Assembly (NCBI RefSeq): GCF_008254045.1
Contig: NZ_CP042425.1
Location: 6,944,001-7,008,000, forward strand
DNA: 64,000 nt
Direction: 5' to 3'
Origin: Limnoglobus roseus
Lineage (GTDB): Bacteria > Planctomycetota > Planctomycetia > Gemmatales > Gemmataceae
Part shown: positions 1 through 64,000 of the stretch, piece after piece
Layout of the letters: each line of letters begins with the position of its first letter
How positions within the stretch are numbered: the first letter of the stretch is position 1
The notes under the pieces: model-generated
Database searches by the model: none
The model's input: the letters and a program-made list of their open reading frames with translations, nothing else
Told to the model about the DNA's origin: nothing
Program-made: the position numbers and the translations under genes

Positions 1-2794
1 AGTCGCCGAGCGAGTCGAGGCTGTACTGCCGGTCGAGGTACCGCTGGCCCTCAGACAGGTCCACGGCTTCGACCGCCTTCCTCGCGGCTTCCTGGAAGTA
101 CTCGCCGAGGTTCTCCTTGCCGATCTTCTTCAGGTCCGCCACGCCGACCTTCAGGCCGAAGCGGGCCTCGGCTACGCGGGCGAGTTCCTGCCACTTCCAG
201 TCTTTTTGGTCGTCGCCGCCGAGGTTCTCGTCGATGGCCTCCTGGATGTACGTCGGCGACGTGTCCAGCGCCCGGTCGCGGGCCACCTGCACGGCTTCCT
301 CGTAGTTACAGCCGCGGAAGTCGGACGGGTCGAACTCCACGCCGAGGCGGGCGGCGGCAAACTGCGCGAAGCTCGCCTTGCCGTAGTTCTCGTCGGTGTA
401 CTCGTCGACCGCGTCGCGGATCTGCGCGTCGAGCATGTCGAGGATCATGATGCGCGGGTTGCCGCCGTCGAGGACGGCTTGCCGGGCGGAATAGGTCCGC
501 TTCCGCTGGGTGTCCATGACCTCGTCGTAGTCGAGGAGGTTCTTCCGCTGGTCGAAGTGATACTCTTCGACCTTCCGCTGGGCCTTCTCGATCTGCCGCG
601 TCAACATGCCGCTCTCGATCGCCTCGCCGTCCTTGAGGCCGATGAGCGGGCTGTTCATGAGGCGGGCCATCCGCTCGCCGCCGAACAGCCGCATGAGTTC
701 GTCGGACAGCGACATGTAGAACCGCGACGACCCGGGGTCGCCCTGCCGACCGGCCCGCCCGCGGAGTTGGTTGTCGATCCGCCGGCTTTCGTGCCGCTCG
801 GTGCCGATGATGTGCAGGCCGCCCATGTCGGCGACCTTGCGGCCCTCCTCCTTCATCTTTTCCTTCGACTCGATGTCGTTGACGGTCTGCTTCCAGACGT
901 CTTCCGGCACTTCGAGCCGCGTCGGGTAGAGCGGGCGGTTGCTCTCGTTCTTGAGGTTCTGGAGCCGTGCCCACGCCATCGTCTCGGCGTTGCCGCCGAG
1001 GATGATGTCGGTGCCCCGGCCGGCCATGTTCGTCGAAATCGTGACGGCGTTCACCCGCCCGGCCTGGGCCACAATTTCCGCCTCGCGGCCGACGTGTTCC
1101 GGCTTCGCGTTCAGCAGTTCGTGCTTCACCCCGCGGCGCTTCAGCAGGCCGGACAGGTGTTCGCTCTTGGCCACGTCGGTCGTGCCGATGAGGATCGGCC
1201 GGCCGGTCTTGCTCGTCTCCACGACCTCGGCCACCACCGCGTCCCACTTGTCTTTCTCGTTCTTGAAGACGAGGTCCGGGTGGTTGACCCGCTGGAGCGG
1301 CTTGTTCGTCGGGATGGCGACCACGTCGAGGTCGTAGATTTTTGCGAACTCGCTCGCCTCGGTCATCGCGGTGCCGGTCATGCCGCCGAGTTTCTTGTAG
1401 AGCTTGAAGAAGTTCTGGAGCGTCACCGTCGCAAGGGTCTGCGTCTCCTGCTTGATCTTCACCCCGTCGCGACGGTGCTTGGCTTCGACGGCTTGGTGAA
1501 GCCCGTCGCTCCACTGCCGGCCGAACATCGCCCGGCCGGTGTTCTCGTCGATGATGATGATGCCGAGGTCGTTGTTCTCGCGCGGGTCTTGCGCGATCAT
1601 GTAGTGCCGGTCGCGGTGGTACAGGTGGTGCGCCTTGATGCTGTTGTCCAGCAGGTGCGGCCACTCCATGTTGCCGGGCGTGTAGAAGCTTTCCACGCCG
1701 GCCAACCGTTCCGCTTCGCGGACGCCCAGGTCGGTCAGGTGGGCCGAGCGGTCCTTCTCCTTGATCTCGAAGTACACGCCGCGGGGCACGTCCTTGACCT
1801 TCTCGGGGTCGAGGGTGCCGACGATCGGCAGGCCGTTCCCTTCCGTGCCGGTGAGCGTGGACTGGCCGGACGCCTTCATCTCCTGCCGGGCGGCCTTTTC
1901 CAACTCCGTGAGCTTGCGGACGATCTCGTCGGCCTTCTCGTAGTTGTTCACGTCGGTGTAGGCCGGGCCACTGATGATGAGCGGCGTACGGGCCTCGTCG
2001 ATGAGGATGTTGTCGACTTCGTCGATGACGGCGAAGTTCAACGGCGTCCGCTGCACCTGCCGGTAGAACGGGTCGTACTTTTCGTCGTCAAACCGGGCCG
2101 GCTTCATGTTGTCGCGGAGGTAGTCGAAGCCGAACTCGCTGTTGGTGCCGTAGGTGATGTCGCAGTCGTAGGCGTGCCGGCGGCGTTCCGGGTCCATGTC
2201 TGACTGGATGTACGCCGCCGAGACGCCGAGCGTCTGGAAGATCGGCAGCATCCACTCGCAGTCGCGGCGGGCGAGGTAGTCGTTGACGGTGATGACGTGA
2301 ACGCCCTTGCCCGGGAGCGCGTTCAGGTACGCCGGCAGGGTGGCGACGAGCGTCTTCCCTTCGCCCGTGACCATCTCGGAGATGTTGCCCCGGTGCAGGA
2401 CGACGCCGCCGACCATCTGCACGTCGTAGTGCCGCATCCCCTTCGCCCGCCGGGCGGCTTCCCGACACGCGGCGAACGCCTCGGGAATCAGGTCGTCGAG
2501 CTTCGTGCCCGTCTTCAACTTATCGCGCAACTTCGGCGTGATCGCCTTCAGGTCGGCGTCGCTGAGGGCCTTCATCGGCTCTTCGAGCTTGTTGATTTGA
2601 TCGAGAATCGACCCCGGAACGACGGTGTGCTGGGGAGCATTCTTCGGCCGCGAGTAGCCGATCCCCTTGACCATGCGCTCGTTAGCCGAGCCGAAGAGTC
2701 GGGTGACGAAGCCGAGACTGCCTTCGACGAAGCCGTTGAGCTTGTCGCCGATCTTTTCGAGGATACCCGCTTCCACTTTCGTATCGGTCGCCAT
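1..2794 (-). CDS. secA: Preprotein translocase subunit SecA (C-terminus beyond window)
   Basis: SecA is the cytosolic ATPase that drives secretory proteins through the SecYEG channel. About 931 codons are present and the 3' end lies outside the window. Visible motifs are the Walker A core TGEGKT at about residue 120, the DEVDNILIDEA Walker B region, the preprotein cross-linking region after it, and the second ATPase half with TNMAGRGTD and QLRGRAGRQGDPGSSRF. The N-terminus starts MATDTKVEAGILEKIGDKL and then shows the SecA-typical RDKL and MRHYDVQ segments. A sigma70-like promoter lies 45-75 bases upstream. A long open frame on the opposite strand is a GC-driven shadow. Identity is very secure; only the extreme C-terminus, where a zinc-binding tail may or may not occur, cannot be seen. 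Confidence 0.97.
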   Translation of the reverse strand, partial: MATDTKVEAGILEKIGDKLNGFVEGSLGFVTRLFGSANERMVKGIGYSRPKNAPQHTVVPGSILDQINKLEEPMKALSDADLKAITPKLRDKLKTGTKLDDLIPEAFAACREAARRAKGMRHYDVQMVGGVVLHRGNISEMVTGEGKTLVATLPAYLNALPGKGVHVITVNDYLARRDCEWMLPIFQTLGVSAAYIQSDMDPERRRHAYDCDITYGTNSEFGFDYLRDNMKPARFDDEKYDPFYRQVQRTPLNFAVIDEVDNILIDEARTPLIISGPAYTDVNNYEKADEIVRKLTELEKAARQEMKASGQSTLTGTEGNGLPIVGTLDPEKVKDVPRGVYFEIKEKDRSAHLTDLGVREAERLAGVESFYTPGNMEWPHLLDNSIKAHHLYHRDRHYMIAQDPRENNDLGIIIIDENTGRAMFGRQWSDGLHQAVEAKHRRDGVKIKQETQTLATVTLQNFFKLYKKLGGMTGTAMTEASEFAKIYDLDVVAIPTNKPLQRVNHPDLVFKNEKDKWDAVVAEVVETSKTGRPILIGTTDVAKSEHLSGLLKRRGVKHELLNAKPEHVGREAEIVAQAGRVNAVTISTNMAGRGTDIILGGNAETMAWARLQNLKNESNRPLYPTRLEVPEDVWKQTVNDIESKEKMKEEGRKVADMGGLHIIGTERHESRRIDNQLRGRAGRQGDPGSSRFYMSLSDELMRLFGGERMARLMNSPLIGLKDGEAIESGMLTRQIEKAQRKVEEYHFDQRKNLLDYDEVMDTQRKRTYSARQAVLDGGNPRIMILDMLDAQIRDAVDEYTDENYGKASFAQFAAARLGVEFDPSDFRGCNYEEAVQVARDRALDTSPTYIQEAIDENLGGDDQKDWKWQELARVAEARFGLKVGVADLKKIGKENLGEYFQEAARKAVEAVDLSEGQRYLDRQYSLDSLGD

Positions 2795-2839
2795 GAGTCG
2801 TGCCTTCGGGCGGTCAGGTGCGTGGGGGATCAGACTATC

Positions 2840-2869
2840 AGTCTAAGAATCTTGAGGGGAACGGGTCAA
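2840..2869 (-). promoter_or_regulatory. Predicted sigma70-type promoter for secA
   Basis: Read on the minus strand, TTGACC is followed by an 18-base spacer and TAGACT, with the secA start codon 45 bases downstream. The -10 shape TAGAMT recurs at other promoters in this window. The remainder of the 265-base gap to the next gene (2795-3059) shows no gene. Confidence 0.55.
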
Positions 2870-3059
2870 TACAGACCGCATAACCGGCAAAGTTCTCACT
2901 AGTTCTCGTATCGCCTCAAATGCTATCGGACACCCCAGTCGACCAATCTCGCCAAGGTGGCGATGGGCACTGGAAGGATGAACAGTTTTCGTCATGGCCG
3001 CGGTCGAGATTCGCCGAAAAGATGCGGCGTCGAGTCCCCGATCCCACAGGAGATTGCCG

Positions 3060-3449
3060 ATGGGCCGCGTCGTTCACTTTGAAATTCACGCCGACAACCT
3101 CGAACGGGCAAGCAAGTTCTACACGGAACTCCTCGACTGGAAATTCACCAAGTGGGACGGGCCAATGGAGTATTGGCTCATCACCACGGGTGCAGACTCG
3201 AACGTGGGTATCAACGGCGGCCTGATGAAGCGAATGGGGGCGTCGCCGGTCTTGGGGCAGTGCGTGAACTCTTACGTCTGCACGGCCGGAGTGGACAACC
3301 TCGACGAAACGCTGGCGAAGGGGCAGTCACTCGGGGCAGCCGTGGCCCTGCCGAAGATGCCCGTCCCCGGCATCGGTTGGCTCGCGTACGTCCACGACAC
3401 GGAAGGCAACATCCTCGGCCTGATGCAGCGCGACCCGAACGCGAAGTGA
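3060..3449 (+). CDS. VOC (glyoxalase/bleomycin-resistance fold) family protein
   Basis: A 129-residue protein of the vicinal-oxygen-chelate superfamily. It opens with MGRVVHFEIHADNLERASKFY, the usual first beta-alpha-beta unit, and closes with the second unit (WLAYVHDTEGNILGLMQ). This resembles the YraH/Glo-EDI-like group whose substrates are generally unknown. The start is chosen at 3060 because an AGGAGA ribosome-binding site sits 6 bases upstream and the fold begins there; an in-frame start at 2994 would add an unconserved basic extension. The His near the N-terminus and the Glu near the C-terminus could be metal ligands. It is followed 56 bases later by a TIGR02996 gene. No specific function can be assigned. 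Confidence 0.85.
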   Translation: MGRVVHFEIHADNLERASKFYTELLDWKFTKWDGPMEYWLITTGADSNVGINGGLMKRMGASPVLGQCVNSYVCTAGVDNLDETLAKGQSLGAAVALPKMPVPGIGWLAYVHDTEGNILGLMQRDPNAK

Positions 3450-3505
3450 TTCCGGTTCGCGTCGGCGGGGCCGTTCGGCTATCCTGAGTTCAGGAGGCCA
3501 ACCAG

Positions 3506-4105
3506 ATGAACGCCCCGCCCGACGCACTGGCATTGTTCCGGGCCGTGCTGGCGAACCCAGCCGACGATACGCCGCGGTTGGTATTCGCCGACTGGCTGGA
3601 AGAGACCGGCGAGCCGCACAACGTCGCCTGGGCCGAATACCTGCGGCTGCACACCTGCAGTCAGGGGTGGGCCGTTGATGCGAGGAAAATGGAAGAACTG
3701 TCGGCTCCGATCCGTGCGCAACTCCTGATTCGGGCCGAGACATTCATCCGGCATCGGCCATTGCTTTTGGAACTGCTGCCGGCGAAAAACATATCCTTGC
3801 GCCTAACAAACTACACGCCCCTGGTCGCCTACTTTGAAATAACGCCGATGTCGATCGCCTTCGAGAATCAGATTGTTCCCTTGATGCTCGCCGGTAACAC
3901 TCTGTACTTTGCCACCCCAACCCCGACCGATTGCGACCTGCTCAACCGCTTGGGGTTCGTCTTCAACCGCGACATCGTCCTGGTTCGGGCCGGACCTCAG
4001 GACGTTGCCGACTGCCTGACGCGCACCTTCGGTGATCCGAGCCAGTACGAATTCTTCGATTCTGTCTTGATCGAACACACCGAGCCGATCATTTTATCCG
4101 ACTGA
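3506..4105 (+). CDS. TIGR02996 (repeat-companion) domain protein
   Basis: A 199-residue protein whose first 45 residues are a clear repeat-companion domain: DALALFRAVLANPADDTPRL followed by VFADWLEETGEP. That domain is known mainly from Gemmata-type planctomycetes, usually N-terminal to leucine-rich repeats or other modules, and its function is unknown. The remaining about 150 residues match nothing I recognise; they contain a Leu-rich stretch (LLLELLPAKN) and no signal peptide or membrane helix. An AGGAGG ribosome-binding site precedes the start. It lies between the VOC gene and the archease gene on the same strand, but spacing of about 40 bases on either side does not prove an operon. Confidence 0.85.
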   Translation: MNAPPDALALFRAVLANPADDTPRLVFADWLEETGEPHNVAWAEYLRLHTCSQGWAVDARKMEELSAPIRAQLLIRAETFIRHRPLLLELLPAKNISLRLTNYTPLVAYFEITPMSIAFENQIVPLMLAGNTLYFATPTPTDCDLLNRLGFVFNRDIVLVRAGPQDVADCLTRTFGDPSQYEFFDSVLIEHTEPIILSD

Positions 4106-4147
4106 ACCTCCCCTCTCGTTTCGCCCTCCATTCGGCCAGCGCGTAAG

Positions 4148-4567
4148 ATGGCGACCATGCACGAACTGTTCGACCACACCGCCGACCTCGGGCTGCGGAT
4201 CACCGCTCCGGACCTGAACGCCCTCTTCGCGGAAGCGGGCGAGTGCCTGTTCTCGGCCGTCGTCGAGGACGTGGCGAGCATCCGCCCGACGACCGCAGCC
4301 ACCATCGGACTAACCGGCGATGACCGCGAGTTCTTGCTGTTCGACTGGCTGCGTGAACTGCTCATGCAGTTCGAGATGGAACACATGCTGTACGGCCGCT
4401 TCGACGTGCAAGTGCGGCCGGACGGTCTGACCGCGACGGCTTGGGGCGAACCCCTTGATCGCGGCCGGCATCACTTGAGTCACGAAGTGAAGGCGATCAC
4501 CTACCACGAACTGAAGGTCGTCGAAACCGACGGCGGGTGGCTGGCGGAAGTGATCGTAGACATTTAG
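4148..4567 (+). CDS. Archease, RtcB-activating protein
   Basis: Archease promotes the guanylylation and multiple turnover of the RNA ligase RtcB. The 139-residue protein has the family signature MHELFDHTADLGLRI at the N-terminus, with acidic residues that bind metal, FLLFDWLRELL in the middle, and the C-terminal KAITYHELKV with a terminal VDI. The stop is only 10 bases upstream of the rtcB start, so the two are almost certainly co-transcribed and translationally linked. The alternative start at 4157 (MHELFDH) fits the family length slightly better; neither start has a strong ribosome-binding site. Confidence 0.93.
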   Translation: MATMHELFDHTADLGLRITAPDLNALFAEAGECLFSAVVEDVASIRPTTAATIGLTGDDREFLLFDWLRELLMQFEMEHMLYGRFDVQVRPDGLTATAWGEPLDRGRHHLSHEVKAITYHELKVVETDGGWLAEVIVDI

Positions 4568-4577
4568 GAACGGAACG

Positions 4578-6038
4578 ATGAAGGAACGATTTAACGGCCC
4601 GCTCGAGCGCGTCGATTCGTGCTGCGTTCGCATCCCGAAGAGTTACAAAGCGGGGATGCGCGTCGACGGCATGATCTTCGCGAACGAGCGGCTGATGGAA
4701 GCCATCCGCGAGGGCAACGCGGCCGATCAGGTGGCGAACGTCGCCACGCTGCCGGGCATCCAGGGGGCCAGTCTGGCGATGCCGGACATCCACTGGGGCT
4801 ACGGCTTCTGCATCGGCGGCGTCTGCGCGACCGACCCGCTGGAAGGCGGCGTTATTTCGCCCGGCGGCGTGGGCTACGACATCAACTGCGGCGTCCGCCT
4901 CGTGAAGACGAATCTCTTCTGGAACGAGATCAAGCCGCACGTCCGGGAACTGGTGAAGGCCCTCTTCTACTCCGTGCCGTCGGGCGTCGGCCGCACCGGC
5001 AAGTACAAGTTCGACGCGAAGGAAACCCGCCGGCTGATGGGCCAGGGGCCGCAGTTCGTCGTCAACCGCGATTGCGGCGTGCCGAAAGACCTGGAGTACA
5101 CCGAGGCCAACGGGTTCATCGCCGACGGCGACCCGGACCAGGTGACGGACCACGCCGTCAAGCGCGGCAGCGACCAGTGTGGCACCCTCGGTAGTGGCAA
5201 CCACTTCATGGAAGTGCAGGTCGTCGATGCCGTCGTTGATGCGGAAGTGGCGAAGGTCTTCGGCCTGGAATTGAATCAAGTGTGCGTGATGATCCACAGC
5301 GGCAGCCGCGGCCTCGGCTACCAGGTGTGCGACGACGCGCTCTCGCTGTTCCGCAACCTCGACAAGAAGTACGGCATCGACCTGCCGGACCGCCAGTTGG
5401 CGTGCGCCCCGGCCGAGTCGCCGGAGGGGAAGAAGTACATCGCCGCCATGCGGGCGGCCGCCAACTACGGCTTCTGCAACCGGCAACTGCTCATGCAGCA
5501 GGCCCGCGAAGTGTTCGCCCACGTCTTCGGCCGCACGTGGCAAGACCTGGAAATGCACCAACTGTACGATGTGGCCCACAACATCGCGAAGCTGGAAGAG
5601 CACACCGTGGACGGCAAGAAGAAGAAGGTCTGGGTCCACCGCAAGGGGGCGACACGGGCGTTCCCGGCCGGGCACCCGGAGGTGCCGGAGCAGTTCCGCC
5701 ACGTCGGGCAGCCGGTCATCATTCCCGGCGACATGGGCCGGGCGTCGTGGGTGTTGGTGGGGGCACCCGGCAGCATGGAAAAGACTTTCGGCACGACCTG
5801 CCACGGGGCCGGCCGGGCGATGAGTCGCACGGCCGCGGTGAAGGCGGCCGGCGGGAAGCGGATCGACAAGGAACTCGAATCCCGCGGCGTGATCGCGATG
5901 GCGAGCAGCCGCCTCGGTTTGGCCGAGGAGCAGCCAAACGCCTACAAGAACGTCGATCATGTCGTCGAAGTGGTCCACGACGCCGACCTGTCGCGGAAGG
6001 TCGCCCGGATGCGGCCCATCGGCGTGATTAAGGGGTAA
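4578..6038 (+). CDS. rtcB: RNA-splicing ligase RtcB
   Basis: RtcB joins RNA 3'-phosphate or 2',3'-cyclic-phosphate ends to 5'-OH ends, using GTP and Mn2+. The 486-residue protein contains the metal-site motif DINCGVR (Asp101, Cys104), the GSGNHFMEVQ and IHSGSRGLG motifs that carry metal-binding histidines, and the C-terminal CHGAGRAMSR motif whose His is guanylylated. Length and motif order match the long RtcB form found next to archease. It forms a two-gene unit with the upstream archease. In bacteria RtcB is associated with repair of RNAs broken by endonucleolytic toxins and with stress responses. The downstream neighbour is convergent. Confidence 0.97.
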   Translation: MKERFNGPLERVDSCCVRIPKSYKAGMRVDGMIFANERLMEAIREGNAADQVANVATLPGIQGASLAMPDIHWGYGFCIGGVCATDPLEGGVISPGGVGYDINCGVRLVKTNLFWNEIKPHVRELVKALFYSVPSGVGRTGKYKFDAKETRRLMGQGPQFVVNRDCGVPKDLEYTEANGFIADGDPDQVTDHAVKRGSDQCGTLGSGNHFMEVQVVDAVVDAEVAKVFGLELNQVCVMIHSGSRGLGYQVCDDALSLFRNLDKKYGIDLPDRQLACAPAESPEGKKYIAAMRAAANYGFCNRQLLMQQAREVFAHVFGRTWQDLEMHQLYDVAHNIAKLEEHTVDGKKKKVWVHRKGATRAFPAGHPEVPEQFRHVGQPVIIPGDMGRASWVLVGAPGSMEKTFGTTCHGAGRAMSRTAAVKAAGGKRIDKELESRGVIAMASSRLGLAEEQPNAYKNVDHVVEVVHDADLSRKVARMRPIGVIKG

Positions 6039-6059
6039 GGGGGCGGGCGGGTTCGAGTG

Positions 6060-7952
6060 TCACTCGGCCCACCCGTCCTTCCACCCGGGCACGAGTCCCG
6101 ACGACCAGAAGTACACCGCGAACCCCAGCACTTCGGCTAATCCCCATAACCACTTGTTCTTCAACCGGGCCGCCGCCACCGCGAACGGAGCGGCGGGGAA
6201 GAAGCCGATGAGGAACCCCCACGCCATTGCGAACCCGACGGCCAAGCAGAGCCGGTAGTAGCCGTAGCACGCTGTGGCGAACAGCAGCAGGCCGACCCGC
6301 GCCGCAACCTGTCGTCGCCATCCTTGCGAAGACCGGCCGACGCCGACCCAGAGCACGCCGCGGAACAGGACGTACAGACTGACCGGCCACGTCAGGGCCA
6401 ACGTCCCCGCCCGCGCCCCGAGGGCGGTCGTGCCGACGGCACCGAGGACGAACGCGACGATTCCGAACACCGCGTAAGCGTTCCACCGGCGGCAGGCGAG
6501 GCGGGTCAAAGCCGCGACGCCGGCCGCAACTCCGAACACGCCTACGCACCAGGCGAACCACCGTCCGATTTCGCCCGCCGTGGGGGCGTCGTTCGGGAAG
6601 TCGGCTTCCCGGGGGAGGAGGCGGGACCAGTCAAACGCGGGCCGTTCGGCCACCAGAGTTGCGGTGAGGCGGGACGGATCAAGTTCGGACGACGGCCCGA
6701 GGTAGATGCACACCGCCCGCTGATGATCGCGAACGAACAGCCGCTTCCGGTCGAGCGCCGGGGCCGCCCAGCACATGCCTCCGCCGCCCAAGACTTGGGC
6801 GCGGGCCAACTCTTCGTACCGCTCCGGGTTTGCCCGCGCCAGCACGAGCGTACCGGCTTCCGTCCACAGGATCAGTTTCCCGTCCGCGGCAATCGGCGTG
6901 GCCTGTCCCACCGCGTCCGACTCCCACCGCACCCGGCCCGTTTCCAGGTCCAGGCACTTGAACGCGCCGCGGGCCGCCCGGTGGGTACTTGCCTGGGCTT
7001 GCTGCAAGTCGAACCCGTACACCGCCCCGTCGAGGGCGAGGCTGGAGCAGACATCGTTCGACAACTGCCGGCCGGCCCACACCGTCTTCGCGGTCACGCC
7101 GTCGCCGTCGGCAGAGAATCGAAAGAGTTGCGATCCGATCTTGAACGGGGACGCGACGAGCAGGTGCCGACCGTCGAACAGCGGCCACGCCGCATGTTCG
7201 TCGTAGCTGGCCGACATCCGCTCCCGCCACACCCGTGCGCCGGTCGTCGGGTCGTGCAGCACGAGGCTGTTCCGCAGGAAGCCGACGACCAATCGTCGGC
7301 CGTCAAGCATGATCGGCAACGCCGGGCAATAGCTCGCCGGGTCGTCGCCGACGGCCCACGCCGTCGACCCGTCGGCCATGTTCAATGCGACCATCGCCGC
7401 GTTCGGACCACCAACCGGCAGAATGACCAAACGGCCTTCGACAAGCGGTGTGGACGCGAACCCGAACTCCGTCCCGCGGGTGCCAAACCGTGCCCGCACA
7501 TCGACGGTCCAAACGCTGTGCCCGTCGGCCGCCTCGACGCACCCGACCTGCCCGGTCGGCGTGGCGTAGTAGATGCGACCGGCGTGCCAGGTCGGCGAGG
7601 CATACGGTCCGGGGTACAGGCCGCCCGGTTGCCACGGCCAGCCGACGCGCTCCCGCCACACCTCGCCCCCCGTGTCGGCGTCGAGGGCGATCAAGAACAT
7701 GCCCGCAGTCGTCTGGAACAACGTGAACGCCCGACCGTCCGCGACCACGATCGCGGAATAACCCGGCCCCAGCTCGCGGGTCCAAAGCACCGGCGGACCA
7801 TCCGCGGGCCACTGGTCGGCGAGTCCCTTCTCGGCGGAGATCGCGTCGTAGGCTGGCCCGCGAACGTGCGGCCAGTCGGCGGATGCCGGATTCGCGACGA
7901 CAAGCCCGAACAGCAGCCCGAGGAGGACAGGGGGACGCACGGCGTTTCTCAC
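6060..7952 (-). CDS. PQQ-type beta-propeller protein with C-terminal membrane domain
   Basis: A 630-residue protein. Residues 1-25 form a signal peptide ending near ASA|DWPHVRGP. Residues about 25-430 are a PQQ-like beta-propeller (repeated blades such as FTLFQTTAGMFLIALDADTG and GEVWRERVGWPWQPGG). The last about 190 residues contain four or five hydrophobic helices separated by short basic loops. This layout, an exported propeller tethered by a C-terminal membrane domain, is common among uncharacterised planctomycete proteins. No catalytic residues of quinoprotein dehydrogenases are evident, so a binding or scaffold role is more likely than an enzyme. It is convergent with rtcB and separates the two RNA-repair units. 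Confidence 0.85.
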   Translation of the reverse strand: MRNAVRPPVLLGLLFGLVVANPASADWPHVRGPAYDAISAEKGLADQWPADGPPVLWTRELGPGYSAIVVADGRAFTLFQTTAGMFLIALDADTGGEVWRERVGWPWQPGGLYPGPYASPTWHAGRIYYATPTGQVGCVEAADGHSVWTVDVRARFGTRGTEFGFASTPLVEGRLVILPVGGPNAAMVALNMADGSTAWAVGDDPASYCPALPIMLDGRRLVVGFLRNSLVLHDPTTGARVWRERMSASYDEHAAWPLFDGRHLLVASPFKIGSQLFRFSADGDGVTAKTVWAGRQLSNDVCSSLALDGAVYGFDLQQAQASTHRAARGAFKCLDLETGRVRWESDAVGQATPIAADGKLILWTEAGTLVLARANPERYEELARAQVLGGGGMCWAAPALDRKRLFVRDHQRAVCIYLGPSSELDPSRLTATLVAERPAFDWSRLLPREADFPNDAPTAGEIGRWFAWCVGVFGVAAGVAALTRLACRRWNAYAVFGIVAFVLGAVGTTALGARAGTLALTWPVSLYVLFRGVLWVGVGRSSQGWRRQVAARVGLLLFATACYGYYRLCLAVGFAMAWGFLIGFFPAAPFAVAAARLKNKWLWGLAEVLGFAVYFWSSGLVPGWKDGWAE

Positions 7953-8117
7953 AGTCCGAAAATGGGGCCGTGAACCCAGACGTTCTACGGCCGCGGTTCA
8001 TGGTAAGGCCCAAACGATCCGGGTGTGCCGACGAAATGCACGGCGGCACTCCCTACAAAGACGCCGACGGATCGCCCGCCTTCCAACCCGTTCGAAACCC
8101 CTTTCCCAAGGTGACTG

Positions 8118-9245
8118 ATGAAGACGAAGGTTCTTGTCGTGGTGGTGGCGCTCGCGGCTTCGAGTGCCGGGCCGTTGGTCGCGGCCGACTTGCCGCGGGC
8201 GACGCCGGAATCGCAGGGCGTGTCGTCAGCGGTCGTTCGCGCATTCGTCGAGGCGGCGGACAAGGACATCAACACGCTGCACAGCTTCATGCTCATTCGG
8301 CACGGGCACGTCGTCGCGGAAGGGTGGTGGAAGCCGGAGGCGGCCGACAAGCCGCACGTCCTGCACTCGCTGAGCAAGAGCTTCACGTCCACGGCCGTCG
8401 GCCTCGTCGTGGAAGAGGGCAAGCTCAGCGTGGACGACCCGGTGTTGAAGTTCTTCCCCGACCTGGCCCCGGCCAACCCGTCGGACAACCTCAAGGCGAT
8501 GAAGGTCCGCGACCTGCTAACGATGTCGTGCGGGCACGACGCAGAGCCGAAACGGTCCGACGCCGAGCCGTGGGTGAAGACGTTCCTGGCCCACCCGGTC
8601 CCGCACAAACCGGGCACGCACTTCCTGTACAACTCGTTCGGCACGCACATGCTCTCGGCCATCGTCACGAAGGTGACGGGCAAGACGGTGCTGGAGTACC
8701 TGACGCCGCGCCTGTTCGAGCCACTTGGCATCAAAGACCCGGAATGGGGTGCCAGCCCGCAGGGCAACACCTTCGGCGGATGGGGGCTCAAGGTCCGCAC
8801 CGAGGACATCGCGAAGTTCGGGCAACTCTACATTCAAAAGGGGAAATGGGACGGGAAGCAACTCGTGCCGGCGAAGTGGGTGGAATCCGCCACCACGAAG
8901 CAAGTCGCGAACGACCAAGCCCCGAGCGGCGTCGGCAAGGGCGACTGGCGGCAAGGGTACGGCTACCAGTTCTGGCGGTGTACGCACGACGCCTACCGGG
9001 GCGACGGGGCGAACGGGCAATTCTGCATCGTGCTGCCGGACCAGGACGCCGTGATCGCCATCACCGCCGACACCGGCAACATGCAAAAGGAACTGGACGT
9101 GGTGTGGGATAAACTCCTGCCCGCCTTCCAGGCGAAGGCGTTGCCCGAAGACAAGGAGGGGCAGGCCAAACTCAAGGCGACGTTCGCGGGCCTCGTTGCG
9201 AAGGAGAAGGCTCCGCCGAAGCCGAAGGCGCCGGCCGGGAAATAA
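8118..9245 (+). CDS. Secreted serine hydrolase, class C beta-lactamase fold
   Basis: A 375-residue protein with a signal peptide (MKTKVLVVVVALAASS, cleavage near VAA|D). The penicillin-binding-protein/class C fold is indicated by the SxxK motif SLSK with nucleophile Ser84 and Lys87, the YNS motif in FLYNSFGTHM, and a C-terminal strand (GQFCIVLPDQDAVIAIT) where a KTG-like motif normally lies. Family members are esterases, D-amino peptidases or lactamase-related hydrolases; the substrate cannot be read from sequence. The C-terminal 40 residues are Lys/Pro-rich (KEKAPPKPKAPAGK). An AAGGTG ribosome-binding site precedes the start. It is not obviously connected to the downstream RNA-repair operon, 67 bases away. 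Confidence 0.88.
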   Translation: MKTKVLVVVVALAASSAGPLVAADLPRATPESQGVSSAVVRAFVEAADKDINTLHSFMLIRHGHVVAEGWWKPEAADKPHVLHSLSKSFTSTAVGLVVEEGKLSVDDPVLKFFPDLAPANPSDNLKAMKVRDLLTMSCGHDAEPKRSDAEPWVKTFLAHPVPHKPGTHFLYNSFGTHMLSAIVTKVTGKTVLEYLTPRLFEPLGIKDPEWGASPQGNTFGGWGLKVRTEDIAKFGQLYIQKGKWDGKQLVPAKWVESATTKQVANDQAPSGVGKGDWRQGYGYQFWRCTHDAYRGDGANGQFCIVLPDQDAVIAITADTGNMQKELDVVWDKLLPAFQAKALPEDKEGQAKLKATFAGLVAKEKAPPKPKAPAGK

Positions 9246-9312
9246 ACCGCCCGCCGCGAACCGACGGACGCCCGGCCGTGTCCGGGTGGGCGTCCGTCGG
9301 AGAGAGAACATC

Positions 9313-10356
9313 ATGCGCACCCTCGCCAGCGTCCAGACCGTCAACGCCGTGGAACCAATCCCGAACGCCGACGCGATCGAGAAGGTCCGCGTCCTCGGCT
9401 GGTGGGTGGTGTCGAAAAAGGGGGAACACAAGCCCGGTGACAAGCTCGTGTACTGCGAGATCGACTCGCTATTGCCCGAGCGGCCGGAGTTCGAGTTCCT
9501 CCGCGCGAGCAGTTTCAAGCCCGCTCGCGACGACGTGCCGGCCGGCTTCCGCATCAAGACGGTGAAGCTCCGCGGGCAGGTGTCGCAGGGGATTTGCTTC
9601 CCGCTGTCGCTGCTCCCGCCGGGCACGCCGACCGACAAGGGGACGGACGTGACCGATCTCCTCGGCGTGCGGAAGTGGGAACCGCCGTTGCCGGTCGGCA
9701 TGGGCGGGCGGGTGAAGGGCGGCTTCCCGGGCTTCCTGCCGAAGACGGACGAAACCCGTGTGCAGGTGCTTGAACCGGTCCTCGAACGGAACCGCGGCAA
9801 AACCTTCTACGTGACGGAGAAGCTCGACGGCACGTCGTTCACCGCGTTCTACCGCGACGGCACGTTCGGCGTGTGCAGTCGGAACCTCTGGATGGACGAG
9901 ACCGACGAGACGAACCTCCTCGTCCGCGTGGCCCGGAAGTTGAAGCTCAAGGAGAAGTTACCCGAGGTCAGCCGCCGGCGGGGCGTGGACTTGGCGGTGC
10001 AAGCGGAACTGATCGGGCCGGGGGTTCAGAAGAACAAGTACGAACTGAAAGAACCGACGCTCCGGGTGTTCAGCGTCCTGAACGTCGGCACGTACAAGTT
10101 CCTCGACCACGCGACTTCGCTCGCCGTGATCGAGGAACTCAGCCTCGGTGCGGTCCCGCAACTCGGCACGCTCGTGCTGAACCACACGGTCGACGAATTG
10201 GTCGCGCTCGCCGAGGGTATGAGCGTTCTCAACCCGAAGGCGCAGCGGGAGGGGATTGTCCTCCGCCCGTTCGAAGAGGAGTACGACGCCGACATCGGCG
10301 GGCGGCTCAGTTTCAAGGCGATCAACCCGAAGTTCCTGCTGAAGTATGACGAATGA
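9313..10356 (+). CDS. RNA ligase, DRB0094/Rnl5-type (ATP)
   Basis: A 347-residue protein matching the Deinococcus-type RNA ligase family (TIGR02306), whose characterised member seals 3'-OH/5'-phosphate nicks. An N-terminal OB-like region (MRTLASVQTVNAVEPIPNAD to GICFPLSLLPPG) precedes the nucleotidyltransferase domain. The adenylation motif is TEKLDGTSF, with Lys170 as the predicted AMP-linked residue. Motif IV-like EGIVLRPFEEEY and motif V-like LSFKAINPKFLLKY lie at the C-terminus. The start at 9313 is chosen because GGAGAGAG lies 6 bases upstream and the family begins MRTLAS; the longer in-frame start adds a purely basic tail. Its stop overlaps the next start (ATGA), marking an operon with the kinase and Thg1 genes. 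Confidence 0.93.
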   Translation: MRTLASVQTVNAVEPIPNADAIEKVRVLGWWVVSKKGEHKPGDKLVYCEIDSLLPERPEFEFLRASSFKPARDDVPAGFRIKTVKLRGQVSQGICFPLSLLPPGTPTDKGTDVTDLLGVRKWEPPLPVGMGGRVKGGFPGFLPKTDETRVQVLEPVLERNRGKTFYVTEKLDGTSFTAFYRDGTFGVCSRNLWMDETDETNLLVRVARKLKLKEKLPEVSRRRGVDLAVQAELIGPGVQKNKYELKEPTLRVFSVLNVGTYKFLDHATSLAVIEELSLGAVPQLGTLVLNHTVDELVALAEGMSVLNPKAQREGIVLRPFEEEYDADIGGRLSFKAINPKFLLKYDE

Positions 10357-10829
10357 TCGAACTCGCGATCCTGATCGGCCTCCAAGCAAGTGGAAAGAGT
10401 TCCTTCTATCGCCGGCACCTGGCTGTAACGCACGCGCTCGTCAGCAAAGACCTCCTGCGGAACAACCGCCGACCGGCCCGCCGTCAAACGCAACTCGTCA
10501 CTGAGAATCTGACGGCCGGGCGGTCCGTGGCGGTGGACAACACGAATGTCACGGTCGAACTGCGGAAGGAACTGATCGACCTCGGCCACTCGCTCGGTGC
10601 GACCGTCACCGGCTATTACCTCGCGGCGAAACTCGCCGATTGCCTCACTCGGAATGCCGAGCGGACGGGGAAGAACCGTGTCCCGGATGTCGGGCTATTC
10701 GCCGCCGTAAAAGCTCTGGTCCGGCCGGCTTATTCCGAAGGGTTCGACCGACTGTTCTTTGTCGGTATCGCGGATGGCGGGGCGTTCGACGTTCGGCCGT
10801 GGGTTGAGGAGGAAGCCAGTCGTGGATAG
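10353..10829 (+). CDS. Polynucleotide-kinase-like P-loop protein
   Basis: A 158-residue P-loop kinase. Walker A is GLQASGKS at residues 9-16, followed by a Zeta-toxin/T4-Pnkp-like order of motifs: SKDLLRNN, then AVDNTNVTVELRKELID, then the lid-like CLTRNAERTGKNRVPD. This is the layout of the 5'-kinase domain that phosphorylates RNA 5'-OH ends. There is no attached phosphatase domain. Start and stop overlap both neighbours (ATGA with the ligase, 8 bases with Thg1), so translation of the three is probably coupled. Inference: it creates the 5'-phosphate needed by the adjacent ligase and the end form used by the Thg1-like enzyme. A small-molecule kinase cannot be excluded from sequence alone. Confidence 0.85.
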   Translation: MIELAILIGLQASGKSSFYRRHLAVTHALVSKDLLRNNRRPARRQTQLVTENLTAGRSVAVDNTNVTVELRKELIDLGHSLGATVTGYYLAAKLADCLTRNAERTGKNRVPDVGLFAAVKALVRPAYSEGFDRLFFVGIADGGAFDVRPWVEEEASRG

Positions 10830-11568
10830 CGACGAGTTCGAATCACGGATGCGGGGCTTGGAGTATTTCCACGATTTGAAGATGCTGCCCGGCACGTGGC
10901 CGGTCATTCGGGTCGACGGGAAGGGCTTCTCGAAGTTCACCGCGGCCCACTACGAGAAGCCGTTCGACGAACGGTTCAGCCGGTGCATGGTGGAAACCGC
11001 GCAGGCACTTCTCGTCAATCTCGGCGGCCTCTTTGCCTACACGGAGAGTGACGAAATCTCCGTCTTATTGCCGCGAGAGTGGAGCTTGTTTGACCGCGAG
11101 GTTGAGAAGGCGGTTTCAATCTCGGCCGGGATCGCGAGTTCAACCTTCACACTCGCGTGCGGATTTGCGGCGGTGTTCGACAGCCGGGTTTGGCTCGGGG
11201 CGACCGACCAACTCGTCGTGGATTACTTCCGGTGGCGACAGGCGGACGCCACTCGGTGCGCGTTGAACGGGTGGGCGTACTGGACTTTGTGGAACGCCGG
11301 GGAAAGTGTTGGAGCGGCAACGCGAGCGCTACACGAGAAATCCGTGGCAGAAAAGAACGAGCTTCTTTTCCGCCACGGGATCAATTTCAACGACGTGCCA
11401 CTGTGGCAGCGGCGCGGGGTCGGGCTTTCTTGGGAACAGTACGAGAAGATCGGCCACGACCCGATTCAGAATGCGAGCGTGACGGCCATCCGCCGTCGGG
11501 TGAAGGTCGATCGGGAACTCGCGATGAAAGACGATTTCAGCCAATTCATCGCAGGGTTCCTGGTCTGA
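10822..11568 (+). CDS. Thg1-like 3'-5' RNA polymerase (tRNA-His guanylyltransferase family)
   Basis: A 248-residue protein with the Thg1 signatures IRVDGKGFSKFT (metal-binding Asp32) and YTESDEISVLL (Asp77), and a central palm-like fold. Eukaryotic Thg1 adds G-1 to tRNA-His; bacterial Thg1-like proteins preferentially extend truncated tRNA 5' ends in a template-directed 3'-5' direction. The start is taken at GTG 10822 because GAGGAGGAAG sits 6-15 bases upstream and the kinase stop overlaps it; an upstream ATG would overlap the kinase gene by 71 bases without a ribosome-binding site. Context with an RNA ligase and a kinase argues for RNA repair rather than tRNA-His maturation. It abuts a convergent gene with a single base between stops. 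Confidence 0.92.
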   Translation: MDSDEFESRMRGLEYFHDLKMLPGTWPVIRVDGKGFSKFTAAHYEKPFDERFSRCMVETAQALLVNLGGLFAYTESDEISVLLPREWSLFDREVEKAVSISAGIASSTFTLACGFAAVFDSRVWLGATDQLVVDYFRWRQADATRCALNGWAYWTLWNAGESVGAATRALHEKSVAEKNELLFRHGINFNDVPLWQRRGVGLSWEQYEKIGHDPIQNASVTAIRRRVKVDRELAMKDDFSQFIAGFLV

Positions 11569-11569
11569 C

Positions 11570-13270
11570 TCACTTCCCGCTCGCGCCGAACAGTCCCTCC
11601 GGTACGCCATACTTCGAGCCGCTCGGCGGGGTGACGCCGGCGGCTTTCGAAAGGACGGCTGCTGCCGCGAGCGGGGCGACGCGCTCGGCTCGAACGCCGG
11701 GCGTCACGCCGGTACCGTAGACCACGAGCGGGACGTGGGTGTCGTACTCCCACGGGCTACCGTGCGTCGTGCCGGTCCCGAGCGTGGCGGACGACAGGTA
11801 GTACGGCTTGAGCAGAACGTACACGTCGCCACACCGCTCCGGGTAAAACGACCGTGCGACCATTTGCCCCGTCGCGTCGGTGTCTGGGATTCCGGCCGTC
11901 AACGCCTTGCGGGTGTACGTTGCCGATACGCCGTCTTGCTTTTGCAGCCACTCGGCCAATGCCTGATGTACGTCGGCCGATATCACGCCGGCCGCCTTGG
12001 CCGTCTTGTCGCTCAGGTACACCCACGGCCCCGAGATGGCCTCGACCCACTTCGACGATTGTTTTCCGAACTTCTCGACCAGGAACGCTTCGACCTTCGC
12101 CGACGCGGCCGGCTGGACCCGCGCTGCGTCCCGGCCCTGCTTGCGGCTCATCTCGGGCAGCGGGCACACGCCGTGGTCGGCCGACATGACGAGGAGATAC
12201 TTGCCCTTGCCGACCTTCGTGTCCAGGGCGTCGAGCAACCGCTTCATGATCCGATCGGACCGGAGCGTGACGTCCAACACCTCTTGCGAGTCCGGTCCCC
12301 AGGCGTGGCCGATGGCGTCGTTCGACGAGAAACTCAGGGTCAGCAAGTCGGGCACGTCGTCGGCCCCGAGGCTTTCGGCGGTGATCGCCTTTTCGGCCAG
12401 TTCCAACAGCATCTCGTTCCCGAACGGCGAGGTGTAAAAGGCGTTCAGGTAGGCGGGCTTCGTCTTCATGTCCGTCGGTTCAAAGGGGTGAGGGAACACT
12501 CGCCCTTGGCCGGCCGCCCCGCGACTTTCGCCCGAGATATCGTCGGGGCCGCTCAACTTCGCGTAATCGATGTCGGCCCGGAATCGTTCCCACGTCTTGC
12601 CGTGCCACTGCTCGGCAAACTTTCGCCGGTTGAACTCGGCCACCCAGGGGTGGACGCCATCGCGGTAATAGTTGGACGTGACGAACTGGCCGGTGCCGCC
12701 GTCCATCCAGTACGCGGCGTCCGGGGTCTTCCCCGCCGGGAGCGTGGCCCCGCGATTCTTGAGCGACAGGCCGACGACCTTCCCCTTGCCGCCGGTGCCG
12801 GCCTTCAAGGCGTCGCCGATCGTCGGCTTCATGAGGCGGTCCGGGGAGACGCCACCCTTGGCCCCCTTCTTCTCGTCCTCGTCCGCTCCCTCCTTCGTCC
12901 GGGCCGGCACTTGATAGTACCGATCGGCCCCGACACAGTTGACCGACTTCCCGGCGGCTCGCTCGTACCAGTCGTTCCCGACGATGCCGTGGTCGACCGG
13001 GGGGCACCCCGTGGCGACGGACGAGTGACCCGCGGCGGTCACGGTGTACGCATACGGGTAGTGGCAGTTCGTGAACCACGCGCCGTCGGCGGTGAGCCGC
13101 TTGAACCCGCCCTCGCCGAACTCGCCCTTCCACCGGGCCAAGTAGTCGCCGCGAAACTGGTCGAAGTAAACGAGGACAACGAGTTTCGGTTTTGCCGGTT
13201 CGTCGGCCATCAGCGGGGGCGAAGTGAGAATCGTCGCGGCGAAGAGAGCGAGGCGGGTGGTGACGCGCAC
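11570..13270 (-). CDS. Secreted alkaline phosphatase-superfamily enzyme (NPP/PhoK type)
   Basis: A 566-residue protein with a signal peptide (MRVTTRLALFAATILTSPPLMA|D). The alkaline phosphatase-superfamily nucleotide pyrophosphatase/phosphodiesterase architecture shows as VVLVYFDQFRGDYLARW (first metal Asp), the nucleophile region TAAGHSSVATGCPPVDHGI, a second metal cluster around FSSNDAIGHAWGPDS, and LLVMSADHGVCPLPE. This resembles the PhoK/SPAP-like phosphatases that cleave phosphomonoesters in the periplasm. Zn or Ca ligands (Asp, His pairs) are in place, so it is probably active. There is a short spacer to the upstream hrpB gene on the same strand, which seems unrelated. Confidence 0.88.
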   Translation of the reverse strand: MRVTTRLALFAATILTSPPLMADEPAKPKLVVLVYFDQFRGDYLARWKGEFGEGGFKRLTADGAWFTNCHYPYAYTVTAAGHSSVATGCPPVDHGIVGNDWYERAAGKSVNCVGADRYYQVPARTKEGADEDEKKGAKGGVSPDRLMKPTIGDALKAGTGGKGKVVGLSLKNRGATLPAGKTPDAAYWMDGGTGQFVTSNYYRDGVHPWVAEFNRRKFAEQWHGKTWERFRADIDYAKLSGPDDISGESRGAAGQGRVFPHPFEPTDMKTKPAYLNAFYTSPFGNEMLLELAEKAITAESLGADDVPDLLTLSFSSNDAIGHAWGPDSQEVLDVTLRSDRIMKRLLDALDTKVGKGKYLLVMSADHGVCPLPEMSRKQGRDAARVQPAASAKVEAFLVEKFGKQSSKWVEAISGPWVYLSDKTAKAAGVISADVHQALAEWLQKQDGVSATYTRKALTAGIPDTDATGQMVARSFYPERCGDVYVLLKPYYLSSATLGTGTTHGSPWEYDTHVPLVVYGTGVTPGVRAERVAPLAAAAVLSKAAGVTPPSGSKYGVPEGLFGASGK

Positions 13271-13418
13271 GAAAATCTCCGGGTGGGAGGGCGACGGAAA
13301 GTTGAGCGTGGGGTGGCGGGCTTCACCCTGTTCTAATGTCGTCGTATCCGCGCGACCAGACGCGGACGCGAGAGTTCAAGCGCATCGAGGGCTGGGTCAG
13401 GATGAACCGGCCGGCGTT

Positions 13419-15944
13419 TCACGTTCGCCGCCTCGGCCCTCGGCTGGCCGTCGCAGTGGTCGGGTCGTCCGGCCAGTCGTGCTTCGGGTAGCGGCCGCGG
13501 AGTTCCTTCCGCACGACCGGGTAGCCGTTCGCCCAGAAGCTGGCCAGGTCGTCCGTCACTTGCTGCGGCCGGTGGTTCGGGGCGAGCAAGTGGAGTAGTA
13601 CCTTGACCCGTCCGCCGGCCACCCGCGGCGTTTCGGCCAGACCGAACAGTTCCTGAATCCGGGCCGCCAACACGGGCGGTCGGCCTTCCGCGTAAGTCAG
13701 CGTGATCTGATTGCCACTCGGCACCGGCAGCCGGTCGGGGGCTTCCCGGTCGATCACTAGTTGCTGCTGATAGCTCAGTCGGCCGCGCATCAGGTCGAGC
13801 CACGGCCCGGTCCGCAGTTCCGCGAGCGAGCGCCGGCCCCGGCACAAGTCCGGTAGCATCTCCTTCAGATCGTCGTCGTCGAACCGCGGCAGTCCGAGAT
13901 CTGGCAGCCAGGCCGACAGGCACCGGACCCGCAGCCGAAATCGCCCGGCGTCCGAGTCCGCGTCGGGGGCCACACGGTCGAACCGCCCCGCCGCTGCTGC
14001 GGCCAGCACGCCAGCGGCCTCGCTCTCATCGCCGACGTGCCCCTGAGTGTCGTCGATGACCAGGTCTTCGAAGCGCGTCCGCTTGCGTGCGACCAGCCGC
14101 TCCGATTGTTCGTCGAACTCGATCTCGTGCCGAACCGTCAGTCGGTCGGGGGGCAGCCACTCGCGACGGACCCCCGACGCGAACCGGACGAGGGAATCGG
14201 TTCCGCCGGCGTCCACGTCCACGCAAACGAACAACTCGGGTTCGTTCACACCGCTCTGCGTGCCCAGCCGCACGCCACGGCCGCCGACCATTCGCCCCCG
14301 CCGGTCCGCGCGGTCGCGGCGACGGGCGAGCCGATCCGGGAACGCGGCGAACAGTGCCTGAAGGAGTGCCCCGTCCGGGTCGGGTGGCGGAAGTTGCCGC
14401 GGGCCTTTCGTCCCCCGGCCCAGGAGGCGGTGGAGTTGGTCCCTGGCTTCGAGGACCGACCGGGCCGACCCACGCGACAGCCGACCGAACGGGAACTCCA
14501 GACGCCCGGTTGCCTCGTACCGCTCCAACGCTTCGACGCGGTCGAGCACGTCGGACTCTGCTGCGTCCGCCGGTGGGGCGAGGTGGGGCGGGCCGTCGAA
14601 TGTCCGCTGGAACGGGTCGCGGTCGCTGAGCATTGCGGCCGCCATCGCGGCCCGCCCCAGCACGCCGAGGTGCTTCCCCTCGATCAGAAGCCGGCCGAGT
14701 CGTGGATGAACCGGCAGCCCGGCCAGTTCGTCGCCGAGCTTCGTGAGCTTGTTCCCGGCCACCGCTCCGAGTCGTTCGAGTAAACCGACGGCCTGTCGTA
14801 CCGCCTCCGGTCGCGGCGGTTCCAGCCAGGGGAAGGTGGCCACGTCCTCGCCCAGCGAAAACAGGTGCAACGCCGCCGACGCCAGATCGACCCGGCGGGC
14901 TTCGGGTTCGGTCTGGCCCGGCCGACTCTTGTGCCCGATCTCGTCCCACAGGCGGACGCACACCCCCGCCCGCGTCCGCCCTGCCCGTCCGGCCCTCTGG
15001 TCGGCCGACGCCTTCGAGATCGGCACCAACCGCAGCCGGTCCATGCCGACGGACGGGTCGAATTCTAACTGCCGGGCCTGCCCGGTATCGACGACCACCG
15101 CGACCCCGTCGACTGTGACCGACGTTTCCGCGACGTTCGTGGCCAACACGACCTTCCGCCGGTCGAGTCGCTGCAACGCCCGGTCTTGCTGCTCCGGGGG
15201 TAACTCGCCGTGGAGCGGCAGGACCACGATGCCCGGTTCGAGGTCGGCCAGCGCGTCGGCCGTGCGGCGAATCTCGCCGAGGCCGGGTAGGAACGCCAGC
15301 ACGTCCCCGTCGGCGGTTCGCAACGCTTCCCGCACGGCGAACGCAGTGGCGTCCGGCCACGGCGTCTCGGCCCGCTTCGGCCGGTAGCGGATTTCGACCG
15401 GGTACGACCGCCCCTCGCTCGTCACCACCGGGCAGTCGCCCAGGTACGCGCTCACCGGCCCGGCGTCGAGGGTAGCGGACATGACCACCGCCCGCAGATC
15501 GGGCCGGACCGTTTGGCGAAGGAGTCGCACGAGGCCGAGGGCCAGGTCGGCTTCCAACCCGCGTTCGTGGAACTCGTCGAACACGACGGCCGACACGCCC
15601 TCCAGGAACGGGTTGTCCTGGAGCATTCGCAACAGGACGCCGGGCGTGACGGCCAGCACCCGCGTCCGCGGGCCGGCCGTGCGGTCGAACCGAACGTGGT
15701 AGCCGAACGTGTCACCCAACGGAGTGCCGTGTTCGATCGCCATCCGCCGGGCCGCCGCCCGGGCCGCCACCCGTCGGGGTTCGAGTACCACGACCAGCCC
15801 CGGCGCCGAGTCCAGCAGCGCGGGCGGCACGCGGGTGGTCTTGCCGGCCCCCGTCGGTGCCCGCAGCACGACCGCCCCGGCCTCACCCAACCGGGCGAGC
15901 AGTTCGGGCAAGACAGCATCCACGGGCAGTGGGTCGCGGGCCAT
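13419..15944 (-). CDS. hrpB: ATP-dependent helicase HrpB
   Basis: An 841-residue DEAH-box helicase. Motif I is APTGAGKTTRVP near residue 30, motif Ia VVLEPRRVAARA, motif II DEFHERGLEADL, motif III VVMSATLD, motif V ATNVAETSVTVDGV, and motif VI SADQRAGRAGRTRAGVC, followed by the ratchet/winged-helix and the HrpB-specific C-terminal region (YAEGRPPVLAARIQELFGL). HrpB is a bacterial DEAH-family protein of poorly defined cellular role, presumably acting on RNA. Length fits the family (about 800-850). Long antisense frames here are GC shadows. Confidence 0.95.
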   Translation of the reverse strand: MARDPLPVDAVLPELLARLGEAGAVVLRAPTGAGKTTRVPPALLDSAPGLVVVLEPRRVAARAAARRMAIEHGTPLGDTFGYHVRFDRTAGPRTRVLAVTPGVLLRMLQDNPFLEGVSAVVFDEFHERGLEADLALGLVRLLRQTVRPDLRAVVMSATLDAGPVSAYLGDCPVVTSEGRSYPVEIRYRPKRAETPWPDATAFAVREALRTADGDVLAFLPGLGEIRRTADALADLEPGIVVLPLHGELPPEQQDRALQRLDRRKVVLATNVAETSVTVDGVAVVVDTGQARQLEFDPSVGMDRLRLVPISKASADQRAGRAGRTRAGVCVRLWDEIGHKSRPGQTEPEARRVDLASAALHLFSLGEDVATFPWLEPPRPEAVRQAVGLLERLGAVAGNKLTKLGDELAGLPVHPRLGRLLIEGKHLGVLGRAAMAAAMLSDRDPFQRTFDGPPHLAPPADAAESDVLDRVEALERYEATGRLEFPFGRLSRGSARSVLEARDQLHRLLGRGTKGPRQLPPPDPDGALLQALFAAFPDRLARRRDRADRRGRMVGGRGVRLGTQSGVNEPELFVCVDVDAGGTDSLVRFASGVRREWLPPDRLTVRHEIEFDEQSERLVARKRTRFEDLVIDDTQGHVGDESEAAGVLAAAAAGRFDRVAPDADSDAGRFRLRVRCLSAWLPDLGLPRFDDDDLKEMLPDLCRGRRSLAELRTGPWLDLMRGRLSYQQQLVIDREAPDRLPVPSGNQITLTYAEGRPPVLAARIQELFGLAETPRVAGGRVKVLLHLLAPNHRPQQVTDDLASFWANGYPVVRKELRGRYPKHDWPDDPTTATASRGPRRRT

Positions 15945-16071
15945 CGGGTGATTGTAGCGGCCGGCGAGGGCACAGTTCCCCGTGCGTTTTCACCCGTCCC
16001 CGCATGAAGCCCAGGCCACTCATCAGGCCCACCCCAGGGTTGAAGTTGTCCAAGCGTGAGCGCTCCCACTC

Positions 16072-17511
16072 TCAATACAGGATGTTCAGGTGCGCCATCC
16101 CCTCAATGGTGTACGGCCGTGGCCCCGTCACCGGCACGTTGGCCCCGACGTTCAGGAACGACCGACGGCCGAGGCCGAACGTCGTACCGCCGGTGAAGCT
16201 CACCACGTCGTAGGCACCGACCGGCAACCGCGTGATGCCGCGGTTGTTCAGCGGCGTATCGACGTGCAGTTCGATCAACGGCGTCACCGAGGTCACGAAG
16301 TTCGCCGCCGTCGGGCTGCGGTAGAGCAGGTAGCCGTACTGGAGACTGTTGAACAGGTACGTCGTGTCGCGGCGGTCGGTCGGCACGGTGACGGACGTGA
16401 AGAACTGCGCGTACGACCGGCGGAACGTCATGATGCCGCCGACGTAAGGCTGGATCACGGTCGGGTGGACTTCCGGGTCCTGGGCCGAGAACGCGGCCGC
16501 CCCGCCGGTCGGGACCGTGATCGCCACGCCCGTCGAGAGCACCTGCCCGCCGCGGATGCTGCCGTCCGAGGTCGGTTCGAACGGGTTGTTGATGAGGGCG
16601 AACTTCGAGATGATCGTCAGGTCACCGACGCTCGAACGGTTCAGGTTGTCCGGCCCCGTCACCTGCAACAGCGGCAGGCGGAAGCCGATCGAGGCGTCGC
16701 CCTGGAGGAATGTTTTTTCGAAGCCGAGCGTCTCGCGGTGAACGTCCGTCACCGGCAGACCCGGCACGCGGAGGGACTGGTTCACGTCGTGGAAATAGTT
16801 GTACGACAGGTAAACGCGGTCCACCGGCCGCGGGCTTTCGTTCTCGCCGACTTTGAACGCACCGCGAACCGTGTTGACCGGCAGCGCGCCGTCCGCCGCC
16901 CGCGGGTCTTGGCCGGTCACCAGTACCTCGGTGGACGACCGCTGGCCGCTGGGAAGCCGAGTCGCCGCGACCGTTTCACCCGCCCCGAGCTTCTGGAGGA
17001 ACCCCGGCGGGTAAACGACGTTCGGGGGCAAGGGGACGCGAGTGGGCGTGGTCAAGACCGTGAAGCCGTCGACCGTACGATTGAACGCGGTCCCGGCCGG
17101 GAAACGCTGCGTCTGGCCCGGCAGCACCGTCACAAGTTGGCCGTTCGGCGTGACCGCCTGGGTGTAGGGCGAATAGTTGTAGAGGCCGCCCATGTCGCCG
17201 TACATGTTGGGCAGGTCCACCGGCCGGGCAGTCGTGCCCGCGGCCGTCAGGCCAAAGCCGGTCGCCCCTTGCGTACCGATTGGCGTAGTGGTTGGGGGTG
17301 CCGTGCCGGGAGTTGTCACGCGGTTCGGTGCGGCGGGGACCGTTCGCGGAGCCTGAGCAGGCCGCGGCGTGGGCGACACCGGCCCCTGCACCGGGATGAG
17401 TTCCGGCCCGGTTTCGAGCAACTGCGAACTCACCTCCTGCCCGACCGCGGGAAGCGCGACGATTGCCGTCGCGGCCACCCCGCACGTCCATTTCCAGAAT
17501 GCCCGCGACAT
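16072..17511 (-). CDS. Exported outer-membrane-type beta-barrel protein
   Basis: A 479-residue protein beginning MSRAFWKWTCGVAATAIVA with a signal peptide cleaved near AVG|QEV. A Pro/Thr-rich linker (residues about 35-100) precedes a region of alternating hydrophobic residues and beta-hairpins (VYLSYNYFHDVNQSLRVPG, ending in MAHLNILY), which fits a planctomycete outer-membrane barrel or transporter-like protein. The start at 17511 is chosen because AGGAG sits upstream and the signal peptide begins there; a longer in-frame start has no such support. No enzymatic motif is visible. The gene is divergent from the kinase gene, so the 220-base interval holds both promoters. Confidence 0.7.
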   Translation of the reverse strand: MSRAFWKWTCGVAATAIVALPAVGQEVSSQLLETGPELIPVQGPVSPTPRPAQAPRTVPAAPNRVTTPGTAPPTTTPIGTQGATGFGLTAAGTTARPVDLPNMYGDMGGLYNYSPYTQAVTPNGQLVTVLPGQTQRFPAGTAFNRTVDGFTVLTTPTRVPLPPNVVYPPGFLQKLGAGETVAATRLPSGQRSSTEVLVTGQDPRAADGALPVNTVRGAFKVGENESPRPVDRVYLSYNYFHDVNQSLRVPGLPVTDVHRETLGFEKTFLQGDASIGFRLPLLQVTGPDNLNRSSVGDLTIISKFALINNPFEPTSDGSIRGGQVLSTGVAITVPTGGAAAFSAQDPEVHPTVIQPYVGGIMTFRRSYAQFFTSVTVPTDRRDTTYLFNSLQYGYLLYRSPTAANFVTSVTPLIELHVDTPLNNRGITRLPVGAYDVVSFTGGTTFGLGRRSFLNVGANVPVTGPRPYTIEGMAHLNILY

Positions 17512-17732
17512 CGTCGACTCCTGCATTGATCCGGGTCGTATCGGTGAGTATCGGTTGAATGGAGAAGCGCGGTTGAGCCGGAAAGTTGACAGGTCCGGCG
17601 AATCTGCTCGGACGAGGAGGACGACGGGCGACCCATCTTCGCCAAGTTCCGCTCGTTCATGAAATCCTCCCCGAGGGGATGGAGGAAGTACAATACGGGA
17701 CGGATCAGTTTCAATTTCCGCGGGATTGTGCC

Positions 17733-20700
17733 ATGTCAAAGAAGGTTCCCACCGACGAATCCGTGGAGACTCAGGACACAGGCACCGTGGCCCAAACGTC
17801 CGAGCCCCCGGAAGCGCCGACCGTGATTCCGAATTTCAGCTTGGCATCGGCCCCGGCGTACTCACAATCCGAAGAATCCCCGGAAGCCGGCACGAACACC
17901 TTCGCGGCCCCGGCAAATTACAACCCCGATCAGGTCTCGCGGTCCGCCGGGTTTCCGTCCGTTCAATCGGCCGTCTACAGCGACGGCACTACCGGCACGG
18001 TCGTCGGCCCGTCTCGCGTGTCGGAGGTCGGCAACTCGTTCGGGCTGTCGGGGCCGGGCCGCTCCGACGCAGTCGCGCTGAAGCGGTACACCGTCCTGAA
18101 GGAACACGCGAAGGGGGGCATGGGGCAAGTTTCCATCGCGGTCGATGAAGAACTGGACCGCGAAGTCGCACTCAAGGAGATTCAGCCGCGGTACGCCTTC
18201 GACAGGTCCGTGGCCGCGCGGTTCTTGCTCGAAGCCCGCGTAACGGGCAGGCTCGAACACCCCGGCATCGTGCCCGTGTACGGGTTGAACCGCCACCCGG
18301 ACGGGCGACCGTACTACGCGATGCGGTTCATCAGCGGCGAGAGCCTGCAAGACGCCGTTCAGGCGTTCCACAAGGCGGACACGCCGGACCGCGACCCGCA
18401 CGCCCGTGCCCTCGCGCTGCGGCAACTCCTGACGCGATTCGTAGACGTCTGCAACACGATCGCCTATTCCCACAGCCGCGGCATCCTGCACCGCGACCTG
18501 AAGCCGGCGAACGTGATGCTCGGCGGCTTCGGCGAAACACTCGTCGTGGACTGGGGGCTGGCGAAGGACACGACCGTCTCGCCGAAAAAGGTGGTGACCA
18601 CCGATTCGACTCAGATCATTCCCGCGCTCGCGTCCGAACGACCCGTCATGCCCCTGCCGCCGCCCCCCGTCGTCGAGGGGCCGGCCCCGTCCGAGGCGGA
18701 CATCGTGACGAAGACGCAAGTTCAAGTTCGTCCGGCGATGAGTCTGGCCGGGCCGCCCGCGGAGGACAGCGGCGAGTTGACGGAGGTCGGCAAGGCGATG
18801 GGCACGCCGGCCTTCATGGCCCCGGAGCAGGCCGACGGCCGGTGGGACGACGTGGGCATGTTGGCCGACATCTACAGCCTCGGCGCGACGCTCTACGCAA
18901 TTCTCTCCGGGAAGGCCCCGTTCCGCGGCGACACCCAGGACATTCTCAACAAGGTCCGCCGCGGCGAACCGACCCCCATCCACGAACACAAGCCGAACGT
19001 CCCGCCCGCCTTGACGGCCATCTGCCACAAGGCCATGGCGTTGCGGCCGCAAGACCGCTACGCCACCGCCCTCGACCTCGCGGGCGACGTGGACCGGTGG
19101 ATGGCCGACGAGCCGGTGAGCGTCTACCGCGAACCGTGGACGGCCCGGGTCACGCGGTGGGCACGCCGGCACCGGAACCTCGTGTTCGGGTCGCTGGCCG
19201 TACTTCTCACGGCGCTCGTCGCAATCACGGTAGGCTACTTCCAGGTGAACGCCGAGCAGAAGCGGACGGAAGCGGAGAAAAAGAAAACGGACGAAGCCAA
19301 CCTCGCGCTCATCGACGAAAAAGATAAGGTCCAGAAGGCCCGCACCTTTGCCGAGGCCAGCCGCGAGGACGCCCGCGACGCGCTACTGACGCTGACCGAC
19401 GACGCGATCGGCGAAATTTTGACCAGCCAGCACGCCGTGACCGGCAACCAGCAACAGTTTCTGGTCAGCGTCATCAAGCTCTACCAACGGTTCATCCAGC
19501 AAGCCCCCGACACTCAGAATTCGCTGTTCCTCGCCGGGGCCCACTTCCGCGTCGGCCGATTGCAGGTGAAGCTCGGAGAACACAAGGAAGCGAGGAATTC
19601 GTATGAGAAGGTCTTCGAACTCGCGAAGGGGCAAATCAGCCCGGAGTGGACCCTCCTACGGGGCGAGACGGAACTGTACTCCGGAATCCAGTACCTTTCG
19701 AAGGGACAATACCCTTCGGCTCAGAAACAACTTGAAGAAGCCGAAAAGACGTTCCTCGGGCTGATCCCACCCGGCGACGGGCCACCGACGAAACTCGAAT
19801 ATTGGCACCGACTCGGTCAGGCTCAGGATCGGCTTGGGATGGCGTTCTACGGTCAGGGCCAACTTGACAACGCGAACATCTACTTCCGAGCGTCCCTGAC
19901 GAACCGCGAGGTCTTGGCCAAAGCCGCGCAGGACGTGCCGGAATACCAATCTCGAATCGCCCAGAGCTATCGGCTCATTGCCATGGTGAGCAACGCCCAG
20001 GGCAACCGGGCGGAAGCACTCGAAAACGCGAACAAGGCGCGGCTGATTTGTAGTCGCCTACTCAAGAACGATCCCACATCGGCCGTATACCTTGTCCTGC
20101 TCGCGGACGTGGACGGTATTTTGAGTATCGCGACCGCACCCGATGGAACCGTCGACGGGCGGCCCACACCACCCCTCGCGAAACCCTCCACCGGCAAGGT
20201 ACGATCGACCACGCCGCTAGCGAGCCAACAAACGGAATCGGCACGGTTCGCCGAGAGTGCGGTGAAAATCTGGTCGCAACTGGTTCAACTTTACCCGGCC
20301 GATGTCGGCTACCGGCAACAACTGGCAACCGCCAACCTGAACCTGTCCATCGCCGAGCAACGGGCGGGTCGGGGGAAGGTCGCCGCAGACGCCCTCCGGA
20401 CAACGTACAGTGTCCTTGATGCCCTTGAGGAGATCGTTCCGGACAACCCGTCCACCGCGAAGATTCGCGGGCGGGCGTTCCACGCGGAGGCCGTGCAACA
20501 GCGGGACGAGGGCGAGTTTCCGAAAGCGCGAACGGCCGCAGAGAAGGCCATCGCCACCTCGCAGGCTCTTGTCGATAAATCTCCCAACAACCCGAGGTAT
20601 CGGAATGACCTGGCCTGCTATCAGATCGAACTCGCTGCGATCGACCTGCAACTCCCCAGCCCCGATCGGAAACCCACCCAAGCAATTCTCAATAAAGCTT

Positions 20701-21140
20701 GGGGGAATGTGATCGAAGCGGTCCGATCGGGCGTGCTGGACACCGATGCAGATTTCTGGGCGAACGTGCGGAGTTTCGGCCGGGTGCATGTTGACCTTCT
20801 GGCCGACATCAACCGGCTCGACACCGTCCGCGAGATTGCGAATCAAGTCACGGAATTAAAGCTTCGCCCCGACGCCGAGCGCTACGAGGCTGCCGGGATT
20901 TATGGACGGGCGGCACTTCAAGCGATCCGCGACGAGAAGGTGAACGACCCCAACAATGTGGCTCGTGCGAAGGCCCATGCTGAACAGGCGTTGGCGAAAC
21001 TGGCCGAGTTAGAGATGGGCTTCGAGTGGCTGCGGGCGATCCGCACGGACCCCGATTTAGCGGTGGTGCGAGAGCTTCCAGATTTCGAGGACACGATTCG
21101 CGAGTTCCGCGAACCGGCCCCCCTGCCCCGCGGCCGATGA
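17733..21140 (+). CDS. Transmembrane serine/threonine protein kinase with C-terminal TPRs
   Basis: A 1135-residue Hanks-type kinase. A disordered N-terminus of about 110 residues precedes the kinase domain: glycine loop AKGGMGQVSIAV, ATP-binding Lys148 in VALKEI, catalytic HRDLKPAN at about 253, DWG in place of DFG (VVDWGLAK), then an unusual insert of about 70 Pro-rich residues before GTPAFMAPEQADG, which is the activation segment. A transmembrane helix at about 482-503 (LVFGSLAVLLTALVAITVGY) is followed by a coiled segment rich in Lys/Glu and about 500 residues of TPR-like helices. This is the usual planctomycete architecture, with a cytoplasmic kinase and an exported sensor/scaffold. The start is the first Met of a conserved-looking N-terminus; its ribosome-binding site is weak. 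Confidence 0.93.
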   Translation: MSKKVPTDESVETQDTGTVAQTSEPPEAPTVIPNFSLASAPAYSQSEESPEAGTNTFAAPANYNPDQVSRSAGFPSVQSAVYSDGTTGTVVGPSRVSEVGNSFGLSGPGRSDAVALKRYTVLKEHAKGGMGQVSIAVDEELDREVALKEIQPRYAFDRSVAARFLLEARVTGRLEHPGIVPVYGLNRHPDGRPYYAMRFISGESLQDAVQAFHKADTPDRDPHARALALRQLLTRFVDVCNTIAYSHSRGILHRDLKPANVMLGGFGETLVVDWGLAKDTTVSPKKVVTTDSTQIIPALASERPVMPLPPPPVVEGPAPSEADIVTKTQVQVRPAMSLAGPPAEDSGELTEVGKAMGTPAFMAPEQADGRWDDVGMLADIYSLGATLYAILSGKAPFRGDTQDILNKVRRGEPTPIHEHKPNVPPALTAICHKAMALRPQDRYATALDLAGDVDRWMADEPVSVYREPWTARVTRWARRHRNLVFGSLAVLLTALVAITVGYFQVNAEQKRTEAEKKKTDEANLALIDEKDKVQKARTFAEASREDARDALLTLTDDAIGEILTSQHAVTGNQQQFLVSVIKLYQRFIQQAPDTQNSLFLAGAHFRVGRLQVKLGEHKEARNSYEKVFELAKGQISPEWTLLRGETELYSGIQYLSKGQYPSAQKQLEEAEKTFLGLIPPGDGPPTKLEYWHRLGQAQDRLGMAFYGQGQLDNANIYFRASLTNREVLAKAAQDVPEYQSRIAQSYRLIAMVSNAQGNRAEALENANKARLICSRLLKNDPTSAVYLVLLADVDGILSIATAPDGTVDGRPTPPLAKPSTGKVRSTTPLASQQTESARFAESAVKIWSQLVQLYPADVGYRQQLATANLNLSIAEQRAGRGKVAADALRTTYSVLDALEEIVPDNPSTAKIRGRAFHAEAVQQRDEGEFPKARTAAEKAIATSQALVDKSPNNPRYRNDLACYQIELAAIDLQLPSPDRKPTQAILNKAWGNVIEAVRSGVLDTDADFWANVRSFGRVHVDLLADINRLDTVREIANQVTELKLRPDAERYEAAGIYGRAALQAIRDEKVNDPNNVARAKAHAEQALAKLAELEMGFEWLRAIRTDPDLAVVRELPDFEDTIREFREPAPLPRGR

Positions 21141-21146
21141 GCGGGT

Positions 21147-21213
21147 GAGCGGGTGACACGGTGAAGGGGTGAAAAGACCCGGCCTTCTCACCCCTTCACC
21201 GTGTCACCCGCTC
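21147..21213. terminator. Bidirectional terminator with a perfect 26-bp stem
   Basis: Two perfectly complementary 26-base arms (21147-21172 and 21188-21213) flank a 15-base loop, and the arms begin directly after the kinase stop and end just before the stop of the convergent peptidase gene. The stem reads the same for both strands, so it can end both transcripts. Confidence 0.85.
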
Positions 21214-21215
21214 AT

Positions 21216-24200
21216 TTACCTTGACGGCTTGAACAGATCCTTCCACTGCTCTTTTTCCTTGTCCCGCTCGGAGAACGGGATGCCCTTCGCCATCCACTCG
21301 GGTGCCGGCGCGCCCTTCAGGTGGTGGTCGAAGAACTGCTGCATCCGCAGTGTGTAGTCGCGCTGCGTGGCCTTCTTACGGAGGCCGTGCAGTTCGCCGT
21401 TGTAGTTAAACAGGTAGCACTCCTTGCCGAGACGCCGGAGGGCGAGGTAGTACTCGATCCCCTGGTACCACGGCACCGCATCGTCCTGGTCGTTGTGCAG
21501 GATCATCAACGGCGTCTGCACGCGGTCGGCCATGAAGATCGGCGAGTTCTCGATGAACTTCATCGGGGCTTGCCACAACGTCGCGCCGATGCGGCTCTGC
21601 GTCCGCTCGTACTGGAACTCCCGCGGCAGGCCGGTCCCCCAGCGGATGCCGCCGTAGGCGCTGACCATGTCCGACACGGGTGCCCCGCTCGCAGCCGCCT
21701 TGAAACGGTTCGTCTGCGTCACCAGATACGCGATCTGGTATCCGCCCCACGAGTGGCCCTGGATGCCGATGGCCTGCTCGTTCACGCACCCCTTGTCCAC
21801 CACCGCCTGGATCGCGGGCAGCACGCACTTCAACGCGCTCTGACCCGGCGAACCGACGGTGTACGCGATGTCCGGCATGAACACGAGGTAGCCGTTGCTC
21901 GCGTAGAACGTCGGGTTGATGCTCGTGCCGGCCGACGGCAGTCGGAACTGATGGAGGTTGTCCGTGAGCCGTTCGTAGATGTACACGATCATCGGGTACT
22001 TCTTCGTCGGGTCGAAGTTCTCCGGCTTCACGAGGATGCCCGACAGTTCCGTGCCGTCGAGGCTCTTGTAGGCCACGAGTTCGGACTTGCCCCAAACGAA
22101 CTCTTTCTTACGGGGGTTGATGTCCGTGACACGCCGCACGTCGTGGAACGTGGAGTCGGTCGCGTAATAATCGGGGTAGTCGGCGAAGGTGCTGCTCGTG
22201 AAGAGCAGCGTGTCGGCGTGACGGGCCTTCACCGGGCGGCCGTAATCGCGGCCGGCCATCAAGAGCAACTTCGGCTTGCCACCCGGTTCCAGCCAGTAGA
22301 ACCCGCTGTCTTTCGTGACGAGGTTCGTGGCGTTCAGCAACAGCGGCTTGCTCAGGTCCACGCCGCGGTCCGGTTCTTCGTCGGGGTTGGGAAAGCGGGC
22401 AATGTCGAACCGGACGTTCTGCTCGCGGCCGATCTTGGTGAGGTTCTCGCAACTCGAACCGTCCGGGGCCACCTTCCAGATGTCGAAGCGGTCCGAGACG
22501 AGCAGGAACTTCTCGTCCGGCGTCCAGTCCGCGAAGCCGTAGGAACTCGGCTTCATCGGCATGTCGAAGGTCTCGTTGAAGAACTTGACCGGCATCTTGG
22601 CCGTGAGGTTGGCCTTCGTCCGGGACGGCACGGCGTAGCTGACCCAATCCTTGCCGTCGAAGAGGACACGGTAGTTGCCCTTCGGCGACGCCGCAACGAT
22701 CCCCTCGTGGGCCTTGAGCAGTGGCTTCGTCTCGCCGGTGCGGACGTTCACGAGCGAATGGTCCGCAAGAGTCGCCCCGTAGCCGATCAGGTGGCGGTAC
22801 GGCTTGTCGTTGCTGGCCGTGGACCAGTCACCGAAGTCGGGGACGCCGACGGTGATGTTCTCGTCGGAGAGTTGACGGAACTGTTTCGTGTCGAAAAAGT
22901 AGGCGGCCGAGTGGGTTCGCGTTCGCTCGTTGTCGCCGCGAATCTTCTGCATCGGCTGGATTTGATCGTCCTTCCAGTGCCAGAGGTCGAGGTCGACTTT
23001 CTCATTCGTCGGCGTCGCTTGTGCCGGTGGGGTGGTCGGCGCGTCTTTTTTCTCTTCCGGAATTTTGGCCGTGGCGAGGACGAGCTTCAGCCCATCGTCG
23101 GTGAAGCGGAGGCCACCGCGTTCGACGATCATCGTGCCCGCCTTCAGCCCCGGCGTGGCGGCGTTCAACAGTTCTACGGCGGGTGCCTTGGAGGAACGGT
23201 CCCACGAGTACACCTTCGGCCGGGGCGTCGGCTTCTTGTCCTCGGGCTTCGCCTCCGGGGCCGGCTCTTCGAAGAAGAACGCGAGCCGCGATTGCTTCGC
23301 GTCCCAGACTTGCCGGGTGTACTTCCCCTTGCCCGTCAGGACCGGCTTCAGTGAAGATGAACCGAGTTCCACCGCGAACAGACCGTTGTCGGCGGCGTCT
23401 CGCGACACCTTCGTGAGCAGGAGCGTCTTGCCGTCGCGGGTGACTTGATAATCCAGCACGTCGGTGAAGGTGTGTTCCTTGCTGTCCGCCAGATTACGAA
23501 CCGTCAGGTTCGTGCCGATCGGGAGCCGCGGCGTGGTCGATGGTGGCGGGGTCGTGGCGGGGTTGGGCGTGCCACCGCCCGGTCGCTGACGGTTCCGGCC
23601 GCCCGGCGTCGCGTTCGGAGTCGTGCCAGCGCTCGGAGTTGTCGGCGTGATCGCACCGGGCCGCGGGATGAAACCGAAGCCGCCGATGACGGCTCCGACG
23701 CCGGTCACGTCGGTCGTCTTCGGCTCCTCGTGAAGCAAGAGAAAGTTCGTCTTCTCAACCACACTGTACGCCTTCAACTTCACGAGGCGTTCGCCGATCT
23801 GTCCGGTCGCCAGGTTCATCACGGCCAGCACGGTTCGGGCTTCCTTCTTGTCTGCCTTCGCCCGTTCCTGTTCGGCCTTCGTCGGCATGACTGGGAAGAG
23901 AACCTTCTTGCCGTCCGGCGTGAACTGCGGGCTACCGGCAAGTGAGCCGACGGGCGCGGCCGAGGCGGCAGGTACCGCCGACGGTTCGCCTTCCGGGCGT
24001 TCGGCCGTCGCGCCGCCCGTGCGGCCGCCGCGCGGGATGACGTACTCGGTGGGGCCGGTCAGACTCTTCACGATGACTGCACCGTCCCCTTCACCGGGCA
24101 GGCGGTTGTACGCCAGCCACTTCCCGTCGGGCGAGAGGGTCATCGCGGTCGCGGTGTTCCAGATTTCGTAGTCGGCGTGCTTGAGAGGTCGTTTTGCGGC

Positions 24201-24266
24201 GGGAGTCTGGGAGAGGGCGATCGAACTGACGAGGGAGAGGAGAAGGAAGCAAGTCACTCGAAGCAT
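21216..24266 (-). CDS. Prolyl-oligopeptidase-family (S9) serine peptidase
   Basis: A 1016-residue exported peptidase. There is a signal peptide MLRVTCFLLLSLVSSIALS. A long beta-propeller-like N-terminal region follows, with a Pro/Thr/Gly-rich insert near residues 205-245. The alpha/beta-hydrolase domain carries the nucleophile elbow GHSWGGYQ (Ser about 839), the acid ILHNDQDDAVPW and the catalytic His in NGELHGLRK. S9 peptidases cleave peptides on the C-terminal side of proline or act as acylaminoacyl peptidases. The ribosome-binding site is AGGAGA. It is larger than the typical 700-residue enzyme because of the insert and extended propeller. Convergent with the kinase gene. Confidence 0.9.
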   Translation of the reverse strand: MLRVTCFLLLSLVSSIALSQTPAAKRPLKHADYEIWNTATAMTLSPDGKWLAYNRLPGEGDGAVIVKSLTGPTEYVIPRGGRTGGATAERPEGEPSAVPAASAAPVGSLAGSPQFTPDGKKVLFPVMPTKAEQERAKADKKEARTVLAVMNLATGQIGERLVKLKAYSVVEKTNFLLLHEEPKTTDVTGVGAVIGGFGFIPRPGAITPTTPSAGTTPNATPGGRNRQRPGGGTPNPATTPPPSTTPRLPIGTNLTVRNLADSKEHTFTDVLDYQVTRDGKTLLLTKVSRDAADNGLFAVELGSSSLKPVLTGKGKYTRQVWDAKQSRLAFFFEEPAPEAKPEDKKPTPRPKVYSWDRSSKAPAVELLNAATPGLKAGTMIVERGGLRFTDDGLKLVLATAKIPEEKKDAPTTPPAQATPTNEKVDLDLWHWKDDQIQPMQKIRGDNERTRTHSAAYFFDTKQFRQLSDENITVGVPDFGDWSTASNDKPYRHLIGYGATLADHSLVNVRTGETKPLLKAHEGIVAASPKGNYRVLFDGKDWVSYAVPSRTKANLTAKMPVKFFNETFDMPMKPSSYGFADWTPDEKFLLVSDRFDIWKVAPDGSSCENLTKIGREQNVRFDIARFPNPDEEPDRGVDLSKPLLLNATNLVTKDSGFYWLEPGGKPKLLLMAGRDYGRPVKARHADTLLFTSSTFADYPDYYATDSTFHDVRRVTDINPRKKEFVWGKSELVAYKSLDGTELSGILVKPENFDPTKKYPMIVYIYERLTDNLHQFRLPSAGTSINPTFYASNGYLVFMPDIAYTVGSPGQSALKCVLPAIQAVVDKGCVNEQAIGIQGHSWGGYQIAYLVTQTNRFKAAASGAPVSDMVSAYGGIRWGTGLPREFQYERTQSRIGATLWQAPMKFIENSPIFMADRVQTPLMILHNDQDDAVPWYQGIEYYLALRRLGKECYLFNYNGELHGLRKKATQRDYTLRMQQFFDHHLKGAPAPEWMAKGIPFSERDKEKEQWKDLFKPSR

Positions 24267-24413
24267 TCAATTTCTCCTGGCAGGAACCGTTTCGCTGATA
24301 ATATCGCGAAACTCGGCAGTCTGCACAGGAGATAACACGAAAACCGATCGCAAGGACTGACAGCTACGGCCCACAGGGGCGAAGAAACGGAGTCTGACGA
24401 TTGCTCGGCCGAC

Positions 24414-25034
24414 TTACCACGGCGATTCCATCATGTTGACGATCTGCTTCGCCAACTGATTCGCGATCGCCTGATTGGCGGTCGCGTTAGACTCGCCGAG
24501 TTCCGGCAGGATGCGGCCGACGGCAACGACCTGCGCGGGGATGGCCTTCTCACGTTCCGGGGTCGGCTCCGGCAGCGTCACACTCGGGTCGAACGGGGTG
24601 GGCGCATCGACCGGGGGTCGTTGCCGGCGGTTGGACAGGATGCGGCCGGTGCGCAAGTCCCGCCAGACGATGTCCACGGTGGTCGTGATTTCTGCCTCGC
24701 GGATCAGCGATTGCTGGTTGACGTTCACCACGCCCTTCCGGATGCTGACGAGCTTGCCGAGCAATTCCGTGTCGGCCTCGTCGCGGTTGGACACGACCTT
24801 CATCCGCGTGCGGGTCTCGATTTCGCGGACCAGGGCTTTCGAGATGTCGACTTCGAAATCGCGGTACGGCGTCGTCTCGAAGGCGATGTTCTTGAAGACC
24901 GGGACGTACACCGTGCGAATGCCCTCGTCGAACTGCGGCTGCGTCGAGTAGCCAAAGAGTTTGAAGTTGCGGTCGTTCTGACACCCGCTGAGGGCGGCAA
25001 CGGCGAGCAAGCTCAAGGTCAGAAGGCGTGGCAT
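24414..25034 (-). CDS. LptE-like lipopolysaccharide-assembly lipoprotein
   Basis: A 206-residue lipoprotein. The start at 25034 gives MPRLLTLSLLAVAALSGC, a clean lipobox with acylated Cys at residue 18; an upstream in-frame start would place a charged segment before the signal. The mature part (TVYVPVFKNIAFETTPYRDFEVDISKAL and then VREIETRTRMKVVSN) matches the LptE/YxxxD-type family (DUF-like LPS assembly lipoproteins) with its alternating beta-alpha pattern. LptE plugs LptD in the outer membrane. It starts 44 bases after the BamD-like stop on the same strand, so the two are probably one transcript. Function by family is likely; LptD is not in the window. Confidence 0.7.
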   Translation of the reverse strand: MPRLLTLSLLAVAALSGCQNDRNFKLFGYSTQPQFDEGIRTVYVPVFKNIAFETTPYRDFEVDISKALVREIETRTRMKVVSNRDEADTELLGKLVSIRKGVVNVNQQSLIREAEITTTVDIVWRDLRTGRILSNRRQRPPVDAPTPFDPSVTLPEPTPEREKAIPAQVVAVGRILPELGESNATANQAIANQLAKQIVNMMESPW

Positions 25035-25078
25035 AACTCTCTCTCGAACGCACAGGGGCAAGCGGGTCAGCCCGATCC

Positions 25079-26272
25079 TTACGGTTGCTGCGCGGGCGGG
25101 ACCACCGGGGCCGTCGCGGCGACCGGCAGAATCCCCGGTCGCACTTCGCCTTCCTTCCGCCCGAGCACGGCTTCGAACTGCTTGACCGCGGTTTGCAGTG
25201 GGCCGTACTCCTTCGCCTTCTTCGAATCAGTCGGGGCGTTCGCCCGGATCGCTTCCATCCGCTGCGTGGCGAGGTCCGAGTACTTCGTGCCGGGGTAACG
25301 TCGGCGGACGATCTCGTAACAGAAGTACGCACTGCCAGGGTGTTTCGTCTGTTCGTGGTACTCGGCCGTCTTGAAGTCCTTTTCCGCCTGCTGAGAGCGG
25401 ATGGCGAGTTTCTGCCGCGTCAGAAAGTCCTTCCGCTCGCCGTCGGTAAACTCGGGCATACTCGCCTCGGCGTGCCGCACGAGTTGGAGCGCCTCGGCCG
25501 ACTTCTGGCCGTCGTAGACCGCCCCGCCGGTGCTGTTGTTCTTGCTGATGATCGCCAACTCGGTCGCCTTCGGTCGCAGGGGGCTGTCCTTGTGGAACTC
25601 GATCAGCGTGCTGAAGTAGTGGTCGGCCTCGACGAAGTTGCCACGGTAGAAGTTGACGAACCCGCACCAGAACAGCGCCTTGTCGGCGGTCGGGCCGGTG
25701 ATGTCGTTCAGGTGGACGTTCTCCAGGGCTTGCAGAGCACGCCCCTCGCGGTCGAGCGTCGGCTTCGTCTTGTCGTAGACGAAGAGCCGCTTCATCTTGT
25801 GCATGTACATGTTCTCGCCGTCCTGCTCGGCCTGGATTTCGGCGCGGGTGTCGTCGAGCCAGTAGTCGGCCACCTTGAACATCTCGGCACACGCCTGTTC
25901 GCGGTACGCCCCGGTCGGGTGTTCCACGAGCATCTTGTGGTACGTGTCCACCGCGTCCGGGTACTTCTTGAGTTGGCGGAAGCTCTCCGCTTCGAGGAAG
26001 CGAGCTTTCTCGCACATGATCGCGGGGTTCAAATTGTTGTCCGCGATCTCGTGGAACGTGCTCTGGGCGGAACTGAACTCGTTCGCCTGGTACCGTCGCT
26101 CTGCGTCGGCCATCTTGTCGGCCGCCTTCGGGTCGTCGTAAGACTTCGAGATGAGGCCCTTCGTCGAGTCGGACGCCTTCTGCTTGATGTTTTTGAACGT
26201 GGTGCAGCCGGCGGAAAGAAGACCGGCCCCCAGCAGTAGGAGAAATCGGCAGCGAGCGAAAGTACCCTTCAC
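25079..26272 (-). CDS. BamD-like outer-membrane assembly lipoprotein (TPR)
   Basis: A 397-residue lipoprotein with GTG start: VKGTFARCRFLLLLGAGLLSAGC gives a lipobox and Cys. After it come TPR-like helices (ADAERRYQANEFSSAQSTF, YPDAVDTYHKMLVEHPTGA), then further helical repeats, and a C-terminal Ala/Pro-rich tail. BamD/YfiO is the lipoprotein of the beta-barrel assembly machinery. The protein is longer than E. coli BamD (about 245 residues), as in many planctomycete homologues, so it may be a BamD-like paralogue. The start is chosen for the GGGGGAA ribosome-binding site and signal peptide; an upstream in-frame ATG would give an unlikely basic leader. Paired with the LptE-like gene. Confidence 0.72.
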   Translation of the reverse strand: MKGTFARCRFLLLLGAGLLSAGCTTFKNIKQKASDSTKGLISKSYDDPKAADKMADAERRYQANEFSSAQSTFHEIADNNLNPAIMCEKARFLEAESFRQLKKYPDAVDTYHKMLVEHPTGAYREQACAEMFKVADYWLDDTRAEIQAEQDGENMYMHKMKRLFVYDKTKPTLDREGRALQALENVHLNDITGPTADKALFWCGFVNFYRGNFVEADHYFSTLIEFHKDSPLRPKATELAIISKNNSTGGAVYDGQKSAEALQLVRHAEASMPEFTDGERKDFLTRQKLAIRSQQAEKDFKTAEYHEQTKHPGSAYFCYEIVRRRYPGTKYSDLATQRMEAIRANAPTDSKKAKEYGPLQTAVKQFEAVLGRKEGEVRPGILPVAATAPVVPPAQQP

Positions 26273-26313
26273 GTCGATTCCCCCAAATCCGTTTGCCGGA
26301 ACCCCGTCCCCAC

Positions 26314-27051
26314 TCACCCGACCCCGTCCAGGTACGCCAACATCTTCGGCCGCCGGCCGAGGATGGAACTCACCATCTGCGACAGCAACTGCCGCAATTC
26401 GGTCCGCACGCCCGCGGGCAGCGTGTCGCCGTCCGTGGCAAGGCGGCCCAACGTCGCCCGGCCGTCCGCACTCAGCCACCGGCGGTCCGCTGTCGAGGGT
26501 GCGCACTTCGGGCAAAGTGCCCCGCCCGCGCTCGGGCTGAACGGCACGCGAACACCGGCTTCCACCGGCGTCCCGCAGACCGCACACTCCTCGAGGCGAG
26601 GGCTATATCCGAGCTCTCGCAGCCACACAAGCTCAAACGCACTCACCGCCGCCGGGCGGTCGATGGTGGGGTTGCCGAGCTTGCGCAGCGTCTCCAGCGT
26701 GGCGTCGAAGAGTTGCGGATGGGGGTCGTAGTCGAACGTGCCGTCCGCGAGCAGTTCGGCGAAGTAGTAGCCGCAGTACAGCACCCGCAGGTCGGTGCGG
26801 AGTTGAGGGAACCGCTCCCGCACGGTGGCTTCGGTGAGCAGATCGAGTCCACCGTGGGCTTTCCGCAGGAACATGACTTCACAGACCGTCAGCAAGTCGA
26901 AGGCGACTTCGAAGCTCGACTGAAGCCGCCGCCCGCCCTTCGCCAGCGCCCGGACCTTGCCGAATTCTCGCGTCCACAGCGTTGTGATGCGGCTCGTTTC
27001 GCTCCAGTCGGTGCCGCGGATCACCAACGCCGTCGCCCGTTCGGCTGCCAT
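26314..27051 (-). CDS. recO: DNA repair protein RecO
   Basis: RecO helps load RecA onto SSB-coated single-stranded DNA. The 245-residue protein has the N-terminal OB-fold (ATALVIRGTDWSETSRITTLW), the typical KGGRR basic segment, and a C-terminal zinc module with CAVCG and CPKC pairs. Length and motif order fit. It lies directly upstream of the lipoprotein pair on the same strand (42-base gap), an arrangement of convenience rather than obvious function. Confidence 0.93.
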   Translation of the reverse strand: MAAERATALVIRGTDWSETSRITTLWTREFGKVRALAKGGRRLQSSFEVAFDLLTVCEVMFLRKAHGGLDLLTEATVRERFPQLRTDLRVLYCGYYFAELLADGTFDYDPHPQLFDATLETLRKLGNPTIDRPAAVSAFELVWLRELGYSPRLEECAVCGTPVEAGVRVPFSPSAGGALCPKCAPSTADRRWLSADGRATLGRLATDGDTLPAGVRTELRQLLSQMVSSILGRRPKMLAYLDGVG

Positions 27052-27153
27052 GCGTTCCGTTTCCTTGATGTGTCAGCGTGAATCGACGGGCCGCCCGGAC
27101 CTACGATAATGACACTGTACGCCGGAACGAGAAACCCCGAAACCCGGACCGCA

Positions 27154-27786
27154 ATGAACATCGCCGACCTCCGCCGTAACTACACGCACGCCGGTTTGAC
27201 GGAAGCCGACGCGGGCGACGATCCGCTCACCCTGTTCCGCCGGTGGTTCGACGCGGCTGCCGAGGCGAAGCTGCCCGAACCGAACGCGATGGCTCTGGCA
27301 ACGGTGTCCGCGGAAGGCCGCCCCTCGAACCGCATCGTCTTGCTCAAGGGGGTTGACCACGGCCTGACGTTCTTCACGAACTACCTCAGCCGCAAAAGCC
27401 GCGAGTTGCAAACGAACCCATTCGCCGCCGTCGTGTTCCTCTGGGACGAAATCGAACGGCAGGTCCGCGTAGAAGGCACGGTCGAGCAAGTAACGGCCGC
27501 CGAGTCGGACGCTTACTACCACTCGCGGCCGCTCAGCAGCCGCCTCGGGGCGTGGGCGTCGGAACAGAGCGAGGTGATCCCCGGCCGCCAAATCTTGGAG
27601 CAGCACCAGGCGGAACTGATGGCAAAATACCCGGACGGCAACGTGCCCCGGCCCCCGCACTGGGGCGGGTATCGACTCTTACCCGACGCCTTCGAATTCT
27701 GGCAGGGCCGACCGAGTCGGCTGCACGACCGCATTCGTTTCCGAAAAGAAGCCGGCGGTTGGAAGCGGGAACGGTTGTCTCCGTAG
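27154..27786 (+). CDS. pdxH: Pyridoxamine 5'-phosphate oxidase
   Basis: PdxH makes pyridoxal 5'-phosphate from pyridoxine/pyridoxamine 5'-phosphate using FMN. The 210-residue protein begins [15 protein letters not shown], with FMN-site [34 protein letters not shown], the [11 protein letters not shown] strand and the C-terminal [22 protein letters not shown], where RLxDR is the signature. The in-frame start at 27109 would add 15 residues; family alignment favours 27154, though the ribosome-binding site is weak. Divergent from recO. Confidence 0.95.
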
Positions 27787-27829
27787 AATGAGTGCGCGCC
27801 CTGCGCTCACACTTTCCGCGAGGTCAATC

Positions 27830-28408
27830 ATGCGTTTTCTGCTGTTAGCGGCCCTGCTACTCTTTCCTGTTTCTCTCATTCCGGCGGACGACACGAAAAA
27901 GGGAGGCGACAAAGTGAACGGACCACTCGACTTCAAGATGAAGGACATCAACGGTAAGGAAGTTGATCTGGCCGCCTACAAGGGTAAGGTCGTTCTGTTC
28001 GTGAACGTGGCCAGCAAGTGCGGCTACACGCCGCAGTACAAGGGCCTCGAAGCGGTGTACCAGAGGTACGAGAAAGAGGGCCTCATGGTGATCGGCGTGC
28101 CGGCCAACGAGTTCGGCGGGCAAGAACCCGGTACCGACGCCGAGATCAAGGAGTTCTGCACGGCGAAGTACAACGTCACCTTCCCGATGCTGTCGAAGGT
28201 CGTCGTGAAGGGCGACGGCATCACCCCGCTGTACAAGTATCTGACGTCGAAGGAAACCGACGGCAAGTACGCGGGCGACATCAAGTGGAACTTCGAGAAG
28301 TTCCTCGTCAATCGCAAGGGCGAAGTCGTCGGCCGTTACGACTCGAAGGTGAAGCCGGAGTCGGATGAGTTAACGAAGGCGATCACGACGGAACTGGCGA
28401 AGAAGTAA
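27830..28408 (+). CDS. Exported glutathione-peroxidase-fold thiol peroxidase
   Basis: A 192-residue protein with a signal peptide (MRFLLLAALLLFPVSLIPA). The thioredoxin-like peroxidase domain carries NVASKCGYTPQYKGL with peroxidatic Cys64, the NEFGGQEPGTD motif with the Gln of the catalytic site, and IKWNFEKFLVNRKGEVV with the Trp/Asn pair. Such bacterial GPx-family enzymes usually reduce peroxides with thioredoxin. The start at 27830 excludes a 14-residue unlikely leader. It follows pdxH by 43 bases on the same strand, giving a possible two-gene unit, ended by a strong hairpin. Confidence 0.92.
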   Translation: MRFLLLAALLLFPVSLIPADDTKKGGDKVNGPLDFKMKDINGKEVDLAAYKGKVVLFVNVASKCGYTPQYKGLEAVYQRYEKEGLMVIGVPANEFGGQEPGTDAEIKEFCTAKYNVTFPMLSKVVVKGDGITPLYKYLTSKETDGKYAGDIKWNFEKFLVNRKGEVVGRYDSKVKPESDELTKAITTELAKK

Positions 28409-28418
28409 ATTACGTCGG

Positions 28419-28449
28419 CCGCAGACGCGCGGAGAACGCGCGTCTGCGG
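28419..28449. terminator. Bidirectional terminator between convergent genes
   Basis: Two 12-base GC-rich arms (28419-28430, 28438-28449) flank a seven-base loop. A/T-rich tails on both sides (AAATTA and TTAATTTT) allow termination in both directions. Confidence 0.75.
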
Positions 28450-28455
28450 TTAATT

Positions 28456-29427
28456 TTAAGGCACTGGCAGCCCATCCAGGATTCGCTTCACGATCTCATC
28501 GGCCTTCAGCTCTTCCGCCTCGGCCTCGTAGGACAGCATCAGCCGGTGTCGGAGAACGTCGGGAGCCATTAGCTTCACGTCCTCTGGCGTCACGTACCCG
28601 CGGCCGTTCAAAAAAGCATGCCCCTTCGCCGCCCGCACGAGTGCCAGCGTCGCCCGTGGGCTGGCCCCGTACTGGAGAAGGCCGGTAAGGTCGATGTTGT
28701 ACTCGGTCGGGTTGCGCGACGATCGGACCACGTCGATGATGTACTGTTTCACTTTCACGTCCAGGTAAATGGCATCGACAGCCGCCCGGGCTTGGAGCAG
28801 ATCCTCCTCGGAAAGTACGGGTTCCACCGTCGTCCGCGCATCGACGCTCGCCATGCGGTCGAGGATCTGCATTTCCTCGGCCTTATTCGGGTAGTCGATC
28901 AGCACCTTCAACATGAAGCGGTCAATCTGCGCTTCCGGAAGCGGGTACGTCCCTTCCTGTTCGACGGGGTTTTGTGTCGCCAGAACCAAAAACGGCGAAG
29001 GAAGTGAGAACGTCGTCTCGCCGATCGTCACCTGCCGCTCTTGCATCGCTTCCAGAAGGGCAGATTGGACTTTCGCCGGCGCGCGGTTGATTTCGTCCGC
29101 CAAGATCACGTTGGCAAAAACCGGCCCGTGCTTGACCGTAAACTCGCCCGTTCGAGGGTTGTAAATCTGCGTGCCGATCACGTCGGCGGGCAGCAGGTCT
29201 GGCGTGAACTGAATTCGTCGATGGTTCAACCGCATGGCCTGCGCAACAACACGAGCGGCCAGCGTCTTGGCCAGCCCTGGGACGCCCTCAATCAGGATGT
29301 GCCCGTCGGTGAGCAATCCAATCACGACACGGTCGAGCAAACGGCGTTGCCCGACAACGACACTTTCCACCGCGCGATAAAATGGGTCCAGCAATTTGCG
29401 AACGTCGAGAGCAGGAAGTGGCGTCAT
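28456..29427 (-). CDS. MoxR-family AAA+ ATPase
   Basis: A 323-residue AAA+ protein of the MoxR group, which acts as a chaperone in maturation of metalloproteins or complexes, usually with von Willebrand factor A partners. Walker A is EGVPGLAKT, Walker [12 protein letters not shown], sensor 1 [10 protein letters not shown] and arginine-finger/sensor 2 region [13 protein letters not shown]. No VWA or DUF58 partner lies beside it in the window; the same-strand upstream gene encodes a PQQ propeller. Substrate unknown. Confidence 0.92.
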
Positions 29428-29457
29428 GGAGAAAGTATAGCGGTGAACTGAGAAAGC

Positions 29458-30852
29458 TCACTTCTTGGGAATGAGTTCGTAGCAGACGAGCCGGTTCTTA
29501 CCACGGACGTAAAGTAGCCCGCGGCTCAACACCGGCGGTGCCCAACAGGGGTATTCGAGGTCGGGCGATTCCCAACGAGCTTTCTCGTCGTACTTCTCTG
29601 AGTTGAGTTTGAAAAGGCGGAGTTCACCCTGTTCCGTCAGGGCCAACGCGTGGCCGTCCACTTTGAGAATCGAACTTCGGGTCGTCCGCTTCTCCTTCCA
29701 TTTGACCTCGCCCGTTGCGAGCGACACGCACCGCAAATCTCCTTCAGGTGTGTGCCTGCCGCTAGAGCCGTAAACGTAACCATCGTGGTAAATTGGCGTA
29801 TTCCAATGGCAGGCCAACGAGCGATCTTCGCGATCCTTCTCCAAGTCCGACCAAACGACCGTAACCCCGGTCCTGTCCGGCTTCACTTTCAAGCACACTG
29901 CCCCAGGCCAGTAAGATTCGGTCAGCAGAATCAAATCGCCGACAACGACCGGGTTAGACGCATTTACGCTCTCCTGGATCTTGGCCCGCCAGGGATAACT
30001 AAACAGTTTCTTTCCGGTGGCCGCTTCAAAAGCAACAAGACCGGCACGGGAAAAGTAGAGGGCCGTGCGTTGGCCGTGGAGGGTCACAACTGTCGGACTG
30101 GAATAGCTCGCGAGTTCATCCAACGCTGCATAAGCGACTTTCCCAGTCTTCTTGTCAAGGGCGAGGATCCCGCTCCCGTTCGGCTGCACGTCCCTCAGAT
30201 CGGCCGGCCGAGGCCCTTTAGGGCTCCCGCCAACCGCTACGAGAAGCAATTCTCCTTCGACAATTGGGGTACTCCCAACGCCAAAGAAGTTCTGCTGGAA
30301 AAAATAGTTCTGCTTCGTGTCGAACTTCCAGAGCCGCTTCCCAGTCTTCTGTTCGAGACAGTGGATGACTCCTTCAACCCCATACGTGTAAACGCGATCG
30401 CCATCGACGACGGGACTGCACCGAGGACCGTTGTCGTAGCCGTAATAATCTTCGTACTGGAACTCATAGTCGAACTGCCAGATCATCTCGCCCGACTCGG
30501 CATTCCGGCAGGTAAGTTGTGTGACCGTCTCGGAGGAATCTATGTGAAATAACTTCCCCGCTGCGACGATCGGTGGCGCATAGCCGTTACCCAATTTGCA
30601 GTCCCAAACTTTCTTAAGTCCCTCACGCGGCCAAATGGTGCTTATGCCCTTCTCGGAAGATGACCCATCCAGAGACGGCCCCAAAAACCGCACCCAATCA
30701 GTTCCGGATCGTGTTGGCTTAGCTCGGTCCCAAAGTGTGGAGACTTGTTCTGCGGACGTGGTCCTCGATCCGGAACTTGCTTTAGGGTCTGTGTGGACGG
30801 CCGGGGTGCAAGAAGAGATTGCCAGAGCAATGCAGAGAAGCGTGATCCGCAC
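29458..30852 (-). CDS. PQQ-like beta-propeller lipoprotein
   Basis: A 464-residue protein with lipoprotein signal MRITLLCIALAISSC, Cys15 acylated. Residues 60-460 are a PQQ-like beta-propeller (WDCKLGNGYAPPIVAAGKLF, YTYGVEGVIHCLEQKTGKRLW, CWAPPVLSRGLLYVRGKN). As with many planctomycete propellers, no dehydrogenase active site is seen, so a scaffold or binding role is likely. It sits 30 bases upstream of the MoxR gene, compatible with co-transcription, and starts about 60 bases from the rRNA terminator. Confidence 0.85.
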   Translation of the reverse strand: MRITLLCIALAISSCTPAVHTDPKASSGSRTTSAEQVSTLWDRAKPTRSGTDWVRFLGPSLDGSSSEKGISTIWPREGLKKVWDCKLGNGYAPPIVAAGKLFHIDSSETVTQLTCRNAESGEMIWQFDYEFQYEDYYGYDNGPRCSPVVDGDRVYTYGVEGVIHCLEQKTGKRLWKFDTKQNYFFQQNFFGVGSTPIVEGELLLVAVGGSPKGPRPADLRDVQPNGSGILALDKKTGKVAYAALDELASYSSPTVVTLHGQRTALYFSRAGLVAFEAATGKKLFSYPWRAKIQESVNASNPVVVGDLILLTESYWPGAVCLKVKPDRTGVTVVWSDLEKDREDRSLACHWNTPIYHDGYVYGSSGRHTPEGDLRCVSLATGEVKWKEKRTTRSSILKVDGHALALTEQGELRLFKLNSEKYDEKARWESPDLEYPCWAPPVLSRGLLYVRGKNRLVCYELIPKK

Positions 30853-30914
30853 GAATTGCCCTCGACAGGAGTGTGTGAAAACATGGCGAAGGAAATGATA
30901 GCGAGGATAACGAG

Positions 30915-30948
30915 AAAGCCCCCGGTCTGTTTTCAGACCGGGGGCTTT
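30915..30948 (-). terminator. Terminator of the rRNA operon
   Basis: A perfect 15-bp stem (30915-30929 with 30934-30948) with a T4 loop, followed on the minus strand by TTTCTCG. It lies just after the 5S gene. Confidence 0.88.
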
Positions 30949-30955
30949 GGGATGA

Positions 30956-31065
30956 TGCCGGCAATGACCTACTCTCGCCCTGGACGGACTACCATCGGCC
31001 CCGAAGGTTTTACGGCCGTGTTCGGGATGGGAACGGGTTCACCACTTCGGGCATGATCACCGGCA
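30956..31065 (-). rRNA. rrf: 5S ribosomal RNA
   Basis: About 110 bases. On the minus strand it begins TGCCGGTGATCATGCCCGAA and ends GGTCATTGCCGGCA; the ends pair in a terminal helix. The conserved CCCGTTCCCATCCCGAACAC segment is present. It follows 23S by about 95 bases. Confidence 0.95.
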
Positions 31066-31149
31066 AGTCGCAACTGTATCGAGGTATATCGATGCAACTT
31101 GGGAGTACGAAATCGTCGACGACTTCTCGGGCGTCACGAGTGAGAGAAC

Positions 31150-33919
<2,770 letters not shown>

Positions 33920-34356
33920 ACCCCCTCGCCCCGCGTTACCACGAAACAAGAGAAGTAAGCACTGCACGCTATTTCATCCCCTCCCACCCGCTCCGTAGCG
34001 ACTGGGAACGACGATCACTTCGTTCTTCTTCTAAGGCTCGTGCTCGAGAAATCGTTGAACAAAATCATCCCGCCCGATGGCCGCCCACCGAACGCGATGT
34101 TTGATGCGATTTCGTACTCACCAAGTTGTCAAAGATCGACAGTTCGGGGTCACAGGGCCCGGCGTCGCCGTCCCCTCCAACCCCAGGTTCGCGGCCGAGG
34201 CCGCTCACCCTCTATCGCCAGATTCGTCGCAAGTCTTTAGCAGACTTACACTTCCGTCTCTTGCGTGATTTCATCTTAGGGCCGGGTCGGCTCTCCGTCA
34301 ACCACCCGCGGAATTATCCTTCCCGCGGCACCGACCCACCCGACCCGAACCTTCTG
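33920..34356 (-). other. Internal transcribed spacer between tRNA-Ala and 23S
   Basis: About 440 bases with no protein-coding signal. It includes an imperfect GC-rich hairpin region near 34280-34350 and a C/T-rich segment close to the 23S stem. It is expected to hold antitermination and processing sites; I could not assign a boxA confidently. Confidence 0.6.
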
Positions 34357-34429
34357 TGGAGAAAAGGGGATTCGAACCCCTGACCCCCTGCTTGCAAAGC
34401 AGGTGCTCTACCAGCTGAGCTATTTCCCC
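34357..34429 (-). tRNA. tRNA-Ala (TGC)
   Basis: A 73-base cloverleaf: acceptor GGGGAAA pairs with TTTCTCC, D-arm AGCTCAGCTGG, anticodon loop CTTTGCAAG with anticodon TGC, and T-loop GGTTCGAATCC. CCA is not encoded. It lies between tRNA-Ile and 23S, its usual place in a ribosomal spacer. Confidence 0.96.
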
Positions 34430-34447
34430 GGTCCCAGCCCCACTCAG

Positions 34448-34521
34448 TGCGGGTACTTGGATTTGAACCAAGGACCTCAGCTTTATCAGAGCTGCGCTCT
34501 AGCCAACTGAGCTATACCCGC
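34448..34521 (-). tRNA. tRNA-Ile (GAT)
   Basis: A 74-base cloverleaf: acceptor GCGGGTA pairs with TACCCGC, anticodon loop contains GAT, T-loop GGTTCAAATCC. It is the first gene of the ribosomal transcript here; no 16S precedes it. Confidence 0.96.
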
Positions 34522-34673
34522 ATCGGTCTTGCAAACACAAGAGCCAAACCGATTCAGGTTTGGCTCTCTTCCGGCAACACGCTTCGGCGAGAGCAACCCT
34601 TAACTGAGGGTTTGATCCTGAATCAGGTTCACGTCGATGCGTATTGCCATACGTTTTTCCCGTTGGTCCTCGA

Positions 34674-34701
34674 ATTCTAAAGACATCGCCCTCAACGTCA
34701 A
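34674..34701 (-). promoter_or_regulatory. Predicted promoter of the tRNA-23S-5S operon
   Basis: On the minus strand: TTGACG, 16-base spacer, TAGAAT (five of six consensus), about 150 bases upstream of tRNA-Ile. The leader (34522-34666) contains two hairpins, AACCCT-AGGGTT near 34598-34615 and an arm pair around AGCCAAACC/GGTTTGGCT at 34541-34566. The rest of the 300-base gap up to the aminotransferase stop holds no gene. Confidence 0.7.
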
Positions 34702-34825
34702 GACAGTGCCCTATTTTCAGCCCAACGTGGACTACACCGAATCGCCGAGAGCGTTTTGTGCAATAGACTTCCGACGATCCTGTCCACCATCGATTTCGCG
34801 AAAAAATTCCCGCGAGACTCTTTCT

Positions 34826-36136
34826 TCATGTCAAAACGGACTCCCGTGCGCCCCTTTTCGAGGTCTCCAGCTCGGCATACGCTCTGCGTAACCGGCGAAC
34901 TCCTTCCGCGATTTCCGAAGGTTCCGCCACTCCAAAACTTAAGCGAATTTCGTGATCGGGCACCTTGCCCTGTTCATTCGGAACGTGACCGAGATTCCCC
35001 GGAATGTACAGCACCCCCTCGGACACGGCTGCCTCGACCAGCGGACTGCCCTTACCTGTTGGAGTGCCTGAGGGGAACGTCATCCACACGTATAGCCCGC
35101 CCGCCGGCACGTTCCACCGCACGCCCGGACAACTCGCGAACTCAGTGGCAATGGCCGTCAGCATGGCGTCGCGTTTTGAACGGTAAACCTCTCTTAGCCG
35201 CACGAGGTGTCGGTCGAAGGCTCCGGTTTCGAGCAAGCGATTGAGGATGTGTTGTGCCAGATTGGACGACCCGAAATCGTGGTTTCCCTTCAGGTTGCAA
35301 ACGGGGGCCACGAGGTCATTCGGGAGGAGCGAATACCCGGTTTTCAAGCCTGGCGAACAGGGCTTCGAAAACGTCGTGGTGTAGATGACGTATTCGTTCG
35401 TGGTGTCGAACCGCTTGATGCTGGTGATGTCGTCGCCGTCGTAACGCAGTTCCCGATAGGCGGCGTCTTCGAGAATCAAGATTCGGTGGTGCTTACTAAA
35501 CCGCTTCGCCAATTCCACCAACTTCGGCCGGCGATCTCGGGCCAGTGTGAGGCCGGTGGGATTTTGGAAGTAGTCGACGGTGTAGATCAGTTTGACCTTC
35601 TTCAACTCCCCCGCGAGTTCGAGCCTTATTAGCTCCTTTTCAAGCGATTTGAGGCACATGCCTCCGTCGTCCATCGGCACGCCGATGACTTTCGCCCCGT
35701 GGCTCTTGAGACAGTCGTGGTAGACGAAGTACGACGGCGCTTCCGCGAGCACAATGTCGCCCGGTTCGATCAGCACTTCGCCGAGGAGGTAGAGCATCTG
35801 CTGCGATCCGGTCGTGAGGACCACGTCGCCTAGCGTCAGGTTGATGTCCGAGGGTTTCACGCCGTCGGCGGTGCAAACGCGGTCTAGCACGCGAGCGCGG
35901 AGCGCCGGCAATCCCTGCGTCGAGCCGTACTGCAAGGCCGCCTTCGCGGTGGCCGGGTTCGCCATCATCTCGGCCACGACCTGAGCAATCTCCGCGCTGG
36001 GAAACGCCGACTCATCGACCAACCCGGCGGCCAGGGAAATCAGCCCCGGCGTTTCGATGGCCTTCTGAATGAAGTAACTGATCGGCGAATCGGCCGTCCG
36101 CAGGGAACGGCTCGACAGTGACAACGCGGGTGGCAT
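34826..36136 (-). CDS. Class I/II PLP-dependent aminotransferase (2-aminoadipate/MocR-like)
   Basis: A 436-residue enzyme of the fold-type I aminotransferases, closest in pattern to the 2-aminoadipate transaminase/LysN group. Visible are ISLAAGLVDESAFP and ALQYGSTQGLPALRARV in the N-terminal half, the LTTGSQQMLYLLGEV segment, the cofactor-binding YTVDYFQNPTGLTLARDRR, the Asp/Tyr in ILEDAAYRELRY, the PLP Lys in TTTFSKPCSPGLKTGY, and the carboxylate-binding Arg near HEIRLSFGV. Substrate not fixed by sequence. The start codon lies 30 bases from the terminator of the small peptide gene at the left island edge, so this is the first host gene beyond the island. Confidence 0.9.
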   Translation of the reverse strand: MPPALSLSSRSLRTADSPISYFIQKAIETPGLISLAAGLVDESAFPSAEIAQVVAEMMANPATAKAALQYGSTQGLPALRARVLDRVCTADGVKPSDINLTLGDVVLTTGSQQMLYLLGEVLIEPGDIVLAEAPSYFVYHDCLKSHGAKVIGVPMDDGGMCLKSLEKELIRLELAGELKKVKLIYTVDYFQNPTGLTLARDRRPKLVELAKRFSKHHRILILEDAAYRELRYDGDDITSIKRFDTTNEYVIYTTTFSKPCSPGLKTGYSLLPNDLVAPVCNLKGNHDFGSSNLAQHILNRLLETGAFDRHLVRLREVYRSKRDAMLTAIATEFASCPGVRWNVPAGGLYVWMTFPSGTPTGKGSPLVEAAVSEGVLYIPGNLGHVPNEQGKVPDHEIRLSFGVAEPSEIAEGVRRLRRAYAELETSKRGARESVLT

Positions 36137-36166
36137 GAATCGGCCCTTTCAGTGGTAGAAATGAAA

Positions 36167-36195
36167 CCGGCCCCGGAGGTTCACTCCGGGGCCGG
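36167..36195 (-). terminator. Perfect terminator after the left small-peptide gene
   Basis: Two 12-base arms (36167-36178 and 36184-36195) around a five-base loop, followed on the minus strand by TTTCATTTC. The right-hand copy at 63 kb keeps the loop and one arm but has a diverged second arm, which shows where the duplicated sequence stops. Confidence 0.8.
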
Positions 36196-36233
36196 CACAA
36201 TTTCTGAGTTTGGCGGTTCCCCGGACTATGGTG
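36174..36233. repeat. attL core: 60-bp exact direct repeat, left copy
   Basis: Sixty bases identical to 63097-63156, containing the last codon and stop of the small-peptide gene, the 3' untranslated part and one arm plus loop of its terminator. Weaker similarity continues to 36350 across the coding part. The perfect terminator arm lies just outside the identical block, as expected if that side is the original chromosome. Confidence 0.8.
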
Positions 36234-36330
36234 TGGCTGCGACTGCGGCAGCAGCAACGCCCACGGCAACAACGACGACGGCCACCGCGAGGGTGGGTAC
36301 TGTCATCGGGTTGACGGAGAATGGCGTCAT
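36226..36330 (-). CDS. Small hydrophobic membrane peptide, left copy
   Basis: A 34-residue peptide. After MTPFSVNPMTVPT comes a single hydrophobic stretch, LAVAVVVVAVGVAAAVAA, ending TP. It would span a membrane once, with no charged residues at all. A second copy at 63149-63250 has a different N-terminus but the same hydrophobic core; the length difference is exactly one codon and most substitutions are conservative, so selection on the protein is plausible. A 19-base leader (AACCTCCCCGAACGTGTGA) directly upstream is identical in both copies. No ordinary ribosome-binding site is seen. In the insertion model this 5' half belongs to the element. Function unknown. Confidence 0.55.
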   Translation of the reverse strand: MTPFSVNPMTVPTLAVAVVVVAVGVAAAAVAATP

Positions 36331-36350
36331 TTCACACGTTCGGGGAGGTT

Positions 36351-36731
36351 TCCCTTAGCGTATCACCGGCTTCGGAAACTGCCAACAGAAACTTCTGGGC
36401 CACCCTCTCCTACTCCTCTCCCACTGGATCGCGGACGCCGTAGGAATCGCCCGCGAGGCACAAGACTACCGCAGAGACTACAGCAGGGGAAGCGGAAACT
36501 ACCGCGGAGACGACCGCCGGGGAGGTCCCCACCCCTCTTCTCCTCGTAAGCGTGAAATCCGTGAGCTGTACCGAAATCCCGCTGGCAACAGACGCCTTGT
36601 CCGGGAATGGCCTTGCCCTTTTACTCTTCTAGACGCCGATTAAAGGGGCAGGTCAGCGATTAAAAGGGCAGGCTCTCATTTCTCGCTTCGCGCAGCCTCA
36701 CCGGCTATCATCACCGGACGGAGGCCAGGCG
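36351..36731. other. Left-end non-coding region of the island
   Basis: About 380 bases with no convincing gene. It carries the two arm-like 26-base repeats described separately; the part next to the first gene (36640-36731) leads to a good ribosome-binding site (GGAGG at about 36719). Confidence 0.6.
36465..36523 (+). repeat. Two tandem 26-base arm-like repeats near attL
   Basis: The segments at 36465-36490 and 36498-36523 share ACTACCGC(A/G)GAGAC and GGGGA with four mismatches in 26, spaced 33 bases. A third similar copy lies next to attR at 63018-63045. Position on both sides of the att cores suggests recombinase arm-type binding sites. Confidence 0.5.
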
Positions 36732-37373
36732 ATGACGGAGCAAGAGTGGCTGATGGATGACAACCCCGGGCGGTGGCTGTATCCGGATCGCATGCAGGCG
36801 ATGAGCGAGCGGAAGCTTCGGCTCTTCTGCGCCGCATGCTGCCGCCGGGTCTGGCACCTGCTCCCTGATGGCTGTCGATCCGCCGTCGAAGTAGCCGAAG
36901 CGTACTCCGACGGCCGAGCCGATCGCGATGTCCTGCTGCGTTCGTCTGAAGTCGCGCGAGGAATTGCCAGTGACGCCGATGGCAACGCCCAAGACGCGGC
37001 GGATGCCTCGGCCTCGGCCGCCGAGGAGGACATCCGAAGTCATGCGTTCCCGGTCACGGTGTGCGCCAGTAAAGCGGCTTGGCGAAGGAAGGGTGAGCGG
37101 GAAGCAGAGGAGGCCGCGCAAGCCACTCTCCTCCGCGACATCTTCGGCAACCCGTTCCGCCCCGTCATCTTCTCCCCGTCCTGGCTTACGCCAACCGTTG
37201 TCGGCATCGCCACTGCCATCTACGCCGATCGCGCCTTCGACCGTCTCCCCATCCTCGCCGACGCCCTTCAGGACGCTGGATGTGAGAACGACGAGATCCT
37301 GAGCCACTGCCGCAGCGAAGGTCCGCACGTTCGGGGCTGCTGGGTCGTCGATCTGCTGACGGGCCGCAAGTAG
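36732..37373 (+). CDS. Gemmata-type paralogous protein with SWLTPT/ADALxDAGC C-terminal module
   Basis: A 213-residue soluble protein. The N-terminal motif MTEQEWLMDDNP then SERKLRLFCAACCRRVWHLL, and the C-terminal FGNPFRPVIFSPSWLTPT then LPILADALQDAGCENDEI, are shared with two other genes in this island (39847-40488 and 57972-58685). These proteins are expanded in Gemmata-type genomes and have no known function; the paired cysteines in CAACCRR could bind metal. The variable centre is Ala/Asp/Glu-rich. GGAGG lies eight bases before the start. The first gene inside the island from the left. Confidence 0.75.
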   Translation: MTEQEWLMDDNPGRWLYPDRMQAMSERKLRLFCAACCRRVWHLLPDGCRSAVEVAEAYSDGRADRDVLLRSSEVARGIASDADGNAQDAADASASAAEEDIRSHAFPVTVCASKAAWRRKGEREAEEAAQATLLRDIFGNPFRPVIFSPSWLTPTVVGIATAIYADRAFDRLPILADALQDAGCENDEILSHCRSEGPHVRGCWVVDLLTGRK

Positions 37374-37375
37374 TG

Positions 37376-38158
37376 TGAACCCTCTGCCATCGCCGAAGCC
37401 GTCGCCCTCTCCCGCGTTCCCCCTTCTGGGACAGCTTCCCCTCTCGACTTCGACGGCGTCTCGCTTCTGTGGGAGTGGGCACCGCTGTCGCTCGGCGTCT
37501 TCGACGGAGCTGCGGACGGCGACCGTCCCCGCCCCCTCTTCTCCTTCGCCGACGCCTTCGCCTTCTAAGCGACTACGGGGAGCCGGACGGGGACCGTCCC
37601 CTCGCCCACTCCCCTCCTACACTGACGCCGTCTCGATCACCCCCGCTACGGCTGTGGGAGTGGCACCCACGGGCCTCGCCTCGACCCAGACCCAGACGGC
37701 GACCCAGGGGGAGGGGACACCCCGCCGCCGCCTCTTCGCCGACCCCGCCTGAGACTCAGGGGCGGGATACCCGCCCTCGCCGTCCCCTCTCCTCGCCGAC
37801 TGGGTCAGGGGCTATTTCGAGAAAGACGATAATGATTACCTAATTAGTGCTTATTAGACTTAGGTCTCGTCTGAGTCTCAGACGGCGACTAGAATGAGTC
37901 GCCCTCGCCTCCCCTTTTCGAGTTGCAATCGACTCCCCCTTCGCCCCTGGCGAATTAGTCCCAGCTGAAGACCCAGCAGCGGCCCCCAGCTCGCTCCTAC
38001 CTCGCGATCTCCTCTCGTCTCAGACCCAGTACGCCCTGCCGACGCCCTCGCCGATCGCGATCCTATCGCATCCCAGAGGTGGTCGCTGAACCCACTTCTC
38101 CGCCCCCGCCGACCCCGTCGGCGGGGGTTCTCCTCTCCCTCTCCCTCCCGAGACTCTG
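37376..38158. other. Low-complexity spacer with dispersed repeats and a terminator-like hairpin
   Basis: About 780 bases without a convincing gene; the composition is dominated by GACGCC/CTCGCC-like words. It holds two exact copies of CTGTGGGAGTGG (37467-37478 and 37652-37663), which recurs elsewhere in the island. A short AT-rich stretch near 37830-37865 contains TAGACT and could be a promoter. An 11-bp hairpin with loop CCC (38103-38127) followed by TTCTCCTCT looks like a terminator. Confidence 0.55.
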
Positions 38159-39364
38159 ATGAGCAACGACCCCAGCCGCTACGCCGCCGCCCTCCGCGAC
38201 GCCGTCCCCTCTGCTCTCCCGCCCTCTCTCCGTCCGCACCTCGACGACCTCCGCGAGATCACCCGGCCTCAGAAGGAGAAGGCGGCGTTTCGGCAGCGGG
38301 TGATTGATCTGGTGAGGGGGAGGGGGAGGGGGAAGAAGCCTACCCCCAGCCGAAGGCCCTCGGCCGCCACTCCCACAGCCGCACCGACGCCGATGCCGCC
38401 GAAGCTCCCGCCGGTGACGGCGGAGACGATCTCGCCCCGTCAACTCCGCCGCCTCGGGCCGCGACTCGCGCTCGCCCGCATCAACCGCAACCGCCTTCGT
38501 CTGGGTCGGCCGCAGGGGGTGAGCCTCGGCACAGGCCCGATCCGCGAAGGGGTCCGCGAGGCCGTCGGGGACAAGTTAGACCTCGATCTTCGGCCGCTGG
38601 GGAAGGAACGAGACGCGGCCCGAGACGCCCTCGCCGACCGCGTCCGCGGGGCCGTCGAGAAGGTCTTCCGCGGGTTCGAGACGATCGACCACGACCACGC
38701 CTCGACGGTGACGCTGCCGGGGGAGCGGTTCCTGCACGTCCAGGTCCCGGCGGGGTCGCCCCTCGCCCACGTCACCTTCTACCAAGCCCCGGCGAAGGTC
38801 AACCTCCGGCCCGAGGCCCAGACGGCGTCCGCGCCCCGGCTCCAGCGGGGAACCCTCGACTTCCTGCGGCACCTCCGCCGGTTCGCGACCGAGCTTCACG
38901 CGCAGGGAATCCCGATCGGGTACAGCGAGCCGTCGGACAAGCGGCGGGCGAAGCTCTACGGCCAGACCCTCGCCGAGATCGGCTTCACGCCCGACCCGGT
39001 CAGCATCGACCCGAAGCTGCACGTCTGGCAAGCGGGCGTCCCGGCGGCGGAACAGGAGCGGCGGTTCGCGGACTACGACCGCCGCCTCCGGGAAGACAAG
39101 ACGACGCCCGAGCGGTTGAGTCGGGAAACGGACGACGAGGACCTCTCCCACCTCAGCGACGAGAAGCTTCTGGAACGGTTCGCGACGGCCGGCCGCGAGA
39201 AGGGCGTGAACGTCAGCTACCCGACGCCGCCGAAGAAGGAAGTCGCCGGGCGGTTCGCAAAGGTGATGGAGGAGGCGGGGTATCGGCGGTCGAAGGCGGC
39301 ACCCGAGACGGGAATCGAGAAGTGGGTGCCCGACGCTACGCCGCACACCCCGCGCAGGTGCTGA
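38159..39364 (+). CDS. Uncharacterised 401-residue basic island protein
   Basis: I do not recognise a family. The first 100 residues are Pro/Arg-rich with a basic stretch (RGRGRGKKPTPSRRPSAA). Residues about 180-290 look globular: LPGERFLHVQVPAGSPLAHV, then LRHLRRFATELHAQGIPIGYS, then SDKRRAKLYGQTLAEIGFTPD, reminiscent of acyltransferase-like helices in polyvalent phage proteins, which I state only as an impression. The C-terminal part is charged. Its last 29 bases overlap the end of the convergent small gene. Codon use resembles that of the other island genes. The start ATG follows the hairpin at 38103-38127 by about 30 bases. Confidence 0.65.
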   Translation: MSNDPSRYAAALRDAVPSALPPSLRPHLDDLREITRPQKEKAAFRQRVIDLVRGRGRGKKPTPSRRPSAATPTAAPTPMPPKLPPVTAETISPRQLRRLGPRLALARINRNRLRLGRPQGVSLGTGPIREGVREAVGDKLDLDLRPLGKERDAARDALADRVRGAVEKVFRGFETIDHDHASTVTLPGERFLHVQVPAGSPLAHVTFYQAPAKVNLRPEAQTASAPRLQRGTLDFLRHLRRFATELHAQGIPIGYSEPSDKRRAKLYGQTLAEIGFTPDPVSIDPKLHVWQAGVPAAEQERRFADYDRRLREDKTTPERLSRETDDEDLSHLSDEKLLERFATAGREKGVNVSYPTPPKKEVAGRFAKVMEEAGYRRSKAAPETGIEKWVPDATPHTPRRC

Positions 39365-39593
39365 TGTTCTCGGCGACGGCGACCCAGGCGACCTCGCCGC
39401 CCGTGAAGCGGACGAGGTGGAGACCGTTCTCGACGGCGAGCGATTCGGCGGGGAGGTAGACGACCCCCTGCCGCAGAATCACCCCGCTCACCCGGACCGT
39501 GACTTCGGAGCCGGTTCGAACGTCGAGGACGGTCGCCCTGTCGGTGCCGAGGCCGACGCAGACGGCGGGGATAAGAAGTTGAGTGGAAGTCAT
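39336..39593 (-). CDS. Small beta-rich island protein
   Basis: An 85-residue protein, MTSTQLLIPAVCVGLGTD onward, with alternating hydrophobic residues (RATVLDVRTGSEVTVRV, GVVYLPAESLAVENGLH) suggesting an all-beta fold. Three cysteines, two near the C-terminus (CAGCAA). No family recognised. It is convergent and overlapping by 29 bases with the neighbour to its left. A GAGG sequence lies upstream. The alternative longer start adds a Ser/Phe-rich leader of 19 residues. Confidence 0.55.
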   Translation of the reverse strand: MTSTQLLIPAVCVGLGTDRATVLDVRTGSEVTVRVSGVILRQGVVYLPAESLAVENGLHLVRFTGGEVAWVAVAENISTCAGCAA

Positions 39594-39698
39594 CGCAGAA
39601 ACCTCGGAGGAGAAAGAGTAATAGTGTCTTAACGTACACTGCCTCTCCACTCAAGCTCCGTAGCCGCCCCGGCGGCCGACGCTGACGCCGAATAGAAG

Positions 39699-39732
39699 AA
39701 GCCCCCTCTGGGAATGGTCCCAGAGGGGGCTT
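39699..39732 (-). terminator. Strong terminator, 15-bp stem
   Basis: Perfect arms 39699-39713 and 39718-39732 with loop ATGG; on the minus strand a CTTCTATTC tail follows. It lies 115 bases after the stop of the minus-strand gene at 39847. Confidence 0.75.
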
Positions 39733-39846
39733 TCGTCGTTTCCGGGTCTCCGTCGGCCACCCCGACCGCGACGCCGACCCAGACGAAGAGGGAGGGGGCG
39801 AGGGAGACCCGCTCCCTCGCTGTCTCATCGCCCACGCCGTCGCGGT

Positions 39847-40488
39847 CTAGGACTTGCCGAGGACGAGGTCTAAGACCCAGCAACCGCGAGCGTGCGGACC
39901 ATCCCCCCGGAGGTGGGCGAGAACGGCGGAGTCTTCGCACCCCACGTCTTCGAGGGCGTCCGCGAGGATTGGTAGACGATCCCAGGCTCGGTCTTCGTAG
40001 GCGGCTTCCGCCAGGGCGTAAGCGGTAGGAGTGATCCAGGCAGGGTCAAAAGAGGCGAAGGGGTTGAAGACGCAGCGGAGGAGGTCAGCTTGGGCCTTTC
40101 GCTCGACCTCTTCAGGCAGATCGCCGAATCGGCCAACGGACGGGAAGTAGGGCAACACCTCTTCCATCTTCTCCGCGACCGTGTCGCACGCCGCCCGTGC
40201 CGCGTGGTGGAGGTCGGATCGATCGCCGGGGATGACCCAACAGGCGTCGTGCGATTCCTGCCACCAGAAGTCGCGCTCGTCATTCGTCTCCCGTCCGTCC
40301 GCGTACCGCTCCGCGACCTCCACGGCAGTACGGTGGGCTTCGTCGGGCAGGGCTGACCAGATCCGTCGGCAGCACGCGACGGCGAACAGCCGCAGCTTCC
40401 GATCGGACGCCGCCCCCCTCGCCCGCAGACACTCCAGCATCAGCTTCGGCTCCGTCGCCGCCGCCCACTCCGCATCGGTCATCGACAC
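39847..40488 (-). CDS. Gemmata-type paralogous protein, ADALEDVGC module
   Basis: A 213-residue protein sharing with the gene at 36732 the N-terminal MTDAEWAAATEP and SDRKLRLFAVACCRRIW motifs and the C-terminal FDPAWITPT, RLPILADALEDVGCED, VLAHLRGDGPHARGCWVLDL. The middle is diverged. Function unknown; the conserved Cys pair may bind metal. The start could also be the Met two residues later. It is transcribed leftward with the terminator described above. Sharing of both ends with variable centres points to recombination or diversifying selection. Confidence 0.75.
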   Translation of the reverse strand: MSMTDAEWAAATEPKLMLECLRARGAASDRKLRLFAVACCRRIWSALPDEAHRTAVEVAERYADGRETNDERDFWWQESHDACWVIPGDRSDLHHAARAACDTVAEKMEEVLPYFPSVGRFGDLPEEVERKAQADLLRCVFNPFASFDPAWITPTAYALAEAAYEDRAWDRLPILADALEDVGCEDSAVLAHLRGDGPHARGCWVLDLVLGKS

Positions 40489-40577
40489 CCCTCCCCGCCC
40501 GTCCCCGCATCAGACCCCGCGGAGGCCCCTCGCCGAACCCTTCGCCCCGCGGACGGCGACGCCGTCAGCGACCGGAC

Positions 40578-41126
40578 TTACTTCTTCTGGTCTACCGCGG
40601 AGGAGATCGGAGTAACGAAGTTGTTCGATGCCGCAATGTTCCTTAACACCACCTCCGACCAAAAGGCAACATCGCGGTCGGGGTCGGCCCCCATCGCCTT
40701 GATCCGATCCATGTCCTCAGACAGCAAGCCCGGCAACTTGCCAGCGGCGCTCAGCGCCGACGACCGCACTGACGGGTCGGGGTCGGAGAATCCTTCTAGG
40801 ATGGCGTCCTTCACGTCGGCCGAGTCCGGGGCGATCACGGCAATCGCGCCTAGGATCGCTTGTCGGATGCCGAACAGCGGCCGGCGGTGCAGCAGTCCGA
40901 TCAGTTCCGGCACGGCGAACCGGGCGACCGGCCCGAGGTACTGTAAGTCCGAGACGATCCAGAACACCGCCCGGTCGTTCGGCTGGGCGAGCGCGTCCCG
41001 GAGCACCGCCCGGTAGTCGTCGTCCGTCGCGGCGAGCTGGCACACGCGGGCGACGGCCTTCTTCCGCTCCCGCCCGTCGGGGCCGGTGAGCCGCTCTAGC
41101 CAATCGAGTGGACTGAGGCGAGGCAC
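40578..41126 (-). CDS. HEAT-repeat protein
   Basis: A 182-residue all-helical protein with HEAT-like repeats (AVFWIVSDLQYLGPVARFAVPELIGLL, then AILGAIAVIAPDSADV, then DPDPSVRSSALSAAGKLPGLL). Such repeats form protein-protein interaction scaffolds. The GTG start follows GGGAGGGG. It stands alone on the leftward strand next to the 39847 gene, 89 bases away, and could share its transcript. Partner unknown. Confidence 0.75.
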   Translation of the reverse strand: MPRLSPLDWLERLTGPDGRERKKAVARVCQLAATDDDYRAVLRDALAQPNDRAVFWIVSDLQYLGPVARFAVPELIGLLHRRPLFGIRQAILGAIAVIAPDSADVKDAILEGFSDPDPSVRSSALSAAGKLPGLLSEDMDRIKAMGADPDRDVAFWSEVVLRNIAASNNFVTPISSAVDQKK

Positions 41127-41627
41127 CCCGACCCCTCCCAGAGAGAACGATCTCTATCAACTCCGCCCCACCCTACCCGCTCCCCTGTCCCCGGTCAACG
41201 CCCTCGCCTTCGCTCTCGCCGCCCTCTTCTACGTCAGCGTCAGCGCCCGCGAGGGCATAGGCGAGGGGAAGGCGACGGACGCGAAGCGGCAGCCCCCGCC
41301 ACAGGAAAGGGGAGGGCGACCCCGTCGCCGTCTTCGTCGCGGCGGGGTGGGCGTCGCAGCTTGAGCGGAGAGGGTTCGCGACGAAGGAGCGGTCGGGGGC
41401 TCCCCAGAGGCTCCCTCGCCTACGCGGGCGTAGGCGTCGGAGGAGGCGACGGAGATTAAGTAGGCGACGGCGGCGAAGCCGCCGCGGGGGCGGAGTGAGA
41501 GCGGGGACGGCGAGGGCGTCCCGCCGCGAACGGCGAACTCCCCCGTTGCACCGCCGGATGCGGCGCGAGAAGATGGCAGAAAGGGGTCGCGTTCCCCGCG
41601 GTCTTTCTCACCCGTGGTTTTTCCGTC
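41127..41627. other. GC-rich non-coding spacer
   Basis: About 500 bases with no supported gene; the reading frames are Arg/Gly-rich shadows. A small hairpin (GGCGGCGAAGCCGCC, about 41466-41485) is visible. Confidence 0.55.
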
Positions 41628-42113
41628 ATGCGAACTCTACTCTACAAACGAACACACAGCGGCGACCCCGACACCGATGGGCGGTTTGGTTGTCACAACT
41701 GTATGGGCACGGTAAGGGAGCGAGAGTTCAACGCGGTGATCGGAGTGGGTGGCGAAGGCAAAGGGGTCGATTCCGACGTTGCGGGCAACCTCAACTGGAT
41801 CGGGATCGGGCCGCGTAAACACATCGACCAAGAGACGGGCTATCTGATCGTAACCTTCGACGTGTTTCGCGACTTCAACAGGCTGGGGATCAAGTTTCGC
41901 GCTATATCTCCCCTGCTCGCGGCAAGGATGTACGAGGGCGGGGCCAGAACGCTGATGACGTTCAGCCGCGAAGAACAGGCGGAAATAGACGACCTGCTCG
42001 CAAGGGTAGAGATTGAGCCGCGAACGGGAGCAGTCGCCAAAGGCGGTAGGCCGCGGCCAAAAACGTGTCGTCCCAAACGCCGCCGAAATCCGTTGGGGTC
42101 GTGTGGACGATGA
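41628..42113 (+). CDS. First gene of a two-gene cassette, unknown function
   Basis: A 161-residue protein. Ordered motifs KRTHSGDPDTDGRFGCHNCMG, then FNAVIGVGGEG, NLNWIGIGPRK, LIVTFDVFRDF and ISPLLAARMYEGGARTL look conserved and globular, but I cannot name the family. The C-terminus is basic (KGGRPRPKTCRPKRRR) and could contact nucleic acid. Its TGA overlaps the ATG of the next gene (ATGA), so the pair is translationally coupled. Base composition is less extreme than the flanking DNA, suggesting cargo. No ribosome-binding site is seen before the ATG. An antisense frame of similar length was rejected for poor codon pattern. Confidence 0.65.
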   Translation: MRTLLYKRTHSGDPDTDGRFGCHNCMGTVREREFNAVIGVGGEGKGVDSDVAGNLNWIGIGPRKHIDQETGYLIVTFDVFRDFNRLGIKFRAISPLLAARMYEGGARTLMTFSREEQAEIDDLLARVEIEPRTGAVAKGGRPRPKTCRPKRRRNPLGSCGR

Positions 42114-42661
42114 TTCCATCACTTATCGAGCCGCCCGCGTGGCTTCACGATCTGCGAGCGGGCGTTGATCCCGACCTGTTGCGCATCGTAGACGACGTTT
42201 GGGCGAACCGAACAAAGTTCATTCGGTGGCCTCAAAAGTCACTTATCTTCATGCCGGGAACTGTTCGAGGAAAGGCGAAGTTCCACGATTACAGTGTCCC
42301 GCAAAGGGAGCAGATAAAAGCCGCAAAGATCGCAGCGGATGCCCGGTCAAACGGCCCTGCGATCATGGCCTACTTACTGGCCGGGGGCGAACGCCCGTTG
42401 CGGTCCTCGGGTCGGAAGGGGTGGTCGATTCATCACATCTACGACGGCCAACACCCGCACCAGGATCGAACCTCAAGCACGCGAGCAGTAATAACGGGGG
42501 AATATTTCACCGAAGCTGCCGGGCTGGTCGCCATCCATCCCGTTGCGGATGCGTTGGCGGATGAGGTTGGATACTTTGCTTGGTTGCTGCGATACGAAGC
42601 GTATGTTCGGTTCCGCTTCGATCCCGATGGTGTGTTCATTTCAAAGCACCCCGCAGTTTGA
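42110..42661 (+). CDS. Second gene of the cassette, HNH-like nuclease candidate
   Basis: A 183-residue protein starting MIPSLIEPPAWLHDL. The centre has GKAKFHDYSVPQREQIKAAK and the end carries GWSIHHIYDGQHPH, a gap, then AAGLVAIHPVADALADE and RYEAYVRFRFDPDGVF. The spaced His-His and His-x-x-Ala-Asp segments resemble HNH-type nuclease loops, but the zinc cysteines are missing, so nuclease activity is only inferred. It overlaps its partner by ATGA. Defence, toxin or host-takeover roles are all possible for such paired cargo. A longer in-frame start would overlap the partner by 49 bases. Confidence 0.62.
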   Translation: MIPSLIEPPAWLHDLRAGVDPDLLRIVDDVWANRTKFIRWPQKSLIFMPGTVRGKAKFHDYSVPQREQIKAAKIAADARSNGPAIMAYLLAGGERPLRSSGRKGWSIHHIYDGQHPHQDRTSSTRAVITGEYFTEAAGLVAIHPVADALADEVGYFAWLLRYEAYVRFRFDPDGVFISKHPAV

Positions 42662-42675
42662 AATCTCACGTCAAA

Positions 42676-42729
42676 TTCGATTCGGTGGGCAGACCGCGGA
42701 ATCGGTGGGCAACTTCGATTCGGTGAGCA
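42676..42729 (+). repeat. Three iteron-like direct repeats
   Basis: The 16-base units TTCGATTCGGTGGGCA (42676-42691), GCGGAATCGGTGGGCA (42696-42711) and TTCGATTCGGTGAGCA (42714-42729) share ATTCGGTGRGCA with little variation, at 20 and 18 base spacing. They start 15 bases after the cassette. Confidence 0.6.
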
Positions 42730-42861
42730 AAGCCATCAAGCGGAGTCCGCGGAATAGACGGAGGCGGGGACGCGGGACCGACGCGGGCGGGGTCGGTGCG
42801 GTCTGTGGGAGTGGCGAGCCGGCGGGCCGCGTTGGGTCGGGGACGGCGAAGAAGGAGAAGA

Positions 42862-42892
42862 ACCTCGACGGGGAGCAATTCCCCGTCGAGGT
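42862..42892 (-). terminator. Terminator after the HNH gene
   Basis: Perfect 13-bp stem (42862-42874, 42880-42892) around a five-base loop, followed on the minus strand by a TTCTTCTCC tail. Confidence 0.75.
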
Positions 42893-42945
42893 CCGCGTCG
42901 CTTCTGAAGGGGCGTGGGCGACCTCATCGCAGGTCGAGCGTAGAC

Positions 42946-43557
42946 CTACGCCGACAGCGACGGCACCTCCGCGGACAGGTACGCCAGTCTCCCCTGCCTC
43001 ACGATCGCCGCCGCGTAAGTTCGCGAGATGCCGACCGCCTGGCCGATCTCGCGGAACCCCTTCCCCTCGGCCCGGAGGGCGTAGATGCGGGCCACGTCCT
43101 CGCGAGAGAACCGCGTGCGGCCGAAACTACAGCGGCCCTTCGCGGCCATATCCGCCGCGTTGTCGGCGGGGGTGCCGAGGAAGAGGTGCGCGGGGTTGAC
43201 GCAGCCCCGGTTGTCGCAGCGGTGACACACGAACCGGCCGCACGAGATCGCCCCGTTCGCGAGTTCGTAGGCGAAGCGGTGGGCGGGGACGCGGCGGCCG
43301 GCGTCGTGGTAGAAGCTACCGTACCCCGTGCCCGCCTTCGCCCCCGTCCACGCCCAGCACTCGTCCGGCCCCGCCTTCGCGACCTTCGGCCAGAACCGCG
43401 TCGCCGGATCGACGGCCCGCTCCTGCTTCCGATAGCGAGACCGGATCTCGGGCCGGTAGTAACACTGACCGCACAGCCCGCGGGGGCGAGTCGAGGGGCC
43501 GCGTTCGCAGTGGAGACAAAGTAACATCGGCGGCGACGGGCCGCAGGTTTGGGGCAT
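42946..43557 (-). CDS. HNH endonuclease with C-terminal helix-turn-helix
   Basis: A 203-residue protein. An N-terminal zinc-like segment (CLHCERGPSTRPRGLCGQC) precedes DECWAWTGAKAGTGYGSF, the AHRFAYELANG strand and the HNH core CHRCDNRGCVNPAHLFLGTP, typical of phage and mobile HNH nucleases. The end is an AP2/HTH-like module, REDVARIYALRAEGKGFREI then GQAVGISRTYAAAIVRQ, which would bind DNA. The start at 43557 follows GAGGAGG; the longer in-frame start lacks it. HNH genes often accompany phage late genes or act as homing enzymes. It is the last gene of the leftward block. Confidence 0.85.
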   Translation of the reverse strand: MPQTCGPSPPMLLCLHCERGPSTRPRGLCGQCYYRPEIRSRYRKQERAVDPATRFWPKVAKAGPDECWAWTGAKAGTGYGSFYHDAGRRVPAHRFAYELANGAISCGRFVCHRCDNRGCVNPAHLFLGTPADNAADMAAKGRCSFGRTRFSREDVARIYALRAEGKGFREIGQAVGISRTYAAAIVRQGRLAYLSAEVPSLSA

Positions 43558-43594
43558 CCGAAACCTCCTCGAAGGGGACTGGGAGAGGAGAATC

Positions 43595-43624
43595 GACCCC
43601 GCCGGCGACTGGGCCGGCGGGGTC
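43595..43624 (-). terminator. Terminator-like hairpin
   Basis: Perfect 12-bp arms (43595-43606, 43613-43624) with a six-base loop, 21 bases after the stop of the gene at 43646. No T-run on the minus strand. Confidence 0.6.
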
Positions 43625-43645
43625 AAAGTCGAATCAGGGATGGGG

Positions 43646-44038
43646 TCAGCGGTCGAGGCCCTGCTCGCGGGCGCGGGCGGCCTCCTCCCTCGCCTCGATC
43701 GCCGCGGCTTCCATCTCCAACTGAATGTAGACCAGCTCCGTATCAATCTCCTCCATCTCCCGGTCCTCGGCCTCGAACTCGTCGAGATCGGCGTCGGGGA
43801 TCAAGGCGAGGTCTTCGAGCGTCGCCAGCTCGTTCGGGGGCAAGAGCCGCATCAGCTCCTCCGCGGTCGGTTGGGTGTCGCGGCCGAGGGCCTCCATCAA
43901 TTCGCCCTCGGCGATGCGGTGGGCGTTGATCTCGAAGGCGAGGTCGCCGGAATTGTCGGGGGCCTCGTCGCGGATCATCCTGTTCAGCGATCGCCGGAAC
44001 GTGGCGGCATCGACGGCGGCGGTTTCGATTGAACTCAT
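43646..44038 (-). CDS. Acidic helical island protein, unknown function
   Basis: A 130-residue, strongly acidic protein predicted to be helical, ending in EMEAAAIEAREEAARAREQ, a coiled-coil-like segment. No known domain. GAGGAGT directly precedes the start. Enclosed by hairpins on both sides, it may be a separate transcript unit. Could be an inhibitor or structural accessory protein; this is speculation. Confidence 0.6.
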   Translation of the reverse strand: MSSIETAAVDAATFRRSLNRMIRDEAPDNSGDLAFEINAHRIAEGELMEALGRDTQPTAEELMRLLPPNELATLEDLALIPDADLDEFEAEDREMEEIDTELVYIQLEMEAAAIEAREEAARAREQGLDR

Positions 44039-44060
44039 CGGATACTCCTCGGGGTCAGAA

Positions 44061-44082
44061 GCCCGGCCGCGTACGGCCGGGC
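44061..44082. terminator. Perfect palindromic hairpin
   Basis: Nine-base arms 44061-44069 and 44074-44082 with loop CGTA, between two minus-strand genes. Confidence 0.6.
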
Positions 44083-44107
44083 GGGTCTCAACTCATCGTC
44101 AGGCCTT

Positions 44108-44608
44108 CTAGTCTTCGACCGCGGTGTCCGGGGCGTAGGCGAGGAAGCCGATCTCCTCGCGCTCGTCCGGCGTCGGCACGGCGGCGAGGTGGTCTTCGAG
44201 GGTCTGCCAGAGCGACTTCGCGAGGACTTCAAGGGCGGCGACCCCGTCGGCGTCGAAGTCCGCGTCGGTGAACTCGCCGCCTTCAAGAATCACCTCGATA
44301 GTCGAGGCCGAGTCCGTGAGCCGCTCCCAGAGGGGCTTCGGCGGGAGCGCCGGCGCGAGCCGGTTCTCCTCGGCGAGCCGAACGCGACCGAGGCGAATGA
44401 GCCGGACGGCGAGGCGGAGGACACTCGCGACCCGATCTCGGCCCACCTCGGCGTCGGCGAAGGAGTAGCCTTGCGACATCAGCTCAAGCAGATCGGCGAC
44501 CGCGACGGCGAGGCGGTCGCGGAGGGACTTCGAGGGCTTGGCCGAAGTCGCTGGCGAACCGGGGTTGAACAGCGGGGCGACGAACGGGGAGATGAAGAAC
44601 GAGAGCAT
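44108..44608 (-). CDS. Uncharacterised island protein
   Basis: A 166-residue protein starting MLSFFISPFVAPLFNPGSPA, a hydrophobic N-terminus that may be a weak membrane anchor, followed by two similar helical segments (LRDRLAVAVADLLELMSQGY then SFADAEVGRDRVASVLRLA; WERLTDSASTIEVILEGGEF then TDADFDADGVAALEVLAKS), an internal duplication with F-x-DA/DxD motifs. No family recognised. AGGAG precedes the start; a longer start adds ten residues. A predicted promoter lies 58 bases upstream. Confidence 0.6.
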   Translation of the reverse strand: MLSFFISPFVAPLFNPGSPATSAKPSKSLRDRLAVAVADLLELMSQGYSFADAEVGRDRVASVLRLAVRLIRLGRVRLAEENRLAPALPPKPLWERLTDSASTIEVILEGGEFTDADFDADGVAALEVLAKSLWQTLEDHLAAVPTPDEREEIGFLAYAPDTAVED

Positions 44609-44665
44609 GGTGGGGAACTCCTGTACCAGCGCCGGCAAACTGTGCCGGTTGGCGGGACAGGAGAG

Positions 44666-44693
44666 AGTCTACTCGATAAATTGAGCGGATCAA
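44666..44693 (-). promoter_or_regulatory. Predicted promoter with overlapping dyads
   Basis: On the minus strand: TTGATC, 16-base spacer, TAGACT. The adjacent AT-rich sequence contains two TGATC words (TTGATC and TGATCA) close to the end of the XRE gene, a plausible operator. Confidence 0.5.
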
Positions 44694-44712
44694 GATCAAT
44701 TTTATGATCATA

Positions 44713-45129
44713 TCAGCTAATCGCTCTTTTCGCCCATTTCGAGGTTATTGAGAACGGCCCTACCTCTTCCAGAACGTCACGTATGCGAATCAACTCGTCC
44801 AAACTCCCATCAACGGCGATCAGGATTCTCAAAGCGTTCACGAGCGATGGACTGCGGAATTTACCCGCCGGGTTGAGGTAGCCGTTGATCGACCCCGTGG
44901 ACAAATCAGTTCGCTTCGCAAGGTCACGTTCAGAGAGCTGGAGTAAGTCCATCTTCTCTCGAAGCCAGCTACGGAAACTCTCCCACGTCTTCGGCTCTTT
45001 CTTGCCCTCCGTTTTCCGGGGCCTCGCCGCCTCAACCTGAGCAGCCGCTCGACGAAGCAACTCCGTAAGGTCAGCAACCCGGAGTTGTGAGTCCTCGATC
45101 ACTCCCGCTAACACGTCGATAGGCTGCAT
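44713..45129 (-). CDS. XRE-family transcriptional regulator
   Basis: A 138-residue protein. Helix-turn-helix is in LLQLSERDLAKRTDLSTGSI and NGYLNPAGKFRSPSLVNALR, the Cro/C1 arrangement. An N-terminal helix region of about 60 residues precedes it. The start at 45129 follows GGAGGGGAC; a longer in-frame start has an unconserved basic extension. Its stop is at the AT-rich promoter of the next gene. It is a candidate repressor or lysis/lysogeny-type regulator of the element. Target unknown. Confidence 0.78.
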   Translation of the reverse strand: MQPIDVLAGVIEDSQLRVADLTELLRRAAAQVEAARPRKTEGKKEPKTWESFRSWLREKMDLLQLSERDLAKRTDLSTGSINGYLNPAGKFRSPSLVNALRILIAVDGSLDELIRIRDVLEEVGPFSITSKWAKRAIS

Positions 45130-45297
45130 GGCCGCGTCCCCTCCCTGATGGCATCCAAGCCTGGCGGGGAGTGTAACTTCGGCGAGGCCGCGCGTCTGCC
45201 CCAGCTCCCCCCGTCTATGGGTTCGCTTAAGACGCGGCGTGATTTGTACCGCCAAGTCGATACTCCTCGGGCGACGTAGTCGAGGGCGTCGGACTCA

Positions 45298-45707
45298 TCA
45301 GGCGGTGACGAATACAGGGGCGACGGCCCGCCCGACGGGCCAGAGAATCTGTTTCTGAACCTCCGCGGACAACGAGGCGTAGGCGACGGCGGTCGCGTCT
45401 TCGAGGGTCCGGCGGTTGGCGGTCGAGCAGTAGCGAAGATTGTGCCCCAATCGGGCTTTCGTCGCGTCACACCAGCGGTACGGAATGACGTGCATCCGCT
45501 CGCCGGGGAGTTGCGTTAGATCCTCCCAAGACCAAATCCGCTCCTGACGGCACTTACGCGGCCACTTCCGCAGCAGCCCCAGAACGCGATACCCTTCGGC
45601 CCGCGGGTCGTCGCGTTCTTCGAGCCAGTCGGAAAGGCGAGGCGGACGACCCACGCGGAAGGGTCGGCGTCTAGCGTCGCCTGGAAGCCGGCTTCGTCGG
45701 TCAACAC
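45298..45707 (-). pseudogene. Frameshifted TIGR02996 gene
   Basis: The reading frame starting GTG-TTG at 45707 after GGAGGAGG encodes DEAGFQATLDADPSAWVVRLAF, the start of a repeat-companion domain. The frame is then lost, while the continuation SDWLEERDDPRAEGYRVLGLL appears in the neighbouring frame; restoring one base between CTTT and CCGAC would rejoin them to the usual RLAFADWLEERDDPRAEGY. The downstream part continues to 45298. Either a real single-base deletion (or, less likely, programmed frameshift) or a sequencing error. Between the XRE gene and the zinc-ribbon gene. Confidence 0.75.
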
Positions 45708-45748
45708 TACGCCTCCTCCCGGTTCGAGTTCAAATTCGCCTCGGGCGA

Positions 45749-46273
45749 CTACGGCAGGCAGGCCCCGGCGGCGGCCTCGTTCTTCCGGCGACAGTCGTTG
45801 CACCGCGAGGTAAGCCCCCGCAGCAGGTTCGCCGCGATCACCCACGCCTCCTCGCCGCAGGAGCAGCGGCACCGCCAGCGGGTGACGTTCCGGTCCCGCC
45901 GGTGGGGGCCGATGACCGTCCACTCCCCGAACGGCGGCCTCCGCGTCAAGTCTTCGAGGCGACTGCACGCCCGGCAAGGGACCGCCAGCCGAGCCACGAG
46001 CCGCGCGGTGTCCCGCACCAAGACCCGCTTCTCCCGCCCGCACCGCCGGCAGCGGCACATCGCGAGCAGCCGGCCCGTCCCCGGCTCCGCCTGCAAACCG
46101 GCGACGACCGAGCCGGCCCCGCGGACGGCGAGCAGCATTCGCCGCCGGCACTCGTCCGCGTACTTGATCAGCCCCGTCAGCCGCTTGCCGCACCCGCAGA
46201 GGCAGGCGTGCGACGACGGGGCTTTCCCGACCGCGGGAGGCTGATCACACGCTCGAAGGTCGATCTCGCTCAC
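45749..46273 (-). CDS. Multi-zinc-ribbon island protein
   Basis: A 174-residue Cys-rich protein with GTG start overlapping the upstream stop (GTGA). Cys motifs are CLCGCGKRL, CRCRRCGREK, CRACSRLE, CRCSCGEEAW and CNDCRRKN: several CxxC/CxC pairs with basic residues around them, i.e. tandem zinc ribbons that would bind DNA, RNA or protein. Such proteins occur in phage genomes as small transcription or recruitment factors. Coupled to the TIGR02996 gene before it. The longer frame start has no support. Confidence 0.75.
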   Translation of the reverse strand: MSEIDLRACDQPPAVGKAPSSHACLCGCGKRLTGLIKYADECRRRMLLAVRGAGSVVAGLQAEPGTGRLLAMCRCRRCGREKRVLVRDTARLVARLAVPCRACSRLEDLTRRPPFGEWTVIGPHRRDRNVTRWRCRCSCGEEAWVIAANLLRGLTSRCNDCRRKNEAAAGACLP

Positions 46274-46716
46274 GTCCCCCCTCCCCCGCGGCCGAGCCGC
46301 TCCAGCATCTGCTCGACGACCCGCTCCTGCGTCGCCGCCCGGAACCTCCCGAAGACGCGGGCGGCGAAGTCCTCGACCCCCCGCCGCGACGCCCCGGTGA
46401 CGGAGTCGCAGTCGCCGAAAGCGTTCTTGCCGAACGAGAAACCCTCGACGCCCCTCGCCTTCTCGGCCAGCGACTTGAACCACGTCTCCGGCAGCGCCCG
46501 CGGCGAGGTCCAGACGACGTTCCGGGCCGAGAAGAAGGTGCGGCTCTCCTCGGGGTCGCCGTCGCACCGCCGCGCGAACTTCTTCAGCAGCGCGAGCGCC
46601 CGATGGCCCGCCCCACGGGGATCAGTTGCGAGGAAGTCGGCGAAGGCGACGCGGACGGCGTGGTCGTCGGGGTGGGCGTCGAGGTGCTGCTGGTAGGCTT
46701 CTTCGGAATCGAACAC
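46270..46716 (-). CDS. TIGR02996 domain protein, short
   Basis: A 148-residue protein with GTG start after GAAGGAGA. N-terminal domain: EEAYQQHLDAHPDDHAVRVA, FADFLATDPRGAGHRALALL. The second half has WTSPRALPETWFKSL, a motif also seen in its neighbour (ALPEAWYEAVL). No membrane segment. Overlaps the zinc-ribbon gene at its end. Part of a run of similar proteins. Confidence 0.78.
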   Translation of the reverse strand: MFDSEEAYQQHLDAHPDDHAVRVAFADFLATDPRGAGHRALALLKKFARRCDGDPEESRTFFSARNVVWTSPRALPETWFKSLAEKARGVEGFSFGKNAFGDCDSVTGASRRGVEDFAARVFGRFRAATQERVVEQMLERLGRGGGGT

Positions 46717-46767
46717 GGGGTCTCCTTCGGGGTCTGGGTCGGGGCGTGCTGTGGGGGTGGGTGATGG

Positions 46768-47763
46768 CTAGCGGCTACCAAGCGGGGCCGCCTTCGGTGG
46801 CGTGTACACCCACGCCTTTTCCGTCCGGTACCGCCCCTTCGTGCGGCACGATCTCAAGACGGACGCGAAGACGGCCGCCTGGTCGTCAGCCCCGAGCCGG
46901 GCGAACGCCGCCGCGACGCGGTCTTCGAGGACGCGACGAACCGGCTCGGCGGTGGGCGTCGGGCTGTAGGTGTAGACCGGGGCCTTGTGAATTCTCAACC
47001 GCTCGGCCGACTTCGACTCGCCGAACCGTTGATGGGCCGGGGTCAGGAACGCACGATCGAACCACCGCATGGGGAGGGTCGCCGCGAACTCCCCCTCCGT
47101 CGGCAACTGGCCGTCAGCCCTCGCTCGGTTTTCGAAGCCCGAACAGCTGCCGTTCACGCGGTGGAAGAAGTGAAACCGCCCGACGTTCTCGTCCCAGTAC
47201 GGAACCCGCTTCAGATTCCCCAACGCCCGGTACCCCGCGGCCCGAGCGTCGTCGATGTCCTCCAACCAGTCGGCTAAGACGAGCCGGGCGTCGGAGTCCG
47301 ACGGGTTCGCGTCGAGGTGGTCGTGGAAACCCCGCTCCCCCTCAAACCGCAGGGGGAACTGAAGCTCCCGCAAGTCGCGATCGCGGGGCCGGGCGAGGGG
47401 GAACTTCAACGCGACGAGGTCTTCAAGCCCCCTGCGCGTCTCCCGATCGAGGAAGAGTACCCGCGTCGGCAACTCGCCAGCCCCCAGGACGGCTTCGTAC
47501 CACGCCTCGGGTAAGGCGTTGGAGAAGGGGACGGCGTGGGCGCGGATCGGCCCGGCCGACCAACGCTCCTGTCCGAACCGCCACCCCTGGCCGGGGACGC
47601 CGACGCTCTCCCGCAGGGGCCACTTCCGCAGCAACCCGAGCGCCCGATACCCGACCCACCGGGGGTCGTTGCTCGCCGCCAACCGAGAGGCCAGCTCCAA
47701 CCGCGTCGCCCAATCCGAGGGCCTCGCGTCAAGGCGGGCCTGAAACTCGTTCTCCGTCTGCAT
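46768..47763 (-). CDS. TIGR02996 protein with two repeat-companion domains
   Basis: A 331-residue protein. Domain 1 (residues 1-50): NEFQARLDARPSDWATRLELA, DPRWVGYRALGLLRKWPL. Domain 2 (from about 150): FHDHLDANPSDSDARLVLAD, WLEDIDDARAAGYRALGNLK. Each is followed by a shared motif, ALPEAWYEAVL and LPMRWFDRAFL, so the gene is an internal duplication of the two-part unit seen singly in the 46270 gene. The C-terminus is basic. GGAG precedes the start at 47763. The terminator of the preceding gene lies immediately upstream. Confidence 0.8.
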   Translation of the reverse strand: MQTENEFQARLDARPSDWATRLELASRLAASNDPRWVGYRALGLLRKWPLRESVGVPGQGWRFGQERWSAGPIRAHAVPFSNALPEAWYEAVLGAGELPTRVLFLDRETRRGLEDLVALKFPLARPRDRDLRELQFPLRFEGERGFHDHLDANPSDSDARLVLADWLEDIDDARAAGYRALGNLKRVPYWDENVGRFHFFHRVNGSCSGFENRARADGQLPTEGEFAATLPMRWFDRAFLTPAHQRFGESKSAERLRIHKAPVYTYSPTPTAEPVRRVLEDRVAAAFARLGADDQAAVFASVLRSCRTKGRYRTEKAWVYTPPKAAPLGSR

Positions 47764-47780
47764 CGCACACTCCGAAAAAG

Positions 47781-47810
47781 ACCCCCGCCGGCCCATCGAC
47801 CGGGCGGGGT
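47781..47810 (-). terminator. Intrinsic terminator
   Basis: Imperfect GC-rich hairpin followed on the minus strand by GTCTTTTT, between the stop at 47822 and the start at 47763. Confidence 0.7.
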
Positions 47811-47821
47811 GAAACGGCCGC

Positions 47822-48694
47822 TCAGAAGCGGGGACGGCTGGTGGACCGGGGGCGAGACTTCGACCGCGGGGGCGGCGAAGGCGAAGCGGACTTCGTCGCC
47901 ACATCAGCCCCAGGGGCGGCCCGCTCGCCCACGCCCGCGAGGTGGGAAACGATCCAGAGGGAGCGGTCGAAGTTGAGAACTTGCTTCTTGTCGGCCAGGA
48001 GCCGGAGAAGCCACTCCACGTCGCACTTCGCCTCCCGCAGTGCCTGCGACAGCGACGCCGCCAGTGCCCAGCTCTCGTCGCGGTACATCACCCGCGCGAG
48101 GTTCCGCACCGTCGGGGTCATCCACTCCTCGCGGAACCCCTCGATCGGCGCGAAGAGGTTGACCACGCGCGGGATTTCCCGCATCGCGTGCAGACCGGCG
48201 ACCAGCTCCTCGAACCCCCGCTCCTGAAGGGCCGCGGCCTGGACCATCGCCCCGGAGACGACGCAGACGGCGGCGTACTCGGTCGCCGCCCGGCGGTCGG
48301 GGGCCAGGGCGAGGGCGTGGAGGACGGATCGGCCGCAGAAGGCCGCTGTGGAAAAGCACCGCCGGGCGTCGGGGGTCTGGTCCCGCCGGTCAACGACATC
48401 GTCGCAGGCCGCGACCATCGACCCCAATTCCTCGATCGCGTCGGCCACGGCGACGGCGTCCGGGGAGCCGATCAACGCGATGCCGCGGGGCAACTCCTCG
48501 AACAGCGGGAGGCGGTGTGTGACGAGAAGGCGAAGCCGGCGGGCGTAGAAAGTGACGGCGGCCCGCCAGAGGGGATCGGAAAGAGGGACGGAAGCGAGCC
48601 AGTCGCGGATGTCGTCGAGGCCGAGGGGCATCGGGCGGAATCGGAAGCCGGGGTACTTCGGGACGTAGCTGGGGACGAGTCGCAGGAAAGTCAT
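47822..48694 (-). CDS. Helical island protein with diverged ADAL-type C-terminal module
   Basis: A 290-residue protein. Its C-terminal part (EEWMTPTVRNLARVMYRDES, then LAASLSQALREAKCDVEWLL, then LNFDRSLWIVSHLAG) matches the order SWLTPT...LPILADALEDAGC...CWVLDLVLG of the Gemmata-type family at 36732, 39847 and 57972, with more changes. The N-terminal 150 residues are different (RDWLASVPLSDPLWRAAVTF). The last 25 residues are Ser/Pro/Arg-rich. GGAGA precedes the start. Function unknown. Confidence 0.7.
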   Translation of the reverse strand: MTFLRLVPSYVPKYPGFRFRPMPLGLDDIRDWLASVPLSDPLWRAAVTFYARRLRLLVTHRLPLFEELPRGIALIGSPDAVAVADAIEELGSMVAACDDVVDRRDQTPDARRCFSTAAFCGRSVLHALALAPDRRAATEYAAVCVVSGAMVQAAALQERGFEELVAGLHAMREIPRVVNLFAPIEGFREEWMTPTVRNLARVMYRDESWALAASLSQALREAKCDVEWLLRLLADKKQVLNFDRSLWIVSHLAGVGERAAPGADVATKSASPSPPPRSKSRPRSTSRPRF

Positions 48695-48744
48695 CAGAAG
48701 GTCTCCGGTCGGGTTGGGAAGTTAAGGTCGATGAAGTCCGGGGG

Positions 48745-49671
48745 CTATTTCGAACGCCGTTTCCGGCCTCGCTCGGCGGGGGCCGTCTCCGGCGGGTCCT
48801 CCTCTTGCTCGTCGAGGTACGGGTTCTCGACCGGGTTCCCGGCGGCGTCGAAGTAGAGGTCCTCGTCCTGCCCCTGGAGCTTCGCGAGAACCCAAGAAAC
48901 CCTGAGCAGGGGCCACGCTGAGGCGTCTCGGAGGAGTCGCAGCAGCCACGGCTCCGAGCAGCCGGCAGCTTCGAGGGCGCGGGCGAGTTGGGGGTAGTAG
49001 AACCACTCGTCGGACGCGACAATTTTCGCCGCCCACGCCCTCGCCTCGGCGGAGGCCCACGCCTCGCGCCACCCGCGGATCGGGACGCAAATTCGGCAGA
49101 CGCGGAGGTAGTCCATCCGCGCCCGCTCGGCGAGTGTCAAGGCACTGCCGACCTCGCCCCGCTCGACGAGGAGCCGGCGCACCGCCTCGATCGCCCCGAG
49201 CGTCACCCCCGAGGCCCATCCCGCGGCGGTCCCCCGCATGTACTTCCGCAGGGTCAGGGCGGTGTGACTGGCGACCTCTCGGGCGACGGCCGCCGCGGTG
49301 CCCTCGGCGTACACCGGCATCGCCTGCGGCCCGCCTGGGGGGTCATAGAGCAAATCCGCGTCCTCCCCGTCCTCACCCTCGCCGTCGAACATCTCCGCGA
49401 AGTCGGTGGTCATCCGAACCTCGTCGATCTCGTCGCGGTCGCCCCCGCGGGCGGCGCGGATCAGTCGGCGGGCCGAGTCGTCGCCGGGGTAGGCGGCTTC
49501 GAAGACGGGCAGCAGGCGGCGGGCGTGCAGGAGCTGCTCGCCGAACCACTGGCCGTCGGAGAGCCGGCGGCGGAGGTGCCACTCCTCAACGGCGTCCACG
49601 GTGTAGTCGGCGGGGCCTCGAACCGGCTCCAAGTAGTCCGGAGCGAGTGCAAAGGCGGGGGGCGGGGCCAT
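48745..49671 (-). CDS. Helical island protein, first gene of the leftward block
   Basis: A 308-residue protein. The C-terminal module (REAWASAEARAWAAKIVASD, then YYPQLARALEAAGCSEPWLL, then LLRVSWVLAKLQG) is again a diverged version of the ADALEDAGC module, and closest to the 47822 protein. An acidic stretch (EMFDGEGEDGEDADL) lies in the middle; the tail ends in basic RGRKRRSK. GGAGG precedes the start. A predicted promoter 95 bases upstream drives it and probably the downstream genes. Confidence 0.7.
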   Translation of the reverse strand: MAPPPAFALAPDYLEPVRGPADYTVDAVEEWHLRRRLSDGQWFGEQLLHARRLLPVFEAAYPGDDSARRLIRAARGGDRDEIDEVRMTTDFAEMFDGEGEDGEDADLLYDPPGGPQAMPVYAEGTAAAVAREVASHTALTLRKYMRGTAAGWASGVTLGAIEAVRRLLVERGEVGSALTLAERARMDYLRVCRICVPIRGWREAWASAEARAWAAKIVASDEWFYYPQLARALEAAGCSEPWLLRLLRDASAWPLLRVSWVLAKLQGQDEDLYFDAAGNPVENPYLDEQEEDPPETAPAERGRKRRSK

Positions 49672-49765
49672 CGAAGCCTCCGAGCGGGTAAGGGGCCGCG
49701 GGACAGACGCAGTGCCGCGGGGTCAAAGGATCATACGCTGAGGAAAGTCATGTTACAAGAAAAGA

Positions 49766-49793
49766 ATTCTAAAAATTGTATTAAGACTATCAA
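49766..49793 (-). promoter_or_regulatory. Predicted leftward promoter in AT-rich spacer
   Basis: On the minus strand: TTGATA, 16 bases, TAGAAT. The surroundings (49740-49800) are strikingly AT-rich inside a GC-rich genome. Confidence 0.65.
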
Positions 49794-50580
49794 AAAATGT
49801 TTCTTGTCACTTTCCGACCGATGGGCGATGTCGGGTGGTATGGACCACAAAACGAGGTAGATGAGAGGGGGAGATGCCCCTTCGAACGTGAGCAAGCCTT
49901 AGACGGTCAAGAAGAGTCTTCTAGATCTCAAAAGGTGCCGAAGACGAGGGGCGACGTGATCGCTGGCGAAGGGGTCAAAAAATACTTTTGCGGTGTAAAC
50001 CGCGGCGCGGACGGCGGTTGAGGAGACGGGGCATAATTCCGCGAAAATAGATGTCCTCTTTTTCGGGTTTGGACTGGACTACTATATGGGTAAAAGTTTT
50101 CGATGAGTCCTCGGCATACGCCTCAGTTGCAGATGAGTAGCCGTCTAGACCTCGTCGGCGTACTAGGCGACGCTGCTTCAGATTCGACTTCTTCTTCATC
50201 TCATACGCCGACTTCGTCGTCGCTGAAAAGTAGAGCGACAGCTCTAGGCTCACCCCACAGCACGGGAATTCGCCTCTTAGACTAAGTCTTCAGCTTCTTC
50301 TCCTCTTCGACTTCGTCTCAGACGGCTTCGCCGACTGTGATCGAGTCTGCGACGGTGATTCTGTGGGAGTGGTTATGGCTATCGCCTTCAGATAAGAGCT
50401 AGCCTCAGACCCCTCTTAGACTTCATCTCTAACGCGCGCACGCGAGGGGGACACCCCCGAAGACACCTCCTCGGGAATTCCCAGTTCCCGCTCAGACGCC
50501 GACGCCTTCGCCGACCAGGACCCCGCTCGGGCCGCTTCTCTCACTTCGACCCCGACGGCGAAGGCGTCCGCGTCTAATCT
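49794..50580. other. Non-coding divergent spacer between the two gene blocks
   Basis: No supported gene. One exact CTGTGGGAGTGG repeat (50361-50372) and several GACGCC/CTTCGAC-type low-complexity stretches are present. This interval and the hairpin cluster that follows separate the leftward and rightward transcription units. Confidence 0.55.
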
Positions 50581-50590
50581 CCCGCAAAAA

Positions 50591-50745
50591 CGGAGAGGCC
50601 GCTACCCCCGGCGCTCCGGCCCTGCTGCCGCTGAAGTTCCCCCACTTCGGGGCAGCAGGGCACTTCTTTGCCCCGTAGGCGACGCCGCGAATCCCCCGCG
50701 GCCGTCGGAGTTCCCCCGCTCCGCCCTCGCCTACGGGGCCTTTTT
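50591..50745 (+). ncRNA. Candidate structured RNA with four C-rich hairpin loops
   Basis: Four successive hairpins: CGGAG/CTCCG with inner GCC/GGC (50591-50618); an 11-bp stem GCCCTGCTGCC with inner GAAGT/ACTTC (50619-50661); and, inside a 13-bp closing stem (50670-50682 with 50727-50739), GCCGCG/CGCGGC (50684-50702) and CGGAG/CTCCG (50706-50723). Each loop contains a CCCC or CCCCC core (ACCCCC, TTCCCCC, AATCCCC, TTCCCCC). The closing stem is followed by CTTTTTCG, a terminator tail for the plus strand. It is a terminator-ended non-coding RNA candidate or a complex leader of the rightward block; no promoter was assigned. Confidence 0.5.
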
Positions 50746-50840
50746 CGTCGTCCCAGAGGCCGTCGCCACCGATCGCGAGCAGCCCATCGGCAGCCCAGCC
50801 CACAGACCGTGAATTCCCAGACCCCTACCGAGGCCCTTCT

Positions 50841-51113
50841 TTGACCGAATCTCCAGCCGAACTCGCCGCCCCGCCCGAAGCCGAGCCGAAGGTGACGCGG
50901 GTCATCGACGGCGTTGTCCTTCACGACCCCGAGCCGTGGGCGATCGCCGTCTTCGAGGAGTTGCTGAATGAGATGCGGGAGCGACGGCGAACCATTTACC
51001 TCATGCCCCCGGTGAAGATCGTCGCCGCCCTCACCGCCGCCGGTTATCGACCCGTCGAAGGCACGAGGTGGTGGGAACCGCCGCCGCCGATCGAGCCGTC
51101 GCCCGCCGCCTGA
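50841..51113 (+). CDS. Small unknown protein, first of the rightward block
   Basis: A 90-residue protein with TTG start. The core is VTRVIDGVVLHDPEPWAIAV then FEELLNEMRERRRTIYLMPP, and it ends in Pro-rich PPPPIEPSPAA. No family recognised. Located after the structured RNA and 44 bases before the frameshifted pair. Weak GAGG upstream. In phage tail modules a small gene often precedes the chaperone pair, but nothing in the sequence proves such a role here. Confidence 0.5.
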   Translation: MTESPAELAAPPEAEPKVTRVIDGVVLHDPEPWAIAVFEELLNEMRERRRTIYLMPPVKIVAALTAAGYRPVEGTRWWEPPPPIEPSPAA

Positions 51114-51157
51114 GCCGCTTCTACCGACCCTTTCCCCCTCACCTCGAAAGACTCTGC

Positions 51158-51451
51158 ATGTTCGCCGCGAAAGACCGCCTCATCTATGCCGACGTGTCTG
51201 GTAAAAGCCTCGACCCCCTCGTCGTCCGCCGGAAGCTGATGCTGGCGACGAAGGGCGAACTGAACGCCCTCCTCGATCAAGCCGCCGGCTCCGACCCGCT
51301 CCCCGCCCTCGCCGCCGAGGAGGCCCTCGCTGGGGCCGCGCGGACCGCGTTCGACTTCCCCGCTTTCACCCCCGACGGCGGCGGCGCGACCGACCTCGAC
51401 TGCCTCGAAGAACTGAACCGCTTCGTGGAGTGGGTCGAAAAAAAACTCTGA
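51158..51451 (+). CDS. Tail-assembly-chaperone-like protein, zero-frame product
   Basis: A 97-residue protein, MFAAKDRLIYADVSGKSLDP onward, ending EWVEKKL. Its last codons are GAA AAA AAA CTC TGA, a run of eight As, directly followed by a stem-loop, so part of the ribosomes should shift to the -1 frame and make a 187-residue fusion. This arrangement is the signature of the gpG/gpGT tail assembly chaperones of siphoviruses. Sequence similarity to known chaperones could not be judged. Start is the ATG at 51158; a longer frame begins with an unlikely leader. Confidence 0.65.
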   Translation: MFAAKDRLIYADVSGKSLDPLVVRRKLMLATKGELNALLDQAAGSDPLPALAAEEALAGAARTAFDFPAFTPDGGGATDLDCLEELNRFVEWVEKKL

Positions 51452-51720
51452 GCGGCGAGGTCCTCTCCGACTTCGCCGCTGCCTACGGCGCTCCCGCCGC
51501 CCTCGACTACGACACCTTCGTGCAGCTCTACCTCAACATCCCCCGTCGCAACTCCCGGACGGCGCTTCTGTTCTCCGACGCCGTAAGTGTGGCGGTGGGG
51601 ACGACCCAGAAGCCGGCCGACTGGGTGTATGACTCCAGCGAAACCCCTGAGCAGGCGGAAAAGTGGATCGACGATCACAACACGGCCCAAATCCTCTCGC
51701 GAATGAACGCTCCTGGCTGA
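51430..51720 (+). CDS. -1 frame extension of the chaperone-like gene
   Basis: An open frame that overlaps the end of the preceding gene. Through a -1 shift at the A-run its residues follow on as TLSGEVLSDFAAAYGAPAAL, then DYDTFVQLYLNIP, to a TGA at 51718-51720, adding 91 residues. Reading from the GTG at 51430 would give 96 residues alone, but no ribosome-binding site is present and the frameshift gives a better explanation. The extension has helical amphipathic segments, e.g. ETPEQAEKWIDDHNT. Confidence 0.62.
   Translation: MGRKKTLSGEVLSDFAAAYGAPAALDYDTFVQLYLNIPRRNSRTALLFSDAVSVAVGTTQKPADWVYDSSETPEQAEKWIDDHNTAQILSRMNAPG
51438..51480 (+). promoter_or_regulatory. Programmed -1 ribosomal frameshift signal
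   Basis: Eight As (51438-51445) give the slippery A-AAA-AAA in the zero frame. After a five-base spacer an eight-bp GC-rich stem (AGCGGCGA at 51451-51458 pairs with TCGCCGCT at 51473-51480) closes a 14-base loop. The zero frame stops at TGA immediately after. Geometry matches known -1 signals. Confidence 0.75.
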
Positions 51721-52469
51721 CGCCGCGGGTCACGTCCGCGCGTCTCCGCCGTCCCGTCTTCCCGGCCCCGAGGGCGACGCCGACGCTGCCCCGACCGGGG
51801 CCGCCCGAGCGTTCCCCGACGCCGCCCGCTCCCCGGCGCGGGCGGGGGCTGACGCGAACGGACGTGACCCCGGTTCGGCTCCGCGCGACGAGGTTCCCGG
51901 CGGCGGCGACCGCGATGCGCCCTCTGCTGCGAATGTCCGCGGCGGTGTCGCCATCACCGCCCCCGCTGCGACCGCCCGCGGCGACCGCCCCGCCGCCTTC
52001 GCCCCCGCGGCCGAGGGCGATGAAGACGACACCGGCGGCCCCGCCACCGGCGGCGCGGTTGAAGGTCGGCGGCGTGTCGGTGAAGCCGGTGAGTCTACCC
52101 CCCCGAGGTTCTGCCGCTCGCGACCCCGCCGATCCGCTTCCGCCGACGGCGTCGCAGCCCAGCCCCCGAGCCGAGTTGTTCCGGCCGCCCCTGTCCCTGT
52201 TCCCTCGCCCGATCCGCAGCTTCGCCGGGCCGCGGGCGGAGGTGACGAAGGCCCGCCTCCGCGACGCCGCGGTCGCCCCGCCCGAGAGTCTGACCCGGCG
52301 GGGCGAGCGGCGGTCGGGAGACGGAGGCGGGACCTCGGCTGCGTCGATCCGGCAATGGTCCCCAGCCCCCTCTCAGGAGCCGCCCCCGCCGAAGGCGAAG
52401 ACGCCGCCTGTGCTGCCGAACGCGGCCCGGCCGACGATCCGCCCGCGGCTGCGGCTGTCTCAGATCTAA
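51721..52469 (+). CDS. Pro/Ala-rich low-complexity coding region, frame ambiguous
   Basis: Two plus-strand frames stay open. One runs from 51663 to TAA at 52467-52469 and is Pro/Arg/Ala-rich; the other lacks a normal start but continues into the gene at 52508 and has the G-first codon rhythm of a coding frame (Ala/Gly/Asp/Glu). The first overlaps the preceding gene by 58 bases. I cannot decide which is translated, or whether the second is an N-terminal extension started from CTG. A tape-measure-like protein would sit here in a tail module, but the length is far too short. Confidence 0.35.
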
Positions 52470-52507
52470 CCCCTTCTCCCCTACCACCCCCACCTCGGAA
52501 TTCGCGA

Positions 52508-53578
52508 GTGATTCTGACTTATAATAACGTTGTTTTGGATGTCCTTACGAATGAGGTCCGGCGGGAATTGGTGTATACAGAGGACGGTTTGTCGCCGGTG
52601 ATGATCCGCTGGACGCTGTCGGTCACGGGCTACCTCAATTCCGCGAAGGTCAACTACAGCCAGGACCCGTCGCCCGAGGTCACGGTGCCCGCGGTGACGG
52701 CCTGGGGACAGCCGATCCCGTCGTCGCCGGGGTCGCTGGGCCAGCAGTCGCTCGCCAACCTCGTCCCGCCCAGCGGCGCGAACCGGCTCCGGCCCGCGGT
52801 GGTGCCGCTGAAGTCGCCGCAGCAGCAGGTGACGGACGTGATCACGACGGACCACTGGGTGACGAAGGCCCTGCTGACGCCGCGGAAGTTGCTCCAGTTC
52901 GGCGACTATAACGCGGCTTCGCCCGCCGAGCCTCGACTGATGCTGTCCCAGCCGCCCGACGGGGAGGTCTGCGACGTAGGCGGGGGGCCGCTGCCGATCG
53001 CCTGCGACGCGCGATCGATCATCGGCTCACCGTCCACGATCGTCGTCGAATTTTCGATCCAGACGTTCACCAAGTTCGAACCCTATTCGGCGTCCGTGGC
53101 CGATTCGCTGGTCCTCTCCAATGAGTACCAGATGACCCACACCTGCGACGAGGAGTACTCGACGATCCGCGACGTGGTGGGCCGTATCACGTTCCGCAGC
53201 GACGCCGTCGAGCGGCTGAAGTTGAGTCCCGATTCGCTCCGCAGCGGGGTCTTCCTCCCTATCCCCGAGGGGTATCGCCGCACCTCGATTCAAGTCGTCG
53301 CGCGGTCGGACGGGCGGACCCTGGAATACTCCTGGCGGGACGTTCAGCAGCACACCAACGTCGTCGACTACGGCATCGGCATCGCGCACATCGAGTGCGA
53401 GATCACCGAGGCGATGGTGAAGGACAAGACGTTCGACGAGAACTTCGTCTCGACGTGGCGGTCGATCTACGACCTGCGCACCGCCCGCAACTTTGCGGAG
53501 CAGAAGAAGGACCCGAAGGACGCCGACCCCGGCCTCTTCCTGAAGGCATTTCCCCCCGCCCCCAACGGCAAACCTTAA
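52508..53578 (+). CDS. Tail-module protein of unknown function, 356 residues
   Basis: Start taken at GTG 52508 (VILTYNNVVLDVLTNEVRREL), where the globular part begins; an ATG at 52355 gives a Pro/Ala leader. The protein is beta-rich with YTEDGLSPVMIRWTLSVTGYL and a C-terminal TWRSIYDLRTARNFAEQKKD. It follows the chaperone-like pair and starts a run of closely spaced plus-strand genes (8- and 3-base gaps downstream), so it is likely structural. I recognise no baseplate or portal motif. Codon use is the same as the neighbours. Confidence 0.6.
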   Translation: MILTYNNVVLDVLTNEVRRELVYTEDGLSPVMIRWTLSVTGYLNSAKVNYSQDPSPEVTVPAVTAWGQPIPSSPGSLGQQSLANLVPPSGANRLRPAVVPLKSPQQQVTDVITTDHWVTKALLTPRKLLQFGDYNAASPAEPRLMLSQPPDGEVCDVGGGPLPIACDARSIIGSPSTIVVEFSIQTFTKFEPYSASVADSLVLSNEYQMTHTCDEEYSTIRDVVGRITFRSDAVERLKLSPDSLRSGVFLPIPEGYRRTSIQVVARSDGRTLEYSWRDVQQHTNVVDYGIGIAHIECEITEAMVKDKTFDENFVSTWRSIYDLRTARNFAEQKKDPKDADPGLFLKAFPPAPNGKP

Positions 53579-53586
53579 GAGGCGAC

Positions 53587-54489
53587 ATGGTAGCTCCCTT
53601 AGTCCGCGGCCTCGGCTGGCTCGCCGCCCGAGCCGGGGCCGGCAAAGTCAAAGATCATGCGTTCCGGTGGGCAATCAACAAAGGCATCAAACTCGGCGGT
53701 GGAGGTGGTATGGGCGTGTTCAACTGGTTCACGGACAAGGGCGTTGATTGGGTCAACGTCGCCGCGAACATTTCGGAGGGGATGATCCCGAGTGTGGAGA
53801 CCAAAGCCTATTGCGTCGTCCACGGGATGCCGCATAGCACTCGCAAGGACCTCCACAAGTTCGCGCTGTCGCTGTTGTTCTCGATGGTGAAGAGACGGCG
53901 AAAGCAGGGGGCTGGGGCGGCCCTGCCGCCCGCGGCGGTGTTGATCGCCCGCTTCGACATGGTCCGCAAAATTGTCCACGTGGAAGTCAGCTACCGGACG
54001 AGCGCTCTCGGGAACCTCATCAACGCGGGAGCCGGAGTAGTTCTCGACCCCTTCGACTTCGAGATCGCCAACGACGACACCGTGAACGACTCCCTCGTCT
54101 GTATCAACGGCACTGAAGATAAGTACATCGGTGACGCCTTCACGCACCAAAACTGGCTCGAACGCCGATTCCTCGGAGGGGTACCCAAGCTCCCCGGCGA
54201 GGGGAAGATCCTCCTCACCGACGACCCGAAGACGGTGAACCCGGCCCCGCCGGGCGACTTGGTCTCCCGCGGCCTCCTCGAATTCGTCGTCTTCGAATCA
54301 ATTCGCAATCCGCCGTCGCTCATCAACCACGCCGAGCTGATCGAGAACGACCCCCGAAACAAGGTTCCCGGCGCGGTCGGAGCCTACACGCCCGCGAAAG
54401 ACTTGAAGACGCCCCGAGACAACGCCCCCGTCCCTGTCTGGGAAAAATTTTGGGCCGCGAAGAACGTCACTCCCCCGAAAGGTATGTAG
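53587..54489 (+). CDS. Uncharacterised protein with N-terminal hydrophobic segment
   Basis: A 300-residue protein. The first 60 residues include a Gly-rich turn (GIKLGGGGGMGVFNWFTD) next to a hydrophobic amphipathic region. The core (SVETKAYCVVHGMPHSTRKD, ALPPAAVLIARFDMVRKIVH) looks mixed alpha/beta. It begins eight bases after the previous stop, with AGAGG upstream, and ends three bases before the next start, so it belongs to the rightward operon. No family recognised. Confidence 0.65.
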   Translation: MVAPLVRGLGWLAARAGAGKVKDHAFRWAINKGIKLGGGGGMGVFNWFTDKGVDWVNVAANISEGMIPSVETKAYCVVHGMPHSTRKDLHKFALSLLFSMVKRRRKQGAGAALPPAAVLIARFDMVRKIVHVEVSYRTSALGNLINAGAGVVLDPFDFEIANDDTVNDSLVCINGTEDKYIGDAFTHQNWLERRFLGGVPKLPGEGKILLTDDPKTVNPAPPGDLVSRGLLEFVVFESIRNPPSLINHAELIENDPRNKVPGAVGAYTPAKDLKTPRDNAPVPVWEKFWAAKNVTPPKGM

Positions 54490-54492
54490 CCG

Positions 54493-55224
54493 ATGCCCTC
54501 ACCGCCGACCGCTTACCCTCGCTTCTTCGACGACGCCTCCCGGCAGTCCTACGACGAGGCCGAACACTGCGAATCATACGAGACTAACCCTGGGGTCTGC
54601 ATCCTCCCCTCCGGCGAACCGGAGCCGACCGACCCCGAGAAGAGGAAGCTCTGGAAGCCGGTCGTGGCGATCAAGCTCCACGAACCCTATCGGCTCCGCC
54701 GGTCCCAGCACAGCTACGACCGGCAGAACACGCCGCCGCTGTTGCCGAAGGTGGCGGACTCGGGGCGATTCATCGCTCTCGGGGGGAGTCATACCTTCGC
54801 CTTCAGCCCGTCCCTGGACGGTCAGTCGGTTCGCTACCGGGGGGCTTGTGACATCACCTTCGTCGAACACGCGAACCTCCGCTGCGTGACCGGCTTCACG
54901 ATTGGGGACGAACCGTATACCGTCGAGCAGCAGCGGCGGATGCAGGTCTCCCCCGGCGTCCCTTACAACGGCGACGAATCGCAGATCATCGTCGAGACCT
55001 CGCCAGAAACCCGAAAAGGCCAGGTCCTCGGCAGCTACATCAACCACGCCGACCCCTACTCGGGGTTGGAAGCCTACGGCGGGTGCTACTCGGTCACGAG
55101 CTGGATTCCCGACACCTGCTTCTCGCAGTCGATGATCTCGGCCGGGGGCCTGCCGGTTCCCAACCCGCCGCCCCCGCCCCCTCCGCCGGCCCTGCCCCCG
55201 TCGCCGGGGTCGCCCCCGCCGTAA
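54493..55224 (+). CDS. Uncharacterised protein with poly-Pro tail
   Basis: A 243-residue protein, beta-rich (GACDITFVEHANLRCVTGFT), with a C-terminal run of about 25 mostly Pro residues (PPPPPPPPALPPSPG). Such tails may be flexible linkers in structural proteins. Starts three bases after the previous stop, so it is probably translated by coupling. No family recognised. Confidence 0.63.
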   Translation: MPSPPTAYPRFFDDASRQSYDEAEHCESYETNPGVCILPSGEPEPTDPEKRKLWKPVVAIKLHEPYRLRRSQHSYDRQNTPPLLPKVADSGRFIALGGSHTFAFSPSLDGQSVRYRGACDITFVEHANLRCVTGFTIGDEPYTVEQQRRMQVSPGVPYNGDESQIIVETSPETRKGQVLGSYINHADPYSGLEAYGGCYSVTSWIPDTCFSQSMISAGGLPVPNPPPPPPPPALPPSPGSPPP

Positions 55225-55302
55225 TTCGCTCGACGGCGGATTCGGCGAAAGGTACGCTGAGGGGAAGCGAATACCCCTGAGCGTCGTCGCGGAGAGCGTC
55301 TC

Positions 55303-55554
55303 GTGGACAGCAACTGCCTCTATTGCGGGAAAGCCGGCGTCCTCGGCGTGACGCTCCAGCGGGCCGTCTACGGCGGGAACCACTTCAAGGGGAGCGAAGT
55401 CGTGGACGTGTGCGAGGAGTGCTACCCGAAGCACCAGAAGTCGAGGAAGACGGACTACTCCGTCTTCTTCTGGGTGTTCCTCTTCATCGGTAGCATCCTC
55501 TTTCTTCGGGTCTTTCACGAAGTCTTGGTCGAGATTCAGAAGCTCTTCCGCTGA
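55303..55554 (+). CDS. Small zinc-finger membrane protein
   Basis: An 83-residue protein with GTG start after GGAGAG. The N-terminus has CLYCGKAG and the middle VCEECYPKH, a CxxC...CxxC zinc-binding pair. The C-terminal 35 residues form one transmembrane helix (VFFWVFLFIGSILFLRVF). Zinc-knob/membrane pairs of this size are seen in phage holin-region genes and in bacteria; role unknown. A terminator follows. Confidence 0.62.
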   Translation: MDSNCLYCGKAGVLGVTLQRAVYGGNHFKGSEVVDVCEECYPKHQKSRKTDYSVFFWVFLFIGSILFLRVFHEVLVEIQKLFR

Positions 55555-55579
55555 CCCGTTCCCCCTCGCCGACCCTTCG

Positions 55580-55619
55580 CCCGCCGCGTTCGAGACTTCC
55601 TCTCGGCCGGCGGGTTTTT
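55580..55619 (+). terminator. Intrinsic terminator of the rightward operon
   Basis: Stem CCCGCCG (55580-55586) with CGGCGGG (55608-55614), followed by TTTTTC. It lies 26 bases after the zinc-membrane gene stop. Confidence 0.75.
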
Positions 55620-55651
55620 CTCATTTCCCATCCCCATCTCCCCCGCCGCCT

Positions 55652-56221
55652 ATGACCGTCCCCAACTTCAACGTGCAGCACCCCGCCTCCGGCCCGGCCG
55701 ACGTGTGGATGAAACTCGGCGCGAACGCCTGGGGCCAGCTCGGCTACACCGAGACCGGCGTGCGGATCGACTTCGTCCCGGAGTGGATCGCGATGCCGAC
55801 GGACCGCCGGGGGCCGACCGGGGCCGATTTCCGCGTCACCGGCGGCGAGACGGCGAACGTCGTCCTCACCCTCGCCGAGTGGGACGTGGCCTTCTACGAG
55901 GCGGCCAAGTCGCGGACGCGGAACGCCTCCGGGGCCGGGTTCTACGACCGCCGGGACATCGGCGGCTACGCGACGGGGGCGCTCCAGATCGCCGTGCGGC
56001 ACCAGTTCTACGGCTCCGTCGCCGCGACGCCGGGCCTGCCGCCGGGGTACCTGTTCCCGAACTGCTTCATCACCCCCCACTCGCTCTCGCCGATCGGGAC
56101 GCGGTCGCCGAAGTTGGCGATCAGCTTCGAGGCCGAGCCGATCTTCGACGGGGGCTTGGGCGGGTGGCTGTTGTACTCGACGGCGACGAGTTTCTTCGGC
56201 TCCCTCCCGGCTCCCTGCTAG
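55652..56221 (+). CDS. Phage tail-tube-like protein
   Basis: A 189-residue protein whose first half follows the pattern of phage major tail tube proteins: GPADVWMKLGANAWGQLGYTE, GVRIDFVPEWIAMPTD, then FRVTGGETANVVLTLAEWDV. The second half is a beta-rich C-terminal part (GALQIAVRHQFYG, LAISFEAEPIFDGG). No ribosome-binding site is obvious. It is separated from the operon upstream by a terminator, so may have its own promoter. Tube proteins polymerise into the tail or into tail-like tubes; lack of other recognisable tail genes makes its role uncertain. Confidence 0.65.
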   Translation: MTVPNFNVQHPASGPADVWMKLGANAWGQLGYTETGVRIDFVPEWIAMPTDRRGPTGADFRVTGGETANVVLTLAEWDVAFYEAAKSRTRNASGAGFYDRRDIGGYATGALQIAVRHQFYGSVAATPGLPPGYLFPNCFITPHSLSPIGTRSPKLAISFEAEPIFDGGLGGWLLYSTATSFFGSLPAPC

Positions 56222-56470
56222 CGGGGGCGACGAGTAGCGGCCGGCCGATCAGCCACCCCCACAGTCAGCGGTTCCCAGACGCGACGGAGACGGAAGGCCT
56301 CGCCGAGTTGTACTGCTACTTGGAATGGATGGCGTAGGTGAAGGCGGCCCGTTCCCACCGCCTCAGGCACTTCGTGCTGCGTCATCTAAAACGTCGCGGC
56401 GCGTTGCGGCACCTCTTCCCGCGAGAGAACATCATCGTTAAAGTTACGCCATAGAAGGAGGATGGGCCGT

Positions 56471-58015
56471 ATGCCTAGTCCGATCCCCTACGCATACGTA
56501 CGGACACTCGAACTTGAGGGAACCCATCCCGAGGATGCCGGGTGCTGGCCGATTACACATCTTCGGATGATGTTCGGTGAAGGTGAGCCTTCTCAAGATA
56601 GCCCCGATTACTGGCTTCCGGTCATCCGGCCCGGATTGTTTCCCAATACCCATCCGATAGAGCCGGGGCAGCTCTGGCGTAACGTCTTCTACAGAAGAGT
56701 CCGGTCTTCGATCGAATGCCGGCATTTGTTGCTATCAAAGCACCCTGTCAGCACCCCGATACAGATGACGCGAGCATGGGTAGCCCCAATCGGAGGTGTA
56801 ATTCCTGACCCGATTGAGGGTGAATGGTTGTCTTCCGAGACGCATAGCGTCACTTTCAAGCCGGACGAATCTCCTCCAGGGCGCTTGCGATTTAAGAACG
56901 GTTGGGATGAAGAGTCGCTTGGTTATCGTTGGGGCGACAATGGATGGGGACAGTTTTCCGAAGCATACTTCGACGCCTACAGTTTTGATGCGTGGGCTTT
57001 CTTTCTTCACGATGCCCAACTCGGCAATGTTCGGCAACGAAATCTCGACTCAGTTCGCACATCATCTGCGTGGACTGACAACACCGGAGTTAAGTGGTAT
57101 CGGCTGGTCACTATGAACGGGACAAACAAACCCGGCGACCGCATCGGTTGGTCTTTCGTGGCCGAGAAAAACGGCTTCCTCGAAGTCGAGGAACTCTACG
57201 TTCGGCCTGAGTGGAGGAAAAGGGGTGTTGGTCGGGACTTGGTTGCACGCCTTCAAGAGTTAGCATCGGTGAAGAAGGCCCAGCTCCGGCTCTGGGTTCC
57301 TTTCGCCGATGCCTTTCGCGACAGCCGTGGTACACAAGACGCCCTCCTTGCGATATCCCGGAGGATGGGATTGCGGTTCACGAAAACGCCCGTCCGTTGG
57401 GCCGCATACCTGGCTGAGCCGAACGGCACGAGCGATTTCCCGATCGAGCCAGACCTCTACCCTGAGCTGCTATTCTCAATTCGCCGCATTAGACGAAGGT
57501 ATTTTATCGCTCGACCACCGCCTGCCTTACTTCACGAACTCTTCACGCACGAATGGATTACCAGTGATCGACCTAACCCTCCTGACCCGGTTCCTGAGCA
57601 GTCTCGGCCCCCCTGGAGCGTCTTAGTCGGGGCCGCCCTCTCTAGCGGTGACGGCGTTTTCGCGTTGGCGGCGACGCCGAGCAGTTCGCGATCTGGGCCG
57701 ACGGCCCATAGCCCCCGGCCCACAGTCGCGAGGGGGGAGCCGAAGCCGACTGGCAGAAAGCGACCCGTCGCCCTCTCCTCTTCGTCTCCTTCGCGGTCGG
57801 CGTCTCGATCGGCGATTCTGTGGCGGGGGCGGCCCAGCGGGGCGGCGATGGGTCGGCGATCTCGTCTTGGGCAAAGAGTAGCCGTCGAGGGGACGCCGAA
57901 GCCGCGGGGGCGGGGACCCAGTCCCCGCCCCCTTCTCCTCTGGGAATGGGTAGGCGAGGCCGCGGGTGAGGCTACTCTTTGCCGAGGACGAGGTCTAACG
58001 CCCAGCAGCCTTTGA
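56471..58015 (+). CDS. GNAT acetyltransferase fusion with low-complexity tail
   Basis: A protein of 514 residues as read. Residues 1-215 are unrecognised (WPITHLRMMFGEGEP, NGWGQFSEAYFDAYSFDAW). About 225-305 is a GNAT domain: FLEVEELYVRPEWRKRGVGRD contains the acetyl-CoA loop RKRGVG. From about residue 390 the sequence becomes Ser/Pro/Arg-rich and a terminator-like hairpin lies inside it, so the true stop may be lost through a frameshift near 57640. AGGAGG is nine bases before the ATG at 56471. Base composition of the first 1150 bases is lower in GC than the surroundings, suggesting later acquisition. The end overlaps the convergent gene by 44 bases. Confidence 0.55.
   Translation: MPSPIPYAYVRTLELEGTHPEDAGCWPITHLRMMFGEGEPSQDSPDYWLPVIRPGLFPNTHPIEPGQLWRNVFYRRVRSSIECRHLLLSKHPVSTPIQMTRAWVAPIGGVIPDPIEGEWLSSETHSVTFKPDESPPGRLRFKNGWDEESLGYRWGDNGWGQFSEAYFDAYSFDAWAFFLHDAQLGNVRQRNLDSVRTSSAWTDNTGVKWYRLVTMNGTNKPGDRIGWSFVAEKNGFLEVEELYVRPEWRKRGVGRDLVARLQELASVKKAQLRLWVPFADAFRDSRGTQDALLAISRRMGLRFTKTPVRWAAYLAEPNGTSDFPIEPDLYPELLFSIRRIRRRYFIARPPPALLHELFTHEWITSDRPNPPDPVPEQSRPPWSVLVGAALSSGDGVFALAATPSSSRSGPTAHSPRPTVARGEPKPTGRKRPVALSSSSPSRSASRSAILWRGRPSGAAMGRRSRLGQRVAVEGTPKPRGRGPSPRPLLLWEWVGEAAGEATLCRGRGLTPSSL
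57906..57932 (+). terminator. Terminator-like hairpin inside the GNAT reading frame
   Basis: Perfect 12-bp stem (57906-57917, 57921-57932) with a CCA loop and a TTCTCCTCT tail. Confidence 0.55.
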
Positions 58016-58685
58016 CGTGGGGGCCGTCGCTTCGCAGGTGGTTTAGAAGGTCGGCGTTCTCGCACCCCGCGTCTTCGAGGGCGTCGGCGAGAATCGGCAG
58101 TCGGTCGAAGGCGCGGTCGGCGTAGATCCCTTCCGCGAGGCCGACGGCGGTGGTGGTGAGCCAGGATGGGGAGAAGGTGACGGGGCGGAACGGGTTGCCG
58201 AAGATGTCCCGATAGATAAAGCCCGTACCTTGCAGTATGTCGTTTCTAGCCTCTTGAGTCAGTTTAGCGGCAGGCGTCTCGTCAAGCTCAGGTCCGTCGA
58301 ACCCCAACATACAGACTTTGAAAACGAGTCCTGCACCGATCTGGGCCACCTCGGCAGCGGCAGCTAATTTGAACGCTTCCTTCACGAACTGACGGGCTTT
58401 TCCATGCGCTTCGCTCAAGTGCGTATCGGCCTTCTGCTGAAGTTCCGAAAGGGCGATACGGGCCGCGTCAGCAATCCGCTTTAGTTCCTGAAGATTAGCC
58501 AACCCATCTGCGGCTCGCTCAGCCGCATCAACCAAATCTCGACTACGCTGGTCAACCAGCAGATTCCAACAGTTTCGACTCTGAGCGACCTCGACAAGCT
58601 CAATTTTGCGGTCAATCATTCTCCCTTGCAGGAAGTTCCGCATCGGCGTCGGATCGTTCGCCGCCAGCCATTCCGCTTCCGTCAT
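57972..58685 (-). CDS. Gemmata-type paralogous protein, ADALEDAGC module
   Basis: A 237-residue protein. It shares MTEAEWLAANDPTPM at the start and RDIFGNPFRPVTFSPSWLT, LPILADALEDAGCENADLL and GPHVKGCWALDLVLGK at the end with the 36732 protein, but the middle (SRNCWNLLVDQRSRDLVDAA, QKADTHLSEAHGKARQF) is entirely different and longer. GAGGGG precedes the start. Same ends with exchanged centres in one element suggests cassette-like diversification. Function unknown. Confidence 0.75.
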   Translation of the reverse strand: MTEAEWLAANDPTPMRNFLQGRMIDRKIELVEVAQSRNCWNLLVDQRSRDLVDAAERAADGLANLQELKRIADAARIALSELQQKADTHLSEAHGKARQFVKEAFKLAAAAEVAQIGAGLVFKVCMLGFDGPELDETPAAKLTQEARNDILQGTGFIYRDIFGNPFRPVTFSPSWLTTTAVGLAEGIYADRAFDRLPILADALEDAGCENADLLNHLRSDGPHVKGCWALDLVLGKE

Positions 58686-59180
58686 CTCTCAGCCCCTCGG
58701 GACTCGATCACCTCAACGATACCAGACAGCAAGGGCGAGAAACAGTCTCGGAACGGACTCAACCCTCTGGGACGCCGCCGCCTCTCAGATTCTGATCCAG
58801 GCGAAGGCGACGGTCGTCTACGGCGTCCGCGAGGTAGCGGTGCCCAAGCCCGCGACCCGGCTCCTGCGGCTGGTGAAGCTGACCCCCGGCGGGGACGCCG
58901 AAGGCGACTCTTACGACGTGGTGTGCGAGACGGGGGGACAGGGGCGACGAAGTAGGAGACGCAGATCGTGACGAAGACCCCGAGGGGACCCCGCCCCGGA
59001 GACGGCCCGCTGCTTCGATCAATTTCGGGACGCCCCGAAGACGATCTCGGCGTCTTTGAGGGCGACGGGCGGTTCAGGGGGAGCGGGCGTCACTGTCGGC
59101 AGAGTAGTTTTTGGGTGTGACACTTCTTCTTGACTGTCATAAACTACCAAAGTCCCGTCCCCCTAACAGGAACCGCTCCA
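58686..59180 (+). pseudogene. Spacer with possible gene remnant (58765-58971)
   Basis: An open stretch without start encodes TLWDAAASQILIQAKATVVY and GVREVAVPKPATRLLRLVKL with coding-like codon rhythm, then degenerates into Arg codons. It has no start or partner, so I treat it as a remnant. The rest of this 500-base interval shows no gene. Confidence 0.35.
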
Positions 59181-59576
59181 ATGCCGAAAGAAATCGACCT
59201 GTCCGCGTTCATCAAGGAACTCAACGCCGCGAAGCCGGGTGCCTTCCACACGACGTACATGAAACTCCCGACGGGGGTGACGAAGAACCTCGCCAAACTC
59301 GCCCTCGACAACGGCGTCTCCCTCTCCTACCAGATCCGCAACTCGGTCGAAGAATACGTCGCCGCCCTCACCTCGGGCGTCTGTCTCAAGTTCGACCCGC
59401 CCCTCCTCGCCCACTTGGACTTGGCCGCCGAGAACCTCGGTTTGGACCGCCCCGCCCTCGTCTCGCTCATCGTCGCCGAACACATCACGGACTACCTGAC
59501 GAAGAGCCTCGGGAAGCTGGAGCAGCGGAAGGAACTGGAATCGCGAATCAAGGCGGCGACGAAGCCCGCAAAGTGA
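59181..59576 (+). CDS. Ribbon-helix-helix-like regulator
   Basis: A 131-residue protein starting MPKEIDLSAFIKELNAAKPG. Two short repeats look RHH-like: KLPTGVTKNLAKLALDNGVS and LDLAAENLGLDRPALVSLI, a strand followed by two helices each, as in CopG-type dimeric regulators here fused in tandem. Ends basic (ESRIKAATKPAK). AGGA lies ten bases before the start; a longer start would add 17 residues. A strong terminator follows. Likely DNA-binding, possibly control of excision or late genes (inference). Confidence 0.6.
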   Translation: MPKEIDLSAFIKELNAAKPGAFHTTYMKLPTGVTKNLAKLALDNGVSLSYQIRNSVEEYVAALTSGVCLKFDPPLLAHLDLAAENLGLDRPALVSLIVAEHITDYLTKSLGKLEQRKELESRIKAATKPAK

Positions 59577-59596
59577 GCTGACGACGATCGACACGG

Positions 59597-59631
59597 CGGC
59601 GGCTGGGAAATCCCAGCCGCCGTTTCTCATT
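59597..59631 (+). terminator. Intrinsic terminator
   Basis: Perfect 12-bp arms (59597-59608, 59611-59622) and a TTTCTCATTT tail, 20 bases after the RHH-like gene. Confidence 0.85.
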
Positions 59632-59687
59632 TCTGGACCCACCTCGAAGAATCGATCCGCTTGTCATTATCTTAACCATTTTAAGCA

Positions 59688-59716
59688 TTGACACATTATA
59701 ACTTGTCTCTTACGAT
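59688..59716 (+). promoter_or_regulatory. Predicted sigma70-type promoter
   Basis: TTGACA, 17-base spacer, TACGAT, in a local AT-rich stretch (59655-59716). It drives the genes from 59795 rightward. Confidence 0.7.
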
Positions 59717-59794
59717 GCTGGTGTCCCTTTACTTCGAACTGAGGCGGGGCCACTCGGCTGCGGACAAATCGAGATCCCCTACCCGGAGGCAGCG

Positions 59795-60106
59795 ATGCTG
59801 AGATTGCAGTCGAGCATTTTGATCGAAGGCGGCGAGATGATCTTTTCCGTCAACCTGCCCGCGAAAAGGGAGTCGATCGACGACCTCTTCCTCCTCGCCT
59901 GCCGGTGTCGCCGTCATCTGATTCCGATGGAAGTTCCTTCCCCCGACGACGCCGACTTCCGGCGCGAAGTTCAGCAGACGCTCACCCGTGCCGGATTCGC
60001 CCGCGACTGGTCAACGGTGGGGAACGCCTACGAGACGTGGCGGCCGAGAAGCAAGCCGCCGATTCGATCGGCTCCCCGGAAGGGGGCAGCGAAGGCGGGG
60101 GCGTAA
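59795..60106 (+). CDS. Small unknown protein before the sigma-like gene
   Basis: A 103-residue protein (MLRLQSSILIEGGEMIFSVN) with a charged basic tail (RSAPRKGAAKAGA). GGAGG lies nine bases upstream. The core FRREVQQTLTRAGFARDWST looks helical. It is followed 49 bases later by the sigma-like gene, so they are probably co-transcribed. No family recognised. Confidence 0.6.
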   Translation: MLRLQSSILIEGGEMIFSVNLPAKRESIDDLFLLACRCRRHLIPMEVPSPDDADFRREVQQTLTRAGFARDWSTVGNAYETWRPRSKPPIRSAPRKGAAKAGA

Positions 60107-60155
60107 AGGCGACGGGGGGTGTCGAGTCGGAAACTCTGAGGAAGGGACGGGGCCG

Positions 60156-61052
60156 ATGAATCAGGGGTGTGAACCAGAAACGGACGCGGTCGCAGACGTG
60201 CCGGATGACGTGAGGTCCGCGTTTATCAAACTCGAAGCGACCCAAGAGGCTGTCGATCAAGGATACCAAGAGGATTTGGCGGTCGCGCCAGCCGGTATCA
60301 CGGCCGAGCGACTGAGACAGATCCAAGATTTTCACTCGCGGCATCGTCGCGTATTGCTAATCTGGCCGGCGACGATGCGGAAGGAGAAAAAGTACAACGC
60401 CTTGACCGACGGCCTGAACCCAGACGAGGTTACACAAGCGCTTCAAGAGGGCTTGGCGTGGGCCGCTTACCTCTGGGAGAACGAGGGCGACGCCTTCTCC
60501 TTCGCTATGGGGTGCTGCTCGAACTATGTGAGAAAGGCGAGGAGTAGAAAGCTGGCCGAGCTGAACTGGCGGAAGGGCATCAACAAGCTCTTTCGGAAAC
60601 GCCGCCGGAAACTGATTCAAGAAGCCGGGACCGATGAAAGTCTTCGCCTTACGTGGTCCTCAGACCCCCCCGCGCCCCTTCGGAAGTCAAAGCTACTGGA
60701 GAGTCTATCCGAACGGGACCGGGAGTTTTTGGTCCTGATCTACGAGGGCGACCTGGGGCCGAGCGAAGCTGCGAGACGGACGAAGACGAGTTGCGAGTAC
60801 AACACGGCTTTGCGGCGAAAGAATAGGCTGCTCGCGCGACTCGGAAGAACCTTGTGCGAGTCCCTTCAAACCGTAATGTCTCGACCCGATTCGGAGTGGG
60901 AGTCGCACCCCATTTTTCGTCTGCTCAAAAACGCCTACGGCCGAGAGGGGGCGATTGACAGGATACAAGAGTCGAGTTTGAAGTCGGAAGCCCCTGACGA
61001 TTCGGACGATCTCGATCTCTCCGTCGAGACCGTGGCCCCGCCCTGTCACTAG
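60156..61052 (+). CDS. Sigma-factor-like regulator
   Basis: A 298-residue protein. The C-terminal part from about 180 resembles sigma region 4: LESLSERDREFLVLIYEGDL, GPSEAARRTKTSCEYNTALR, RKNRLLARLG, a helix-turn-helix. The middle (ALQEGLAWAAYLWENEGDAF, SFAMGCCSNYVRKARSRKL) could be a region 2-like helical bundle, with less certainty. Such genes often control late functions in phage-like elements. Start chosen at 60156 after GAGGAAGGG; a longer in-frame start adds a basic unconserved 56 residues. Which promoters it uses cannot be read from sequence. Confidence 0.6.
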   Translation: MNQGCEPETDAVADVPDDVRSAFIKLEATQEAVDQGYQEDLAVAPAGITAERLRQIQDFHSRHRRVLLIWPATMRKEKKYNALTDGLNPDEVTQALQEGLAWAAYLWENEGDAFSFAMGCCSNYVRKARSRKLAELNWRKGINKLFRKRRRKLIQEAGTDESLRLTWSSDPPAPLRKSKLLESLSERDREFLVLIYEGDLGPSEAARRTKTSCEYNTALRRKNRLLARLGRTLCESLQTVMSRPDSEWESHPIFRLLKNAYGREGAIDRIQESSLKSEAPDDSDDLDLSVETVAPPCH

Positions 61053-61072
61053 CCGACGCCCCGGAGATTCCC

Positions 61073-61159
61073 GTGACCCCCCCCCCCCCCCCCGACGCCC
61101 TCCTCGCCTCAGTCTTAGACGCCCCTGCCGACAACCTCCCCCGCCGCCTTCTCTGCTGA
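61073..61159 (+). CDS. Truncated TIGR02996 fragment with a C17 tract
   Basis: A 28-residue reading frame with GTG start after GGAG. A run of five prolines encoded by 17 Cs leads into DALLASVLDAPADNLPRR, the start of a repeat-companion domain, followed by LLC and stop. The domain is cut off before its conserved WLEE part, so this is a remnant or a very short peptide. Adding one C, or losing two, would read through in-frame into the next gene. Confidence 0.45.
   Translation: MTPPPPPDALLASVLDAPADNLPRRLLC
61077..61093 (+). repeat. Homopolymeric C17 tract
   Basis: Seventeen consecutive Cs immediately after a GTG-A start context. Long C or G runs slip in replication and in sequencing, so length must be verified. 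Confidence 0.9.
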
Positions 61160-61167
61160 GACTTCTG

Positions 61168-61605
61168 ATGCCCTGCCCGCCGACTCTGTCGCCCCACCTC
61201 GCCCTCCGCCTTCGCGGCGTCGCCCCCGCGGGGAGTTGGACCCTCTCCGTCTCCGCCGATTGCCTCCGCGACGGCGAGCGGTTGCAGTACAACCACGCGC
61301 GGTGGTCGTTCCGCCTCCGCGACGCGGCCCGCGGCGAGGTCGCCCGCGGCGACGAGGTGCTGGCCGCGCGGGGGATGGCCCGGCTCCGGGCGGGGTGGCA
61401 GGGCCTCCGGTACGGCCTCGCCGCCCTCGCCTTCGGCCTCGACCGCACCGGGGCGTCGCCGCCGGGGTTGATCGTCCGCGGCCCCGACCGGGTTCTCCTC
61501 GGCCTCGACGGCGGGGCCTGCGGCCCGGGAACCGCCCCGGACCGCGACGGGTGCTGGGGCCTCCTCGCCCGGCTGGGTCTGACGTGGCAGACGATTTCGG
61601 CGTAA
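61168..61605 (+). CDS. Uncharacterised Arg/Gly/Leu-rich protein
   Basis: A 145-residue protein starting MPCPPTLSPHLALRLRGVAP. It is rich in Arg, Gly, Leu and Ala (ARGMARLRAGWQGLRYGLAA), predicted mostly globular; it ends LLARLGLTWQTISA. No family recognised. It begins eight bases after the TIGR02996 fragment, so coupling or, if the C-tract changes, fusion is possible. A hairpin follows the gene. Confidence 0.5.
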   Translation: MPCPPTLSPHLALRLRGVAPAGSWTLSVSADCLRDGERLQYNHARWSFRLRDAARGEVARGDEVLAARGMARLRAGWQGLRYGLAALAFGLDRTGASPPGLIVRGPDRVLLGLDGGACGPGTAPDRDGCWGLLARLGLTWQTISA

Positions 61606-61617
61606 TAGTCGGCGAGG

Positions 61618-61641
61618 GCGACCGAGGCGGGCCTCGGTCGC
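61618..61641 (+). terminator. Hairpin after the 61168 gene
   Basis: Perfect 10-bp arms (61618-61627, 61632-61641) with loop CGGG; no T-run. The 140 bases from here to the integrase gene hold nothing else. Confidence 0.5.
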
Positions 61642-61785
61642 GGACGGCGACTAAGACGGCGAAGGCGACGCCGTCCCCGTTACCTGTACCGTGGGCCGGG
61701 GGACCGCTGGCGCTCGGCGGCGACCGCGATGAGCCCGACCCGGCCCCTCCTCCCACAGCACCAGCCCCGCCCTCGCAGCCGAAGA

Positions 61786-63003
61786 CTATCTCTGCGTCGC
61801 CTCGGGCGGCGGCGGCTCCTTCGGCTTCAGAGCCTTCTCCAGGGCCTCCGCCGCCGCTTGAGCGATCGCCGCGTCCCGTTCGGCGTAGACCAGGGTCGTG
61901 GTCGGTGAGGAGTGGCCGAGGAGGGCGCGGGCGGCGTCGAGACTGAGGAGGCGGCGAGTCTCCGTGGCGGCCCAGTGGCGGAGCTGGTTCGGGTGCCAGT
62001 GGGGAACCCCCGCTTTCTCGGCCGCGGCCTGGATCTGCTTCCCATACGCCCGGCTGTCGATCGGGAGCGCCCGCGTCGGGGAGAGGAAGACGAAGGCATC
62101 GGCCCCGCGGGCGACGGCGAGGTAGGGGGCGAGGAGCAGTCGGGCCGTCGAAGAGAGGGGAATGAGCCGCTCACGCCCCAGGTACGCCTTCTTGTGGCGG
62201 AGGGGGCGAATCGCGACGGGCGTACCACCCCCGCCCCCCGGTCGAGGATCGTCCCAGACCAAGTCGCCGAAGCGAAGCTGCCGCACTTCCCCCGGCCGAC
62301 CGCCGGTGAGGAGTTGGAGTTCGACGAGGTCGCGAACGACGGGGTTCAGTTCCTTCTGCGTCGCCCGCACGGTGTCGAGGGAGACGGAGAGGACCGGCGG
62401 TCGGTCGGGGGCGGCGGTGCGGCCGGGGCGGAGCGACTTTAGCCCCGCGAGGAGTACGACCGTCGGCTCGACGAGGCCCTCTTCGCTGAGCTGGCGAAGC
62501 CCGAACACGATTCGCCCCCAGCGCTGGTTGATGAGCTTCCGACACCACCCCCGCTTCACCATCGCCTCGCGGACCTCGGCCCATTCGAGCCGGACGAGCG
62601 AGCCGATGGGCCGATCGCGGTGGAGTGTTACGAGCGGCTCCCAAGAGCGGTGGTGGTCTTCGACTTCCCGCGAGACACGGCCGTCGGGGAGGCGGTAGTA
62701 ATTGCGGCAGATCGCGGCCCAGCGATCGAAGCAGGCCCCGACGGTGGGGGAACTCGACGGCGAAGGGGTCGGCGTCGCCGGAGGGGTCGCAGAAGGCGAG
62801 GGAGTAGGTGATGGTTCCGCGGGGAGTCGCGGCGGCTTCGGAGAAGCCGGGGAGCCTAAGTTCGCGATCACCTCCGCGTAGAGTCTCCTCGACTCCGCGG
62901 ATCCGTAGACGCCGAGGTAGATCACCTCGCGTTTGTCGCCCCGCCGGACGGTCACGTAAGCCTGATTCGTCGCCTTGTGTCGGCAGTAAGTTGGAAGACG
63001 CAC
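61786..63003 (-). CDS. Tyrosine recombinase (integrase)
   Basis: A 405-residue integrase with GTG start after TGGAG. A short N-terminal arm-type/strand region (QAYVTVRRGDKREVIYLGVY) precedes a Pro/Ser-rich linker (residues 50-88), the SAM-like core-binding domain and the catalytic domain: Arg236 in LTGGRPGEVRQLRF, Lys271/272 in RHKK, NQLRHWAATETR with Arg342 but Asn339 where most family members carry His, LLGHSSPTTTLVYAE with His364 and nucleophile Tyr373. The Asn is an active-site variation I believe is common in planctomycete recombinases. It lies next to the right core repeat and arm-like site and probably integrates and excises the element. Confidence 0.92.
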   Translation of the reverse strand: MRLPTYCRHKATNQAYVTVRRGDKREVIYLGVYGSAESRRLYAEVIANLGSPASPKPPRLPAEPSPTPSPSATPPATPTPSPSSSPTVGACFDRWAAICRNYYRLPDGRVSREVEDHHRSWEPLVTLHRDRPIGSLVRLEWAEVREAMVKRGWCRKLINQRWGRIVFGLRQLSEEGLVEPTVVLLAGLKSLRPGRTAAPDRPPVLSVSLDTVRATQKELNPVVRDLVELQLLTGGRPGEVRQLRFGDLVWDDPRPGGGGGTPVAIRPLRHKKAYLGRERLIPLSSTARLLLAPYLAVARGADAFVFLSPTRALPIDSRAYGKQIQAAAEKAGVPHWHPNQLRHWAATETRRLLSLDAARALLGHSSPTTTLVYAERDAAIAQAAAEALEKALKPKEPPPPEATQR

Positions 63004-63017
63004 GCTTTGCTCCAGAC

Positions 63018-63045
63018 CCTACGGCAGGGACTACAGCAGCGGAAG
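63018..63045 (+). repeat. Arm-like repeat near attR
   Basis: Aligned with the left copy at 36467-36492, TACNGCAGNGACTACAGCAG and GGAAG are conserved (23 of 26). It lies between the integrase start and the attR core. Confidence 0.5.
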
Positions 63046-63096
63046 AGAGGGGACGGCGAAAACGCCTAAGAAGGAGGGGGTCGGCCGCCGCCCCGT

Positions 63097-63156
63097 CGGA
63101 GGTTCACTCCGGGGCCGGCACAATTTCTGAGTTTGGCGGTTCCCCGGACTATGGTG
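63097..63156. repeat. attR core: 60-bp exact direct repeat, right copy
   Basis: Identical to 36174-36233. To its left the terminator arm of the left copy is replaced by a diverged sequence. Similarity continues at lower level to 63270. Confidence 0.8.
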
Positions 63157-63250
63157 CGACGACAACTGCGGCAGCAGCGCCCACGGCAACAACGACGACG
63201 GCCACCATTGGGGTGGTTGTCGGCACGAAGTTGGTCGGGGTGAAGGTCAT
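63149..63250 (-). CDS. Small hydrophobic membrane peptide, right copy
   Basis: A 33-residue peptide, MTFTPTNFVPTTTPMVAVVV and then VAVGAAAAVVVAP, a single membrane-spanning stretch with no charge. It has its own promoter on the chromosomal side and shares the AACCTCCCCGAACGTGTGA leader. In the insertion model this is the original host gene, with its last codons and tail restored by the element. Small size lowers confidence, but two diverged copies with codon-wise differences support it. Confidence 0.6.
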   Translation of the reverse strand: MTFTPTNFVPTTTPMVAVVVVAVGAAAAVVVAP

Positions 63251-63278
63251 GTCACACGTTCGGGGAGGTTGTGGAATG

Positions 63279-63308
63279 AATATAGAACCGCTGGCGGGAT
63301 TTGGCCAA
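63279..63308 (-). promoter_or_regulatory. Predicted promoter of the right peptide gene
   Basis: On the minus strand: TTGGCC, 18 bases, TATATT, about 30 bases upstream of the start codon. Confidence 0.5.
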
Positions 63309-63326
63309 GCGGAATTCCGTCTCGCG

Positions 63327-64000
63327 TCAATACTTCGCGAGATCGCCCGCTCCCTTGCCGAGGCCGAGGCCGTCGATGACGGCCTTCGCGCCGTCCACCA
63401 TGAACTTGAGTTCGCTGCTCACCGCGATGAATTGCCAGCCTTCGGCGATCCGCTTTTTTGCATCCTCGGCGCTGAAGGTGTGAATGCCGGCCGGCACGCC
63501 AAGCCGTTTGCAGCCGGCGAGAATGTCCGCCAGTGCTTGCTGAAACGCCTCGGGGGTCGGGGGCTTACCGTCCGCAGATCGCATGCTCGCCATCAGGTCG
63601 TTCGGCCCAACGAACACGGCATCGACGCCGGGCACGGAATAAATGTTGTCGAAGTCGCGAACGGCTTCGATGTGCTCGCACTGGAGGATGATGGCGACTT
63701 CGTCGTTCGCGCGGGCGTAGTAGTCAACCGGCGAAGCGTTCCAGTTCAAGGCGTGGACGCTCCCCCCAACGCTGCGGGTTCCCTGCGGCGGGTAAAGGCA
63801 CGCCTCGACGGCCAGTTCTGCCTCCTTCCGCGAACAGACCATCGGCACGATGATGCCGTGACCGCCGTTGTCGAGGACGCGCTTGATGTGGTCGTGCTTG
63901 TTGGCCGGCACGCGGGCCAAGGCGACACAGCCGGCGTCGGCGACCGAGCCGAACATGTGCGTGGCGGTTTCCATGCCGACGAGCGAGTGCTCGATGTCCA
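63327..64000 (-). CDS. HpcH/HpaI-family aldolase (N-terminus beyond window)
   Basis: About 224 residues of a 2,4-dihydroxyhept-2-ene-1,7-dioate aldolase/citrate lyase-beta-like enzyme that cleaves or condenses pyruvate-type acceptors with a divalent metal. Visible are DIEHS at the window edge, ALARVPANKHDHIKRVLDNG, GIIVPMVCSRKEAELAVEAC, PPQGTRSVGG, the metal-binding ILQCEHIEAVRDF and VDAVFVGPNDLMASM. The Arg in RVP and the metal-binding Glu and Asp are present. The stop lies about 20 bases from the peptide gene promoter. It is the host gene on the right of the island. Confidence 0.92.
   Translation of the reverse strand, partial: DIEHSLVGMETATHMFGSVADAGCVALARVPANKHDHIKRVLDNGGHGIIVPMVCSRKEAELAVEACLYPPQGTRSVGGSVHALNWNASPVDYYARANDEVAIILQCEHIEAVRDFDNIYSVPGVDAVFVGPNDLMASMRSADGKPPTPEAFQQALADILAGCKRLGVPAGIHTFSAEDAKKRIAEGWQFIAVSSELKFMVDGAKAVIDGLGLGKGAGDLAKY

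Follow-up and report, generated by a model that had tools for sequence, protein, structure and literature searches.

The closest described counterparts of the locus considered here are the tail assembly chaperones of phage lambda, where the tape measure is the binding partner of gpG and the tail tube protein that of the T part of gpGT (PMC5009743). Frameshifting of the G/GT kind is a widely conserved feature of long-tailed phages, although their sequence similarity is low; in E. coli, slippage is poorer on the heptamer A_AAA_AAA than on A_AAA_AAG (PMC5009743). Two overlapping frames, B and C, are found in the 64,000-nucleotide stretch of DNA analyzed here (the window; positions 6,944,001-7,008,000 of the host genome, a single contig of 9.38 Mb). 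With a probability of about 0.86, B and C form a tail assembly chaperone pair of the lambda G/GT kind that is encoded in a phage-derived tail module and uses a -1 frameshift. A -1 shift of ribosomes at a run of A residues very probably yields both a short and a long product from one gene.

Probable frameshift site and predicted products of B-C

The zero-frame gene B (51158..51451, plus strand) extends for 97 codons from an ATG at 51158 to a TGA stop at 51449-51451, and its 97-aa product is the predicted G-like domain of a tail assembly chaperone. The 3' end of B reads GTC GAA AAA AAA CTC TGA and includes the slippery heptamer A_AAA_AAA (51439..51445, plus strand), which is set in the zero-frame register, inside a run of 8 A's (51438-51445) and one codon before the stop. 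This 8-A run is the only one in the window when both strands are scanned; shuffled versions of the window hold a mean of 0.62 such runs, so such a run could well arise by chance, and its weight comes instead from its place, its register and the relatives. A spacer of 5 nt (51446..51450, plus strand) leads to a hairpin that is a candidate stimulator of slippage (51451..51480, plus strand), with 51451-51462 paired to 51469-51480 to form 12 bp, including one G-U, closed by a 6-nt loop. The hairpin energy is -23.1 kcal/mol across 40 nt, while a 60-nt fold gives -30.8, lower than all 300 dinucleotide shuffles (-19.3 +/- 2.7). The -1 frame C (51445..51720, plus strand) has 91 codons followed by a TGA stop at 51718-51720, and is predicted to encode a T-like domain produced solely as a B-C fusion of 96 + 91 = 187 aa. 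Consistent with a coding role, C has the sole positive codon-usage score of the six frames over 51452-51717 (+28, the others ranging from -7 to -68) and a GC3 of 0.83 over the same interval. The original prediction gave the same coordinates, gene order and product lengths (97 residues, or 187 with the frameshift), all of which are confirmed from the sequence. Its A-AAA-AAA run and five-base spacer at the end of the zero frame are likewise upheld; the stem, by contrast, was placed at eight bp and is corrected to 12 bp, making the hairpin stronger than had been described.

In the proposed mechanism, most ribosomes would terminate at 51449 to release the 97-aa B protein, while a minority, held by the 12-bp hairpin, would shift -1 on A_AAA_AAA to form the 187-aa B-C fusion. 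By analogy to lambda, B may act as a coat on the tape-measure protein, and recruitment of the tail tube protein H may fall to the C portion of the fusion. The slippage, the slippage rate, the binding partners and the production of particles by the module are aspects that we infer.

The structural model of B is confident (mean pLDDT 92) and depicts a small, mostly helical protein with four predicted helices (residues 20-30, 35-42, 47-65 and 79-96). Since searches of PDB and BFVD with this model give no match above noise to any solved or predicted chaperone (two annotated chaperones appear, only at an E of about 3), B is placed among the chaperones on genetic and positional grounds rather than by fold; the missing fold match is not evidence of a new fold. 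Neither B nor C has a significant match in Pfam or PHROGs. Nothing among 50,697 phage records is matched by tblastn of B and H or by the B protein of the relative L053, and an IMG/VR search with B and H yields no relative. A match of the B protein of L055 to a stretch of Rhizobium phage (E 1) is attributed to chance, the stretch being located in a 1,428-nt gene outside the tail genes. A pattern search of GTDB contigs retrieves a contig of genome G014 only; the alignment of 12 B proteins is too diverse to support searches of this type. By these comparisons, B-C is classed as a new sequence family of known arrangement.

Predicted slip sites and second domains of relatives

Relatives of the module are found among the Gemmataceae. 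A profile of D, a structural-type protein of the module, detects the family in 13 of 95 genomes of this group, and reading of the neighborhoods reveals more distant B genes; a wider B profile adds further loci. Genes outside the window are called by a simple codon-usage caller, and their exact starts are approximate. The B gene of L052 (genome G448) ends in TCA AAA AAA GCC TAG and that of L053 (G447) in GAG GGA AAA GGT TAG, with the heptamers A_AAA_AAA and G_GGA_AAA, respectively, positioned one codon before the stop and followed directly by a long open -1 frame. Heptamers in the zero-frame register that lead into a -1 frame are also noted in the form of C_CCT_TTT (L055/L056 of G011 and L079 of G036), C_CCT_TTC (L058, L062/L085 and L087) and C_CCT_TTA (L075). 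L074, L076, L077, L078, L088 and L092 are B-like loci in which no C domain is reached through a -1 heptamer. Matches of B in genomes G426 (E 4e-4) and G010 (E 0.005) were dropped, the former for its ordinary gene neighborhood and the latter likewise. Heptamers with YYY = AAA or TTT have a rough background rate of 0.0006 per codon, which would place the chance that six loci each have one in the overlap at ~7e-10 if independent; this estimate is rough, as the loci are not fully independent.

The original prediction had named relatives that lack the A run and stem as evidence against the signal. What the relatives keep is a slip heptamer; the A run is not universal, and any -1 heptamer appears to serve, as judged from the sequences at these sites. 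The stem is ruled out as part of a conserved signal, since the relatives are without an equivalent hairpin at that spacing and none has a hairpin at the usual spacing that clearly beats shuffles; the hairpin is particular to the window copy. Many slip sites function without a hairpin. The frameshift signal, of a textbook kind, is considered real because the relatives retain such a site while its sequence varies.

The C domain of the window is homologous to those of L052 and L053, with alignments that extend from the slip codon onward; the -1 peptides start at this codon with KTLSGEV in the window, KSLEGAF in L052 and KRLEGAV in L053. The alignment score is 92 for L053 (shuffle maximum 46; z 16) and 57 for L052 (shuffle maximum 43; z 7.8), and neither score is reached by any of 2000 shuffles. 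The shorter -1 domains of L055 and L058 are weak matches to window C (scores reached by 12 and 3 of 2000 shuffles, respectively), and that of L062 has no similarity to window C in pairwise comparison. Because the pairwise similarity of C is weak to absent, the C_CCT_TTN loci count as support by position more than by sequence. At L080 (G465:C224, about 1010-1740, minus strand), B and a C-like domain are encoded in one frame with no need of a frameshift, and none of 2000 shuffles attains the score of the C-like part against window C.

The relatives bear directly on other ways to account for the junction of B and C. One is that C is a separate overlapping gene, translated by coupling from the GTG at 51430, in which case the A run would be incidental. 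Overlapping genes are common, and this GTG is read in the C frame and precedes the end of the heptamer by 15 nt; however, it has no evident Shine-Dalgarno sequence at the proper distance, and in L052 and L058 the C frame is free of ATG, GTG and TTG codons over the interval that starts at the upstream stop and extends 60 nt beyond the slip site. With homology that begins at the slip codon itself and an L080 that encodes B and C as one protein, a separate start of C is judged quite unlikely. Transcriptional slippage in bacteria occurs near the length of eight A's found in the window, and RNA polymerase could, thus, slip on this run to generate mixed mRNAs, making the shift transcriptional rather than translational. 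The G_GGA_AAA, C_CCT_TTT, C_CCT_TTC and C_CCT_TTA sites of the relatives are too short for polymerase slippage and are instead standard tandem -1 sites; with a hairpin 5 nt downstream that fits ribosomal slippage, a polymerase-based shift is very improbable. Homopolymers are also the usual place of sequencing errors, and either an error or a recent indel in the A run might have split one gene. This would require independent genomes to be broken at the same place and in the same direction, including two in which the A run is 4 or 7 long, and the chance of such an artifact is regarded as slight in the extreme.

Tail module, sister islands and prophages

The context of the B genes is that of phage tails. 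In L052, L053, L055, L058 and L062, B is located directly after an H-like tail tube gene. In L058 and L062, the tail tube gene and B-C are followed by a gene for a helical protein of 332-369 aa, giving the order of tail tube, chaperone and tape measure; L053 and L055 show part of the order from tail tube to tape measure. The window has its tail tube gene 3' of B-C, not 5', and C is followed only by a Pro-rich frame with no clear tape measure. This Pro/Arg/Ala-rich frame (51663..52469, plus strand; start uncertain among the ATGs at 51915, 51933 and 52020) occupies the position of a tape-measure gene between C and D. Homology of this frame to the Pro-rich frames of the sister copies is not supported, as the similarity is no better than that due to composition.

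The other genes of the window module are on the plus strand. Gene A (50841..51113), directly 5' of B, encodes a 90-aa protein with no family match and no relative in the loci searched. Gene D (52508..53578) encodes a structural-type protein that is present in all module copies and is 31-35% identical in the sister copies; genes E (53587..54489) and F (54493..55224) are also conserved in the module, and gene G (55303..55554) encodes a small membrane-type protein that contains cysteine. Gene H (55652..56221) is assigned as the tail tube protein based on its predicted fold. While the H model is of middling confidence (pLDDT 68), its Foldseek matches are, with few exceptions, tail tube proteins (best E 5e-4, prob 1.0), and VIA-align gives a Z score of 9.8 (138 residues, 5.3 A) for the neck chain of phage Chi and one of 9.7 for the major tail protein of YSD1; the modeled fold of H is that of a tail tube. 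After H, where the sister copies carry an intact B, the window has a second-B remnant (56290..56340, plus strand) that reads ...TETEGLAELYCYLEWMA*. This remnant is viewed as a trace of rearrangement between island copies. A tyrosine integrase gene (61786..63003, minus strand; PF00589 E 7.6e-15, phrog_1 E 1e-28) marks the probable island end. Also inside the island is a gene for a sigma-70 region 4-like protein (60156-61052), with candidate equivalents near the integrase of the sister copies; this protein may serve the island as a transcription switch of its own. A homing-endonuclease-type gene of the HNH family (42946-43527; PF13392 1.2e-9) is situated left of the module.

Four further copies of B, about 46-52% identical, occur elsewhere in the host genome (L008, L009, L010 and L011). 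All four terminate in ...LYRYLEW(A/S)(A/G)-stop and are without a slippery heptamer or a C-like -1 frame, as is the B gene of G014, which has neither slip site nor second domain. Since the sister B genes end without heptamer and C, the frameshift signal is found in one copy and missing in four inside one genome. The original prediction of a tail assembly chaperone is supported by the heptamers of the relatives, the homology of the -1 domains and the tail tube neighbor; the sister copies and G014, with B but not C, count against it. The sister modules each include D, E and F, with H in two and an integrase-like gene at one end; their gene order is D-E-F-(G)-(H)-Pro-rich-B, compared to A-B-C-Pro-rich-D-E-F-G-H and then the second-B remnant in the window. 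Three further islands of the host genome (L029, L030 and L031 of G000) encode D-like proteins of 700-793 aa beside glycine-rich or helical tape-measure-like proteins, and L031 also has a B-like gene without a slip site.

Head genes are found with some of the relatives. L055 and L058 are inside prophages, with terminase large subunit matches on the 5' side (phrog_38 5e-100 and phrog_2 2e-24), Mu-type portals (PF06074 5e-47 and 2e-30) and a weak major head match. At L096 (12416-16513), a Mu-type portal of 1365 aa matches phrog_113 over its full length with 1602 bits; this full-length match indicates that the prophage type, though not its tail genes, is represented in PHROGs. Family scans recognize no terminase, portal or capsid gene in the window, where divergent ones could be missed, and no head gene near the sister modules; a sheath gene is likewise not recognized. 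Matches to terminase (7,245,054 and 6,167,536) and portal (6,169,182 and 1,972,994) are located only elsewhere in the host genome. At G000:C1:6167536-6170171, a terminase gene with one stop within the matched stretch is close to a Mu-type portal gene, and this region is probably a separate damaged prophage in the host genome.

The absence of recognized head genes near the module or its sister copies, with terminase and portal elsewhere in the genome, would fit a signal that is genuine by descent but dead, such that the window is a decayed prophage remnant and B-C is inactive. The second B is a remnant, insertion sequences interrupt one sister copy, and C is lost in the sister copies, all of which favor decay. 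By contrast, the module genes in the window are all open, C keeps a coding-like codon use, and the dN/dS values of 0.12-0.34 for D, E, F, H and B indicate purifying selection between the two sister copies compared. An inactive B-C is, therefore, considered possible but doubtful. It is unlikely, though conceivable, that the five copies, rather than being decayed prophages, form a Gemmataceae family of integrase-bearing, tail-only islands (with tail tube, chaperone, D, E and F but no head genes) that selection maintains and that either produce a tail-like particle or parasitize a helper phage, with a frameshifted two-part chaperone in the window and one-part chaperones lacking C in the sisters.

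Comparison with described systems

The reading of B-C as a chaperone pair of the G/GT kind provides one of the few functional footholds in phage-like islands of the Gemmataceae, the proteins of which otherwise match almost nothing; with B-C read in this manner, H is read as the tail tube and its neighbors as tail genes. That frameshifting in tail chaperones persists longer than sequence similarity is a rule that would be extended to a new protein family in the Planctomycetota, for which (as for the Gemmataceae within it) the literature searched contains no description of a tail-chaperone frameshift. The family offers natural variants for comparison (shifted, fused in frame or lacking the second domain), part of them in a single genome.

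The Mu-type-portal prophages of Gemmataceae genomes G011 and G448 are similar to the window module in having a homologous B-C that follows a tail tube gene, here with the -1 heptamer C_CCT_TTT or C_CCT_TTC. They differ in having their own terminase, portal and head genes, none of which is recognized near the window module. In the conserved frameshifts of tail genes in dsDNA phages with long tails (Xu, Hendrix and Duda 2004, cited in PMC5009743), the logic similarly outlasts changes in slip and protein sequence, and single-frame and unshifted variants also occur; the host of the present example differs in being of the Planctomycetota (Gemmataceae). Compared to lambda G/GT, with slip site G_GGA_AAG, the window B-C has no detectable sequence or fold match, a strong hairpin after the slip site and a tail tube gene that is downstream. 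B-C and lambda G/GT share a short zero-frame protein with a -1 extension, a heptamer close to the zero-frame stop and, in the relatives, a tail tube neighbor; the heptamer of L053, G_GGA_AAA, is near-identical to that of lambda.
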